This document shows positions 1 through 64,000 of a stretch of DNA of 64,000 nucleotides, in pieces. A program made the translations under genes and the position numbers. The number at the start of each line of letters is the position of its first letter. The first letter of the stretch is position 1. The stretch lies in the NCBI GenBank assembly GCA_012033015.1, contig JAAUPS010000002.1, positions 1 to 64,000 on the forward strand, written 5' to 3'. The stretch comes from Phormidesmis sp. RL_2_1. Its GTDB lineage: Bacteria; Cyanobacteriota; Cyanobacteriia; Phormidesmidales; Phormidesmidaceae. The notes beneath the pieces were generated by a model, which ran no database searches, was not told the DNA's origin, and worked only from the letters and a program-made list of their open reading frames with translations.

Positions 1-420
1 TCGATAGGTTTGGTTCACAAAACTAGCCTATCTTTTTTGCCTACACACTGCTCATCCCTCCTATTCAAAGGATTTCGGGCATTGTGTCACCCCGTCAGGG
101 ATTTCATATGATTACTCCGGCAACCACCATATAGGCGTCACTTTCAATAAAATGCCTATGGTATAGGTCTTAGGCTTATTCTGTCGGATCTATTTCATTG
201 CCGGTTCATTGCCGGAGTAATAGCTAATTAATCATACTCATACTGCGCCTAACAAAGGCGTTGTTAGCAGCCTGTGAGTACTGCATTAACTTGGAGGCTG
301 GGTTCAAAAAAGGCCGATTTAGGGTAACATCGCAGCACAAAGCGAACCGTCATCTAGGCGGCCAGTTTGAGACGAGCTGATCGCACCAAACTGTCACCCT
401 GTTTTTAAACCATTCCATAA

Positions 421-451
421 AAAATGCCTAGAGCTTTTCTCTAGGCATTTT
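421..451. terminator. Perfect 13-bp hairpin, probable terminator of the 537..773 gene
   Basis: AAAATGCCTAGAG-ctttt-CTCTAGGCATTTT, about 85 nt downstream of the minus-strand stop at 537. Confidence 0.7.
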
Positions 452-536
452 CACAGCAGCGCGCTTTTACAGCAGTTTATGGCATATCAAATCGTACGCA
501 TAATACATGGTACGTGATCGTATCCCTTAAATGCTG

Positions 537-773
537 TTACTGTTGGTCTCTTAAGTCACCTGGCTCTTCAATGTACATTTCGGGCTCAATCGCATAGTTA
601 TTGGCTAGTCCCTCGTTACTCACCGTTTGACCAGCAGTGGTATCTATACTGTCTGATTTTGGCTCTTCTGTTTGCTTGTAGTTGTCGCCTTCGCGTTCCA
701 TGCGGGCCGCTGTTTCTGCAGGAATAATACCACGATCAAAGCTATCAGTCTTAATGCTGTGCTCACTTTCCAT
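537..773 (-). CDS. Small soluble protein with a Psb34-like motif (NNYAIEPEMY)
   Basis: 78-aa ORF; C-terminal segment GLANNYAIEPEMYIEEPGD resembles the N-terminus of the Psb34 ORF at 18190..18360. Confidence 0.65.
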   Translation of the reverse strand: MESEHSIKTDSFDRGIIPAETAARMEREGDNYKQTEEPKSDSIDTTAGQTVSNEGLANNYAIEPEMYIEEPGDLRDQQ

Positions 774-821
774 AAACTGAAAGTCTCCTTGATAAAGTTG
801 TTTTGCGTAGCTACTTTATTG

Positions 822-860
822 CTATGTTTGTAGCTGTGTTTATGAAGCTACAAACATAGC
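822..860. promoter_or_regulatory. Perfect 15-bp inverted repeat upstream of 537..773
   Basis: GCTATGTTTGTAGCT (822-836), 9-nt loop, AGCTACAAACATAGC (846-860). Confidence 0.6.
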
Positions 861-1018
861 TTTATTCACCATGACCTATGATGCATCTATCAAAAGCAAC
901 AGAAAACAGAATCTGTTAAATCTGTCAAAGATATCCTATGGAAGGCATCAATAACAAAAAATATCAAGCTCTAGACGTTGCTGCCAGAGCTTGATCTTGG
1001 CATCACTTATTGAGCTGT

Positions 1019-1201
1019 CTAGTTGGTAGCATCTTTGATGCCATCTTTGACATCTTCTGTAGTCTGAGTGGCAGAAGCTTCTACTTGCTTGGCCTTGCCT
1101 TTTGCTTGGGCCTCCTTGTTGTCGGTTGCCTTGCCAATAGCTTCTTGAGCTTTGCCTTCAAGATCTTTGGCAGTTGCTTTTGCTCTATCTTCAATACTCA
1201 T
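1019..1201 (-). CDS. CsbD-family stress-response protein
   Basis: MSIEDRAKATAKDLEGKAQEAIGKATDNKEAQAKGKAKQVEA, CsbD-like; the internal start at 1201 fits better than the 1327 start. Confidence 0.85.
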   Translation of the reverse strand: MSIEDRAKATAKDLEGKAQEAIGKATDNKEAQAKGKAKQVEASATQTTEDVKDGIKDATN

Positions 1202-1371
1202 GTTGAGATGTCTCCGAGTTAAGTGTGTTTGACCCTTATAAAGTATCTCTTTAGCTTGGGCAAAAGTCTCTACCTTAGGGCAGTCTTGAGCTTTCCATAA
1301 GATAGAGTTGAGCGTAATGATCATCATAAGGCCACAAAATAAATTTTCATTTGCTCTAGCGACGCTGTAAC

Positions 1372-1417
1372 CTATCTTTTAGGTTGTCTTTTGAGTACAA
1401 GATAACCTAAAAGATAG
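1372..1417. promoter_or_regulatory. 19-bp hairpin between divergent csbD-like and DUF389 genes
   Basis: CTATCTTTTAGGTTGTCTT-ttgagtac-AAGATAACCTAAAAGATAG, one G:T-type mismatch. Confidence 0.55.
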
Positions 1418-1611
1418 ATAGAAAATATACGTTGAGAATGAGAAAACATAGAAGCAACAATAGCTCTTATGGTAAGTTTTGTAGGCTTAAGGGCTTTATA
1501 CACTAAATTTTCAGAAAAAGTAATTCAGAAAAAGTAATTCAGCAGGGTCATTGTGCAAGGGGTTACACGTCAAAGGTTATACAAAAAAGTTATGCAGAGG
1601 GCTGAAAAACT

Positions 1612-2880
1612 ATGCCTATTCCTCCTAGCTCGCAGTCATCGTCGCCAGACTCTTCTGTAGAACAAAGCTCCATGGCGTCGCAGTTCGTGGCCGAACAGGG
1701 ACGGCAAAAACCAGCTCCGACTCAGAAATCTGTTGCCAAGCCAGCTATCAAAACGGGTAACGAAAGACCTGTACCCCGACGCCTTCCGCTTTTGGCGCTG
1801 CTGCGCTATTACTCGCCGCCACATATTCATCGACCTGTTATCAAAGCTGTTCGAATAGTGAGCAGGTTGTGGGGCATCAATGGGGCTGAATGGCACTGGA
1901 TGGCTGATAAGCCAATGCCGTTAAAAATTTTAAACCGTAGTCTATGGCGGGGTGCGGAACCTTCTTTTAATTACTATATGATGCTGTTTCTTTCTGGTGT
2001 CATTTCGGCATTAGGATTGCTGGCAGGCAGCACAGCGGCCATCATTGGAGCGATGATTGTTGCACCTATGATGGGGCCGATTACCGCTATGGCTTTTGCC
2101 ATTACCATGGGGAATCGCAGGCTGCTGAAGCGCTCTGGGCTTGCTGTGGTGACAGGCGCATTGCTAACGGTAGGAACCGCTTATTTTATCTGTACGCTGA
2201 TTGGGCTGAGTACACTGAATGCCGAAATTTTAGAGCGCACAAGGCCCACCTTGATTGACTTGGCGATTGGTTTGGCGGCGGGGGCGGCGGGTTCTTTTGC
2301 GAAGACTCGGCGTGATATTGCAGATGCTTTACCGGGCGTTGCGATCGCAGTAGCGCTGGTGCCACCCCTAAGCGTGATTGGCATTGGCTTAGCGGTTAAA
2401 TCTCCATCAGTGATAACCGGCTCGACGCTGCTGTTTTTGACCAACTTAGCCGGTATCATCTTGACCGGTGGGCTGGTATTTATCTGGCAAGACTACGGAT
2501 CGATCACGAGGGCCAAACAAGGCTTGCTGGCTTCTACTGTGATTTTGGCTCTTTTGGGCATCCCCCTTGGACTCTCGATGCGGGATCTGATCATTGAAGA
2601 GCGATCGCGCTCTCTTGTTGGTGATCTCATTCGCCGCCAAACCGAAACATTTAAAGATACCAACATTCGCAAGCTCAAGGTAGATACCGATGGGCAGACC
2701 CTACGCGTAAACTTAGAAGTTGCCGCACCGATGGGTTCTATCTCCCAAAATCAGATAGGACTTGTCCATCAGTTCTTAGAACAAGAGTTAGAGCGCCCCA
2801 TTAACCTTTCGGTTGATATTTTTCCTTTAGAGACATTTTGGGTCGATCCAACGGTGGATGCTTTAGAGCCTAGGCAGTGA
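1612..2880 (+). CDS. DUF389 / TIGR00341-type membrane protein
   Basis: 422 aa; GAIIGAMIVAPMMGPI-like core and multiple TM helices. Confidence 0.8.
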   Translation: MPIPPSSQSSSPDSSVEQSSMASQFVAEQGRQKPAPTQKSVAKPAIKTGNERPVPRRLPLLALLRYYSPPHIHRPVIKAVRIVSRLWGINGAEWHWMADKPMPLKILNRSLWRGAEPSFNYYMMLFLSGVISALGLLAGSTAAIIGAMIVAPMMGPITAMAFAITMGNRRLLKRSGLAVVTGALLTVGTAYFICTLIGLSTLNAEILERTRPTLIDLAIGLAAGAAGSFAKTRRDIADALPGVAIAVALVPPLSVIGIGLAVKSPSVITGSTLLFLTNLAGIILTGGLVFIWQDYGSITRAKQGLLASTVILALLGIPLGLSMRDLIIEERSRSLVGDLIRRQTETFKDTNIRKLKVDTDGQTLRVNLEVAAPMGSISQNQIGLVHQFLEQELERPINLSVDIFPLETFWVDPTVDALEPRQ

Positions 2881-3977
2881 CAGGGTAAATGTGCTGCCTT
2901 GACCGAGCGCCGAGTCTAGCGTTAGGCAACCTTGATGCATTTCGGCAATTCGTTTGGCAAGGTGTAGGCCCAAGCCACTGCCAGCACGCATGTGCTCACC
3001 TTGATAAAACCACTCAAAAATTTGAGCTTGCGCCTCTTCGGCAATGCCTATGCCCGTATCTATGACCGAGACTTCAATGGCATCAGGCAATGGAGAAAGC
3101 CGCACGACAACGCTGCCTTTATCTGTAAACTTAATCGCATTTGCCAAGAGATTGGTGAGCAACCGTCGCAGTTCGATGGTATCTCCCTGTGTTTGATACG
3201 GGTCTTGACCAGTGTTTTCACAGTTTTTGGTCTCGGCATTAGCCGGTTGAGCATCTACTCAAGGAGCAGTTGTTTTTCATCGGCTAAGGGTTTTAGCTCT
3301 TGCACAATTTCTGTAGCCAGGGCGTGCATATTCACAGGCGATCGCACCAGTTTTTTTTGGCCTGCCTCATGGCGATACACTTGTAGCAGCGTATTCGTCA
3401 TTTGCAGCAAGTTTTGGTTGTTGGCAACGATATTTTTGAGCACGTCGCCGATTTCCTTTGGAGGCTCACCAAACGCCCCTTGGTGCACCAGAGTCAAAAT
3501 TCTGTTTGCTGCGACCAAAGGTGTGCGTAGATCATGGGTCAAGCGAGCTACAAAGTCATCTCGCTGACGAATCATTTCTGTTTGTTCGTCCATACTGCGC
3601 TTGAGCCGAATCAGCGATCTGACTCTAGCCAATAGCTCGTTAAGATCAAATGGCTTACGGATAAAATCGTCAGCACCTGAATCTAGCCCTTCGGTCAAAC
3701 TCATGTCATCGTAAGCCGTTACCAGCAGAATGGGAACGTAGGGTAACGCTTTATTCTGGCGAATTCGTCGAGTCACCTCATAGCCATCTAATTCAGGCAT
3801 CATGACATCTAGCAAAATCAGATCAGGCGGTTGTGAGGCAACGGCGTCCAATGCGCTCTGGCCGTCATTAACGCAGCTCAGCTTATAGTTATCCTCATCT
3901 GCAAAAATAGACTCTAGAACAAATAGATTATCTGGAACATCATCAACAGCTAAGATCGTCGCAATTTTAGGTGTCAC
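2863..3977 (-). pseudogene. Response regulator-histidine kinase, split by a 1-nt deletion near 3257
   Basis: ORF 3255..3977 has REC + HisKA (HDLRTPL); ORF 2863..3162 has the HATPase (NLLANAIKFT, DTGIGI, GLGLHLAKRI). Adding one base after GAG gives LLLEVDAQPAN...GDTIELRRLLTNLLANAIKFT. Confidence 0.85.
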
Positions 3978-4240
3978 GGTTTACGGTTTTTTAAAAAGGG
4001 CTAAAGAAAAAATCTCGCTAAAAAATGGCGAGCAGAGAAAAATCCATCGCAAAGTTCTACTGAATCCCTAGAAGCAAAGCATAGAATCTCTCAAAGCAAC
4101 TCTACCATTGATCCCGCCTGTCTTACTATGGCCAAAGATAGAAAAACCTTTGAGTTCTTAAGATGTGTTGCATAAATTTGCATAAAATATAGAATGCGAG
4201 TTGTGCGACGATGGCCGGATGAGATAGTCCAGTGAACGCG

Positions 4241-5518
4241 CTAGACTTCTCCAGGCATGACTGCCCTGGGTAATACGATCCTAAAAGTTGTCCCATGGCC
4301 CAGATCACTGCTAACCGAAATAGTGCCATGCATCATTTCAACCAGCGAATAAGTAATGGCTAGCCCTAGCCCCGTACCGCCATACAAACGTGTCGTTTTT
4401 TGGTCAGCCTGATAAAACGGCTCAAAAATATGTTTTTGATCTTCACGACTGATGCCGCAGCCGGTATCCGATACCATCAGTAAAATGCTATCTGCAACAT
4501 GATTGTCAGTTGCAAGCGCTTGAGCTGAAGAATGGAGAGCCAGAGGCAGCGCTGTGAGCCGAATGCTAATCGTCCCGACCTGGGTGAATTTGATCGCATT
4601 TGAAAGCAAATTGACGAGTATTTGCCTGATGCGAGCTTGGTCGTTGATGACGATACAATCTTTTAGATCGTCGTCAATCGTTATGGGCAAAGACTTTTGG
4701 GATGCTAGCGACGCTAACTCTAAAACGGTTTGGCGAACCAGTTGAGAAATATCAAACCTTGAAGGCTTGATCGAGAGGCGACCGGCTTCCATTTTAGAAA
4801 AGATCAGCACATCATCAATGATCTCCAGCAGGTTTTTGCCGTTGGCAAGCACTCGGTTGAGCATGTTTGCCTGCTGTTGAGTGATAGGATCTTTCGATTT
4901 GCTGAGCAAAATTTGAGAGAAGCCAATGATGGCATTCAGCGGCGTCCGCAGCTCGTGAGACATGGTGGCCAAAAATTCTGACTTGAGCCGAGAGACTTCC
5001 TGCAGTTGTAGGTTTTGCTGGTAGATGTAGAGACGCTGCTGTTCTAGCTCTTTGTTTTGCCTTTTTAAAAGACGATTTTTGTCTCTGAGGTTACGGTTAA
5101 TTGCGTCGATAGTGATCTCTGCTCGGTGTACTTTTAGGGCGCTACGAACCAAGCGCGCGATCGCTTCAGCAGATAGCTTGTGCTTAGGCAAATAATCTGA
5201 AGCACCAGCCTTCATAAGATCGACTGCTGTTTGCTCATCGCCTTGTCCGGTTAGCGCAATCAGCGGCACCCTAATGCCTCGACTGCGAATATGACGCGTC
5301 AGCTCTAACCCGTTTTTCCCAGGCAGGTTGTAGTCTAAAAAAATACAGTCGTAGTTGACATGCGCTAATGCCTCTAGAGCTGAATCACAGTCACTCACCT
5401 CTGCACAGGACACCTGAAAATCGGTCGCCTTCAATGCTCGTCGAAGCGCCATACGATCAACTTCATCATCATCAACGATGAGTATGTTTAAGGTTTCCTC
5501 TGGATTATGAGCAGACAT
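4241..5518 (-). CDS. Response regulator-histidine kinase (REC, coiled coil, HisKA, HATPase)
   Basis: LNILIVDDDEVDRMALRR; MSHELRTPLNAIIGFSQ; NLLSNAIKFT; GTGLGLAI; start MSAHNPEE at 5518. Confidence 0.9.
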   Translation of the reverse strand: MSAHNPEETLNILIVDDDEVDRMALRRALKATDFQVSCAEVSDCDSALEALAHVNYDCIFLDYNLPGKNGLELTRHIRSRGIRVPLIALTGQGDEQTAVDLMKAGASDYLPKHKLSAEAIARLVRSALKVHRAEITIDAINRNLRDKNRLLKRQNKELEQQRLYIYQQNLQLQEVSRLKSEFLATMSHELRTPLNAIIGFSQILLSKSKDPITQQQANMLNRVLANGKNLLEIIDDVLIFSKMEAGRLSIKPSRFDISQLVRQTVLELASLASQKSLPITIDDDLKDCIVINDQARIRQILVNLLSNAIKFTQVGTISIRLTALPLALHSSAQALATDNHVADSILLMVSDTGCGISREDQKHIFEPFYQADQKTTRLYGGTGLGLAITYSLVEMMHGTISVSSDLGHGTTFRIVLPRAVMPGEV

Positions 5519-5773
5519 TTTGTTGTGTTTGAACCAGCAAGGGAGCAGCGAAGTAGTCACGTACTATGAATTACCAACTTAAGCTGAGTCCCCGATTAGA
5601 GGGGGTCTGTCCTTGTGATAAGTTGTCATAACTTGTCACAAGATGGGTAATCGGTACTGCGCAGCTATTCAGTGGTTTAGGGCAAACACTAAGCGGGTTA
5701 TTTACAAGTTATTTACCAGGCATTTATTTATAAGGCATTCATTTACAAGACATTTAATAGACAGGATAGACAT

Positions 5774-6316
5774 TTACGGTATTTCGCAGAGCGTCCAATA
5801 ACGGTCTAGGGCTGCAACGACTTCGGCAAACTTGGCGAATGTCACTGGTTTTACGATGTAGCCTGCTACGTTAAGTTTGTAAGCTTCGATGCGATCGCAT
5901 TCTTGATCTGACGTAGTGAGAACAATAACAGTTGTCGCCCGCAATTTATCATCTGCTCTCAATGCCTTCAAAAACTCAATCCCTCCCATTTTAGGCATAT
6001 TGATATCCGACAAGACCAATCGCCGGTGCTGAGGCATTTTGATATGCGCTGACTGACCTCGCAGTATCTCTAAAGCCTCTATGCCATTACTGGCAACGTA
6101 CAACGGGTTAGTAATATTTGCCTTCTTAAAGGAGCGTCGAACGTTCATCACGTCCACTTTGTCGTCTTCAACTAGCAATATATTGGTCTGAACGATTTTT
6201 TCAGGCTTTACTTTTTTAGAAGCTGCCTTTTTAGAATCTGTCTTTTTATGGTCTGTCTTTTGAGAAGTATTTTCAGGAGTGACTGCTTGTGCAGTATCAG
6301 ACGCGGTGGTCGTCAT
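5774..6316 (-). CDS. Rcp1-like single-domain response regulator
   Basis: NILLVEDDKVDVMNVRRSFKKANITNPLYVASNGIEALEILRG; LSDINMPKMGG; KPVTF. Confidence 0.85.
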   Translation of the reverse strand: MTTTASDTAQAVTPENTSQKTDHKKTDSKKAASKKVKPEKIVQTNILLVEDDKVDVMNVRRSFKKANITNPLYVASNGIEALEILRGQSAHIKMPQHRRLVLSDINMPKMGGIEFLKALRADDKLRATTVIVLTTSDQECDRIEAYKLNVAGYIVKPVTFAKFAEVVAALDRYWTLCEIP

Positions 6317-6605
6317 CTTTTACGTTTATCGACTACTGCATATACTATCATTCAGACAAGTCCGATTCGCTATGAGCACAGCGGCACACATCACACTCTG
6401 CCTTTGGACATAGTTTTGAGATGATCGAGATCGAGTAGATGATCTAAACAAAGTGCTTAGCCCGTACACCCATCCCATATTATCCATCGAGCATACCTCA
6501 TAGGTTAGATCTTCATAGGTGAGATCCTCATAGGCTGGATTCTCATAGGCCAGATGAATGGGTTTAACAGAGCCAAAATCACAGTTATAAAATGGCTATA
6601 CATGG

Positions 6606-8300
6606 CTACACATTAGGCTCCTGCTGCCGGGGAGATTTGGGCCAAGTGACTCGAAACACTGCACCTTGCCCCACATCAGAACATAGGGAAACTTGACCAC
6701 CTTCTGCAGCGACGATTTTTTTGACGAGCGATAGGCCAATACCTGTACTTTCTAAGTCGTCGCGCGATCGCAAGGTTTGAAAAATGGCAAACACCTTCTC
6801 GTGATAAGCCGGATCGATGCCGGGGCCATCGTCTGCGATCGCAAACTCGTAAAAATCACCTGCATCTTTGGCTGACACCCGTACCGTCCCATCAGCGCGA
6901 TCATGGTGCTTTATGGCATTGCCAATCAAATTTGAAAACACTTGGATGAGGGGCACCTTTTTAGCCTCTAGCACCGGCATAGGTGCTTCAATTTCAACCG
7001 TAAACTCGTTTAAAGGTGAGAGCGAATCAACAATATCATTTAGGATCTCAGCAACATCAACCCGCTCATGACTTTGGTGAGTGCGGCCAATGCGAGAATA
7101 CTCCAGCAGACCATCAATCAAGCCTTCCATGCGGTGTACTCGGCTTTTTAAAAGTCCGAACTGTTCCTTATTTTCATCGGGCATATCATGACCAATATCT
7201 TCTTCGATCCAAGTGGCCAAGTTGGCGATCGCCCGCAGTGGTGCTTTTAAATCATGGGAAGTCACATAGGCAAACTGATCAAGCTCCTGATTACGCTGAC
7301 GAAGCGTCTGCATTGTGCCTTTGAGTAAGTTATTGACCGTTAGCAAATTGTCTTTTTGCCGCTGAAGTTCTAGCGTTGCTGTCTGCCGAGCCGTTGTATC
7401 TTGCACGGTCGCAATCAGATACATCACCCTATCTTCGGTATCCCGCACCGCCGAGACAGTGACCTCAGCCCATATCACCTCTCCTTGACGCGTGACATAG
7501 CGCTTTTCAAACGCTTGTTGCGAGCGATCGCCGCTGCTTGACGCACTGCTGATTAACCGATGAATAGCGGCCTGACTCGTCGCCCTATCATCGCCATGAG
7601 TTAAGTCTAAAAAATTAGTTTGCAGTAGCTCATCCATGCTGTAACAAAAGATATCGCAGAGCCGTTGATTCACCTGCAGCCAACGACCATCGGGTAAAAG
7701 TCGGGCGATACCTACTCCAGCCTGCTGAAAAATCACCAGCAGTTGCGCCTCCTGCTCCCGATGAGCCGCTTCTATACGCTTGCGCTGAGTGATATTTTCA
7801 AAAGCCACACCAACACAGTTGCCCGTCAGCGGAAAAGCCTTTACTGCAAACACGCTTTTGTCAACCCGCTGATCTTCATAGTGCACCTCACCGAGATCTA
7901 CAGGCTCTCCTGTGCGTCGCACCTGGGCATACAGCCTGGGCATTTCTGTATTCACTAAATCAGGAAAAGACTCCGACAAGGTTTTGCCTAAAATGCTTTC
8001 TATCGGTACACCCGTCATTTCGGTAGCCGCTGGATTGGTAGCGATGATTTTCCAGCTCTCTACATCATCGATGTCCTCTATCTGCCAAATGTACAGGCCC
8101 ACCTGCATGTTGCGCACAACCTCAGCATAGAGCTGTGCCTCAGCTATAGCTGTTTTGGCGAGGCTGTGGGCTTCTTGCTCAGCAAGCAATAGTTCTGCAT
8201 AGGGCGTTGGATTCTTCGCCAGTTCAGTTTCGTGAGTTATCTGACTGGGAATCTGACCGGCAGTGTCATGAGCTGGTTCCTTCCTGTTCTCAATCATCAA
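6606..8300 (-). CDS. PAS-PAS sensor histidine kinase with phytochrome-type kinase core
   Basis: Two PAS/PAC segments; QELDQFAYVTSHDLKAPLRAIANLATWIEEDIG; GIGLSLVKKIV. Confidence 0.9.
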   Translation of the reverse strand: MMIENRKEPAHDTAGQIPSQITHETELAKNPTPYAELLLAEQEAHSLAKTAIAEAQLYAEVVRNMQVGLYIWQIEDIDDVESWKIIATNPAATEMTGVPIESILGKTLSESFPDLVNTEMPRLYAQVRRTGEPVDLGEVHYEDQRVDKSVFAVKAFPLTGNCVGVAFENITQRKRIEAAHREQEAQLLVIFQQAGVGIARLLPDGRWLQVNQRLCDIFCYSMDELLQTNFLDLTHGDDRATSQAAIHRLISSASSSGDRSQQAFEKRYVTRQGEVIWAEVTVSAVRDTEDRVMYLIATVQDTTARQTATLELQRQKDNLLTVNNLLKGTMQTLRQRNQELDQFAYVTSHDLKAPLRAIANLATWIEEDIGHDMPDENKEQFGLLKSRVHRMEGLIDGLLEYSRIGRTHQSHERVDVAEILNDIVDSLSPLNEFTVEIEAPMPVLEAKKVPLIQVFSNLIGNAIKHHDRADGTVRVSAKDAGDFYEFAIADDGPGIDPAYHEKVFAIFQTLRSRDDLESTGIGLSLVKKIVAAEGGQVSLCSDVGQGAVFRVTWPKSPRQQEPNV

Positions 8301-8635
8301 TAGCTCTGAGGGTAAAACAGCACTTCGTAAGGCAGAATTTAATTAAGGAGCATTCACTAAGGAGCATTCACCAATGAATATCTTCAGCAGCGATAGCTTT
8401 TAGAACAATGTCTTTTGGAATGTATTTCGGTAGGCTTGTTGCTTAGTCTAACAATACTAATAGAAACCATAAAATTTTCATTGATTCCTCTATCTTTGGA
8501 ACTCTTTCCGAAGATAGAGTTATGCCCATATGCCTTGGCAGCTTTGTCATCCGCTGGACAGATGTGTAGGGTATTATTGGTGCTCCATTGTATTGAAGCA
8601 AGTAGTTAAGGCAATGCTAGACATTCCAACCCAAT

Positions 8636-8695
8636 ACTGACAAACCAGATACTGACAAATCAGCTACTGACAAATCAGCTACTGACAAATCAGCT
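8636..8695. repeat. 15-bp tandem repeat x4
   Basis: ACTGACAAATCAGCT repeated; the first unit diverges. Confidence 0.9.
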
Positions 8696-8721
8696 AATTG
8701 GCATAGCCAAGCAGCCTAAGC

Positions 8722-9504
8722 ATGACCCAGCATAACCATCACAATACAATGCCGACGCCAACTAGCCCAGTTACCCTAACCCCTGAGACAGAAACTATGG
8801 AAGAAGAAATTAGCGTTGCTTTAGTTGAAGATCACGATTTGACCAGGATGGGCCTCAGAGCGGCCTTTCGTCAAGCAGGGTTAAGGTTTGTAGGGGAAGC
8901 TGACAATGGCGAAAGAGGACTGAGCCTCATTCAAGAAATGCGCCCCAATGTCGCCGTTGTAGATATCGGTTTGCCAGATATTGACGGCATCGAGATGATT
9001 CAGCGATTGAGGCAGGGCAGTCCTGACAGCGAAACGCGTATCTTAATGCTGACGATGCACGATAGCGAAAAGGCAGTACTGGCTGCTTTTGCTGCTGGCG
9101 CTGATTCTTACTGCACTAAGGAAATAGATACTAAAGACTTAATTACAGCGATTAAAGCAACCAATGCGGGCAACTCTTGGATTGATCCTGCGATCGCCAG
9201 CTTAGTCCTCAGTCAGGTAAAGCCCTCTGTAGCCGTCGGTGATAGCTTCAGCAGCCAAACCGTAGAGATTCGCGCGGTTGAGCCTGAATATGAGCAAATT
9301 ATTGAAGCCTATCCGCTTACAGCACGCGAATTAGAAATTCTAGAGTGCATTGTTTCAGGCTGTAGCAATGCCCAAATTGCGGAAAAGCTGTTTGTCACTG
9401 TTGGTACTGTCAAAACCCATGTACGCAACATTTTGAATAAGCTAGGGGCGAGCGATCGCACCCAAGCCGCTGTACGTGCCCTTCGCTCTGGTCTGATTAG
9501 CTAG
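8722..9504 (+). CDS. NarL/LuxR-type response regulator
   Basis: REC (VALVEDHDLTRMGLRAAF) plus LuxR HTH (LTARELEILECIVSGCSNAQIAEKLFVTVGTVKTHVRNILNKLGASDRTQA). Confidence 0.95.
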   Translation: MTQHNHHNTMPTPTSPVTLTPETETMEEEISVALVEDHDLTRMGLRAAFRQAGLRFVGEADNGERGLSLIQEMRPNVAVVDIGLPDIDGIEMIQRLRQGSPDSETRILMLTMHDSEKAVLAAFAAGADSYCTKEIDTKDLITAIKATNAGNSWIDPAIASLVLSQVKPSVAVGDSFSSQTVEIRAVEPEYEQIIEAYPLTARELEILECIVSGCSNAQIAEKLFVTVGTVKTHVRNILNKLGASDRTQAAVRALRSGLIS

Positions 9505-9612
9505 TAGCGTTATTCACTAGTAGCCTGACTCACTAATAGCCTGACTCACTAGTGGCTTTACTCACTAGTGGCTTTACTCACTAGTAGCCTGACTCACTAG
9601 TAACCTGACCCA
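9501..9612. repeat. 16-bp tandem repeat x7 overlapping the stop codon of the response regulator gene
   Basis: CTAGTAGCCTGACTCA variants; the first unit starts inside the TAG context at 9499..9504. Confidence 0.9.
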
Positions 9613-9658
9613 TAGGTTAGCGAATAACTTTGCGCCAGTAACGTTTCCCACCTGTTCT

Positions 9659-10672
9659 ATGTCTCCCTCTCTGATTTTTTCTCTTTTGAAGCAAACCTTT
9701 GCCGAGTGGCAGCGGGATAAAGTCTCCCGACTGGCAGCGGCGTTAGCCTACTACACCACTTTTTCCCTGGCACCTGTGTTGGTCATTGTGATCGCCATAG
9801 CGAGCTTTATCTTTGAGCAAAGCGCGGTGCAAACGCGCATTATCGAACAAATGCAGGGGCTATTAGGCCAAAATGCCGCTGGGTTAATAGAAGAAATGTT
9901 AACCAGTCAAGCCCAAGGGAACGATGGGTTTTGGGCTACGCTCATTAGTATAGTGCTACTGCTCGCGGGCGCTTCTGGGCTGTTCATTCAACTGCAAGAT
10001 GCTTTGAATACGGTATGGAATGTCGTTCCTAAAAAAGAAGAGGGTTTTGGTAAGCTCCTGCGCGATCGCCTGCTATCTTTTGGCATGGTCTTAGTCATTG
10101 GCTTTTTGCTCTTGGTGTCACTCCTCCTGAGTGCTGGTCTGTCTGCTGTCAGCGGGATGTTTGACAATAGGCTAATCGGCTGGGATGTCGGCTGGCAATT
10201 GTTAAATATGGTGATTTCCTTTGGCGTCATCACACTGCTTTTTGGGCTCATTTACAAGGTGCTACCCGATGCCAAAATAGCTTGGAGCGATGTATGGGTC
10301 GGTGCTGCCATCACGGCGCTCCTGTTTACCATCGGCAAGGCGGGTATTGGCTTATATCTGGGCAATAGCAGCGTAGCCTCAGCCTATGGCGCAGCCGGAT
10401 CTTTCGTCGTTTTATTGCTGTGGATTTATTACTCTGCGCAAATTTTGCTATTCGGCGCTGAGTTCACTCAAGTTTATGCCAATCGATTTGGCAACCGTAT
10501 CGAACCCGACGAACATGCCCGATATGCTCCTGAGGCAACATCTGCTGAAACAGAAAAAGGCAGTGATATCAGCGCTTCAAGGCTACCGCGTAGCCGATCG
10601 GAATATCGAGCACAGCGCCAACTACAAGCCCGCAGAAAGCCTATAGAAAGGGGCTCAGCGGCAAATCTATGA
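9659..10672 (+). CDS. YihY/BrkB-family membrane protein
   Basis: VSRLAAALAYYTTFSLAPVLVIVIAI; QDALNTVWNV; AYGAAGSFVVLLLWIYYSAQILLFGAEFTQVYA. Confidence 0.9.
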   Translation: MSPSLIFSLLKQTFAEWQRDKVSRLAAALAYYTTFSLAPVLVIVIAIASFIFEQSAVQTRIIEQMQGLLGQNAAGLIEEMLTSQAQGNDGFWATLISIVLLLAGASGLFIQLQDALNTVWNVVPKKEEGFGKLLRDRLLSFGMVLVIGFLLLVSLLLSAGLSAVSGMFDNRLIGWDVGWQLLNMVISFGVITLLFGLIYKVLPDAKIAWSDVWVGAAITALLFTIGKAGIGLYLGNSSVASAYGAAGSFVVLLLWIYYSAQILLFGAEFTQVYANRFGNRIEPDEHARYAPEATSAETEKGSDISASRLPRSRSEYRAQRQLQARRKPIERGSAANL

Positions 10673-10995
10673 GAGAAATCCTCTAGAAAGAATCAGCAGA
10701 GAGAATCAAGAGAGAATCAGCAGAAAATCTCATCGCAGCAAGCCCAGCAACTCAGCTTAGGAAACAATGCTAGCCACCATGGAGAGAATCTAACCTCTAT
10801 TCTGCATATTCCATCCTATCTGCATTTACAGACATATGTGGTTCATTTGGTATACGCTTGTGCCAGGAAGTATGTCAGTATATATGTCAGTATTTTCTAA
10901 GCGTTTTATACACGCAGGGTTGATGATACGGACAGGCGCGCGATCGCACAGCCTCGCCCACAGAAGATCTCAAGCAGATCTCAAGAGGAGCTGAA

Positions 10996-11958
10996 ATGGA
11001 GTACATCATTCTACTAGCGGCTATTGTAGGCACTTTTATCGTCTTGATGGGACTGTCATCGCTTCAGCTCCGCAAACTCAGATCCACCCATCGCCGCCGA
11101 TTGCAACCGCTGCTATGGATAACTTCTGCAAGGCAATTAGCCAGCAGACCATTAGCTCCTAGACCGCAAGTTGCCAGACCGCTAGCTAATACCAGACCAC
11201 TCGCTAAAAGGCCATCAAATGCTCGTTCATCACACCACCAGCCTGCTGACGGTAGGAAACGCGATCGCAGAGCATTAAACCCATCAATTAGCGCGCCCCA
11301 ATCCTTAGAACAAAAACTAGCTAGCGGTCGCTATCACGCCCTACAGAAACAAATAGAAGTACTAGCAGCGCGAGGCTGGCCAAAAGACGAAGCTTCCTGG
11401 AATTCATCTTTTATTCTCCATCCAACGGCACTAGATACCGCTTCCCATCCCCATCAAATTTTAGAAATATTAATATATCATGCAAGGCAATCCACACCTG
11501 GATTTGAGGTGAGCCAGTGCGTTTTACCGAGCACTCTCGAATCAGTGCTTGTCAGCCATCGGCTTGGGGCTCAAGCTTTGCTGAGCCGTGCACTCTGCCA
11601 GCAAATTTTGCAAAACTCTGGCTTAAACCAACAAGATGTTACCCTAAACGAGCGGGATACCGATATATGTTTGTTCGTTTGCGGTTTTGGCAGAGTTTTC
11701 TTGAAAGGATATCAGAAATTACCGCTGCAAATGCAACAGCGCTTAGGGCCTCGTCTGGGATATTTGAGCGATGTGGAATACATCTTCGTTCATCAGTACA
11801 TTATGCAGCTTCGAAAAACCTATCAAAGTCAGCTACTTGGCCGCCTGCAAGGCCGTCACCAACAACACCCGAACAGACTAGAGCCATACCGCATCAGCAG
11901 TTACTTCGCTAAATTTACGAATGCCCCGTTTGCTGGTGCTTTAATACTGGCCCTTTGA
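10996..11958 (+). CDS. Hypothetical protein with N-terminal membrane anchor
   Basis: 320-aa ORF; N-terminal hydrophobic helix, then low-complexity RPLAxRP region. Confidence 0.6.
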   Translation: MEYIILLAAIVGTFIVLMGLSSLQLRKLRSTHRRRLQPLLWITSARQLASRPLAPRPQVARPLANTRPLAKRPSNARSSHHQPADGRKRDRRALNPSISAPQSLEQKLASGRYHALQKQIEVLAARGWPKDEASWNSSFILHPTALDTASHPHQILEILIYHARQSTPGFEVSQCVLPSTLESVLVSHRLGAQALLSRALCQQILQNSGLNQQDVTLNERDTDICLFVCGFGRVFLKGYQKLPLQMQQRLGPRLGYLSDVEYIFVHQYIMQLRKTYQSQLLGRLQGRHQQHPNRLEPYRISSYFAKFTNAPFAGALILAL

Positions 11959-12226
11959 TACTGGCCCTTTGATCAGTATTCTAGGGTGGTCTAGCGGCAA
12001 GTTGACCTTGCGGCCTGTGTCTTGCGCTCTATCTCATCTATTGGATCTATTTCATCCAGTTGAGCCATCTTATCCTATCTCAAAAGAGAGAATCCTTTAG
12101 CCTTTTTATTAGCCTTTTTACAAGCCTTCTACCATGCTGATTATCTCTTGTGAGAGATGATTGTTATAGGATAACGATGGCTTAATAGATAGGAGACATT
12201 ACTTCTAAAGGATAAACTACAACATT

Positions 12227-15200
12227 ATGGAACTCTACCAGGGCCTGTTATGGGCCACACAATCTTACACCAGTGGTTTGCTGGCCCAAGCGGGCAACTT
12301 GGAACTAACGCCTGTTGAAGCAGTACCTATTCCTGTTGAAGTTCCGGTTCCAGTAGAAGGGCCACAGATAATAATTGCGGTACTTTCAGGGGTGATTTTA
12401 GCCTTTGGTTTTCAGCTACTGCTGACTAACTTATCGATGGCCGCAGGGGTGTCCTATGTCACCCATTCTGGCAGCAGCAGTAGCGATAGCTCCGACAATA
12501 GTGGCAATACCAGTATTAAAACGATTGGTATCGCTTTTGGTCTATGGACGCTGATTACCGTCAGTTTGGCTTTGTTCTTTGCCTGCTGGCTAGCGGTTAG
12601 GTTAAACCTGTATCCTGATCCTTGGATTGGTGCTATTACTGGCCTGGTGATTTGGGCACTTTATTTCTCATTGCTTACTTGGTTCAGTTCCACGGCAGTA
12701 GGCTCTCTCATTGGTTCTGTTGTTAAGTCTGCCACCAGTGGATTTCAGGCCATGGTGGGAACGGCGACAGCAGCGCTAGGCGCTAAGGGTGCCAGCAACG
12801 AAGTGATTCAAACGGCTGAAGCTGCTGCCGCTGCTATTCGCCGAGAATTTACCACCGGGATAGATGCAGTGGGCATTCAAGACAGTTTGCGAGATTACCT
12901 TGCAAACTTGCGATCGCCTGAAGTAGACGCTGCTTCACTCGAACAAGAATTTGAGCGGCTCATCCGCAACTCCGAACTCGCTAGCGTTGATAGAGGCAAT
13001 CTCTCTACAATCGATGTTAGTAGCTTTGAAAGGTTGCTGAGCGATCGCACCAATCTATCCAAAGAAGAAACCAAGCGGATAGCAAAGCGGCTACACCGTA
13101 TTTGGCAAAACGATACGGGCAGCAGCCAAAGCCTCAGCGAACTGATGGGCTTTGTTGCCTCAGCAACAGGTAGCCAACTTGCGGCCAAAGGGATTGGTAA
13201 GCAGCTTGCCCAGCTTGTCAACGAAATTCGCCAAAACCCACAGCAAACCAGCGATGCAGGTGAAAAAGGTTCAAATACTGGGGACAGTAGTGGCTATAGC
13301 CCTATGCAACAAATGGCTACCCAAACGCTAAACGCTCTGCTTGGCATGGTGATGGGCAAGGTAGATTTATCTGATTTAGATGCCAGCAAAATTATTGAAC
13401 AAATCAAGGCAGCGCAGCAGGAAATTATGCATCAAGCTGGTACAACCACGCCATATCAGCTTCCACAGGCCATATTATCCAGTGACTATGCCAGTGAAAA
13501 CATTCTCAAAGCTGACGTAGAGAACTATCTGCATCATGCTTTTATTGGCGAGCTAAAATCTGACGCGTTGGAGGAGAACTTCCGCAACGTCCTCTACGAT
13601 ACAGAAGCAGATGAAACCGAACTGCGCAAGCAAATTTCTACTCTTAACCGCAAAGTCTTTAGCTCAGTTCTCTCTGCTAGAGGAATGCTGACCCAGCTTG
13701 AAATTAGCAGCATTGCCACCCGCTTGGAGCTAGTTCGCCAAGATACGCTCAAAGCTGTCATTGCGGCTGAAACCAACGCGGCTGAAAAACGAGTACGCCA
13801 GGAAATGGAGATCTTTTTCCGCTATACGCCAGCTAGTGAGCTTGATTCTGAGATGGGCGAGCGGGCCTTTAGAGCCCTGATAGAGGACGAACCTTTAGAT
13901 GCTGTGCACATGCGCGATCGCCTCGGCCAACTCAATAGCGATTACTTCCGACAGTTCCTAGTTGCTCGCAACGATGTGGCCGCTCATGAGATTGCCGCCA
14001 AGTATGAGCAACTGCTCACTAAAATCATCGCTGATGCTGAAGGCATTCACGAGGCCACAAAAGTTCGCCTACAGCAACAGCAACAGTCTCTTGAAGACTA
14101 CTTGCGCAGCACCGGTAAAAGCGAGTTAAATCCAGAAGGCATTAAGCGCGATTTAAAAACATTGCTCGATGAGCCTAATGAAGGGATTCGGCGGGTGCGA
14201 GGCCGCCTCTCCCAATTTGATCGCAGCACTTTTGTGAAGCTACTAGGTCAGCGGCCTGAATTCTCCGAACAGGAAATCGACCAAGTGATAGATACTGTAG
14301 AAGAAAGCTGGAGTGCAACTATGGCAGCGCCGCAGAAGCTCAGCTTACAAGCCCAAGCAAAATACGATCAGGCAACGACAGCGATTGAAGAGTATCTCCG
14401 CAATACTGGTAAACCAGAGCTGAATCCTGACGGTATCAAGCGCGATTTGCAAAAGCTACTCGACAATCCCAAAGTAGGGGCCAAAGCCATTCGTTTTCGC
14501 CTAGCTCACATGGATCGAGATACCCTGGTGCAGCTACTCAATCAGCGAGATGATCTCACTGAGCAAGAGATTAATCAAACCATTGATCACACCCTAGCGA
14601 CCATCGAAAATATCATCAAATCCCCCCGCCGTTTGGCGCGCCGAGTCCAATCGACGGGTAAAGCTAAGGTATTGTCTTTCCAAAGTGCTTTAGAAGATTA
14701 CCTCAGTAACACCAATAAGGAGGCGCTAAATCCTGAAGGAATCAAGCGTGATCTGCAGCTATTGCTAAATGATCCTAAACTTGGCGCAACTAGGCTGGGC
14801 GATCGCATGGCTCAAATGGACGATTCGACCATGGTGGCACTGCTAGCACAGCGTCCTGATATCAGCGAAGCAGAAGCCACCGAAATCGTTGGCCGGATTG
14901 CAGATGTTCGCCACCAAATCAAAGCGCAAATCCTCAACCTGCAGCACCGTGTAGAATCTGCAATTGCCCAGGTTCTAGATCGCATTCGCCAGTATTTAGA
15001 ATCCTTGGATCGCCCCGAACTAGACTATTACGGCATCAAGCGTGATATTCGCACCCTGTTCGACGACCCTCAAGCTGGATTTGAAGCCATGCGCGATCGC
15101 CTCTCGCAGTTTGATCGCGACACCCTAGTCGCCCTCGTTAGCTCCCACGAGCGCATTTCTGAGCGCGATGCACACCGCGTCATCGACCAGATAGAATCAG

Positions 15201-15403
15201 CCCGAGACACCGTCTTGCAAAAAGCCGAACGGGTAGAGCAGCAAATTGAAAGCCGCCTGTACAACATCAAAACTCAAACCCAAAAGCAGATTGAAGAGAC
15301 TAGAAAAGCCGCAGAAGCCGCTGCCTGGTGGCTCTTTGGCACAGCACTCGTCTCTGCCATCGTAGCCGCAGTAGGAGGTGGTCTCGCCGTCACCACAGGC
15401 TAG
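12227..15403 (+). CDS. Large membrane protein with tandem ~85-125-aa helical repeats
   Basis: 1058 aa; N-terminal TM helices; recurring xxYLRNTGKPELNPDGIKRDLQxLLDxPxxGxxxIRxRLxQxDRDTLVxLLxQRxDxSExEixxxid units; C-terminal TM helix. Confidence 0.85.
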   Translation: MELYQGLLWATQSYTSGLLAQAGNLELTPVEAVPIPVEVPVPVEGPQIIIAVLSGVILAFGFQLLLTNLSMAAGVSYVTHSGSSSSDSSDNSGNTSIKTIGIAFGLWTLITVSLALFFACWLAVRLNLYPDPWIGAITGLVIWALYFSLLTWFSSTAVGSLIGSVVKSATSGFQAMVGTATAALGAKGASNEVIQTAEAAAAAIRREFTTGIDAVGIQDSLRDYLANLRSPEVDAASLEQEFERLIRNSELASVDRGNLSTIDVSSFERLLSDRTNLSKEETKRIAKRLHRIWQNDTGSSQSLSELMGFVASATGSQLAAKGIGKQLAQLVNEIRQNPQQTSDAGEKGSNTGDSSGYSPMQQMATQTLNALLGMVMGKVDLSDLDASKIIEQIKAAQQEIMHQAGTTTPYQLPQAILSSDYASENILKADVENYLHHAFIGELKSDALEENFRNVLYDTEADETELRKQISTLNRKVFSSVLSARGMLTQLEISSIATRLELVRQDTLKAVIAAETNAAEKRVRQEMEIFFRYTPASELDSEMGERAFRALIEDEPLDAVHMRDRLGQLNSDYFRQFLVARNDVAAHEIAAKYEQLLTKIIADAEGIHEATKVRLQQQQQSLEDYLRSTGKSELNPEGIKRDLKTLLDEPNEGIRRVRGRLSQFDRSTFVKLLGQRPEFSEQEIDQVIDTVEESWSATMAAPQKLSLQAQAKYDQATTAIEEYLRNTGKPELNPDGIKRDLQKLLDNPKVGAKAIRFRLAHMDRDTLVQLLNQRDDLTEQEINQTIDHTLATIENIIKSPRRLARRVQSTGKAKVLSFQSALEDYLSNTNKEALNPEGIKRDLQLLLNDPKLGATRLGDRMAQMDDSTMVALLAQRPDISEAEATEIVGRIADVRHQIKAQILNLQHRVESAIAQVLDRIRQYLESLDRPELDYYGIKRDIRTLFDDPQAGFEAMRDRLSQFDRDTLVALVSSHERISERDAHRVIDQIESARDTVLQKAERVEQQIESRLYNIKTQTQKQIEETRKAAEAAAWWLFGTALVSAIVAAVGGGLAVTTG

Positions 15404-15445
15404 CTTCCTCCGGCAAACGCCACCATAAGCCCCCTTATTGATGCC

Positions 15446-15498
15446 GCCCCTGTTTATTTCAGAATATGCAACCAAGCATTTTCAATATAAACAGGGGC
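15446..15498. terminator. Terminator downstream of the repeat protein
   Basis: GCCCCTGTTTAT ... ATAAACAGGGGC followed by TTTT. Confidence 0.7.
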
Positions 15499-15874
15499 TT
15501 TTGTCGTCAAGCACACCTTAAAAATGCCACAAAATACATTGCGAAAAGTAAATTTATGTTAACCTTTTAACTGTCAAGTAAAAAACCTTCACCTACTGCT
15601 CGTGGCTCAGTCATTGCCAAAATGGATGGCTCATTGATGTGTGAACCTGATGTGTGAACCATGGTTATGCGATCTGACGAAAAATGGCCGGTCAAGGTGA
15701 CAGATCAGTCCTCGGTAAAAAGTCGCAAGACCTCAGCAATACCTTAATTGCTCTATCACTTCTTGCGAATACCTTAAGCCAACACTATAGGTCAAACCCT
15801 CAAATCCTAAACACATTGTTGTGCAAGACTCTGCCCAGTTCCCTACGTAGTTAATTAGAAGTTAATGAGAACCT

Positions 15875-16833
15875 ATGCCTTATACTATCGATTCCGCCCG
15901 CAGCATCTTTCCCAGCACGCTATCTGCTGATACCGTTCCAGCAACCATCGCTCGATTTGTTCAACTCAGCGCTGAAGACCAACTTGCCCTTATCTGGTTT
16001 GCCTACCTCGAAATGGGCCAAGCTATTACGATTGCAGCCCCCGGTGCGGCCAACATGCAGTTTGCCGAAATTACCCTCAACAAAATCAAAGGAATGTCTC
16101 CTTTAGAGCAATCACAAACCATGTGCGACTTGGCCAACCGGGCCAGCACCGAAATTTCTCGCACCTATGCAACTTGGACACCCAACATTAAATTAGGCTT
16201 TTGGTACAGATTGGGTGAATGGATGGAAGAAGGCTATGTTGCGCCAATTCCCGAGGGTTACAAACTCTCAGCTAACGCTGCTGCCGTTTTGCAAGCCATC
16301 AGAGGACTAGAGTCAGGTCAGCAAATTACCGTACTGCGCAGCGCCGTTGTCGATATGGGCTACGACACAGGCAAACTCGGCAGTTTTACCCGAGTTGCAG
16401 AACCTGTTGCTCCCCCCAAATCCATCGGTCAGCGCACTCAAGTTTCCATCGAAGGCACTAATAATGCCACCATATTGAGCTACATGAACAATCTCAATGC
16501 CAATGACTTCGATGCCCTCATCGAGCTGTTTGCAGCCATGGTGCCCTGCAGCCACCTTTCCGTAAGCCCATTGTCGGCAAAGACGCCATTCTCCGATTCT
16601 TTCAAGAAGAGTGTCAAAACCTCAAACTGATGCCTGAGCGCGGGGTCGAAGAAGCTGCAGAAGATGGCTACAATCAAATTAAAGTCACCGGCAAATGCCA
16701 AACACCTTGGTTTGGCGCTGCCGTTGGCATGAATATTGCTTGGCGCTTTTTGCTCAACCCCGATGGTAAAATCTTTTTTGTAGCCATTGATCTGCTAGCT
16801 TCCCCCAAAGAGCTTCTCAATCTCATGCGTTAG
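15875..16833 (+). pseudogene. ocp: Orange carotenoid protein, split by a 1-nt deletion near 16537
   Basis: MPYTIDSARSIFPSTLSADTVPATIARFVQLSAEDQLALIWFAYLEMG; restoring G in GCC(G)ATGGT gives LFAADGALQPPFRKPIVGKDAILRFFQEECQNLKLMPERGV...TPWFGAAVGMNIAWRFLLNPDGKIFFVAIDLLASPKELLNLMR. Confidence 0.95.
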
Positions 16834-16883
16834 ATTAAAATAGCTCAGACTGCGAGTCGTTAGGTTCATCGCATAATTTTTAT

Positions 16884-16928
16884 AAGCCCCTTGAGGTGTT
16901 TCTTCAAAAAAACAAATCTCAAGGGGTT
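16884..16928. terminator. Probable terminator of ocp
   Basis: AGCCCCTTGAG ... CTCAAGGGGTTT hairpin just after the ocp stop. Confidence 0.6.
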
Positions 16929-17035
16929 TGATCGCAACCTCAATTAGCCATAGGCCTAACCCGCACCAACAAAAAACGCATCAACAAAACCTCTGCAGAC
17001 CTATAGAAGAGTCCCTACAAAAGAGTCATCTATAG

Positions 17036-17170
17036 CAAAGTAAGGGTGCATTTTTACTTTGTTTTGGTGAGCATTCCTGAGCGCCGCCAAGCGACGCAGG
17101 GTTCCACTGCTCGTCGAGTGAGTCGCTACTTGTCAAGGCTGCTAGCGACTACTGTTGTCCTAACTCACTC
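17036..17170 (-). repeat. Dispersed mosaic repeat (type II) between ocp and frp
   Basis: Reverse complement aligns with 35187..35364: CTCTGTCGAGTNNGT, CCCTGCGTCGCTTGGCGGCG, AGGAATGCTCACCAA, CAAAGTAA..TGCAT modules. Confidence 0.75.
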
Positions 17171-17273
17171 GACAGAGGCTATAGAAGAGTCATAAAAAAT
17201 CTTCTAGCATGATTGAAACCAGAATTAGACCTGATTAAACCAAGGATTAGACAAGGATTAGATTTCATTTCAG

Positions 17274-17603
17274 ATGACGCAACCAACAGAAATTCAGTGG
17301 AGTCCAGAAGAAAAAAGAATTGCTACAACAGCACTCAAAAATGCTTATGAGCGTGAAGCGAAAGCACTGGTTAAAGGCATTCGAGAACGAGCTAGCTTAA
17401 TCTCTACAACAGAAGAAATATGGCAGCTTCATGATTTTTTGAGCGCCCGCAGACACGAAATTGACGGCAAATACGATGACCGTGAACCTTTCTTAATGTT
17501 TACCTTATCCAGATTGCTAAAAGATGGCCTGATAGAACTTTCTGATCTCTCAGGACTGACTGCTGATAAACGCGCTAAGGTGAGCGTTTTGACTCGAATG
17601 TGA
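17274..17603 (+). CDS. frp: Fluorescence recovery protein (FRP)
   Basis: Conserved block LWQLHDFLSARRHEIDGKYDDRE-like (here IWQLHDFLSARRHEIDGKYDDREP); 109 aa; downstream of ocp. Confidence 0.93.
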   Translation: MTQPTEIQWSPEEKRIATTALKNAYEREAKALVKGIRERASLISTTEEIWQLHDFLSARRHEIDGKYDDREPFLMFTLSRLLKDGLIELSDLSGLTADKRAKVSVLTRM

Positions 17604-17756
17604 TCGCGCTATCATGTTGTTGCTTAGCTGCTTTAGCAGCAAACGTATGACGCAACGAAGGTCAATCACCAAGGTCAATCACCAATCACCAAGGTCAATC
17701 ACCAAGGCCAATCACGGCTATAGCAACCACATTTTTAACACTCCCAAAAGCATCAA

Positions 17757-17803
17757 AGCACGCAAGAGAAATGACCTGATATTGACCATTTCTCTTGCGT
17801 GCT
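17757..17803. terminator. Perfect 17-bp hairpin between convergent frp and the Psb35-like gene
   Basis: AGCACGCAAGAGAAATG-acctgatattgac-CATTTCTCTTGCGTGCT. Confidence 0.7.
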
Positions 17804-17881
17804 GATGCAACTATTGGGATGCAGCTATTCTAATGTAACGATTTGAAATAAAGCATAGGCGACAAACTTGTCGGATAGGCT

Positions 17882-18115
17882 CTATTTGTTGGGCAAAAGT
17901 CCACTGGTGTAAGCGTCGCCGCTGTAGGCAGGGACACGCTCCGAAAAATCAGTTTCTTTGCCAGTGATTGTTTTTGCCAGCTTCTCAAAAGAATCAGAGC
18001 GCCAGTTACGCTCATGAATCGGCTTGGTTTGCTCGCCTCTAAAGTAAGCTTGGGTGCCAATAATAGCAGCGCCCATCCAGCCAACCAAGATAACTAAACC
18101 TAAGACAGTAAACAT
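17882..18115 (-). CDS. Small membrane protein, possible Psb35-like (Ssl2148-type) PSII assembly factor
   Basis: 77 aa: one TM helix then GTQAYFRGEQTKPIHERNWRSDSFEKLAKTITGKETDFSERVPAY; name assigned from memory of the family. Confidence 0.6.
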   Translation of the reverse strand: MFTVLGLVILVGWMGAAIIGTQAYFRGEQTKPIHERNWRSDSFEKLAKTITGKETDFSERVPAYSGDAYTSGLLPNK

Positions 18116-18189
18116 TGATTGAACCTCTAAATACTCAAAACGACTTGAAAAATTGCACTTAAAGCATTGAAGCTAAGCACTGAAGTGGC

Positions 18190-18360
18190 TTAGCTGACGT
18201 ACAAAGCCACTAACAACACTGAGCAAACGAGGAGCATGGCCAGACCGCCCTGAATAACATAGCGACGCTGTTGCTCAGGCGAAGGAAAAGTAGAAAAGTA
18301 TACCGGAGGCTCAGTAGCATAGTTATTGAGGCGACCGGTTTCGTCTGTAGTTGTGTACAT
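18190..18360 (-). CDS. psb34: Psb34 (Ssl1498 family) light-harvesting-like small membrane protein
   Basis: 56-aa ORF absent from the supplied track: MYTTTDETGRLNNYATEPPVYFSTFPSPEQQRRYVIQGGLAMLLVCSVLLVALYVS. Confidence 0.85.
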   Translation of the reverse strand: MYTTTDETGRLNNYATEPPVYFSTFPSPEQQRRYVIQGGLAMLLVCSVLLVALYVS

Positions 18361-18391
18361 AAGGTTGACTCCCTGTGTTTAGTGATGTTCC

Positions 18392-18445
18392 TTATGTCAA
18401 CTAATGTAACATATACATTCCTTTTTGTTACATTAGTTGACATAA
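18392..18445. promoter_or_regulatory. Perfect 20-bp inverted repeat carrying two HLR1-like boxes upstream of psb34
   Basis: TTATGTCAACTAATGTAACA (18392-18411), 14-nt spacer, TGTTACATTAGTTGACATAA (18426-18445); each arm contains GTTACATT-AG-TTGACATA. Confidence 0.75.
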
Positions 18446-18458
18446 AATATTTTATGTC
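18439..18458. promoter_or_regulatory. 20-bp perfect palindrome overlapping the distal HLR1-like arm
   Basis: GACATAAAATATTTTATGTC is self-reverse-complementary. Confidence 0.6.
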
Positions 18459-18530
18459 TTATAGAAGCTCATGCTATGAGTTGATAAAAGTCACTGGTAA
18501 AAAAGAATCAGATAGCGTCTGACGCATGAA

Positions 18531-18608
18531 TATAGCGTTTGTCACTTGGCTTGAAATGCAGTACAACATGTGAGCTGAAACCATGACGTGACAGCGAGCC
18601 ATATGCAA
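18531..18608 (+). repeat. MITE-like dispersed repeat (type I)
   Basis: TATAGCGTTTGTCACTTGGC...GGCTGAAACCATGACGTGACA-type core shared with 34.2, 46.9 and 48.2 kb copies. Confidence 0.65.
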
Positions 18609-18621
18609 GACATAGGCCAAA

Positions 18622-18666
18622 ATCAAAAGGCCAGTCAGACAATACGTGTCTGACTGGCCTTTTGAT
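18622..18666. terminator. Perfect 20-bp hairpin terminator
   Basis: ATCAAAAGGCCAGTCAGACA-atacg-TGTCTGACTGGCCTTTTGAT downstream of 18738..19109. Confidence 0.85.
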
Positions 18667-18737
18667 ATGCTCTTTTAAGGCTATGGTTTTTTAAGAGCGC
18701 TTGCATCTGATGCTGCTATTAGCGCGACTCAAGGCTG

Positions 18738-19109
18738 CTAAGGGGTAGCCTCTTCCAACGCTTCTTCAACCTTGGATTCTATTGTTGTTGCATTAGTGTC
18801 ATCGGGGCTAATCATGTTTTCTTTATTGGCTGCGCCCTGCACGCCATTGAGCCCTTCTTGAGAATTTTTCATCACACTACGGGCGTCGTTGGCATAATCA
18901 ATAGAGCCTGTGATAGCATCCTCAGATTTTTCTTGGATTGTGTCCATTTTTTCTAATCCTTCTGAAGGATTAGAATCGCTACCTCCTATGCCCCAGACAG
19001 CCAATGCAGGCGCTGAACTTGAAAAAATGACCAGGGCGCAGGTTGCTGCGATCGCCAAAGGACGCAATGCTGAAAATAGAGCGGATAGGTAACTGCGAAC
19101 GTGTTTCAT
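18738..19109 (-). CDS. Secreted small protein resembling cyanobacterial low-temperature-induced proteins
   Basis: Signal peptide ending APALA; internal SQEGLNGVQGAANKENM. Confidence 0.6.
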   Translation of the reverse strand: MKHVRSYLSALFSALRPLAIAATCALVIFSSSAPALAVWGIGGSDSNPSEGLEKMDTIQEKSEDAITGSIDYANDARSVMKNSQEGLNGVQGAANKENMISPDDTNATTIESKVEEALEEATP

Positions 19110-19225
19110 GAGGAATCCCTCCCAATAAAGTGAGTAAGTTGTTAAGCGGAAATAAGCGGAAATAAACTGTTACCGTTAGACGTGCTAATTCAAAAGCTGC
19201 TGTCTAATCTCTGAAGTGAAAGTCT

Positions 19226-19681
19226 CTAATTAAAAAAGTCTTTCACTGATTCAACGACGCTATTGGCCGCATCATCAGCATCGTCAGCAAGGTCAGCGCC
19301 AGCACCCTTTACTCGGCCTATATCACGCTTAGCCTTACCTTTGAGTTCATCTGCCCTACCTTCTAGTCGATCGCTAAAGCTATCTGCTTGGCCGCCCAAC
19401 GAATCATCTAGCTGACCTTTGACTTCACCGATGCTGCGTTTGATCTTGCCTACAGTGCCATCAACAGTACCTTCAAGCTGATCACTCGTTCCAGATCCTG
19501 CGACGCGGTCTAACTCAGCGGCTGCTCGCGAATTAATCACGCTTGCAGCACTGTCAGAGCCCATAGCCATTGCAACATTCATTGAGCTGCCAAACACGGC
19601 ACCTACCGCCATTAGTAGACAAGCCAGACGAACTGCCCATCGCTTCAGCAGAGCATAGTATCGATTAAAAACAACTATCAT
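19226..19681 (-). CDS. Exported CsbD-like helical stress protein
   Basis: N-terminal signal-like helix; repeated GKIKRSIGEVKGQLD / ADELKGKAKRDIGRVKGAGAD. Confidence 0.6.
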   Translation of the reverse strand: MIVVFNRYYALLKRWAVRLACLLMAVGAVFGSSMNVAMAMGSDSAASVINSRAAAELDRVAGSGTSDQLEGTVDGTVGKIKRSIGEVKGQLDDSLGGQADSFSDRLEGRADELKGKAKRDIGRVKGAGADLADDADDAANSVVESVKDFFN

Positions 19682-19942
19682 GCGCTCTCTCCCTTATGTG
19701 AGTCGAACATCACTTGCGTGAATTACTTACTCATCAAAACGCTTTTGGGGGCTTATTCCCATCCATCTGATGGAATATTCAGCCATATCTTGTAAGACCT
19801 CAATCTATGCCAAAAGAAAGGAACACGGGCTATAGTATTCTCTCTGACGAGCGACTCAGATTAAAGGCCCATTCTCCTAAATTTAGTTACAGAAAGGCAG
19901 GATGCTGTCGAAACAGCAATCGCAATCGAATGGAGTTGGAGT

Positions 19943-20731
19943 ATGACTATAGAATTAAAAGAAGATTTAGCGTATATCTTGCTGAAAAAAGTGGGCGATC
20001 GCACCCAAACTGATGAACCCCTTACTTTCAGCGCCGAGTCAGCAGACTTTGCTGGTCGCCGTACAAATAATAATGAAATCCTCGCCCATCTGGATTATCT
20101 CAATCAGAAGGGCTACATCAAGGCCGATTTTGAAGGAGACGCCTACGCTGATAAAGGGCCTAATCCCCTTCCTGATGCGATTAGGCTACAAGCTCTCGAG
20201 CTAACGCCCAGCGGGCAGAGCCTGCTCCAAAAAATGAGCAACAACCCACCCCAAAAACTGGCATCAGGGCCTAGCACAGCAATTGCGACCAAAGACGCTG
20301 ACTTTTTGAACAAAGTTATGCTCAAAGGGCACATCGATAACATTTACGACGCACGGGACTTCACTGAAATTGTTTTTCGTACCATGCGTGATTTGATGAC
20401 AACGCCAGCGACAGATAAAGTAGCCAGTGAGCTGCATACCGCTGCATCTCACACCGATAAAAAGGCAGCCCAAGAAGAAATTGTTGATCTGTGGCAAGAT
20501 TCTAATCCGATTGTCCGCCTGCTGAGCAAAATTCGCCCTTCTCTCAATTTTGATGCCGACACATTTTTGTATCGAGTCGAAAAAGAAGGCGGTTTACCCA
20601 ACACCACAGGGCCAAACACCGTTGTTAAAGCCGTCTTTAGCGCTACCAAAGATGAACTCTCTGAGCAGCGGATCGCAGAGATTGCAGACTTTATGCCTGG
20701 TAAAATTCGTACCCTTTGGGAGGAAGCATAG
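19943..20731 (+). CDS. DUF2267-type protein
   Basis: C-terminal half RDFTEIVFRTMRDLMTTPATDKVASELHTA ... EKEGGLPNTTGPNTVVKAVFSATKDELSEQRIAEIADFMPGKIRTLWEEA. Confidence 0.75.
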   Translation: MTIELKEDLAYILLKKVGDRTQTDEPLTFSAESADFAGRRTNNNEILAHLDYLNQKGYIKADFEGDAYADKGPNPLPDAIRLQALELTPSGQSLLQKMSNNPPQKLASGPSTAIATKDADFLNKVMLKGHIDNIYDARDFTEIVFRTMRDLMTTPATDKVASELHTAASHTDKKAAQEEIVDLWQDSNPIVRLLSKIRPSLNFDADTFLYRVEKEGGLPNTTGPNTVVKAVFSATKDELSEQRIAEIADFMPGKIRTLWEEA

Positions 20732-20736
20732 AAACA

Positions 20737-21018
20737 ATGAGCCATAATCCAACAGAGCCTAACGAGCCAGCGACTGAGCATATTAACCCTGGTGACAAAA
20801 AAGCTCCTGATTCAGCTTCTGTCGATGAAAAGAGTGAGAAAGTTGCAGTATCCTATGAGGATGTCTTAGGAAGCTCAGTAGAGGTACCAACCTATTTCAC
20901 AATAGAAGACGAAAACGGAGAAGAAAAAGCCCTTCACCATGTGGAAGATGCAGAAGAAATCTCTGATGTTATTCGCCAAGCCCGTGTAGACGACGACGGA
21001 GAGCGCACTTGGCATTAG
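20737..21018 (+). CDS. Small acidic hypothetical protein
   Basis: Starts MSHNPTEPNEPATEH six nt after the upstream stop; strongly acidic. Confidence 0.6.
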   Translation: MSHNPTEPNEPATEHINPGDKKAPDSASVDEKSEKVAVSYEDVLGSSVEVPTYFTIEDENGEEKALHHVEDAEEISDVIRQARVDDDGERTWH

Positions 21019-21089
21019 CCTCCTAAGGTTAGATCATCCTGGCATTAGCATAATTATCAGCAGTGCCGATTTTCTATTAGGTCTTTAGA

Positions 21090-21117
21090 TGAGTCCGCCG
21101 AACCGATTCGGCGGACT
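21090..21117. terminator. Hairpin terminator
   Basis: AGTCCGCCGAA-ccga-TTCGGCGGACTTTT. Confidence 0.8.
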
Positions 21118-21138
21118 TTTGCCTTAGTTTTGTCTTTT

Positions 21139-21213
21139 TTGTTAACTGTCTTTTTGGTTAACTGTCTTTTTTCTCAAGTATTTTTGGTTAACTGTCTTTT
21201 TGGTCAACTCTAT
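21139..21213. repeat. Imperfect repeats upstream of the mscS-like gene
   Basis: TTTTTGGTTAACTGTCTTTTT repeated three to four times. Confidence 0.7.
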
Positions 21214-21228
21214 ACAAACACACGTTAT

Positions 21229-22164
21229 ATGAACGCAGTCTCTGCCACCATAACGCCGCAACTCATCGCCCAATTGCTCACAGAGCAAGGCGCAGCAATG
21301 AATTCCTTAATTCAAGAAGTTCAAGCTAGGCTCATCGATTTGGTCAGCCAAGGCGTCGTTGCCCTACCGGGCTTTGTCTTTGCAGTAATTATCTTATTGC
21401 TGACCCGCTCAGGTGCCAATTTAGTTCGCCGGGGCGTTCATAAGCTAGCAGGCAGAACGCTCAAAAGTCTTTCTTTGCAATCACTGTTGGTACAAACCAG
21501 CTATGCAACCACTTGGGTTGTGGGCATATTAATTGCTTGCATTGTGGCCTTTCCTGACTTGGGTGTTGGCGATCTGATCGCCCTATTAGGACTAGGTTCT
21601 GTTGCTATTGGCTTTGCCTTTCAAGACATTTTCAAAAACTTTTTATCTGGTATTCTTTTACTCCTCCAAGAGCCTTTTTCCCTTGGTGATCAAATTATTG
21701 TGGGTAACTTTGAAGGTACTGTCGAAGAAATTGCCCTACGCTCTACCCAAATTCGCACCTATCAAGGTGAACTTGTTGTCGTTCCTAACTCTATTGTTTT
21801 TACCAGTCCTGTCCAGGTGATGACTGGAAATCCTCAACGCAGAACTGACTTGGCCATTGGTGTTGATTACAACACACCGCTACCCCATGCCATAAAAACC
21901 TTGTTCGATGCCGCTAAAACGGTGGAAGAAGTCAGTCAGACACCAGCTATTGAGGTCGATATTGTGGGCTTTGGTGATAGCTCTATTGACTTGCTCGTGC
22001 GCTACTGGACTAACTCTGAGCAAAAGTGCGTACGCCGAATTAAAACGCAAATGATGGTAGCGCTAAAACAAGCTTGTGATCAGGCTAATATTTCTATCCC
22101 CTATCCTATCCGCACGGTTTACTATTTCGATCAAGAAAAGTATAGCGATAACCTCCTCAACTGA
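21229..22164 (+). CDS. MscS-family mechanosensitive channel
   Basis: LIALLGLGSVAIGFAFQDIFKNFLSGILLLLQEPFSLGDQIIVGNFEGTVEEIALRSTQIRTYQGELVVVPNS; start MNAVSAT at 21229. Confidence 0.93.
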   Translation: MNAVSATITPQLIAQLLTEQGAAMNSLIQEVQARLIDLVSQGVVALPGFVFAVIILLLTRSGANLVRRGVHKLAGRTLKSLSLQSLLVQTSYATTWVVGILIACIVAFPDLGVGDLIALLGLGSVAIGFAFQDIFKNFLSGILLLLQEPFSLGDQIIVGNFEGTVEEIALRSTQIRTYQGELVVVPNSIVFTSPVQVMTGNPQRRTDLAIGVDYNTPLPHAIKTLFDAAKTVEEVSQTPAIEVDIVGFGDSSIDLLVRYWTNSEQKCVRRIKTQMMVALKQACDQANISIPYPIRTVYYFDQEKYSDNLLN

Positions 22165-22440
22165 ATGAATTAAAGGTCATTCAATTCAAAACATTGCGAT
22201 CTAGGTTGTGATCTAGATTGTGATCTAGAAATGTGCTGACAACAAATGTGCTGACAACAAATGTGCTGACAACGGTTACTGCTAGATTACAAGCTCGTCA
22301 TGGCAACTAGTTCACAATGGTCATAAACGACGCTGATGATAAGCCTATTGAAAGTCTATGAGGTTTCAGTTTTTGAAACCTCACAGGATTGAGTGCTGTA
22401 GATTGCCATACTGGTGACAACAAAACCCCTTGCATGGCCT

Positions 22441-22550
22441 AATCTATAGCTTCTGTCGAGTTAGTTAGGACACTAGTTAGCGCCAGAAGCCTTGACTAGC
22501 AGCGGCTAACTCGACTGGCAAAGTAAGAATGCATCCTTACTTTGCGATAA
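22441..22550 (+). repeat. Dispersed mosaic repeat (type II, short version)
   Basis: TATAGCTTCTGTCGAGTTAGTTAGGACA ... CAAAGTAAGAATGCATCCTTACTTTGCGATAA. Confidence 0.7.
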
Positions 22551-22609
22551 CGGCCCAATCACCGATTAGCCTCCTGACTTACTCAATAGCTTTATTACTC
22601 AGAAGAAAC

Positions 22610-23511
22610 ATGATGAAACGTTTTTGGCTTTCACTTTTAACCGGCTCTGCCTTAGCGCTCGCTGGCCTGACAAGCTGTGGAGCAGCGCCCGATATGCTGC
22701 AAATGATGAAATGGCGGCGGTCATGGAACCGGCGGAAAATGGCGCGATCGCCTCCAATGCTGACCCCATGGCCCAAGAGATATCCGCCATCGGTACGACC
22801 CAATCTAGTGACAGCGCAAATCATAACTTGCCCCGACTGCAACTCATTAAGCGCGCGGATATGACGTTGAGCGTAGAGTCTGTTGAAGAAAGCCTTGAGC
22901 AAGTTCGTAAAATTGTACAAGCTCAGCAAGGAGATGTGCTAAGTCTCAATGATACGGGCGATCGCAATCGCCAGATCACCTTCCAACTCCGCGTCCCTCA
23001 AGCCAAGCTAGATGCCACCTTAGATGCATTGACCGCGCTGGGCACGGTGCAAAATCGCTCGATTTCCACTGAAGATGTCTCAACTCAACTCGTTGATCTG
23101 CAAGCGCGCCTCAGTAACGCCCGGAAATCTGAAGCAGCCCTGCAAGAGATTATGTCTCGCACCGGCAGTATTGCAGATGTGCTACAAGTATCTCGCGAGC
23201 TAAGCAATGTACGGCAAAGCATTGAACAGATGGCAGCAGCCCAAAAGAATTTACAAAATCAAGTGCAATATTCCACGATTGACTTGCGCTTAGCCAGTAC
23301 GGTCACCTCACCGCCCCAAAAACCTGCTTTTTCTCGCCAACTGGCTAACTCATGGGGCGATGCTACCCATTCTGTGGGTAATTTTACAACCGATTTGCTG
23401 CAGCTCGGGCTTTGGCTACTGGTATACAGCCCTTACCTTGCAGTCTTGCTCTGCGGGGCAGTCGTCTTACGCAAAGTTAGCCGCCGCCGCCCGAGTGAAT
23501 CCGAGCGCTGA
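22610..23511 (+). pseudogene. DUF4349-type lipoprotein, split by a 1-nt deletion near 22692
   Basis: Lipobox MMKRFWLSLLTGSALALAGLTSCGAAP in one frame, then YAANDEMAAVMEPAENGAIAS...RADMTLSVESVEESLEQVRKIVQAQQGDVLS in the next. Confidence 0.85.
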
Positions 23512-24836
23512 GAATTGCGTTCTGCTGAGATCGGTTTTGCGTAGAAGGTTGAATGTGTCATCAGTGACGTGCCGCTCGTTGCCGTATCGCTACGGTATCG
23601 CTTGTTACGGTGTCGCTGGCACGGCTGCAGAGAGCACTTTGGTTTGCACCCCGCGCATCGCAGGATGGCCATGGCGCGGGGCATGTAGTTTTCAGGGTGG
23701 AGTGCGATCGCGCGCCTCAAATGCTCCACCGCAAAGTGCACATTATGGAGCAAAGCATAGCAGCGAGCCTGTCGGTAAAACGCAAAAGACTGATCAGGCT
23801 CAATCGAAAGCGACTTGTTATATGCCTCAATGGCTTGCTCATACTCACCGAGTTTTTCCAGCGTCCAAGCCAAGCTCAGCCAGCCTTTGTAGTCGTAAGC
23901 CTGACATTGCAAAGCCACCTTAAAGCTATCGTAAGCCGTATGATAATGGCCCATATTGATCAGGGCGAGCCCCCGATGTTGCCATGCCCTCGATACGGTA
24001 GGCTCTAAATCAATGGCAGCATCAAAGCAAGTCAACGCCTCTTCATACAGGCCCAATCGCTTCAATAAAAAGCCTTTATAAATCCAATTCAAAGCATCTT
24101 GAGGCGCTAGCTCAAGGGCTTTGTCAAAATGACGAATAGCAGCGGCATCTTTGTATTGATACATCAGCACTTGACCCAAGCTCGCCCACACCTTCGCAGC
24201 ATGAGAATTTAAGGTCAGCGCTTTCTGCAAGCTTTCTACCGCCTCATCTAACCGTTGCAGCTTGGTGAGCACCTTACCCCGCCCGTACCAAAGCTCGTAG
24301 GCATCCGTTCTGAAAGCCAGAGCTTGATCATAGCTTTCTAGCGCTTCGTGGTATTTGGCGAGGCGATATAGGTCTTTGCTTTTACCGTACATAGCTTTGA
24401 GGTAGCTTGGTGATAATACCAGTGCTGCGCGATAACTTCTTATAGCTTCACTATAGTATCCCAATCTATCTAAAACTGTGCCGTAGTTATACCAAATTCG
24501 AGGTTGATCAGATTTTATCTGGAGTGTACGGGCATATGCGCCAACAGCTTCACGATAGCGCCCTGCCTTTGCCAAGTAATAACTCAAATAGCTCCAAGCC
24601 ATAAAGCTATTGGGTACGGCCTCTAGCCTGTGCTGATAGCTTTGGATTTTGCGATCGCTTTGGCGATCATCTGCGCAATCGGTAGCGCAATCAGTCACGC
24701 AATCGGTAGCGCAAGCAGCAGCAGACGCATTCAAGCAACCAACAGAAAGATAAGACATAACCGCAGCAAATTTGCCAATGCTGTAACAAGGATCAAAGCA
24801 GATCAAAAAATGCACCAAGAGGGTGGAATTATCCAC
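23433..24836 (-). CDS. TPR-repeat protein
   Basis: Many TPR units (e.g. AWLSLAWTLEKLGEYEQAIEAYNKSLSIEPDQS); the C-terminal ~70 aa look non-native and overlap the convergent gene. Confidence 0.85.
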   Translation of the reverse strand: MDNSTLLVHFLICFDPCYSIGKFAAVMSYLSVGCLNASAAACATDCVTDCATDCADDRQSDRKIQSYQHRLEAVPNSFMAWSYLSYYLAKAGRYREAVGAYARTLQIKSDQPRIWYNYGTVLDRLGYYSEAIRSYRAALVLSPSYLKAMYGKSKDLYRLAKYHEALESYDQALAFRTDAYELWYGRGKVLTKLQRLDEAVESLQKALTLNSHAAKVWASLGQVLMYQYKDAAAIRHFDKALELAPQDALNWIYKGFLLKRLGLYEEALTCFDAAIDLEPTVSRAWQHRGLALINMGHYHTAYDSFKVALQCQAYDYKGWLSLAWTLEKLGEYEQAIEAYNKSLSIEPDQSFAFYRQARCYALLHNVHFAVEHLRRAIALHPENYMPRAMAILRCAGCKPKCSLQPCQRHRNKRYRSDTATSGTSLMTHSTFYAKPISAERNSQRSDSLGRRRLTLRKTTAPQSKTAR

Positions 24837-25354
24837 GTATAGCCATCACAACGCTGTCAATCAAACATGCCTACACTGATACTGATAGCTTTCGCCACTT
24901 GTAGCCTTCGCCACTTTACATAAGGCATAAGCCATCGCTAAACCGCTATAGGACGGCAGCAAAGTGGCACGCAACCGCGCGAATGTATCCGACGGTTACC
25001 ATAGATTGCCCGTTCTACCGGGGTGAACTGTGGTAAAAAGAACATCGGTCGCAATGAGTACCACTATCGTGATACTTGTACAATGCGCTAGGTCATAACG
25101 CTGGTAGAAGCCTGTGGAAAACTCTGTGGAAAACTCTGTGGAAATGTCAGTGTTTCTGCTGAAATTTTAGAAGTTTTATACTTTTTAAACAATTTGGTAA
25201 ACTTCAGGTATTTTCTTATAACCCGCTGCAGAGGCCAGTTTCAGCCATTAAGTGGAAATACCTAACTGTTCAAATCAAAACATTTTCCCAAAACCAGGAA
25301 GTTTTCCCCAGATTTTTTACAACTGTGGAAAAGGGGCAAGTCATTATGCGATCG

Positions 25355-28300
25355 CTATGCAAAGATCTGTCTGAGCAACCCACCTTTGCCCGATTTGCCC
25401 GCAATCAGTTGATGCAGCAAATCATATTGCCAATGATAGAGAAAGCTTTCGCCATGGGCGGCGATATTGTGCAGCTTGCTGATTTGATCTAGGCTGGAAG
25501 CCGCTTGGCCACCTCTAGCGTGCAAGCATGTTGCCATAGGATGCTCCCACTGAGCCAAAAACTCGCTTACCAAGGCTCGCTGGGCCGCTGAGACAAGGCC
25601 TTGAGCAGTCACTTTTACCATCTTCTGAGTAGCGCCTTTGCGCAGCGACTGCTGCGAGAGTTGCCCTGGTGGAAAAGAGCGCCATTGCTCAGCAAGCAAG
25701 GCTGGCATCATATCTAGCGTGTAGTGATAGCCCGCTGCCAAAGACACCCCCCCTATTTCTGTCAGCCCCTGAGCCCGACCAAAGTCCGATAGATCTGTGA
25801 AAAAAGGCGTCAGTATTTCGCGCGCTATGACCAGGCCAAGCCGAAGCCCCGCTTCTGAATAATCACAAATATGGGCATCAGGCCCACTGCTATCGAGCAT
25901 TTGATAGGTTTTATAGGCAGTTTGAAAGTCCTTTTGGCTGGCCGTTTGGAGACAAAACCAAACGCTGTCGCCAATGGCATCTCGCACCTGCTTTTGAATT
26001 TCTGCTGGGTTGGGCACAGGCGCACTGCTGACCTGTCCTCGGAGCTGCTCAATATGGGCTTCTTGCCCTTGAATAGCGTCTTCCTGACTTTGTAGTTCGC
26101 TCTTTAAATCGGCAAACTGCTGCTGCTGTTCGGCAGAAAGCTGCGTTATTTTTTCTTCGAGCAGTTCTATCTGGGCCTTCATGTTGGCGATTTGGCTATC
26201 TTTTTCTGCCAGTAGCTCATCTTTTTTGATCAAGAGCTGGGTCTTTTGCTTGACTTCTAGGGCATTGAGCCCAGCGCGAATCAGATTGAAATACTTCAAA
26301 TCGGTAATATCAACGGGCTCTGGTGGCTTGTCTGGCACATACAAAAAGCCTTTCCGGGCGCTGAGCTGCACCACAAGCAGGTGACCCTCTCCATTTTCGA
26401 TGGTGAGCTGGCGGTCAGTCTCTTCTCTTTCAAGGGTGGCTTTATATCGCCTTTTGGCATAGTAAAACTCCACATGCACAGACGAAACGACATCAGCTAG
26501 GCGAGTGCTGGGAGACGATTCAGCCGCTCGGTGCTTTGTGTTTTCTGGCGTTAGGGCTGCTAGTGGATAGATTTGAGGTGGATAAATCTCAGATGAATCG
26601 CGCTGAGCCTGAATATGAGCAGGCGCTGAATCTAGCTTGAACGAAATGGAACTCTCTGGTGGTGCGATCGCAACCCCCTTGGCATCGGATTTCAGCGGCC
26701 TTGCTGGCATAGCCTCATCAGGCGCTGGGGTATCGGGCTGCACCGCCCGTTCAGCCGCCTGTTCAGCGGCCCGTACAGCCGCAGCTTCTGACTCTGACCA
26801 AGGTTGAATCCCTCGATGTTCTAAGGTGGTGATTGTGGCAGGTCGCACCCCTACTAGCTCTAGCTCTACCGTGCGCCGATCTTGCCATTCATTCAGGCGC
26901 AGCTTGTAGGCAATATCTAGCGCGCGCGGTAGAGGGTAATAGGTGCCCCACCGCCATGCGATCGCCTTCATGACCGTTTTCGTCACCGCTCTTGCACCAA
27001 CGGTCGAGCCATGATGAGCGTCACTACCATGATCAGCGTCATTACTAGAGCGACGGTTAGAGCGACTGTCGGACTTGCGATCTAATTCGCCATCTTATAA
27101 AGATGGGAAAGATGACCACCGGCAGAAGATTGAGCCTCTGAAGGATGGGCCAGCGTCAGCTTGAGGTGATCGCTGTTTTTACCCATCACCTTTTGCTCGA
27201 CAACAGTGACATTCGCCGTCCAAAAGACCGGATCTGGATTTTCAATACCACAGGGATGAATCTGATCAATTTGTCCATAGAGGGCCAGATCGATATCGGC
27301 GAGCTGAGCTTGCACATCCACCGTCACTAAAGGCTTGAGGTGCTCAGGCTGCAAGTGTTTGCAGGCAAATGTGCTGAGCCGTGACTTGACCTGCCGCAGT
27401 TTGTTCGCTTCAAACGAAAATCCGCCAGCGGCGCGGTGCCCGCCATAGCGATCGAGCAAATCGTCGCAAAATTGCAGGGCATCAAATACATTGAATTCAG
27501 GAATGCTGCGAGCCGAACCACGAATTTCTTTTTGTGATTTATCTTCATAGGTGCCAATAAACACAGGTACGCCATATCGCTCAACCAGTCGAGAAGCGAC
27601 GATGCCGATCACGCCATGGTGCCATTCGGGCTGCACTACGACCAGCACCCGCTCCTTTTTGAGATCGAGCAGGCCCTTCTCTTGCTGCTGTTCGCACCAC
27701 TCAACCGCCTGCGCTTCAATAATTTCACACATTTGGCGGCGCAGTTTGTTCGCTTCTTCGCACTGCATCGCCCGCTGCAAAGCCACCCCCAAATCATCTG
27801 TCGTGAGCAGCTCAATCACAATTTGTGGATCAGCAATACGGCCTACTGCGTTAATCCGTGGGCCTAGGCGAAACCCAATCGCTTCTGGCTTCAGAGCGGT
27901 TTCTTGACTGAGCCCAGCGACTTCAATTAGCGCTTGAACACCTGGAATTTGTGATTTGGGCAGTAGCTTAAGCCCGCGCTTCACCCAACGACGGTTGACA
28001 CCGGTGAGCGGGGCAAGATCAGCAATGGTGCCGAGGGTAAAAAGGGCTAACAGGGTCGCGGTGAGATCCTGCATTTTATCCATTCGCTGGGCAAGGCAGA
28101 CAGCCAAAATGTAGGCCACACCCACGCCTGCCACACCCCGATAAGGCGAGCTTTCACGGATCAGCTTAGGGTTGAGAATAGCGTTGGCAGGGGGGATATT
28201 TTCGGGAACCTCGTGGTGATCGGTCAAAATCACCGTAAGCCCAAGCGCTTGGGCTCTGGCCACTGGTTCGTAAGCAGCAATGCCGTTGTCTACCGTGAGA

Positions 28301-28776
28301 ATTATCGCCCCGCCCATGGCGTGAAAGTCTTCGACGATGCGTTGGTTAATGCCATAGCCTTCATCCATACGACTCGGAATGGCGTAATCTACTTGGGCCC
28401 CTAGATAGCGTAGCGATCGCATCAATAGCGCCGTACTGGTCATGCCATCGGCGTCATAATCACCGCAGATCAAAATCTTTTGCCGATTGTGGATGGCGTC
28501 TACCAACAGCTCTAGGCTTTGCGCCAAATCGGGGAACTCATCGAGGGGAGACGGTAGCGTAGGCGTTTCCGGATCTAAAAATTCCCAGGCTTGTTCAGGG
28601 GTATAAATGCCTCGGTTGATCAGCACTTGGGCAAGCAGCGGCGAAAGGGCTGTGGCCTCAGCAATTGGCTTAGCTTGAGCCTTTTGCGCCGGGAAAATTT
28701 GCCACCGTTGTGGGGGCACCTGTCGGGGGGTGAGAGGGCTAAGCGGTTCGGGGGTCTGGGTGGGCTTTTCGGGCAC
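25355..28776 (-). pseudogene. recJ: RecJ single-strand exonuclease with long C-terminal extension; 1-nt deletion near 27095
   Basis: ORF 27082..28776 has DHH motifs (ICGDYDADGMTSTALL, ILTDHHEVPE, GGHRAAGGFSF); ORF 25355..26986 begins with the RecJ C-terminal block KAIAWRWGTYYPLPRALDIAYKLRLNEW; the shifted frame joins HLYK(D)GELDRKSDSRSN...TKTVMKAIAWRWG. Confidence 0.85.
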
Positions 28777-28877
28777 GTCGGAGGAACCTAAATCACAAAA
28801 TCAATTGCCTCGTCCCGGTAACTTTACATCAGGCCGCAGGCAAGGCTATGGGCACGTATCGCTAGCGTGCGAATGCA

Positions 28878-28958
28878 TATAGCGTTGGTCGCTTGGCTAG
28901 ACTGCGCGCTTGCTGTCGAAATCCTTACGGAACAACGGGCCAAGTGACCAACGCTATA
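28878..28958 (+). repeat. MITE-like element with ~20-bp imperfect terminal inverted repeats (type I)
   Basis: TATAGCGTTGGTCGCTTGGC ... GCCAAGTGACCAACGCTATA. Confidence 0.75.
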
Positions 28959-29088
28959 GATTAGTAGTGATAGCACATAGCCAGCTTTTTATGGTTCAAA
29001 AACTGGCTATATAGATCATATGATCTAATAATAGTCGATGACCTGATGAGTTGAAGCGAATCACCAGTTGCAACGAATCACCAGTTGA

Positions 29089-29172
29089 AGCCAATCATCA
29101 AGCCAATCATCAAGCCAATCATTAAGCCAATCATTAAGCCAATCATTAAGCCAATCATTAAGCCAATCACTA
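29089..29172. repeat. 12-bp tandem repeat x7 ending at the stop codon of 29170..29649
   Basis: AGCCAATCATTA/AGCCAATCATCA units; the last unit contains the minus-strand stop (cta, 29170-29172). Confidence 0.9.
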
Positions 29173-29649
29173 ATAGACGATCACTCGGCCATCGTTAGCG
29201 ATATGCACAGCGCGATCGCTCTCTGCTCCACTGGGCAACAGCTCAATTTGCAGGGTTGCAGCATCGGGGCGATGGAGCACGGCATTGACCGCCCGGTTGT
29301 GATCATCCCAAAACACCAAAGACATATCATCATCGACGCCGACTAGGGTTTGAATTGAAAACTCACTATTAGGGCGCAGCCATTCTAAATTGATGTCGAG
29401 CACTCGCTCTAGATGGATCAATCCATTGGTTTTATTCACAAATTCGATGGTGATGGGCTGACCGGGTACAAAGCGAATTTGATTAGAGTCACACTGATAG
29501 ACGCATGGTTCGGCGGCTAGCGCGGCTGCAGGCGCTAGCGAACTCGCTAGCAGCATCGCTGTTGCACAGGAAATCAGATATTGAGATAGCGGCTTGATCA
29601 GCATGACAGAAGCCATCGAAGAATCCTTGGCCTCAGACGGCCACTGCAC
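29170..29649 (-). CDS. Secreted hypothetical protein
   Basis: Signal peptide (SLAPAAALAAEPC); beta-rich PITIEFVNKTNGLIHLERV. Confidence 0.65.
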   Translation of the reverse strand: MQWPSEAKDSSMASVMLIKPLSQYLISCATAMLLASSLAPAAALAAEPCVYQCDSNQIRFVPGQPITIEFVNKTNGLIHLERVLDINLEWLRPNSEFSIQTLVGVDDDMSLVFWDDHNRAVNAVLHRPDAATLQIELLPSGAESDRAVHIANDGRVIVY

Positions 29650-29700
29650 GATGCTGTTAGGATGCCCGTAAAGCTGGGCCGCTTGATTGCGTGAATGCCG

Positions 29701-32700
29701 CTAGCGACCTTGATGGCCTCGCTTGATGGGCGGAGAAGTCAAAGCGCTAGAGTTTCGTTTCAAAACGATTAAGGCGATCGCACCGACTATTAAACCCAAC
29801 ACCTGACTCGGCTCCGGAATAGAGAGTGGATTGTCCGGATCGGTCAGCTCATCGGTGCCATTTTCTACCGTACGATTGAAGCGATCGGCGCTGGCTTCGG
29901 CCTGTCTGAGGGCTTCTCGCTGTCGCTCATCGACCAAGACAAGCATAGATGAATAGGGGGTGACAATCCCCGTGCGCTGGGCGATCGCATGAACCCGATC
30001 TAAAGCAGCGACTGCGCTCATATCTCGGGTGCGGCTTTGCTGGTTGATGAGCTGTCGCGCTGCGATCGCAGCGAAACGACCCTGAACAGCATCTGCAGCA
30101 GCATCTCGCTCAACATCTGCAACCGCCGCCTGTTCAACAGCTTCCACCTTCCAGGTATAGCCATCGAGCACAGTGGTTTCAGCCGATGTCCACCCAATCC
30201 TTTGCAGCGCTGCTGTCACCCCAGTTTCTACACCGCCTCGGCTGGCCTGCAATTGCTGCAATAGGCCATCTTCGTAGGCCGCAGGCACTTTGCCATCAAT
30301 ATGCACGAGCCACAGCGGTGCGTCTAACGCGGGCAGTTCACCCTTGTCTTGGGCGAGTGCATAACTGCCCTCGTCGGTGAGCAGCAAAATGGCATCGTAG
30401 GTGCGATCGCCTTTAGCCGCCGCAAACTGTTGGAGCATCTCCGCAGGCTGCAAGCTACCATAAAATAGCAGGTCGTTGACCGACAAATCAGACTGCACCG
30501 CCGCTGCCTTGGCCGCATCCCCATGGACAGCATCTTCGCTTAAAGCCGCCACAGCCCGACCGACACTGGGCACGTAATAATCCAGGCTATTTTGAGCGGC
30601 TTGAGTTTGAGCGGCTTGGTTTTGAGCGGCTTGAATCTGCTCAACAGCCTGCTTCAACGCTTGCTGATGCTCGCCCATACTGTAAGAGGTATCTACCACA
30701 ATGGCAAAGCGCTGCTGGCCTGTCGGTCGTTTGTGCTGATGGGCGCTCAGCGGAGCAGCACTGACGTGATAGCCGTCTGCAAGCGTGATGCTATGGGGCT
30801 GAGCCTTGGCTTTTTTGGCCGGAATTGCTGTTTCAAACCAGTCATCTGCCGATAGCTCGACGCGGCCTCGATCACGCTGATGCAGTGTGTCATCTGTCCA
30901 AAAAATATTTCGCTTTTCGATGAGCTGAGGCAATGGCCATTGACCATCGGCCTGCATCACCTGATAGGTCAAGCGCAGATGCAGCTCACCCGGCAGGCGC
31001 TTGCCCGTTCGGTTTGGTTCATTGTCCACGCGCGCAGCCGGAATTGGGAATATCCGCAGACGGTACTGCCTTGGCCCCACCTGCTCTAGCAGGGCCGGAT
31101 CGGTTGGCCGCTGAAACTTGGCCCTTTCCACTTCCGCGTTGTACACCTTTTGGGCCGCGCCACGGGGAGAAACCACAAAGGGAAACAGCTCGGGCTCGGC
31201 GGCAGTGCCTAGCCACAGACCATTAATCGCAGCGCTTTCGGGAAGAGAAAAAGCATAAAAAAATTTCTTGATCTTCAATCGTAGAGTTTTCGTATAGCTC
31301 ATTGATTTCTACCGTGGCCCAATCGCCTTGTGCGCTCACAGTGACAGACTGACTCGCCAAGCGAACGACCTTTTGATCGAGGTTTAGCAGACCCGCTTTG
31401 GTTTCGTCCCGATTAGCAGTGGCCTGCAGAGCCTTGCGAATAGCAACCCGCTCACCTTTTTGAATGGGCTGATCAAAAACTGAGCATACAGGTCAGCCGC
31501 GCGTTCTACATCACCCCGTTCACCACGATAGAGAAACGGAGAGAGTAACCCATTGTGAATCGTTTGCACCAAACTAGCGCTCCTTTCATTCAGCCTCACC
31601 GTATGGAGGTAGGTGTTTTTCAGCAAATCACTTTGTGACCAAGGGCTAAGATAGCGATATCGCTGCAAGTAGGCGTTGGTCAAACCGGCTCGGATGGTGT
31701 TCGCTTGCTGGAGCTGAGTTTGGCGATCGCGCCTTAGGGCCTCGGGGGTCAAGGCTGGGGCTAGCTGTTCTGGGGCTAGCTGCTCTGGGGCTAGCTGTTC
31801 TGGGGCTAATAAATTAAAGGCTTTGACTTGAGGTTGGCTTTGCACACCGACAAATAGCAGGCCGCTGAGGGTTAGGGTAATGCCTGTGATTGCCAGACTC
31901 TTAGCATGACCATGCTGGGTGCCAAATGCAGTGCGAATTCTAGCCCAGGCCCTGACATACATACTGGTGAAAACGTAGGGCATGGACAAGAAAATTAGCA
32001 GCGTGAAAATGCTCAGAAAACCAAATGCACTGACGACAAGGGTAGAAGTGAGCCATGAAACCATTTGGCCGGGATGACGAAGCAGATAGCCAATATGGTT
32101 TAGACGGTAGCCGATAGAAGACCACCAGTTCATTGACCAAAGTCCTGAGAAGCCATCTATCACGGTGCCAAGCAACACCGGCAAGCTGTACAGCAACAGC
32201 AATATGCCGACATAGAGGCCCACGAGCAACATCAAGCTGTGGCTGATCATTTGCACTTGGGCAAGGCGAGGGCGGTAGGCGGCGTAGCCGGAGAGTAGCT
32301 CAATGGCAAACATTGCGATCGCAACCACGACTAGCCCTAAGGTAAAGCCTGTCGCCAGTGTCAGCTCACGAATTAAGAACATGCGTAGCAGACACAGGGT
32401 AAACAAGGGCGCTTCTACGCCATAGAACAATCGCATCAGCAACACAGGATACTTGCGCAGTCGCACAAAACCCAGAAGAGTACTGATCAGTGGCACTATC
32501 ATTAGCGCTGCAAAGCTGATGGTAAAAGTCAAGTCCACTTCGCCGATGCGCGTCGCTTGGAGCAGATCGAGGCCATACTGCGGTAAAAACCACAGGTACA
32601 TCAGACCTATGAAAACCAAGTTCCAAACCCAGAACACCAGGTGAGAAACAATATGCAGGATATTTTTACCTGGGCTTGCCCTGAGGCCCTTCATTAGGCC

Positions 32701-32730
32701 ATTCTTGAGGTGCTTGATCAGCGTTTTCAT
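29701..32730 (-). pseudogene. PEP-CTERM-family integral membrane protein (TIGR02921-like), carrying a 1-nt deletion and a 1-nt insertion
   Basis: 31384..32730 gives the multi-TM N-terminus; the intervening frame gives FDQPIQKGERVAIRKALQATANRDETKAGLLNLDQKVV...ELYENSTIEDQEIF; 29701..31302 continues YAFSLPESAAINGLWLG and ends IPEPSQVLGLIVGAIALIVLKRNSS. Confidence 0.8.
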
Positions 32731-33057
32731 CAGGTTTTCCTCACAGGTTGGCCAACGGGCTCTGGAAAGGGGTCATTGCAGACAACCACAGGACGAAGGC
32801 GCTGTTTTCCGAATAGTTTTGTTTTGGTGAGATAAAGATTTTTGCAATTTGCAGCGCCTGAGGCTACGGTTGCTTTAAATTTCCCCCGCAGAGGGTGGTT
32901 GCAATCAGGCTACGCCGGAGTTCTCATCCCTCTCGATAATGACCTTATGAATACCTTATGAATAATAGTGAGACTAGCTTGTGAACCCTAGGGAGGCGCT
33001 GTATCCTTCAAGGAAAAGCTAGCGTTGGAGTCCCTTCACAGGCAGGAAGCAGACAAC

Positions 33058-34110
33058 ATGATAGATAATGCCACCACTGACCTCGCCCATGGCCCCACCC
33101 ATGCCCCGACAAAAGGCGTCTACATTTTGGCAAATGACGTTGTTTTCGATCAGTTATTAGCGCTGATTCATAGCCTGGAGAAAAATGCAGGCACTGATTT
33201 ACCGATTTGCGTGGTGCCTTATGACGATAATACGGCGCGATCGCGCGCAGCAACCGAACGCTATAGCCAAGTACAGTGGTTTGACGATCAGGCAATTTTG
33301 ACCAAGTGGGAAACGTTTGCCACGCAAATCTGGCAGGCCCATCCGTCAGCCTTTGACGACTGGCAACGACGCGGCATTACGGGCGTGAGTCGGATGGGTA
33401 TGCACCGCCGGTTTTGTTGTTTTGATGGCCCATTTGAGCGATTTATCTATTTAGATGCAGATATCTTAGCGATGAGTTCGCTAGATCTTTTGTTTGATAG
33501 TTTGGAAACCTGTGATTTTGTCACCTATGACTTTCAGTACAAAGATCTCAGTCACGTTTTTGATGTAAATGCATCGGCACTAACCGATGTTTTTGAGCGC
33601 GATCGCCTAGAAACCGAGATCTTTTGCGCAGGGCTGTATGGCTCGAAAAAAGGCATCTTCACAGATAAAATGCTCGCTGACTTACTGAACGACTTGCAAG
33701 CAGGAGAGGCCAGCATCCTCTATTACAACGGGCCAGATCAGTCCATTTTGAACTACATGGTGATGAAGTCAAACCTCAAGGCCATGAACCTATCGAGAAC
33801 ATTACCTGCTGAGCATCGAACCGGCTGCTGTGTGACCTCTGATCACTTCCAAGAGAAAGATCATTTACTGTTCGACCATCAGGTACAGCTCACTTATCTC
33901 CACTATATCGGCGTCGGCTCCAAGTTCTTTAAACAACTGTGCGCAGGCCAAAACATCACCTTTCCCTACCGCGATCTGTTCTTATACTATCGCTATCTCA
34001 ATGGCGATGAGCAACCCCAACTCACTGGCAAACCAGTTGACTATCAACCGCCTGCCTTAACTCGGTGGCAAAAGCTCACCCGCAAAGCACGTCAACTGGT
34101 TTCCACCTAG
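33058..34110 (+). CDS. Glycosyltransferase-like, Npun_R2821/Npun_R2823-type protein
   Basis: GVYILANDVVFDQLLALIHSLEKNAGTDLPICVVPYDD; RFIYLDADILAM; YNGPDQSILNYM. Confidence 0.75.
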   Translation: MIDNATTDLAHGPTHAPTKGVYILANDVVFDQLLALIHSLEKNAGTDLPICVVPYDDNTARSRAATERYSQVQWFDDQAILTKWETFATQIWQAHPSAFDDWQRRGITGVSRMGMHRRFCCFDGPFERFIYLDADILAMSSLDLLFDSLETCDFVTYDFQYKDLSHVFDVNASALTDVFERDRLETEIFCAGLYGSKKGIFTDKMLADLLNDLQAGEASILYYNGPDQSILNYMVMKSNLKAMNLSRTLPAEHRTGCCVTSDHFQEKDHLLFDHQVQLTYLHYIGVGSKFFKQLCAGQNITFPYRDLFLYYRYLNGDEQPQLTGKPVDYQPPALTRWQKLTRKARQLVST

Positions 34111-34202
34111 CCTCTTGGTTTCCACCTAACCTATCTGCTGAATCTATCTTCTGAATCTATCGACTACATCTGTAGACTAAATCTATCGACTAAGTCTATT
34201 GG

Positions 34203-34337
34203 CCCCATAGATAGCGTGTGCCAGATGCATAACGCCGACGGCGAGGCTACGCCAACGAGTACACACGCGTCGCTTGGCCCGTTGTCACGTCATGGTTTCA
34301 GCCACATGCCGCACCTCAGCGACCAAAGCTACCCTAC
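34203..34337 (-). repeat. Dispersed repeat (type I)
   Basis: GATGCATAACGCCGACGGCGAGGCTACGCCAACG and CGTCGCTTGGCCCGTTGTCACGTCATGGTTTCAGCC...CCTCAGCGACCAAAGCTA, shared with 42.8, 46.9, 48.2 and 50.1 kb. Confidence 0.7.
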
Positions 34338-35104
34338 CAAGGCAACCGGCTACCATCCCAAGAGAAAAATTCGCCACTATCTGCCGGACTCAAATCAGAC
34401 ATCACATCGATTAACTGACGAGCTGTGCGCTCTGGAGCGAAAAGCTTTTCGGGCGGGACTCCTCGCTGAAAGGGTTTAGAAAGCTGAGTGTCTGTGGTAC
34501 CGGGATGCAGCATCACAATCACGGTATTAGGACAGCGACGAGCGTATTCAATCGCCGCCGTTTTTAAAAACATATTGAGCGCTGCCTTAGAGGCACGGTA
34601 GCCGTACCAGCCGCCAATACGGTTGTCGCCAATGCTGCCAATTTTGGCAGAAATAGTGGCCAGTAGGCTGGGATCTTCATGCTTTAGTAGGGGCATCAGG
34701 TGTTTCACCAACAGCACGGGGCCAATGCTGTTGACTTTGAAGTAGTTAAGCAAGTTATCAGCATTAAGCTGGCGCAGTGCTTTTTCTGGCTGCTGCTGGC
34801 CATTGTGCAAAAGACCGACGCAGTTGATCACCCAATGGAGCTGAGGCGCAATGTGTTTAATATCCTTGATGCGCTGCTCTATCTGGACTTCATCAGTCAC
34901 ATCCATAGAGATGCAGTGTAGGCGAGCATGTTGCTCAGCCAGGGCAAACAGCTCAGTAGCCGTACTGGCTGAGCGATAGGTCGCAAAGAGGTGGCCAATA
35001 CGGTTTTCAGCGATCAGCTGCTTGACAAACGCTAAGCCAATCCCCTGAGTAGCACCGACAACTAGCACATTAACAGCAGTGACATTGGCCAGTAGAGACA
35101 TCAT
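34334..35104 (-). CDS. Short-chain dehydrogenase/reductase
   Basis: NVLVVGATQGIGLAFVKQLI; INCVGLLH; YRASKAALNMF. Confidence 0.92.
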   Translation of the reverse strand: MMSLLANVTAVNVLVVGATQGIGLAFVKQLIAENRIGHLFATYRSASTATELFALAEQHARLHCISMDVTDEVQIEQRIKDIKHIAPQLHWVINCVGLLHNGQQQPEKALRQLNADNLLNYFKVNSIGPVLLVKHLMPLLKHEDPSLLATISAKIGSIGDNRIGGWYGYRASKAALNMFLKTAAIEYARRCPNTVIVMLHPGTTDTQLSKPFQRGVPPEKLFAPERTARQLIDVMSDLSPADSGEFFSWDGSRLPW

Positions 35105-35186
35105 GGCAGCAAGAACATAAAACTGTCCTTGAGCCTAACACTTTCTCTTAAAGGACTTGCCATCTCTGGCCATCTCATCAGCTATA

Positions 35187-35364
35187 GCCTCTGTCGAGTG
35201 CGTGAGAACAATAGTCATTCTCTTCGGACTAGCAGCAGCTCACTCGTGAGACCCTGCGTCGCTTGGCGGCGATCAGGAATGCTCACCAAGATAAGGAATG
35301 CTCACCAAGACAAAGTAAGGATGCATCCGTCAAAATGCATCCTTACTTTGCGATATCAACTTTA
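35187..35364 (+). repeat. Dispersed mosaic repeat (type II, long version)
   Basis: All modules present; ends in a perfect 16-bp hairpin CAAAGTAAGGATGCAT-ccgtcaaa-ATGCATCCTTACTTTG. Confidence 0.75.
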
Positions 35365-35440
35365 CTTTTGCCCCTTTCCCCTTGACTCAGCCTAGGATGC
35401 TGTGTTCGCACAAGCCCTTAGGGTGAGCCGCTCAGAGCGT

Positions 35441-35953
35441 TTAGCTGAGTGTACTTGCCATCAACTGACGACATTTGGCTTCGGCGGCTTGGTGAGCTTG
35501 CATAATTTCTTCTAGCTGTTGCTGCTGAGCTTGGATAATAGCTTGCTGAGCCTGTAGCTGCATGGCCTGCTGGCGAATTCTGAGCTGGTTTTTGATCCGG
35601 GCTAAGACCTCTGCTGGGTGAAAGGGTTTGTTGATGTAATCAGCAGCACCTACTTCAAAAGCTTTGATTTTATCGAAGGTGAGATCTAGCGCACTGAGAA
35701 AAATCACCGGAATATCTTGGGTTTGCTGATCGGCTTTGAGCTGTTGGCAAACTTCATAGCCGTTCATATCTGGCATCATGATATCGAGCAAAATCAAATC
35801 GGGCTGAAAGCGGGGAACATTGCTCAAAGCCAAGGGGCCATCGGGCGATTGCCTGACTTCATAACCTTCTTCGACCAGCAGTTTGGCTAACAGCCGCAGG
35901 TTTTCAGGCAAATCATCAACAACCAGGATTTTGGTGCGTTCCGCAAGTTCCAT
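35441..35953 (-). CDS. Response regulator (REC plus coiled-coil tail)
   Basis: KILVVDDLPENLRLLAKLLVEEGYEVRQ; LILLDIMMPDMNGYEVC; INKPFHPAEVLARIKNQL. Confidence 0.93.
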   Translation of the reverse strand: MELAERTKILVVDDLPENLRLLAKLLVEEGYEVRQSPDGPLALSNVPRFQPDLILLDIMMPDMNGYEVCQQLKADQQTQDIPVIFLSALDLTFDKIKAFEVGAADYINKPFHPAEVLARIKNQLRIRQQAMQLQAQQAIIQAQQQQLEEIMQAHQAAEAKCRQLMASTLS

Positions 35954-36109
35954 CGCTTCAAATGCCTATGACAAGAACGGTACAAGTAACCCTATTTTGC
36001 CCAAATCAGTGCTGATTGATACATTGCCAAACAGGATGGCCTCAGATATTTCACATCAATAGCAGTTGATATATACAGTATGGGCAATCTGCTAGTACCG
36101 TTTCTGAAA

Positions 36110-36544
36110 ATGTCGATTGTGAATATCTTACTGGTTGAGGATGACTATTTGCTCGGTCGTGGGACTGCCCGCCTGTTGGAAAAGTTAGGAAACCACCGCG
36201 TCAGGCTAACGCATAAGGCTGCTGATGTGTTCAAACATTGTCAATCGGGAGCGATAGATCTGGTGATTATGGATATTAATTTACCAGGCACCTTTTGGCA
36301 GGGGGAGGAGGTGACTGGCATAGACTTATCCCGATTGCTCAAATGCCAGCCATCGACGGCCCACTTGCCTATTGTGCTGCTGACGGCCCATGCCGTGGAT
36401 GCCGATAGAACACATTTTCTGAATGATTCGCTAGCGGATTGCCTTTGCAGTAAGCCAATTGCTGACTATGATGACTTTCTCTCATTGCTAGCCCAGTTAG
36501 AAGGCGGCGATGACAGTCATGGGATATCTATGTCAGCTTCCTGA
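36110..36544 (+). CDS. Single-domain response regulator
   Basis: NILLVEDDYLLGRGTARLLE; LVIMDINLPG; PIVLLTAHAV. Confidence 0.85.
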   Translation: MSIVNILLVEDDYLLGRGTARLLEKLGNHRVRLTHKAADVFKHCQSGAIDLVIMDINLPGTFWQGEEVTGIDLSRLLKCQPSTAHLPIVLLTAHAVDADRTHFLNDSLADCLCSKPIADYDDFLSLLAQLEGGDDSHGISMSAS

Positions 36545-39500
36545 TAGGCCATTTTGAAGAGAACTGGCTTCTTCGAGACTGGTTTCGCTGGCCTGTTGCA
36601 GACTGGCCGTTTGCAGACTGGCCTGTTGTAGACTGGCCAACAGCGTTTTGTAGGCGAAGGTCTTGACAGATTTTTCAATGATTTGGGCCAGGCTCTGGTG
36701 CTCTTCAGCAAGCTGAGAGGCCAAGGTTAAGATTGCCTTGTCGTCTAGATCAAGCGTGGCTTGAGTCAGGGCATATTGCCATGATGGCGGTGTTCGCGCT
36801 AGCAGGTTGGGTAGCGTTTCTGTGGGATGGGTTTGGCTGGGGGGCAAGGATTGCTGAGTCTGGGGCTGTTGATCACCAGCGGGAAAACCAGCACGGGTAG
36901 AGACAAAGGTGGTAGTAGAGGCGATCGCATCATATTGATAGCGCACATCCAAATATTGAGCCATTTTGTTGAAAATTTCACTGGCCTGCAGAGGTTTGCT
37001 GACAAAATCATTACAGCCACTGGCGATCGCACTGGCGCGATTGTCATCAAAGGCACTCGCTGTCAGGGCAATAATCGGCGTTTGGCCTGCTGATGGGTTG
37101 GAAGGATCTGTGGCTTCAAGCGCTCTAATTCGCCGTGTGGCCTCTTCCCCACTCATCACGGGCATTCGCATATCCATCCAAATCAGATCAGGATGCCAAG
37201 CTTGCCACTGCGCCAGCGCCTCTTTACCATTGGTCGCTTGCTTGACCTCAAATCCGACAGGTGTGAGCAAATGGGTGAGTAACCTGCGGTTAAAAGCCAC
37301 ATCATCAACCACCAAAATTTTGTAACTGGGCTGATGGGCGGCGAGTCCAACAACGCGCCCTTGAGACTCCGGCGAGGGGCTGCAAAAGTCTGATTCTACC
37401 GGCGTTACTACAATCTCAAAACTGAATGTAGACCCCTCCCCAACCACTGAGCTAACGGTCAGTTCCCCGCCTAGCAGTCGCACGTATTCAGAAGAAATCG
37501 CTAAGCCTAGGCCCGTACCTTCATGGGCTGTGAGCCCGGATTGAATCTGTACAAATGCCTCAAATAGGCGCTGTTGATCAGCAAGGGGGATGCCGGAGCC
37601 AGTATCTGTGACTGCAAAGGTGAGAGTTGGCTGGTCGGTCGCCGCTGAAGAGGCCGCTACCGGAATCACTGGAGGATGGCTTGAGGCTGACGATAGCCTA
37701 GCTTCGAGGGTGATAGTCCCTGTCACAGTGAATTTGAGAGCGTTGCTCAGTAAGTTGATCAAAATTTGCCGCAGCTTGAGGCGATCGCTACAAACAATCC
37801 GGGGTAAGTGGGGCGATCGCACTATTTCAAACTGAAGGCCCTTATCCCTCATAGAACTGTGAAACATCTGTTGCAGTTCGTCTAACAACCGGTACAAATC
37901 GAACTCATTTTGGAGCAGGGTAACCTGCCCAGCTTCAATTTTGGAGATATCTAGCACATCATTAATCAGTGCTAGTAGATGCTCTCCACTGCGATAAATA
38001 ATATCGAGGTTCTCTTGTTGATCGGCCTTGGGATAATCGTTTTTAAGGATGTGGGTAAACCCTAAAATGGCGTTTAAAGGCGATCGCAACTCGTGGCTCA
38101 TATTCGCCAGAAATTCGCTTTTAGCTCGGTTGGCCGCTTCCGCTGCGGCGCTAGCATGGGCGAGCTTTTGTACCGCCTGCTTGCGCTCAGTAATATCTTC
38201 AAACACGTACAGATAGGCAAACGTCACATGATTCTCTTGAATAGGGCCATAGATGCGACGCAGTGTGCGGCCATCTAACAAAGGCACCTCATCTTCGATA
38301 ATTTTGTTGCCATGGCTAAAATCTTCAGCCGTAGAAGCCGCAATAAAAGCACCTAGATCAATATTACTCAGACACTCAGTCAACAACTGTTCACCATTTA
38401 GCTCGCCTTTGACCACCGCAGCTTGCAAATGCTCTAGCTGCCAAATGTGATAAAACTCTGAGTTAACAAACAATGCCTGATTGCTGTGACAATCCATCAC
38501 AAAAATGCCCGTGGGCAATAGGTCATTGATCGCTCGCAGCAAGGCTGCGTTGCGGCGCAATTTGGCCTTTGCTTTATTCCGCTCTGTGACATCTACCAGT
38601 ACGCCTAAAGAGCTGCCAGAGCAGGTTGTACCATCGTATTCAGCTAGGGTGGACAGTAGCACATCCATGCGATCGCCATTCTTTTTGAGGAAATAGCAGA
38701 GCTTATCGCGGCAGTCTGCCTGCGTATCCGATGCCAAAAGAATACGCTGAATATCTTGCTTAGAGTCTTCGGCGACAAAATTGCACAGAGGCTGACCGAT
38801 AACTTCTGCCTTTTCATAGCCCAACTTTTCTAGCCAGTAGTGACTAACATTGACAATGCGGGCCTGAGCATCCACTGAGTGCAGCATCGCAGGCGTCTCT
38901 TCGTACAGATGGCGATAGCGAGATTCACTGTCTTGCAGAGACTTAAACGTCTCTAAATAGTGAGAAATATCAACTTGGCTGCCCACATAGTGGGTCACCA
39001 CACCGTTGTTATTCAGCAAAGGAGAAAGGGTAAGCTCATTCCAAAAGGCCGTACCGTCTTTGCGATAGTTGCGCAGTAGGACTTTGCATTTCGTCCCAGC
39101 GGCAACCGCCTGGCGGATATCGTCTAAGCCGATTTGCTCAGTCTCTTCCCCTTGCAAAAAACGGCAGTTTTTACCCCATATCTCTGCAGCGTCATATCCG
39201 GTTAGCGCTTCAAAGCTAGGACTGACATAAATAATGGGTAGATCTGGCTGTTGAGCATCGCAGATGATCAAACCGTTGGATGAGTGTGCCACGGCCTGAC
39301 GAAACAGATCGAGTTCTGGCGTTAGTCCAGGGACATCTGCCGGGTGTGTCGCTGGCTGCTCGGCTAGCTTGTCTAGGTTGTTTTGTGCGTACAGCAGCGC
39401 CAATTTGACGGCTACTTGGCAACAGATATATATCAGGCTAGCGCCGCCCCAAACAGCTAGCGCCAAGACCAGCTTAGGCGACAGCATCATGGCAAAATCA

Positions 39501-39550
39501 GACGATGAATGTTGCCAGATATCGGCCCAAAAGCTAGACACCACATGCAT
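36533..39550 (-). CDS. LOV-PAS-PAS hybrid histidine kinase with C-terminal REC
   Basis: TM helix; LOV motif GYDAAEIWGKNCRFLQGEETE...LLRNYRKDGTAFWNELTLSPL...HYVGSQVDIS; HisKA MSHELRSPLNAILGF; GTGLGLAIS; REC YKILVVDDVAFNRRLL. Confidence 0.93.
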   Translation of the reverse strand: MHVVSSFWADIWQHSSSDFAMMLSPKLVLALAVWGGASLIYICCQVAVKLALLYAQNNLDKLAEQPATHPADVPGLTPELDLFRQAVAHSSNGLIICDAQQPDLPIIYVSPSFEALTGYDAAEIWGKNCRFLQGEETEQIGLDDIRQAVAAGTKCKVLLRNYRKDGTAFWNELTLSPLLNNNGVVTHYVGSQVDISHYLETFKSLQDSESRYRHLYEETPAMLHSVDAQARIVNVSHYWLEKLGYEKAEVIGQPLCNFVAEDSKQDIQRILLASDTQADCRDKLCYFLKKNGDRMDVLLSTLAEYDGTTCSGSSLGVLVDVTERNKAKAKLRRNAALLRAINDLLPTGIFVMDCHSNQALFVNSEFYHIWQLEHLQAAVVKGELNGEQLLTECLSNIDLGAFIAASTAEDFSHGNKIIEDEVPLLDGRTLRRIYGPIQENHVTFAYLYVFEDITERKQAVQKLAHASAAAEAANRAKSEFLANMSHELRSPLNAILGFTHILKNDYPKADQQENLDIIYRSGEHLLALINDVLDISKIEAGQVTLLQNEFDLYRLLDELQQMFHSSMRDKGLQFEIVRSPHLPRIVCSDRLKLRQILINLLSNALKFTVTGTITLEARLSSASSHPPVIPVAASSAATDQPTLTFAVTDTGSGIPLADQQRLFEAFVQIQSGLTAHEGTGLGLAISSEYVRLLGGELTVSSVVGEGSTFSFEIVVTPVESDFCSPSPESQGRVVGLAAHQPSYKILVVDDVAFNRRLLTHLLTPVGFEVKQATNGKEALAQWQAWHPDLIWMDMRMPVMSGEEATRRIRALEATDPSNPSAGQTPIIALTASAFDDNRASAIASGCNDFVSKPLQASEIFNKMAQYLDVRYQYDAIASTTTFVSTRAGFPAGDQQPQTQQSLPPSQTHPTETLPNLLARTPPSWQYALTQATLDLDDKAILTLASQLAEEHQSLAQIIEKSVKTFAYKTLLASLQQASLQTASLQQASETSLEEASSLQNGLSGS

Positions 39551-39697
39551 ACATTAGTTCCCCTTTGAGCAATGCTTTTGGCCGTTGCTTTTGGCCAACC
39601 CTTTGAGCCTGCTCACCCAGAAAAACCTGATGCAGACCCTATATAGATCTACCCAAACGAGTCCGTGCTGGAACATGGCTCCTAGGCTGCCTAGGGG

Positions 39698-40347
39698 CTA
39701 AAGGGGAGATGGGGGATGGGGAGGGACGACCAAGTTGACTAGGGTGGTGACAATGCGATCGCTCTCCATGGGCATGACTTCTGCACCGCCGAGCACCCGC
39801 TGCAAAATCACAAAATAAATCAGCGTGCCGCCAAATGTACGGGCCGTTGCTTCAGGATCACTGAGCTGCAATTCTGTGCGCGAAGCCAAATAACGCGTTA
39901 GCGCATCGAACAGGGGCTTCGCGACGTTTGCACATAGGGCTGAGCGAGTTCAGGAAAGCGTCCTGACTCACCGACAATCAGCCGCATAAATTCACAAAAT
40001 TGCGAGTCACCCGCCGCGTCATCCAAAACCTTTTCGGCCAATTCACGCAGCACGACCCTAGGTTCTCCTTGCAATGCATTGCGATCGCGCGGGTCAAATA
40101 CCGTGCGAAACTTATGCTCGGCAAGCTGCTGCACAAGCGCAGCAAACAAACTGGCTTTGTCTTGAAAATGGCTGTACACCGTCGCTTTAGAGACGCCAGC
40201 CGTAGCGGCAACACGATCCATACTGGTGGCCGCATAGCCATTGGCCAAAAATTCCTGCATCGCTCCATCCACAATCGCCGCTGCTTTAACGGCAGATTTT
40301 TTACGTTCTCGGCGAGAGATAGGAATCACAAGGCAAGGATCACACAA
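39698..40347 (-). pseudogene. TetR-family regulator, split by a 1-nt deletion near 39927
   Basis: HTH IVDGAMQEFLANGYAATSMDRVAATAGVSKATVYSHFQDKASLF; restored frame ...PYVQTVAKPLFDALTRYLASRTELQLSDPEATARTFGGTLIYFVILQRV. Confidence 0.88.
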
Positions 40348-40534
40348 GGGGCTGACACAGGCGGCTCGGAAAAATCACACCAGGGAAAATGACACCAGGC
40401 AAAATCACTCAGATAAGCCTGTAGACAGCTTAATACATTACCCTACACAACACACGAAGGCGGCACAATCACCGACCAGAGCTTGTTCTTATATCGCAAA
40501 GTTAAGGTGCAAAAATCATTGCCTGCTTCTCAAG

Positions 40535-42643
40535 CTACTCCCATTCGTTAAAATCTGGCGAATAAGGGTTCTCCGCATAGTCATTTTGATAGGGCGGCTG
40601 CTCGCGCGGCACGGTCTTCGAGCGACCACTGCCTTTGGTATCTTGCCAAGCACTACCCACCCCTTTAATAATGCCGCGACCCACTAGGCCAATGCCTCGA
40701 CCTAGCACCTCAGTCAGCACATAAACCACACTACTGCCAACCAAAGAAAATGCCGCCCGCAATCGCGGAGAAATGGCATCTCGGGTTTCCATCACCAAAG
40801 TCACCACCAATGGAATCCCACTCAATCGATTCAGCTCAGCGCGGCGCGGCGCATAAATCGCGGTAACATCAATGCCGTTTTCAGTCAGCACGTATAGGTT
40901 ATAGCGACTCTCAAAAATCGCTTTCGGTTCATTCACCAAGCGATCCAATCGGTAGCGCCAGGAGAGATCATTGCGAAAGCGCTCAATTTCTCGTGAAGAC
41001 ATGAGCCGACTGGCATACAAACTCTTTTTGATCGGTTCACTGTCGGCCAATCGGTTTAACAGTGGCTGAATCACCGCATTGGCAACCTGAATCATCAGAT
41101 TTTCGAGCAAGCGTTCGCTATGGGCTATGGCCTGGGGTGTGGTGGCTATATACGATGAACTCTCTATCACCATTGGCTCTTGAAACAGCCAGTGCCCAAA
41201 CAGCTCAGCCACCTGAGGAATCCGCGCTAAGATTTGTGCCTGCACCAACGGCTTTTCCTGCTTTAGCAGCGTTACCACTTCTTCTTCTACATTACTGACT
41301 CGCACCGTGTAATACTTACCAAAAAATTCGGTATTCACCGCATCCCAAAGATCTTGCAATACTTGGGCAGAACGCATCGATAGCTGACCCGGCTTCACCT
41401 GAGAAGCGCGTAAGTCAGACAACAACTCTTCCAATTGACGCAAAACTAAATACAACAACTCCAGCTTTTTATCAGGCCGCAAAATGTCAATTTCTAACGG
41501 TGACTCGCTGATATTTTTGAGGGGGCGCTGAAGCTTGGCAAATACCCCTTCAAATACTACATTTTGCACATCTCCAGGCCGCTCTTGCAGTCGCGCAGCA
41601 TTCGCTGCCATCGCCGCTGTCGCCCTCGGCACTAGCGCATCGCGATCCAAATAGCGAGCTGCTGTTCTATCGGCATAGCCTTGATTATAATAGCCCCGGC
41701 CATATCCTCCAGCTTGAGCCATCTGAATCCAATCAGTACTCGCTGAAGAGCCACGCCCCAACAAGCCTTTTCCCCCTTCCCCTTGTCCCTTTCCATTTTG
41801 CCTGACTGCATCTCCAAACTGTGGTGTCCGCCAAATTGCTGACACTAACCACCGAGCCGCCATCAGCTCACGCTTTTTGCCATCTAGAATCGATTGCTTG
41901 AGCCAAGATGCTGTACTTTGCCGTGCGATCGCCAAGGCTGACAAATCTCGATCAATCTGCCTTTGCCCAGAAAGCCGCATACTGATCCGCATCGCTGTCA
42001 GCGGCCCTGGAATATCGTTGAGCTGGGTCAAGGCCGCATTGTGATCTAAGTTCGGTGGGCGGTTGGGTAGCTTGAGACGATTGGCCGGACTTGCAGATGG
42101 GGCACTTGCAGATGGGGCACTCGCAGATGAGGACGCTGGATCTGGCGCTGGTGTGACTGGACTGCCGGAGGAGACCTCGCGAATCAGTTGAGCCAACCGC
42201 CGCACAGACATACTGCGGGTGCCATAGCCATCTGCCCCCATGCGTTCGGCAGCGGCCTGAATCACAGGCTCGTTTTGGGCGCTCAGTACTAATATGGGCA
42301 GATGGGGAAAATCTGTTTTGAGCTGTTGACAAACCTGTAGTCCAGGGGTCGATTCTGGGTTTCGCGCCCCTAGCCCCAAATCGAGAATAATCAGGTCAAT
42401 GGGCGGGGCTGGCGGTTTTTCTTTGGAGCGTAGCGCAGGATTATCTAAAGACTGTTGGTAGGTTTTGAAGCGCGATCGCACCCCTTCTAACACTTCGGTG
42501 GCGCTACCGGCTTCTGCCACAACGGTAAAATCGCCCTGCTGCTCTAGCCACACCTTTAAACCCAGCCGAAAAACCGGGTCTTCGTCAGCCAGCATCAATT
42601 GAATCGGGCTATCGCCTAAGCGTTGATTAATCGAATCGCTCAT
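40535..42643 (-). CDS. REC-like domain fused to DUF3685 (Ycf55-like)
   Basis: PIQLMLADEDPVFRLGLKVWLEQQG...LIILDLGLG; long C-terminal region recognised as DUF3685-type. Confidence 0.75.
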   Translation of the reverse strand: MSDSINQRLGDSPIQLMLADEDPVFRLGLKVWLEQQGDFTVVAEAGSATEVLEGVRSRFKTYQQSLDNPALRSKEKPPAPPIDLIILDLGLGARNPESTPGLQVCQQLKTDFPHLPILVLSAQNEPVIQAAAERMGADGYGTRSMSVRRLAQLIREVSSGSPVTPAPDPASSSASAPSASAPSASPANRLKLPNRPPNLDHNAALTQLNDIPGPLTAMRISMRLSGQRQIDRDLSALAIARQSTASWLKQSILDGKKRELMAARWLVSAIWRTPQFGDAVRQNGKGQGEGGKGLLGRGSSASTDWIQMAQAGGYGRGYYNQGYADRTAARYLDRDALVPRATAAMAANAARLQERPGDVQNVVFEGVFAKLQRPLKNISESPLEIDILRPDKKLELLYLVLRQLEELLSDLRASQVKPGQLSMRSAQVLQDLWDAVNTEFFGKYYTVRVSNVEEEVVTLLKQEKPLVQAQILARIPQVAELFGHWLFQEPMVIESSSYIATTPQAIAHSERLLENLMIQVANAVIQPLLNRLADSEPIKKSLYASRLMSSREIERFRNDLSWRYRLDRLVNEPKAIFESRYNLYVLTENGIDVTAIYAPRRAELNRLSGIPLVVTLVMETRDAISPRLRAAFSLVGSSVVYVLTEVLGRGIGLVGRGIIKGVGSAWQDTKGSGRSKTVPREQPPYQNDYAENPYSPDFNEWE

Positions 42644-42729
42644 GTCTGGCCTAACGGGCGGGAGGAAAGCGCGTGTTGATGATTATACGCGCACACAACG
42701 CTTGCTTACGCATCAACCATGACCGCTAC

Positions 42730-42966
42730 TATAGCGTTTCTCACTTGGCTAGACTACAGATATTTTGGTGAAACCTTTACAGAACAACAGGCCAAGTGAG
42801 TTGCGATACCCGTTGGCGTAGCCTCGCCGTCGGCGTTATGCATCCGGGTATCGCTATATCGTTTCTGTCGAGTGAGACCCTGCGTCGCTTGGCGGCGCTA
42901 AGGAATGCTCACCAAGACAGCGGTGAGACCCTGCGTCGTCGTACGGCGCTAAGGAATGCTCACCAA
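42730..42966 (+). repeat. Composite dispersed repeat (type I followed by duplicated type II module)
   Basis: ATAGCGTTTCTCACTTGGCTAGACTACAG...GGCCAAGTGAG; CCGTTGGCGTAGCCTCGCCGTCGGCGTTATGCATC; GTGAGACCCTGCGTCG...GGCGCTAAGGAATGCTCACCAAGACA twice. Confidence 0.75.
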
Positions 42967-43011
42967 GACACTGATCATCATGACTGATCTGTCTAAAGTG
43001 ACTGACTAAAG

Positions 43012-44933
43012 TTACTGATAATAGTCGTCCTGGTAGCCATCGCTGTCATCGCTGTCGCCATAGCCATCGTCACTATAGCTATCACCATAGCTATCACCAT
43101 CACCACCGTAGCTATCGGCGGCGGGCGCTTGTAATGACCAAATGTAGGCTCGCTCCTTTTCCCAAATGGCAATACTGACTCGGGCTTCGCCGTAGAGTGC
43201 TCGACCTGGGGCAATTTGAGCTGCGGTGTCAATCGCTGCGCTAAGGCTACCGATGGCCGCGAGGTTCTCAGCTCTGATCAAAATGGGCCGATCTTCAATC
43301 GTCTGAATTTCTGTCGTCCAGGCTTTAATCGAAGCCTGGGCTTCATCATAGAGGGCGCGGCCTTTAGCGACTTTTTTGGCTTCTGCGATCGCATTGTTCA
43401 ACCCGCTCACCTTGCCATTGGCCGCCAGCTTCGCAGCCTTGTCCATAATCGGCTGATCTTCAATAATTTCAATCCGATCTTGCCATTCGGCAATGTAGGT
43501 TTGCCCTTCTACGCGCAGGGCACGACCGAGCTTGACCTTGTTGGCTTCAGCGATCGCCAATCGTAAATTGGCCTTACCGCCAGCCGCCGCTAGCTGCACG
43601 GCTTGGTTCAAAATCGGTCGATCTTCCAAACGCTGAATTTCTTTGCGCCAATGAGAGACTAGGGTTTGGGCCTGCAAGCGCTGGGGGCGCTCCTGAGTGA
43701 TTTTTTCGGCTTCGGCAATAGCCAAGGCGTAAGTTGCGCGTTGACCAACCCGCGCGAGCGTGCTGGCATACTGCAACTGCACCATGTCATCGAGCTTTTT
43801 GCGCCATTCGGTGAGGCTGGCTTGGGCTTCAGCGTAAAACGGGCTAGTAGGCGAAATTCGCTGCACCGCTTGGATGGCTTCCCGCAGGTTATACACCTGA
43901 CCGTAGGAAGGCGTCCACTGATCGTAGGGGTCTGTCGCTAGGCGTTTGGCATAGCCAAAACTGATCAAATCTTGGGCTTCAGTTGGCAAATCCAAATCGG
44001 GCGGGACAAATTGAACCACCGCGATCGCCCCATCGAGATCTTCTTCTTCCCACTTTTGAAAGCTGTATTGCAATACCTTGTCGGCCCAAGCATCCACATC
44101 GGGCTTGGCCTCTACCCAAGCAGCCGTTTCCAGGTTGATGTCTTTCACCAAAGCCAGCGCTTCGCCCAATTTTGCCAGATCACCTGTTTTCGCTAGCGCT
44201 CGCGCTTGGCTGAGCTGACGGCGAGCGGTTTCCTCTCGATCAATTTTGGCTTCGAGCTGAGCGCTGCGAGTCCGCACCCAGTAATTACTGTTCAATATTT
44301 TGAATGCCTGTAGGCCCCGGCGAGCACCTGTCCAGTTTTGGGCCTCAATGGCACGTAAAACGTTGGCCTCAAACTCTTGGCCTGTGCTCCATTCTTTATC
44401 CCAAGTGCGATCGCACTTTTGACCTGCGGATAAATCTCCACCCGAGTCGGAATTCGCCCAGCCAGTAGCCGCGCCTGCTGCACATCGCCGCGCTGCACCA
44501 TCAGCTCCAACTCACTCAGCAGGGCCCTAGCCCAGCGATTCATCAACTGATTGGCTTCTTCATAGAGAGGATTGCTCGGCGTCCAAGGCTCCACTAACTC
44601 AATCGCTTCTACCAAAGCTTGGGCCGAGCCTGAGCGCACACTGGCTTGAGCGCACAGCAACTGCTCACTGTCGCTTTTGGCCGCAGCCAGTTGGGTACAG
44701 TCAGGCAAGGGCGGGTTTTGGGTCATCACCGATACTGCCCGCAAACTGACGCCAGCGGCTGTAGCCAACAGCGCCATCCAAATCAACGGCCACAAAAACT
44801 CTGAAATTTTACGTCGGAGGCGATCGCGCAGCCGCTCTGGCAAAGCATCACCCAAGCGGGGCGCTGGCGCGGGGCGAGTCGTCGTCGTCGCTTGAGTCAC
44901 AGAAGTTGGCGTAGAGGGTTGAGTAGAGGTCAT
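43012..44933 (-). pseudogene. Membrane-anchored helical-repeat protein, split by a 1-nt deletion near 44400
   Basis: Restoring GGGG gives ...QVKSAIALGDKEWSTGQEFEANVLRAIEAQNWTGARRGLQAFKILNSNYWVRTRSAQLEAKIDREE; repeated ALRVEGQTYIAEWQDRIEIIEDQPIMDKAAKLAANG units. Confidence 0.85.
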
Positions 44934-45167
44934 TTGTGCAAGATCCGGCAGCAACGAGCTTTATCAAAAAATCTTGATGGGTTTAGGCCACCATACAGTT
45001 CCCAACGGGATGAATCCCTGCTCAAACCATCGAATAAGTTTTATCAAAATTTGCTGTCATTGTAGTGGCAATTGATCAACTTGCTCTGCTTTGTCAGAGG
45101 AATTTTACGCTTTATCAGAAGAATTTATGGCGGATCATGGATGCAGATAACTGACCTGAAACATAAC

Positions 45168-45197
45168 TGGGCACTTATGGGCACTTATGGGCACTTA
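45168..45197. repeat. 10-bp tandem repeat running into the aminopeptidase stop codon
   Basis: GGGCACTTAT repeated; the minus-strand stop (tta, 45195-45197) lies in the last unit. Confidence 0.85.
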
Positions 45198-46565
45198 TTG
45201 GGGCGCAAACCGTGACTGAATCAGCGCAAAGAGCGATCGCATTCCCATGGCCTCCCCCCCTTCTGGACGGCCAGGGAGGCTGCGAACGTTATACGCCATA
45301 AAGTCGATATGAATCCAGGGCTTAGCCTCGAATGCTGGATGGCGAACAAACTCCCGCAAAAACAGCGCCGCCGTAATCGCACCACCGTAAGCCGTACTCG
45401 AGGTATTGTTCAAATCCGCCACATTGCTCTCCAACATCGCCCGGTAAGGCTCATGCAAAGGCAATCGCCAAAGCGGATCATCCTGCTGTTCGCCAGCTTG
45501 GAGCAGCGCTTGGGCTGTAGCATCATCATTGCAAAACAGTGCCGCCACTTCAGTCCCTATCGCCACACGGGCAGCCCCTGTCAAAGTAGCGCAGTCAATC
45601 AGCAAGTCTGGCGATTCGCTGCTAGCCTCGCTCAGCGCATCGGCGAGCACTAAGCGCCCTTCCGCATCGGTATTACCAATTTCTACCGTCGTCCCTTGGC
45701 GAGAAGTCAACACATCAGAAGGCCGAGTAGCATTGCCTGCAATGCTATTTTCCACCGCCGGAATCAGTACCCGCAGCCGAATCGGCACCCCCAGTTGCAT
45801 AATCATTTTGGCCAGTCCCAGCACCTGCGCCGAACCGCCCATATCTTTCTTCATCAGCTTCATGCCAGCCGATGACTTCATATTCAACCCACCCGTATCG
45901 AAGCAAACGCCTTTGCCAACCAACGTCACTTTAGGTGCCAACGGATCGCCCCAATGCATATCAATCAGCCTAGGTATTTGAGTATTGGCACGATTATTAG
46001 CCTTGCCAACGGCATACACCATCGGGTAATTCGCAGCCAGCAGATCTTCGCCAACAATGACTTTGCACTCAGCGCCAAAGCGACCAGCCAGCAGTTGTGC
46101 CGCTTCAGCCAAGTGCTGTGGCCCCATGTCCAAAGCAGGCGTATTCACCAAATCTCGGACTAAATAGGTGGCCTCGGCAGCAGCAGTGATGTATGTCTGA
46201 TCCGCATTGTCAGGAAAATCGAGTTCGGGCAGAGCATCGGCATCGGTCTGCTTGTAGCGCGTGAACCGATACTGACCTAGCACCCAGCCGAGGCAAAGTT
46301 TGGTAGCCATTTCAGGCGAAAATTCATCCGCCAGCTCGTATTTTTGGGCAGGCAAGGTCGCAGCGAGTTGCCCTAGCGTCCAAGTATCAAACGTTTTGGG
46401 TTTGCCTACTAAGACTCGATCCAACTCTCCATCACGAGAGGGCACAAGGCAATAACTCCCTGGCTGCCCGGTAAAGCCAGACATCTCCAGCCAAACTGCC
46501 TGATTCACATACTCGCGCTTGACTTGCGCTTCATCGACAAAATGCAAAGGAATATTAGAGGGCAA
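45195..46565 (-). CDS. M17 leucyl aminopeptidase family protein
   Basis: LVGKGVCFDTGGLNMKSSAGMKLMKKDMGGSA; NTDAEGRLVLADALSEA. Confidence 0.95.
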   Translation of the reverse strand: MPSNIPLHFVDEAQVKREYVNQAVWLEMSGFTGQPGSYCLVPSRDGELDRVLVGKPKTFDTWTLGQLAATLPAQKYELADEFSPEMATKLCLGWVLGQYRFTRYKQTDADALPELDFPDNADQTYITAAAEATYLVRDLVNTPALDMGPQHLAEAAQLLAGRFGAECKVIVGEDLLAANYPMVYAVGKANNRANTQIPRLIDMHWGDPLAPKVTLVGKGVCFDTGGLNMKSSAGMKLMKKDMGGSAQVLGLAKMIMQLGVPIRLRVLIPAVENSIAGNATRPSDVLTSRQGTTVEIGNTDAEGRLVLADALSEASSESPDLLIDCATLTGAARVAIGTEVAALFCNDDATAQALLQAGEQQDDPLWRLPLHEPYRAMLESNVADLNNTSSTAYGGAITAALFLREFVRHPAFEAKPWIHIDFMAYNVRSLPGRPEGGEAMGMRSLFALIQSRFAPQ

Positions 46566-46875
46566 GGGTTTGACTCCAACTCAAAGTGACGACAAGCGTT
46601 AGATATCTGCTAATAGCAAAGGTAAAGATGCGTTTTTATCCTGCATCTCGTCAGGTTGCCTATAGTTTTACAGCGGGTTTGTACAGCGGCTTTATACAGC
46701 GGGTTATACAGCGGCTTCAGCCGATGTGACTGCCTCAGCAAGCTGACAAGCTGCAACCAATCAAAATATCCTCAGCTCGAATATCCTAAACCCTAACTGT
46801 CTATAGGCATAAAAGTATCGAGATAAAAATACAACCCTAAAAAATGGCTCTAGTGCTTGCAAGCGCTAGAGCCAC

Positions 46876-47010
46876 ATATAGCTGCTGTCGGGTGAGTGAG
46901 GGCAACGCGCCTGTGCCGGATGCATTCGCACAGGCGCGTTGCTTGGTCCGTTGTCACGTCATGGTTTCAGCCAGCACACTGTACCTCAGCCAAGCGACCA
47001 AAGCTATAGT
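46876..47010 (-). repeat. Dispersed repeat (type I)
   Basis: TATAGCTGCTGTCGGGTG...GCCGGATGCATTCG...CCGTTGTCACGTCATGGTTTCAGCC...CCTCAGCCAAGCGACCAAAGCTATA. Confidence 0.75.
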
Positions 47011-47227
47011 CATTCTCTCAACCGAAAATAGAACTCAATGAAGCCATCGCCATCGCCCAATGCAAAGGCGATGGCTGGGCACATAGCGCTATAGGCAGCA
47101 ACGGCTTCAACTAATTGAGACCTAAGGGATTGAGACCTAATGGATTGAGACCTAATGGATTAAGGTATAGAGCCATATGGCAAACGCTATAGCACTGACT
47201 CAAACGCTCAATCTGAAGCATCTAAAC

Positions 47228-47767
47228 CTAAGCGCTCACTTCCGGCTTTGCCGCCGTCTCAGGCGGGGAGGATACCTTTACCCGCATCACATGCTTTGAC
47301 TTGGCCGACAGCGCATTGCTATCTAGCCAGTTAGTGATGAGCGCATCAAAAGAGAATAGCCCTGCACCATTGACGGCAAAGAACAAAAAGCAAGCCGCAT
47401 AAATCGCTGATAGCTCTAGGTAAGGCAAGCTCAAGCCTGCCACCTTGACGTGGTGATACATCGCCACGCACATGGTGCTAAATAACCCCAAAGCAGCGGG
47501 ACGAATAAAGAGCCCTACCATCACCAAAGGCGCACCGATGAGTTCAGTGTAGGCGGCAACATAGCTCAGGAAAATAGGGAACGGCAATCCTAAATAGGCG
47601 ACATAGGCTTGGGCAAAGCCCTCAATATCGGCCAGCTTATCTATGCCGTTGTGAATCATCATGATGCCGAGAATGGCGCGCATGATGGCCAAGGTGGTTT
47701 GAGAAGCAAAGTTAGGGTTGACGTTGGGATTAAAGGCAGTCCCCAAAAGTTTGGTAGCAGTGTTCAT
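47228..47767 (-). CDS. DoxX-family membrane protein
   Basis: AIMRAILGIMMIHNGIDKL...LPFPIFLSYVAAYTELIGAPLVMVGLFIRPAAL; start MNTATK at 47767. Confidence 0.85.
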   Translation of the reverse strand: MNTATKLLGTAFNPNVNPNFASQTTLAIMRAILGIMMIHNGIDKLADIEGFAQAYVAYLGLPFPIFLSYVAAYTELIGAPLVMVGLFIRPAALGLFSTMCVAMYHHVKVAGLSLPYLELSAIYAACFLFFAVNGAGLFSFDALITNWLDSNALSAKSKHVMRVKVSSPPETAAKPEVSA

Positions 47768-48172
47768 GATTGAAGGATTGAAAAGGATTAATTGGCGATG
47801 GATATATAACCAATTATAACGGCTTATATTAATTTTTGTAAGCACGGACTCACGCAAAATTGTGGCGAAAGCGCTATAAATCAGTCTTTTGAGCGCTCTG
47901 TTTTGTTTATGAGAAGCCTTTTGATTTATGAAAAATGGATTTATGGCGATCGCCAGATGCATTTTGCGATCGCTGACCCCATAGCGCTATACCTATCAAC
48001 GGTTTTACCCATTGAGCAGGGGAGCTTGATCAGGGGGGATTGATCGAGGGGTAGAGTGATAGGGCGTGGATTGATTAGGATGTAGCGCTATGGAATGAAC
48101 GCTATACCAATTTCTTAAGCTCTCGCCCAAAAGCTCTGAGTCGCCCAGCGCTGGCGATACCGAGTTGAGGCT

Positions 48173-48280
48173 ATATAGCTTTGGTCGCTTGGCTGAGGTC
48201 CAGCATGTTGGCTGCAACCATTGCATGACGACGGGCCAAGCGACGCACTTGTACCGAATGCATCCGGCAGAAGCTATATA
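48173..48280 (+). repeat. MITE-like element, type I
   Basis: TATATAGCTTTGGTCGCTTGGCTGAGG...GGGCCAAGCGACGC...CCGGCAGAAGCTATATA. Confidence 0.75.
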
Positions 48281-48312
48281 GCTTGCGCCGAGTTAGCGAT
48301 CTCGCATAGATA

Positions 48313-49743
48313 TTAATTTTTAAAGTCAATTGTGAACGGGATGAAGTCGTAGCCCGTGCCGGAGCGGTTGCCTGGTTCTACTTTGACTAAACGATCGACT
48401 TGGCGGCGATCGCCCGACGGCAAAAAGTTAATCGGGCCAGTGGCGCTCTCTACACTAAAGTCTCTATCGTCAAGCGCCACTTTAAGCCCTTCTCGACTAG
48501 CATCTGTTTCTAGGCCATTGGCGATCGCAATGACCGCATCATAAGCCGTAGCTGTTCGCCAACTGACATCTCCTTTCCACAAATCGCGCGAGCTACTGAC
48601 AAAGTCAGCATCCGTATCTCTAGAGAGCAAGTGCCAAGGCACCGCAACCGTCAGAGACTGAGCATCGCGGCCTGCCTCTTCCAAAATCACTCGATTGTAT
48701 AGCTCATCTCCGCCGAGGATAGGCAGCGCGCCCGCATTAAAGTTAATCACCGCCGCCGCCGCATCCAACGTGTTGGCACTCGCCGCTATCATCAGTGAAT
48801 CGACGCCTTTGGCTTCAGCCTCGCGCTGCACATTAGGATCAAATGTCGTTTGTGACAGGTCATATTCGCCAATCACATTGCCGCCCCAAGCCATCACAAA
48901 GCTCTTAAATTCTTCTTTGAGAGAGCTGCTGAGATCGCTACTCGCATCAAAATAAACAGCAACATCTTTATCTTTGCGGTAGTAAATCATATAGGCTGCT
49001 AGTGCGGCAGCCGCAAAGCTATCGCTAGGCACCGTCCGAAACAGATAAGGGCTCAGACCAGAAAGATCAACAGCCGTACTCGCTGGGGTCACTGTAACCA
49101 GTTTGCCCGCAGCATAAATGGGCGCTGTCGCTAAGGTCACATCACTGGCATAGTGGCCCACCACGCCAATAATGGTCGGATCAGACACTAAGTTTTCGGC
49201 GATGGTTTGGGCCAGTGCTGGATCGTTTTCATCATTGACCAACACTAACTTTACGGGCATACCATTAATGCCGCCGCTGCGGTTGATCACATCTTGGGCC
49301 TGAGCGGCGCCTCGCAAAATTTCTAGGCCAATTTTACTGGCGGCCCCAGCAGGTGCGACAACGGCAATAGTGTAGGCGCTATCGTCGCCAATCCGGGCAT
49401 TGCTGCGGTAGATGAAGCTCTCCGGATCGTTGGGATTATCTGCCAAAGATGCGTTGAAAGCAGTAATGGCACTAGCGTAGTTGGCGGCTGCGATCGCAGC
49501 AGTACCTTCTTGCTTAGCCTCAGAAGAGTCAGGAAAAAGGACTTCTTCGCCAGCGCTCACCCGTGAAGTGACCTCTTCTGGCAAACTGTCACTGGAGGCG
49601 ACCGTACCTGCCGATTGCTGTACCGTCGTAGCTGGATTTAACCGATTAGTCAGTGCCCACAACAATAACGAAATACCACCGACTAGTCCAAAGGCCAACA
49701 ATGTAGCCAAGATGGCAAAGCGACTGTTGTTTTCCTGCGACAT
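48313..49743 (-). CDS. ABC transporter substrate-binding protein, branched-chain amino-acid (LivK) type
   Basis: YTIAVVAPAGAASKIGLEILRGAAQAQDVINRSGGINGMPVKLVLVNDENDPALA; VVGHYASDVTLATAPIY. Confidence 0.9.
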   Translation of the reverse strand: MSQENNSRFAILATLLAFGLVGGISLLLWALTNRLNPATTVQQSAGTVASSDSLPEEVTSRVSAGEEVLFPDSSEAKQEGTAAIAAANYASAITAFNASLADNPNDPESFIYRSNARIGDDSAYTIAVVAPAGAASKIGLEILRGAAQAQDVINRSGGINGMPVKLVLVNDENDPALAQTIAENLVSDPTIIGVVGHYASDVTLATAPIYAAGKLVTVTPASTAVDLSGLSPYLFRTVPSDSFAAAALAAYMIYYRKDKDVAVYFDASSDLSSSLKEEFKSFVMAWGGNVIGEYDLSQTTFDPNVQREAEAKGVDSLMIAASANTLDAAAAVINFNAGALPILGGDELYNRVILEEAGRDAQSLTVAVPWHLLSRDTDADFVSSSRDLWKGDVSWRTATAYDAVIAIANGLETDASREGLKVALDDRDFSVESATGPINFLPSGDRRQVDRLVKVEPGNRSGTGYDFIPFTIDFKN

Positions 49744-50030
49744 ACTGAAAAATTACCTTAAACTACCCTAACAGACGCGAAATAACCAAAATATTGCGGC
49801 GCAATATTCCGTGCAAATACCCCAACTCCAGATAAATCTATACCAATATACGGTGTTTCAGGCTCACACAGATCGATGCCCCGACTTTATGGTTCATTCT
49901 TTCATAAAGTTTCCGCCGTTTTCCATAGGGTTTCCAGACGTTTCTCAGGCGTTGTTCCCAGCCATAAGATCTGAGCGCCCGCCATATCTGAACCCATGAT
50001 TTTCAGCTCGCTCTTTTGAGCCCCCAATTC

Positions 50031-50122
50031 TATAGCTTTGGTCGCTGGGCTAGACTACAGATATAGCGTGTACCCGTTGGCGTAGCCTCACCGTCGGCGT
50101 TATGCATCCCGGTACCGCTATA
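50031..50122 (+). repeat. Dispersed repeat (type I)
   Basis: TATAGCTTTGGTCGCTGGGCTAGACTACAG...CCCGTTGGCGTAGCCTCACCGTCGGCGTTATGCATCCCGGTACCGCTATA. Confidence 0.7.
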
Positions 50123-50125
50123 AGC

Positions 50126-51675
50126 CTATGAGGCCAAGCGCATCGTTGCCAGCGTTTGTTGATGTTGATGCACAGGCACTAAGCTATGAGCTGCGATCAT
50201 GCCACTAGCGGCTACCGCTGGCAGGCCAATCCCTGGAAAGGTAGAGTCTCCACAGCACAGCAACCCCTTCAAAGGCGTCTTTGGCCCTGGAAAGATGGCG
50301 TTACCCGCAGCAATTGCAGGGCCATACGACCCCTGATAACGCCGCAAATAGCGTTCATGGGTGAGCGGTGTCCCCGCCAGTGAAAGGGTTGTCCGCTGAC
50401 GAATATCTGGAATAATACGCTCTAGCGCTTGCCACATCACCTCTGATCGCAATTGCTTTTGCAAGGCGTAGGCTTGGCTATGGCGATTCATGCCTTGCCA
50501 TGGCCCATAGGGTTCGTTTCCCGGCGTATAGACATGGAGGGTATGTTTACCGGGCGGGGCCAAACCGGCATCTAGCACGGAGGGAATAGACACTAAAACC
50601 AGATTTTGGGGGGCTGTGATGCCCTGCTCCCAATCGTTAAGCACAATATAATGGCAGGCCAAATCATGCGGCAGCCCTTGAGCGTCAATCCCAAGATGGA
50701 GATGCATAAAGCTGTCACAAGCTGGTGTTGCCTGCCGCTGAGCCCGCCATTTGGGCGGCAGTACCCCGGCTGGAATCAGCGCCAACGTATCCCATACAGA
50801 TGTATTAGAAACCACGGCGCAAGTCGCCTCAATGGTCTCGCCATTGCGCAGCCGTACGCCGCTTGCCCGCGCCTTTTGGGAATTAATTTGGGTGACATGG
50901 GCAGCGGTTTTAATCTGGCCGCCGTGCTTCGTAATGCCACGAACTAGGGCCGCCACTAACGCCGCCGAGCCCCCCTGAGGATAGTCAAGCTGCACGTCAG
51001 GGCGATACCAATCTGCAAACATAAAGGCGACTTCAGCCGTACTCGTACCGCTAGCAGGCAGCCCCGACAGCAAAAACACAGCATATCTAGCCAATGGCGG
51101 ATAAAGGTGTCGGTGATCACCTGATCGAGGATGCGGCTAAAGGGGCCCATGAGTTGGGCGGTATGGCTAGCGTGCTTGAGAAGGTTGGGAATAAAGGGGC
51201 CAGCGGTACGAAGGGCACCCCAGTCAAACCGCACAGCCGCAGTGGGCAGCGCTACAGCCGCACTGGCGAGGGGCCGCATCAGGCGCTGCAGTGCGCGCCA
51301 TTCACTGACCGCTTTGGGGCCGCGCAGTTGTTGCAATACATCGCAAAACTGATCGGCTCCGACGGCCGCATCAAAGTCTCCTTCTGGCAATCGACAGCCC
51401 CAAGTGTTGTAGTTCACCCAGTCGATGTCTTCACCAATAATATCGAGCACTTGACGCAGTGGATTGGGCGAAGGGCTAAAAGACATGCCCGAATACAGCG
51501 ATGGGCCGGAGTCAAAGTGGTGACCTTCCCGCTCAAAGCCATGGGCTGCACCACCCAACAGACTATGACTTTCACAAACGACAACATCTAGGCCATAGTG
51601 AGCCAGTAGAGCAGCGCAACACAGGCCGCCGATACCGCTGCCGATGATGACAACATCTGTTTTTTGGCAAGTCAT
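50126..51675 (-). pseudogene. CrtI/CrtISO-like FAD-dependent phytoene desaturase family protein, split by a 1-nt deletion in a T run near 51072
   Basis: VVIIGSGIGGLCCAALLAHYGLDVVVCESHSLLGGAAHGF; restoring one T gives RHWLDMLCFLLSGLPASGTSTAEVAFMFADWYRPDVQLDYPQGGSAAL. Confidence 0.9.
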
Positions 51676-52031
51676 AGGCCGCCTAGCTGCGCGATTTTTT
51701 CGTCTTCTTTAGCCCGAAAGCCTACCATGACAGCCTTGCCATCTTTTTCAAACAGGGGGCGTTTGAGCAGCATTACATCTTGGGCAAACGCATCGATCCA
51801 CTGTTGGTCGCTCCATGTTTTTTTCTCTTCGCCAATGGCACGGTAGGAGCCTCCAGATGTATTGCGCATGGGTTGCGCTGTGAGGGCATTGACCCAGGCT
51901 GTGATCATAGATTTGGTGGGCGGCTGCTCTTTGGTGTTAATAAATTCGTAAGGAATGTCTTTTTCTTGTAGCCAGATTAGGGCCTTTTTACAAGTGCCAC
52001 AGTTAGGAATACCGTAAACTTTGAGTGTCAT
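51672..52031 (-). CDS. ArsC/Spx/MgsR-family protein
   Basis: VYGIPNCGTCKKALIWLQEKDIPYEFINTKEQPP; 4-nt ATGA overlap with the downstream gene. Confidence 0.93.
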   Translation of the reverse strand: MTLKVYGIPNCGTCKKALIWLQEKDIPYEFINTKEQPPTKSMITAWVNALTAQPMRNTSGGSYRAIGEEKKTWSDQQWIDAFAQDVMLLKRPLFEKDGKAVMVGFRAKEDEKIAQLGGL

Positions 52032-52128
52032 GGCTAGATTGAGTTGAGAAAATGGGGGATATGGAGAAAAGAATAACAGATACGGATAAATTGGGCGTTA
52101 TTTTAGGGGGGATTTCAGATGGAGAGCT

Positions 52129-52179
52129 ACTGTTATGGAGAAGATCGGTTATGGAGAAGATCGGTTATGGAGAAGATTA
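52129..52179. repeat. 16-bp tandem repeat x3 ending at the stop codon of 52177..54090
   Basis: TTATGGAGAAGATCGG x2, then TTATGGAGAAGATTATTG. Confidence 0.88.
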
Positions 52180-54090
52180 TTGAGGGGAAACGTCGGCAGG
52201 AAGACTAGAGGGGAGGTTCTCTAGAGTCGAATTGGCTGGGTCATTGGCCGGGGGATTACTGGCTCCATCATCGCCTGTCAGCATGGCCTGACTCAGCGCA
52301 TCGACAACATACAGGGGTAGGGGTAACTGACTCAGGCCATTGAGAGCGGGGCTCATGAAAGCAGTTTGATTGGGAGAATCTGGCATGATTTCTGCCTGCA
52401 TAAAACCTAGGCTCAAGGCTTTGAGATAGCGATAAGCCAAAGCCATATCGGCGCTTACAAGCTGACGGGCTAGGGTGAGATCAGCGCCTTGAAACTCAAC
52501 GGGCTCATAGCCATGGGAACCGCCTTGGATCAGGGCAAGATAGTGCTCTGGTAGTTGGGTTTCAAGATTGGTTTGATCGGCTGCAGCAGCGGATGAATTG
52601 AGCCAAGTGAAGGGTTGAATTTGCTCTAGTAAAGCAGGTGTGATCGGATCATCGCTGCCAGCTACGAGCAGTAAGGGAATGTCAATTTGGGAGAAACCCG
52701 CAGGGCCGAATAAACTGCTGGTCAAAGGGTTCAGGGCGATGACAGCTTGAATGCGATCATCTTCGAGATCAGCGGTGAACTGTGCTGGCGCGGCTAAAGC
52801 AGTGCACTGTAGCAGCATGGAAGGATTGGCGGCGTTGAAGATAAACGCTTCTGAGGCGCAGTTGGCTTGGAGTGTTTCGTAATCGAGCTGGGCACCTGCG
52901 ATCGCAAGAGCAGTGTAACCACCAAAAGAATGACCGATCAGACCAATGCGGCTCATATCAAGGCGATTGAACAAGGAATGCGCTGAGGGCTGATCGGATG
53001 ATTCGGTCACATCAGGGTTGCCTGTGCTGTTATCGGTGTTCAGTCGCGTCAGTTCGTCGAGTAAATAGGAGATATCGCGAGGCCGATCGGCAAACTCGCT
53101 GGGTTCAGCAATTTCGTCATCAATCCCTCTGAGCAAGTCTTCGAGCTGACGGCGATCGCTGCCTGGATGATCCAAAGCGGCCACGGCAACTCCATGACTG
53201 GCAAGATGTTCAGCAATGGGAACAAAGCTTTTGCGATCGCTGGCTAAGCCATGGGAAATCACCACCAAGGGCACAGGCGAAGAGGACTCAGGCAGGTATA
53301 CATCGGTGGTAAGGGTGCGATCGCGCGATGAATCGACTAGCTCTAGCGTTTGCAGGGTGATTGCAAAAGGGCCTGCCTGAGTCAGATCTGCCAGCACAGC
53401 GCCTGAAGTCGCATCTGTTGCTGTTCTGGCAGTGCTAGATTGCTGCGCGATCAAGGCGATCGCCCGTTCGGTATCATTAATCAGTTGGGTCAATGCGCCA
53501 AACGCCTGCAAGCCAAGCTGCGAATCTATCCGCATGTTGTCGGTGGGAAATTGTTCAATCACACCCAGTACAGAGAGCCCCTCCGGCGCTGCAGCCGCCA
53601 GCACCAAAGCACTCCGCAGCCCCTTAGCACCATCCAAACGACCAGCCGTACGCACAATCGTCCCTAAGTAGCGCAGAATATTTTCTCCGATCGAAGAGTA
53701 CAAAAACTTAGAGATTTGTACCGGGCTCACATCTTGACGAATCTGTAAGGCTTGGCGAAATTGCGATCGCTGCGCTTCATCTAAAAATCCGAGATAAGGT
53801 GCAAGTTCATCGCTAATCTCACCGCGTTCTCCATAGGCGCGCAATGATTCTACCGACACAGAAACTTCCAAAAAACCGTAGGTCAGCGTCACTCGTTCGG
53901 CCGCAATCACAGGCTTGGCCGTCGCCACAGCCAGCCAACTGCTGAGACATAGCCCACCGAGCAAGCCCCATGAACGGGCCTCTAGTGAACAGCCGCCTAG
54001 CCTAGCGCTTGGCGCTTTAACCGGGCGGCGAGCAAGGCGAATCATCGTGGGGCAGTGGTGTATTTTCATAGCGAGTTTTGTCAAGCGCAT
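52177..54090 (-). CDS. Alpha/beta hydrolase with N-terminal DUF1400-like domain
   Basis: VTLTYGFLEVSVSVESLRAYGERGEISDELAPYLGFL; VVISHGLASDRKSF; RIGLIGHSFGGYTAL. Confidence 0.9.
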   Translation of the reverse strand: MRLTKLAMKIHHCPTMIRLARRPVKAPSARLGGCSLEARSWGLLGGLCLSSWLAVATAKPVIAAERVTLTYGFLEVSVSVESLRAYGERGEISDELAPYLGFLDEAQRSQFRQALQIRQDVSPVQISKFLYSSIGENILRYLGTIVRTAGRLDGAKGLRSALVLAAAAPEGLSVLGVIEQFPTDNMRIDSQLGLQAFGALTQLINDTERAIALIAQQSSTARTATDATSGAVLADLTQAGPFAITLQTLELVDSSRDRTLTTDVYLPESSSPVPLVVISHGLASDRKSFVPIAEHLASHGVAVAALDHPGSDRRQLEDLLRGIDDEIAEPSEFADRPRDISYLLDELTRLNTDNSTGNPDVTESSDQPSAHSLFNRLDMSRIGLIGHSFGGYTALAIAGAQLDYETLQANCASEAFIFNAANPSMLLQCTALAAPAQFTADLEDDRIQAVIALNPLTSSLFGPAGFSQIDIPLLLVAGSDDPITPALLEQIQPFTWLNSSAAAADQTNLETQLPEHYLALIQGGSHGYEPVEFQGADLTLARQLVSADMALAYRYLKALSLGFMQAEIMPDSPNQTAFMSPALNGLSQLPLPLYVVDALSQAMLTGDDGASNPPANDPANSTLENLPSSLPADVSPQ

Positions 54091-54101
54091 AGGTCATGAG
54101 T

Positions 54102-55379
54102 TTATGGCTTAAGCTGCACAGGCACCACCCCTTCGCGTAGCCCTTGTTGTTCATGCAACCAAATGTTTTGGGCGAACTGAAAGCGACCGAAAAGGGATGC
54201 GATCGCCTTGAACCCTAAATACGGCAGCCCCGGACGAGAGATAAATTCAACCTTGCGCCATTCCGCTAGCTGCATCTTTTGCACCGCCTCAATCTCAGGT
54301 TGGCGCTCTGCTTGAATGGCCTGCAACAACGTCTCCATAGGCATCGTTTCTTCAACCGCTTGACCAGCCGCCTGGGGAGCAGCGGCAGCAGCAGCAAAGT
54401 GATTGGCCACGACGATGGCATCCCGCAAGGCCATATTAATACCCTGGGCGCGATTGGGCGCCATCGGGTGAGCGGCATCGCCAATCAACAACAGCCCCGG
54501 CAAGCTCCACTGCGGGCAACAGCCCACCTGCACATTTAAATAAATAGGGCCTTCTAGCTCATTTTGATGTTGGCGAAAGTGAGCTGCTAGCTCAGGCGGG
54601 AGTGCTGGGGCGAATGCCTCTATCCAATCGCTCTGGTTCAATGTGTTCAACTGGGCCAAACCGCCGAGTGGGTGAGATTTTTTTTCGACAATCCAACCGA
54701 TCTGTAAGCGCCCGTCCCACGATGGATAAAAGGCAAACTGTCGATCGGGCTGTAGGCAAGCAACAAAGGGCGTTTCTCTGGCCAATGAAGCTGGCGCTGG
54801 CAGCTTAAACCAGAGCACGTCAAACTGAGCAGAAGCGTGTGCCATCGGCAGCTTGGCGAGTTTACGCAAGCGAGAATAGCGGCCATCACAGGCGATCACC
54901 ACATCGGCAAAAAAGTTCTGAGTTTGGTGGCCCTGAGCAGTAGCTCGAATGCCGTTAATACGCTCCGAGCGATCTGTTAATAGCCCTGTGACCTGCCATC
55001 CAGGATAAAATTCAAAATTGGGGAGTGGTTGGGCCTGCTCAATCATTGCCCCTAGCAGCGCCCCTTGGTCAACAATGTGGGTGGCCAATCCTGCGTTTTT
55101 AGGCTCCATCACTCGCATACGCCGCTGCCCGCCCACGTAAAAATCCCAAGCATCTAGCTGACGTGATGGAATGCTGGCTAATATCTCTGATAAACCCATC
55201 TGATGCAGGGCCGCGACACCTGCAGGCATGAGTCCTTCGCCACGAAACACCCGCTCAAAAGCAATGTTTTGTTCTATGAGGGTGACCCTATGGCCCTGTC
55301 GAGCCAACAGTAGGGCCGTAGCGGCTCCTGCTGGCCCGGCACCGGCAATGGCAATATGCTTTTTCATAGGCGTGGCCAA
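54102..55379 (-). CDS. FAD-dependent monooxygenase/oxidoreductase
   Basis: IAIAGAGPAGAATALLLARQGHRVTLIEQ; GLLLIGDAAHPMAPNRAQGINMALRDA. Confidence 0.92.
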   Translation of the reverse strand: MATPMKKHIAIAGAGPAGAATALLLARQGHRVTLIEQNIAFERVFRGEGLMPAGVAALHQMGLSEILASIPSRQLDAWDFYVGGQRRMRVMEPKNAGLATHIVDQGALLGAMIEQAQPLPNFEFYPGWQVTGLLTDRSERINGIRATAQGHQTQNFFADVVIACDGRYSRLRKLAKLPMAHASAQFDVLWFKLPAPASLARETPFVACLQPDRQFAFYPSWDGRLQIGWIVEKKSHPLGGLAQLNTLNQSDWIEAFAPALPPELAAHFRQHQNELEGPIYLNVQVGCCPQWSLPGLLLIGDAAHPMAPNRAQGINMALRDAIVVANHFAAAAAAPQAAGQAVEETMPMETLLQAIQAERQPEIEAVQKMQLAEWRKVEFISRPGLPYLGFKAIASLFGRFQFAQNIWLHEQQGLREGVVPVQLKP

Positions 55380-55499
55380 ATCTGCACTGGGTTCACCTAA
55401 AGTTAAACGAGGGATGGTAGGGTTTACAAGCCATCTGTTTTTTTGAGACGCTCCCTAGACGACATTCCCTAGACGACATTCCCTAGACGACATAAAGGC

Positions 55500-56390
55500 G
55501 TGCTGATGACCGACCATCTTTCTCCAAAAGCTATCCTCCAGGCACTTTTGCCTTTTCTCAAAGTGGCAGGCGCATATGCGCAGCAAATTCAGCAGCGGAT
55601 TGCCGTACTGCCTGATAAATACGATGGTGACCATCTATTTGCCAATGCGCTGACTGACGCTGATCTATCGGTGCAAACGTTTATGGAAGTGGCGCTCTTG
55701 GCGAAATTTCCTCACATACGATTCTATGGCGAAGAATATGAAAAGTCTTACAACACTAAGTATTTTCGAGCCATTGATTTAGGGCCAGCCGATGGCCCCA
55801 AAAGTGACTATTTGATTACGCTCGATCCGATTGATGGCACGCGCTACTACCTAGACGGGCATCCCAATTATTTGGTGATTCTTACAGTGCTGAATGGAGA
55901 TGGCTTTGAAGCGGCGATCGCCGTTAGTCCGGCGAACAACTGCTACTACTATAGCTTGCGAGATCAAGGCACCTTTGTCGGGACAATGGCCGATCAGCTA
56001 GAGGATTGCCAACCGCTGAAAATAGCTGATCCGGGGGAAAAGGTGGTGCTTGGGTGGGCGCTCAGTTCGATTGCAGATGTGGTGCGATCGCACTATCCCG
56101 TCATCGACCTTAAAACAGACTATTCTGCGAAAACGCCCGTTCCACCTATTAATGGGCTGCTCACCGGAGAAGTGGCAGGGGTCATTCTCGCCAGCGCGCA
56201 GTTTATCGATACGGCCGCATTGGCCTGGATGGCCAAAGAAATGGGCTACCACCTGAGCACATTTGATGGTAGCCCCTTGCCGCCGCTCTTTGAGTGTCAC
56301 AACTATCGCCAGTCTGAGATTATTGTCTCTGCAACAGCAGAAATGCAACAGCGGCTGATTGAAATTATGCAGTCGATTTCGCTGCGATAA
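55500..56390 (+). CDS. Inositol monophosphatase-family protein
   Basis: TDADLSVQTFMEVALLAKFPHIRFYGEE; LDPIDGTRYYLDGHPNYLV. Confidence 0.8.
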   Translation: MLMTDHLSPKAILQALLPFLKVAGAYAQQIQQRIAVLPDKYDGDHLFANALTDADLSVQTFMEVALLAKFPHIRFYGEEYEKSYNTKYFRAIDLGPADGPKSDYLITLDPIDGTRYYLDGHPNYLVILTVLNGDGFEAAIAVSPANNCYYYSLRDQGTFVGTMADQLEDCQPLKIADPGEKVVLGWALSSIADVVRSHYPVIDLKTDYSAKTPVPPINGLLTGEVAGVILASAQFIDTAALAWMAKEMGYHLSTFDGSPLPPLFECHNYRQSEIIVSATAEMQQRLIEIMQSISLR

Positions 56391-56410
56391 ACAGCGAGCA
56401 GGAGACACGC

Positions 56411-56728
56411 TTACCCCTCACCGCCTTCGCCGCCTTCGCCGCCTTCTGCTTCGCCTTCTTCTGCTTCGCCTTCTTCTTCTGCTTCGCCTTCTTCTTCTGC
56501 TTCGCCTTCTTCTTCTGCTTCGCCTTCTTCTTCTGCTTCGCCGCCTTCTTCAGCAGGAGCCTCTTCTGTAGCCTCGCCTTCAACCGGCGCTTCAATAGAT
56601 TCTGTATCCCCTTCAATCTCTTCGCCGCCTTCTGTCGGGCCACCACAGGCTGTCGTTACAGAAGCTGCTAGTCCCAAGGCTAAGAAAAGTTCAGCCACTT
56701 TGATTCTCTTGCGCGCAGTTCTTACCAT
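56411..56728 (-). CDS. Lipoprotein with acidic GEAEEE tandem repeats
   Basis: Lipobox LAASVTTACGG; five GEAEE(E) units then GGEGGEGGEG at the C-terminus. Confidence 0.7.
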   Translation of the reverse strand: MVRTARKRIKVAELFLALGLAASVTTACGGPTEGGEEIEGDTESIEAPVEGEATEEAPAEEGGEAEEEGEAEEEGEAEEEGEAEEEGEAEEGEAEGGEGGEGGEG

Positions 56729-56853
56729 AGTGCTAAGACGTACTGAAAGTACGCTACGAATGTTTCAATCGTCCATTCTAAAATGGATTACCGCTAAATA
56801 GATCACATCAACACATCACATCAACACATCACATGAATCATTAACAGGGCCTT

Positions 56854-57909
56854 TTATTCCTGTTCTGAGACAGGCAGCGCGATCGCCTTGCCCTTCATTT
56901 CCTCAATTTCTAACAGGCTGACGATAATGCTAGCCACGGGAATAGAAAGAAAAATGCCTAAAACACCGGCAATGCGCGCACCCACAATCAAGGCGAAAAA
57001 CATCACCACTGGATTAATATTCAACGAATCTTGCATAATGCGCGGCATGAGTAAATTCTCTTCTACCTGCTGCAAAACAACGCAAATTAAGGCCGATTGA
57101 AAAGCCAATAAGATACTCTGGGAGAGTAAAAACAACATCACCAAACTGATGCCGAGGGTAGCGCCAATGCCAGGAATCAAATCGAACAGACCCGCCACGA
57201 CCGCTAAGGTGAGGGCGTAGGGTACTTTGAAGGCCAAAAACACCAAAAAGGTGGATACCCCAAAAAATATAGACAGCAAAAGCCTGCCCCAAAAGAAGCC
57301 TAAGAGGCTGTTTTGAACCGTCCGTGCAAATCGGTAACGATGGCTAGAGGGCACCGTTTTAATCAAGAGCTGCCAGATGCGATCGCCATCTAGCAACATA
57401 AAAAAAGTGACCACCGCAATCAAAATACCATGGATAAAATTGGTCAACAGTGCCTGAAATAGAGCAATACCTGCACCTAAAATGCCAACCGTTTGATCTC
57501 GAAACTGAGCCCCAATGGACTGTAAATCGACCTGTAAATCCCAGCGCTGTAAAGACTGCTCTAGCGCTTCAATGCGAGGCGTGAGGGAGGTTAAAAATTC
57601 GGTGATGTTATCAATTAAGGGCTGACCTTGGGACAGCACCGCCAAGCTAATGGTGGTAACAATCGTACCAATAATGGCCAACGCCAGCATAAAGACCACA
57701 AACACTGCCAGATTATGGGGCATAAATCGCCTCATCCAGTGCACCGGATGACTGAGCAAAAACGCCAAAATCGTCGATGAAGTGAAAATGACTATGACAA
57801 TCTCAAAATAGTGGAGAACTTCAATCGCCGCCCAACCACAGGCAAACAACAACAGACATCTCACCAAGGTAGATGTGCTGAGATAATTCCAAAGCGGATG
57901 GCTTGGCAT
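56854..57909 (-). CDS. AI-2E transporter (PerM) family protein
   Basis: Multi-TM; VAGLFDLIPGIGATLGISLVMLFLL; QQVEENLLMPRIMQDSLNINPVVMFFALIVGARIAGVLGIFLSIPVASII. Confidence 0.9.
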   Translation of the reverse strand: MPSHPLWNYLSTSTLVRCLLLFACGWAAIEVLHYFEIVIVIFTSSTILAFLLSHPVHWMRRFMPHNLAVFVVFMLALAIIGTIVTTISLAVLSQGQPLIDNITEFLTSLTPRIEALEQSLQRWDLQVDLQSIGAQFRDQTVGILGAGIALFQALLTNFIHGILIAVVTFFMLLDGDRIWQLLIKTVPSSHRYRFARTVQNSLLGFFWGRLLLSIFFGVSTFLVFLAFKVPYALTLAVVAGLFDLIPGIGATLGISLVMLFLLSQSILLAFQSALICVVLQQVEENLLMPRIMQDSLNINPVVMFFALIVGARIAGVLGIFLSIPVASIIVSLLEIEEMKGKAIALPVSEQE

Positions 57910-57919
57910 AGGGCGATTG

Positions 57920-58240
57920 TTATGGGTCGAGATCGTTAGCGGGTAAATCAGTGGCCTGATCTTGTACTAGCACGTAAGGCTGCACAATTAATGACGTCAG
58001 GCGTTTGTTATCTTGGCTCCACTGCATAAGCTGGTCGGCATTGGGTTTTAAGATCAGTTGTTCGGTAATCCAGCGCTCTACCAGTTGGGTGCTATCGGTC
58101 GCGATCGCCACCCCTACAGCCGCTAAATCCAGACGAGGATTGACCACCACCACGGCATCGCGCTGGACGTGAGGCTTCAGCCAATCCCACTGCACTGGCC
58201 CCATCATATTGGTCAACTCTGCGTGTAAATCCTCTGCCAT
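57920..58240 (-). CDS. DUF2288-family protein
   Basis: AELTNMMGPVQWDWLKPHVQRDAVVVVNPRLDLAAVGVAIATDSTQLVERWI. Confidence 0.8.
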   Translation of the reverse strand: MAEDLHAELTNMMGPVQWDWLKPHVQRDAVVVVNPRLDLAAVGVAIATDSTQLVERWITEQLILKPNADQLMQWSQDNKRLTSLIVQPYVLVQDQATDLPANDLDP

Positions 58241-58343
58241 GAATGATGCTACTCAATACACCGTCGTCCACATTTTACTGTGTAGCGGCGTAGGCCATAC
58301 GGCGACAGCATACCCCTCCTTCCCGGCACGCTTAAGCTAGCCG

Positions 58344-58993
58344 CTAACGACCGAGTTCGTGCAGCGCGTGAATTTCATCGACACATTGCTGGGTCACTGC
58401 TTGCAATGCTGCTTTATCCTTACTCGCAGGCGGTGCGATCGCCTCACCGATACGCACCGTCACTGGGCTAGGCTTCAAAAACTTTGAATCTTTTTGCAAA
58501 ACCTGCTCAGTGCCCCACAGGCTCACCGGTATCAGCGGCACCTGAGCCTTAGCCGCAATCATGGCAGCCCCGAGTTTGGGCGATGGGATACGGCCATCAG
58601 ATGTGCGTATCCCTTGCAAAAAATACCCACTGCCCAGCCCATGTCCAACTGTCTTAGGGCCTCGCGAATCGCACTGCGATCGGCTGATTCTCGCTTTACC
58701 GGATAGGCCCCGTAGGCTCGAATCGCAGGTGCCAACAACGGCACATCAAACAAGGATGCTTTTGCCATAAACGATACTGGCCGCCCCATACAGTTTGACA
58801 ACACTGGCGGGTCAATATAGCTGGCATGGTTGGCTACTACAATCAAAGGGCCGCTCATCGGCACCTTTTTGGCACCGTAAATTCGTCCTCGCAGATAGAG
58901 ATGCAGCATCGGACTCACCACTGACCACTTAAATAAGTGATAAAGAGCAAGGCTAATTAGCGGTTCACGCGTTTGGGCCATATGGTGAGCCAC
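58344..58993 (-). pseudogene. plsC: 1-acyl-sn-glycerol-3-phosphate acyltransferase (PlsC), split by a 1-nt deletion in a T run near 58618
   Basis: VVANHASYIDPPVLS; restoring one T gives GWAVGIFLQGIRTSDGRIPSPKLGAAMIAAKAQVPLIPVSLWG. Confidence 0.9.
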
Positions 58994-59114
58994 CTTACAG
59001 TAGCGGTATAGAACTGCCCAAATCTTTGCATATTTTTGTCGAGAACTAACCCTCTACATAGCGTTTCTCAATAGCGTTTCTCAATAGCGTTTCTCACTCG
59101 CTTTTTTCACTGGG

Positions 59115-59981
59115 CTAGATCATGTCAACATCACTGACATTTTTCAGGGGCAAGCCCTTGCAGGTTCGTTTGATCAAGCCTGTGAGTACTTTGCCGGGGC
59201 CAACTTCTACGACTAACTCAACGCCTTGCTCTGGCAAAGCCAAAGAAATTTCTCGCCATCGGACAGAACCGGTCATTTGCTGCTTTAGCCGCTCTTTGAG
59301 TGCTGTTGCGTCCGTCTGCGGGCTGGGATCAACGTTAGACATCACAGCAACTTTGGCGGATTGAAAGGGCACATCAGCAAGAACAGTTTCAAATTCTGCC
59401 GCCGCTTCGGCCATCAGGGGTGAATGAAAAGCTCCGCTGACGTTGAGCTTCACGGCTCGCTTTGATTTGATGTCGGTCATCACCGCTGCTACGGCTGCTG
59501 GGGTACCTGAAATCACCACTTGGCTATCGTTGTTGTCGTTGGCGAGTACGACGCCTGCCGTCTGGGAAATTTTGGTCTCTAGCGCTGCTCGATCAAAGCC
59601 CATCAGGGCGGCCATCGCCCCTGAAGAGGCTTGAGACATCAGTTCGGCGCGGCGCTTTACCAGGTGTAGCCCTGCGGCAAAATCGAACACGCCTGCTGCA
59701 TACAGCGCGGAATATTCGCCTAGGCTATGACCTGCCACCAGATCCGGCTGTTGCCCCTGGGCCATGAGTTGGTCGGCCAAAAGGCATTCCACCACATAAA
59801 GGCAGGGCTGGGTATACAGCGTACTGTCTAGCTTCTCTTGATGCTGACAAACGTCTAGCACTGACCAGCCCAAAATGTCTGTTGCGATCGCAAGCTGCTG
59901 CACGCACACATCTGCTAAGTCTGCGCCCATGCCAACCGCCTGCGAACCCTGACCCGGAAATACCCACGCAGTTTTCGTCAT
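59115..59981 (-). CDS. fabD: Malonyl-CoA:ACP transacylase
   Basis: WVFPGQGSQAVGMG; VAGHSLGEYSALYAAG; NVSGAFHSPLM. Confidence 0.97.
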   Translation of the reverse strand: MTKTAWVFPGQGSQAVGMGADLADVCVQQLAIATDILGWSVLDVCQHQEKLDSTLYTQPCLYVVECLLADQLMAQGQQPDLVAGHSLGEYSALYAAGVFDFAAGLHLVKRRAELMSQASSGAMAALMGFDRAALETKISQTAGVVLANDNNDSQVVISGTPAAVAAVMTDIKSKRAVKLNVSGAFHSPLMAEAAAEFETVLADVPFQSAKVAVMSNVDPSPQTDATALKERLKQQMTGSVRWREISLALPEQGVELVVEVGPGKVLTGLIKRTCKGLPLKNVSDVDMI

Positions 59982-60157
59982 TGTATAAATGTCCTCTGAT
60001 GCTGATAAAAAGGTTTCGTTAAACAGATTTTGGAAAATTGAGAGATGTCAAGCGCAAGCTCGGCTCACTTTTCTCCCGTGCTCACTCTTTGCTTCTGTGC
60101 TGATTCTTTTCTCCCGTGCTGATTCTTTGCTTCTGTGCTGATTCTTTTTTCCTGTGC

Positions 60158-61204
60158 TCACTTTCCCCAGGTTAAGATCGCTGCGCCCCAAGAAAGACCC
60201 GCCCCAAAGCCCGACAAAGCCAGCGTATCACCGGTTTTTATTTTGCCTGATTGCACCCATTCATCGAGTGCGATCGGGATTGAAGCTGCATCTGTGTTGC
60301 CGTGCTTGGCCATATTGCTGACTACCCGTTCAGCAGGAATGTTTAGGCGCTGCGCTGCCGCATCCAAAATGCGTTGATTGGCCTGATGTAAAATCAGCCA
60401 GTCAATATCATGGGTGGATAAGCCCGCGTAGAAAAGGGCTTTTTCTAGCACTTCGGGCACCCGTTTGACCGCAAACCGATACACTTCGCGGCCATTCATG
60501 GTGACTGGTTGGAAGCGACCTTTTTGTACCGTAATATCGCCAGTCAAGGGCACTGATTCACGCTCATAAGCGGCGTTAAGGCAGTCATTTAAGCTGCCGT
60601 CGCTATGCAGATCAAAGCTGAGGAGGTGATCGGCACTCCCTTCGCAGCGCTGCATCACCAGCGCTCCGGCCCCATCACCAAACAACACGCAGGTGCGGCG
60701 ATCATGCCAATCTGTCAAACGAGAGAGCAAATCTGCACCGACGACAACGACATTTTGGTAAGCACCTGTGCGAATAAACTGGGCCGCTGTCACGAGGGCA
60801 AATACAAAGCCAGAGCAAGCGGCGGTGATATCGAAGGCAACGGCGTGGCTAGCGCCTAGCTCGTGCTGAATTTGGCAGGCAGAACCAAACAGATCGTCAG
60901 GTGTGGATGTCGCCAACAAAATCAGGTCAATATCAATCGGATTGAGTCCGGCTTGGGCAATTGCGATCGCAGCAGCCTCTGCTCCTAATGAACGAATAGA
61001 ATCTGTTGGGCCTGCGATATGCCGCTGCCGAATCCCAGTGCGTGTTGCAATCCACTCATCAGACGTATCGACCATTTCAGCAAGCTGGGCATTGCTGAGT
61101 ACCGCCTCTAGCTTGGCTGAGCCACTGCCCACAAAAGCCACACCATAAGTTTTCGCCGGATCTGCTGACACCGAATTGGCTGGCGCTCGATTGTGCTGAA
61201 TCAT
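60158..61204 (-). CDS. fabH: 3-oxoacyl-ACP synthase III
   Basis: DEWIATRTGIRQRHIA; DITAACSGF; LHQANQRILDAAAQRL; KHGNTDAASIPIAL. Confidence 0.97.
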   Translation of the reverse strand: MIQHNRAPANSVSADPAKTYGVAFVGSGSAKLEAVLSNAQLAEMVDTSDEWIATRTGIRQRHIAGPTDSIRSLGAEAAAIAIAQAGLNPIDIDLILLATSTPDDLFGSACQIQHELGASHAVAFDITAACSGFVFALVTAAQFIRTGAYQNVVVVGADLLSRLTDWHDRRTCVLFGDGAGALVMQRCEGSADHLLSFDLHSDGSLNDCLNAAYERESVPLTGDITVQKGRFQPVTMNGREVYRFAVKRVPEVLEKALFYAGLSTHDIDWLILHQANQRILDAAAQRLNIPAERVVSNMAKHGNTDAASIPIALDEWVQSGKIKTGDTLALSGFGAGLSWGAAILTWGK

Positions 61205-61207
61205 TCC

Positions 61208-62245
61208 CTATTCACCTTTGGCTTGGGCCGTTGCTGTGGCCTTTTGATATTGTCCCTTAATCCGCTCCAACACCTGATTGTCCACCGCATCTTTTGCCAA
61301 GCGAATCGCGTTAAAAATCGACGGTGCTCGAGAGCTGCCGTGGCTAATCACCGCAATTCCAGCTACGCCCAGCAGCAGGCCGCCGCCATGCTCGGCGTGA
61401 TCTACCCGCTGCTTAATCCGCTTGAGGTTGCCTTTCAGCAAAGTGCAACCGACTTTACCGGCAACGCCTTGAGGCAGCTCCTCGCGCAAAATTTGCAACA
61501 CTGACTCACCGACAGCCTCTGCAAACTTCAGCAGCACATTGCCAGTAAAGCCATCACAGACAATCACATCGAAATCACCAGAGAGCACATCACGCCCTTC
61601 TGCATTGCCCACAAAGTTAATCGAATTGAGCGCCGCAAGATTTTTGTATACCTGCAAGGCCAATTCATTGCCCTTACTTTTTTCTTCCCCAATATTCAAC
61701 AGCCCCACCTTGGGCGCTGCATTGCCCAAAACATACTCAGAATAAACACTGCCCATCATGGCAAACTGCTCTAAGTACTTAGGCTTGCAGTCCACATTGG
61801 CACCTACATCCAAAATCAGCACCGGCTTGCCAGCAATGACCGTGGGAAACACTGCCCCAATCGCGGGCCGAACAATCCCCTTAATCCGCCCTAGCCGCAG
61901 TAACGCCGCTGCCATGGCTGCCCCAGAATGCCCCGCCGAAACGACGCCATCAGCCCGTTTTTGCTTGACTAAATCCATAGATACATTAATGGAAGCCTTG
62001 GGTTTACGCTTCAGCGCACTCAAAGGTTCCTCATGCATTTCAATCGTGCCTTCGGCAGGCACAATTTCAATTTGGGCCAAAAGATCCGGCTGCGACACAG
62101 AAGCCTTGATCTGCTCAGGATCACCGACGAGCAACACCTCTATCCCTAGCTCTGCCTTCGCCCTGATCGCACCAGAAACAATCTCAGCAGGGGCATAGTC
62201 GCCACCCGTTGCGTCCACTGCAATGCGTACCTGCGTTGAATCCAT
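61208..62245 (-). CDS. plsX: Phosphate acyltransferase PlsX
   Basis: RIAVDATGGDYAPAEIVSGA; VSAGHSGAAMAAALL; CDGFTGNVLLK. Confidence 0.97.
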   Translation of the reverse strand: MDSTQVRIAVDATGGDYAPAEIVSGAIRAKAELGIEVLLVGDPEQIKASVSQPDLLAQIEIVPAEGTIEMHEEPLSALKRKPKASINVSMDLVKQKRADGVVSAGHSGAAMAAALLRLGRIKGIVRPAIGAVFPTVIAGKPVLILDVGANVDCKPKYLEQFAMMGSVYSEYVLGNAAPKVGLLNIGEEKSKGNELALQVYKNLAALNSINFVGNAEGRDVLSGDFDVIVCDGFTGNVLLKFAEAVGESVLQILREELPQGVAGKVGCTLLKGNLKRIKQRVDHAEHGGGLLLGVAGIAVISHGSSRAPSIFNAIRLAKDAVDNQVLERIKGQYQKATATAQAKGE

Positions 62246-62433
62246 TAAAGCTCTATCCTTTAATCTGGCCGTGTTTGGGCCAATAGAAACTTTAAGAATT
62301 CTATCAGACTACTTAGGCTACTGACCCAGCAATAGCTTACCCGAGCCCAAACGACCTAATCACGGAGCACCATCCGTAGGCAGTTGATTTCAGGGAAAAC
62401 CTATCCCATCAATCAGGGCATCAGGCCCGTCGG

Positions 62434-63161
62434 CTATTCTTCACCTGGCTCCACAATTCGCTGAAAAAGGTAACCGGTACCTCGCGCGGTCAAAATCAAC
62501 TCGGGGTTGCTTGGATCATCTTCTAGCTTGGCACGCAGACGAGAAATATGAACATCTAGACACGCGTATCTACATGGCGTTCAGGGGTGTAGCCCCACAC
62601 CTCTTGTAAAATTTCAGAGCGAGAAAACGGCTCACCAGAACGGCTCACCAACAGCTCTAGCAAGCTAAATTCCATGCCGGTGAGGCGAATGCGCTCGTCA
62701 CCTTTGTACACTTGCCGTTTGTTGGTATCGATGCGGATATTGTTAATTGTGATCACGCCCGAGCTGGGAATTCCCGAAGCGCCTGTTTTTTCTACCCGGC
62801 GCAGTACGGAGCGAATTCGCGCCTCTAGTTCCTTGGGAGAAAATGGCTTGACTACATAGTCATCGGCACCTAGCTCCAAGCCGGTGATGCGATCGGCGAC
62901 ATCGCCAAGGGCCGTCAGCATGATGATGGGAATGTCGGATTCTTTGCGTAGCTCTTGGCACACGCCATAACCGTCGAGCTTAGGCATCATCACATCTAGC
63001 ACAACTAAGTCAGGAACGGTATTGCGGAAGGTATCTAAAGCTTCTTCTCCATCGGCAGCCGTCACGACATCGTAGCCAATCATAGAAAGGCGAGTTTCGA
63101 GAATACGACGAATGCTGGCTTCGTCGTCAACCACTAGGATTTTTTCTTTAACATTTTCCAA
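62434..63161 (-). pseudogene. rpaB: RpaB OmpR-type response regulator, split by a 1-nt deletion near 62558
   Basis: MENVKEKILVVDDEASIRRILETRLSMIGYDVVTAADGEEALDTF...[12 protein letters not shown] then, in the next frame, [40 protein letters not shown]. Confidence 0.93.
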
Positions 63162-63689
63162 AGTTCTCTAAACTCCTACTAAAGTCGTGGCTAGCTGCTA
63201 ATCGTAATACAAAAAGTCGATCACTACGCAAAGGGAAAGACTGATCGCGCATACTCTGCATACTCTTTGTTTCTCGACTGTGCAGTTTATCGGCTGTGCA
63301 ATCGACCAAATTTATGGACTAACGCCTTGGGCAGTTCTGTAAATAAATTGCACATATAATAGATTGCATAGATTTGTTACTTTGCAATCCAACCATATGC
63401 CTTAAGATTGTATGCCTTTAGAACCGCCCTAAATCGCTTGCCTTACTGGGTTTCAGAGTTTCTTAAGATTTTTGCAACATGATAACAAAATAATACAAAT
63501 CGCTACAACGTAGGCCAAATATAGGATTTAGATTCAAGAAAGTTAGCATTTGAGCACATAGAACTGCTTTTTCTGAGCCTGTTGAGGGACTGCCTCTAGC
63601 ACTGTTTAGGCAAAGAAATGTATCAAAGTTATCTATTTGCTTGTGCTGATATGAGCTACCCAGGCGCTATGGCTTTGTTGGTTCATGGC

Positions 63690-63735
63690 TCTATAGCATT
63701 TCTCACTTGGCTAGACTACTTTGTATCGGGCCATT
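63690..63735 (+). repeat. Partial dispersed repeat (type I end)
   Basis: CTATAGCATTTCTCACTTGGCTAGACTAC matches the 42.7-kb copy. Confidence 0.6.
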
Positions 63736-64000
63736 TTGTCCTAGGCCATTTTATATGGGCCATTTTATATCGGGTCATTTGGGTATAGGCTCAGTCGCTT
63801 GATGGCATGGCAAATAGTACATTTGAATTATTTGATTGCTATGATTGACGGTATTCTTGACGAGTTGCGATCGCACGACCTCGCAGCCACCATCTGCACC
63901 TAGCAACCCTAATGCACCTGACAACCCTGACAACAGAGACTTTCTCTCAGATAATCGCCCATGGCTAAGATTCGATCGATATACGTATGCAATGCCTGTG

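Follow-up and report, generated by a model that had tools for sequence, protein, structure and literature searches.

In the window, i.e. the whole stretch of 64,000 nucleotides analysed here, the minus strand carries psb34, which encodes a photosystem II assembly protein, and downstream of it a Psb35-related gene (Table 1). The identity of Psb34 was established with the NF033486 equivalog model, which scored 85.3 bits (cut-off 45). There are two copies of psb34 in this genome and the one described here is the divergent one; the second copy (L031, G000:C421:6318-6476) is 43% identical and has a site, GTTATATTACTTAACATA, resembling HLR1 (the motif of the regulator RpaB; consensus KTTACAWW-N2-KTTACAWW, 18 bp), at -40. 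In Adonisia, Leptolyngbya, Symploca and other genomes, psb34 is likewise followed by psb35r on the same strand within a few hundred base pairs, and the two genes of the window are likely co-transcribed. FRP and the N-terminal domain of the orange carotenoid protein are also encoded near psb34. In the orange carotenoid protein gene (15875-16833, plus strand) the N-terminal domain is in frame, and the C-terminal part lies in another frame from about 16540-16630.

Table 1. Features of the psb34 locus and the rpaB gene in the window.
Feature	Positions	Strand	Remarks
psb35r, Psb35-related gene	17882..18115	-	NF047380, E 4.5e-39; downstream of psb34
psb34, photosystem II assembly protein, 56 aa	18190..18360	-	NF033486, E 1.9e-24
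Proximal arm of perfect inverted repeat	18392..18411	.
Proximal sense HLR1, GTTACATT-AG-TTGACATA	18393..18410	-	1 mismatch; first half overlaps predicted -10 box
Predicted -10 hexamer TACATT, extended form TGTTACATT	18403..18408	-	Predicted from psb34 promoter alignment
Distal arm of perfect inverted repeat	18426..18445	.
Predicted weak -35 GTAACA, inside distal arm	18426..18431	-	17 bp from TACATT; predicted from position of TTGACA/TTGCAA in relatives
Distal inverted HLR1, GTTACATT-AG-TTGACATA	18427..18444	+	Unique to this genome
TGTCAA element	18437..18442	-	32 bp upstream of HLR1 in the window
Perfect 20-bp palindrome, GACATAAAATATTTTATGTC	18439..18458	.	Outer GACATAAA also present in L004
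Terminator-like stem, perfect 20-bp inverted repeat, 5-nt loop	18622..18666	.	Between psb34 and upstream same-strand ORF
rpaB, reading frame split in assembly	62458..63137	-	NF045944, 333.9 bits

Upstream of psb34 lies an inverted repeat with arms of 20 nt that are 100% complementary and separated by a spacer of 14 nt; its proximal arm begins 32 nt upstream of the psb34 ATG (at 18360, minus strand). Each arm contains a copy of HLR1 with one mismatch to the consensus, and a palindrome of 20 bp overlaps the distal arm, with the heptamer TTATGTC occurring three times in alternating orientation (18392-18398, plus; 18439-18445, minus; 18452-18458, plus). A preliminary description had proposed all of these elements, and its positions, the complementarity of the arms, the single mismatch in each and the palindrome with its three heptamers agreed with our own analysis. 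When the region was shuffled 300 times with dinucleotides preserved, perfect arms reached 10 bp at most, compared to the 20 bp observed, and a chance origin of the repeat is therefore excluded. We also considered a repeated element present elsewhere in the genome and ruled it out, because in a whole-genome pattern search the paired-site patterns matched the psb34 locus only.

The psb34 loci used for comparison came from whole genomes and from named genomes (Adonisia, Leptolyngbya, Nostoc, Calothrix, Symploca and others). A sense HLR1 was found in 96 of 131 distinct psb34 upstream regions, with a median start at -44 from the start codon, in a set biased by the recruitment of relatives through similarity to the window protein. 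Another set, of 85 anchored promoters, was made with slightly different anchoring rules, and both give the same picture; the consensus of the 85 is ttttttgtcaA....t.tTgaca.Tttgtaacaat..tGTTAcATT.atTtACATAag. In many relatives the proximal HLR1 has zero mismatches to the consensus, and the copy in the window is among the weaker ones. Its second half, TTGACATA, is found in no other promoter of the set, most of which have TTTACATA. Two psb34 loci of the same genus (L006 and L007) were left out of the counts against conservation; they had been candidates for orthologs without HLR1 and were dropped, as they have no adjacent psb35r and may be paralogs. Some other loci (L011, L019, L023, L026, L041 and L044) encode longer psb34-like proteins, in which an N-terminal extension includes an SDGSELIPAE-like stretch, and no HLR1 was seen close to the matched start in these loci. 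Judged from the aligned upstream regions, the proximal arm is an ordinary and deeply conserved HLR1.

In most relatives, a TTGACA/TTGCAA-type box (offset -21) stands 17 bp upstream of TACATT/TAAATT; therefore the first HLR1 half-site would be the -10 box and the second would cover the predicted start. Relative to the start predicted from the -10 and -35 boxes, the proximal HLR1 extends from about -14 to +4. We took positions between -38 and +23 relative to the start as indicating repression and those between -66 and -45 as indicating activation, the former being the published repression window of RpaB (PMC13421787); in scp genes, 3-13 bp separate HLR1 from the start (PMC6331805). With reference to the predicted start, the proximal HLR1 would stand at the published repression position. 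It is possible that the start in the window differs from that of the relatives, because the -35 box of the window is weak. Other regulators were also considered, and NtcA (GTAN8TAC), SufR, CRP-type, PHO-like and LexA-like regulators were ruled out because none of their patterns was present in the psb34 upstream region.

In comparison, the distal arm is not conserved as an HLR1. Among the 85 anchored psb34 promoters, the one in the window was the only one with an upstream antisense HLR1 of two or fewer mismatches, and in no other did perfect inverted-repeat arms exceed 9 bp. A search pattern for a divergent HLR1 pair matched in one of 391 cyanobacterial genomes, at the psb34 locus of the window, and was missing from the other 390. 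With the perfect consensus in both sites, the divergent pair was found in 0 of the 391 genomes, and mirrored perfect-consensus pairs were thus ruled out as a general arrangement. Of the two HLR1-like boxes in the preliminary description, the proximal one is therefore borne out by the relatives but the distal one is not, and the idea of a mirror-image pair with both arms kept in relatives found no support: relatives have one sense HLR1 in their psb34 upstream regions, and the inverted arm is confined to the window. Across the promoters compared, the change to perfect mirror symmetry is specific to this lineage; as far as the searched genomes go, the site is ordinary and its mirror copy is rare.

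The mirror might still be functional, if two RpaB dimers bound in opposite orientation at the -35 and -10 regions and produced a tighter or cooperative light-dependent repression for which the symmetry was selected. Both arms are equally good HLR1 sites, one mismatch each, and in many relatives an additional HLR1-like site (three mismatches or fewer) covers the -35 box, so that double occupancy may be normal. However, this additional site is in the same orientation as the first and lies at -21/-22, and none of the other genomes searched has the inverted arm. The site centres are 34 bp apart in the window (about 3.2 turns) versus 21-22 bp (2 turns) in the relatives, and therefore the helix face differs from that in the relatives. 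Moreover, a template switch during replication, for which the evidence is given below, would explain the symmetry without selection. We consider a selected pair of this kind unlikely. About equally unlikely is the idea that opposed RpaB dimers on -35 and -10 clamp the promoter, which would make the pair a new geometry of RpaB operator created by a single template-switch mutation.

Another role was proposed for the repeat in the preliminary description, that of a DNA cruciform or an RNA hairpin that would add a second switch to psb34 expression. The predicted folds are strong, with -17.7 kcal/mol (z = -9.0) computed for the single-strand DNA hairpin of the repeat and -27.9 kcal/mol (z -6.5) for the RNA fold of the whole upstream stretch. 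However, the predicted -10 box and start lie within the proximal arm; accordingly, the distal arm would be missing from the transcript, and an RNA hairpin is unlikely; the terminator-like stem further upstream argues against read-through. The other psb34 promoters do not have arms of such length, and the spacer of 14 nt makes extrusion uncertain. We regard a structural switch as very improbable.

A part of the distal arm is conserved, namely the TGTCAA element, which was seen in psb34 loci from L002 to L163. In 60 of the 96 anchored psb34 promoters it precedes HLR1 by exactly 33 bp (at about -47 relative to the predicted start), and it was so spaced from an HLR1-like site in 17 of 66 family genomes, with 0 in the reversed control. 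The psb34 promoters therefore share a fixed layout, HLR1 plus a TGTCAA element 33 bp upstream, and this element is apparently without a name. TTGACAAA is the reverse complement of the usual TTTGTCAA and itself an HLR1-like half-site; therefore, the upstream inverted half-site would be old and the full inverted HLR1 new.

The closest promoter that we found belongs to a same-genus genome, G005 (L198, G005:C59:1-3000; protein 79% identical), where it is the promoter of psb35r and psb34 is missing between the two; no closer relative in which psb34 is retained after this promoter turned up. The distance from TATGTCAA to HLR1 is 34 nt in both promoters. Eight of the 20 arm pairs are mismatched in G005, compared to none in the window, and all nine base differences within the arms raise complementarity, a polarity that is read from one close sister promoter standing before a different gene. 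Seven of the nine are distal, including a run of five (ATATG to TGTAA), and two are proximal. The window and G005 differ in both arms at the outermost pair, and here G005 may be the derived one, because comparison with other relatives points in this direction. When random divergence at the observed rate was simulated, at most 17 of 20 pairs were reached and 18 in 0 of 2,000,000 simulations; this null is one of random divergence, and complementary changes could also result if a second site were selected for.

Template switching is documented to homogenise the arms of inverted repeats (PMC8604942, PMC8794818), and the comparison with G005 gave the corresponding pattern: a related imperfect repeat, equal spacing, and clustered changes that are all towards complementarity. 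We suggest that the mirror probably arose by a replication template switch, as a copying accident in one genome. The ancestral promoter would have been a quasi-palindrome, in which the conserved upstream TGTCAA element was half-complementary to HLR1. During replication, TATGTCAA might have paired with TTTACATA, and the neighbouring tract CTAATGTAACA would then have been copied from the HLR1 arm, while the single mismatch in the primed stretch would have been resolved to G in the proximal arm. The outcome would be an additional HLR1, inverted and overlying the -35 region. The window may thus illustrate, in a natural case, how a single template-switch mutation could yield a second, inverted site for a regulator.

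The symmetry could also have been produced by library preparation or assembly and be absent in the living genome. The assembly has 436 contigs and a contamination estimate of 6.98, and there are frame breaks in rpaB and in the orange carotenoid protein gene on the same contig. However, the spacing from TATGTCAA to HLR1 is identical to that in the sister, homologous sequence runs on at both sides, unlike at a chimeric joint, and the proximal half-site shows a specific change as well. Such an artefact is quite improbable in our opinion. The frame of rpaB is broken near 62560, and because RpaB is considered indispensable, the split is probably a sequencing or assembly indel. This rpaB was the only NF045944 match above the cut-off of 330, and the cognate regulator is thus encoded in the window.

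Repression of high-light genes by RpaB is reported for HLR1 sites in the -10 region, and the listed targets of RpaB include petB, cpcB and ftsH2/3 (PMC13421787). In this genome, HLR1-like sites were also found near petB, cpcB, psbV and an ftsH. In many family genomes, the regions upstream of psb35r (L170-L196) have about four HLR1 half-sites in a row, all in the same orientation, for example TTTGACATTTTGTTACATTTAATTTACATTGGTTTACATAAG in L170.

Taken together, we think it likely that the region is an HLR1/RpaB high-light promoter of psb34, and with it psb35r, in which the arms were homogenised by a template switch during replication. Under low light, RpaB bound at the proximal HLR1 over the -10 box and start would block RNA polymerase, and under high light its release from this site would switch psb34 on. 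The inverted HLR1 would bind RpaB weakly or redundantly and at most strengthen the existing repression. We favour the prediction that the mirror copy has little or redundant effect, perhaps a slightly stronger block at -35. On the evidence of its conservation, the proximal site would place psb34, and probably also psb35r, in the predicted high-light regulon of RpaB across many cyanobacteria.

Compared with the known HLR1/RpaB sites of core-promoter repression (hliA/scp, nblA and psbA2/3), the site in the window is alike in its one-mismatch consensus, its sense orientation and its position over the predicted -10 box and start, before a gene of photosystem II stress. It differs from them in the second half-site, which is TTGACATA instead of TTTACATA, and in the exact inverted copy of HLR1 that lies 34 bp upstream, centre to centre. 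More than one HLR1 per promoter is not peculiar to the window, since psaAB of Synechocystis has three (Takahashi 2010, as cited in PMC6331805); by comparison, the window has two, each the exact mirror of the other, and their arms match over 20 bp. The change from G005 resembles documented cases of quasi-palindrome correction (PMC8794818, PMC8604942, PMC7202029), in which clustered changes also make an imperfect inverted repeat perfect while a primer-like stretch stays unchanged and the spacing stays equal. In contrast to these documented events, that of the window is deduced from one sister sequence, and, unlike them, it would have taken place in a promoter and made a second site for a transcription factor.
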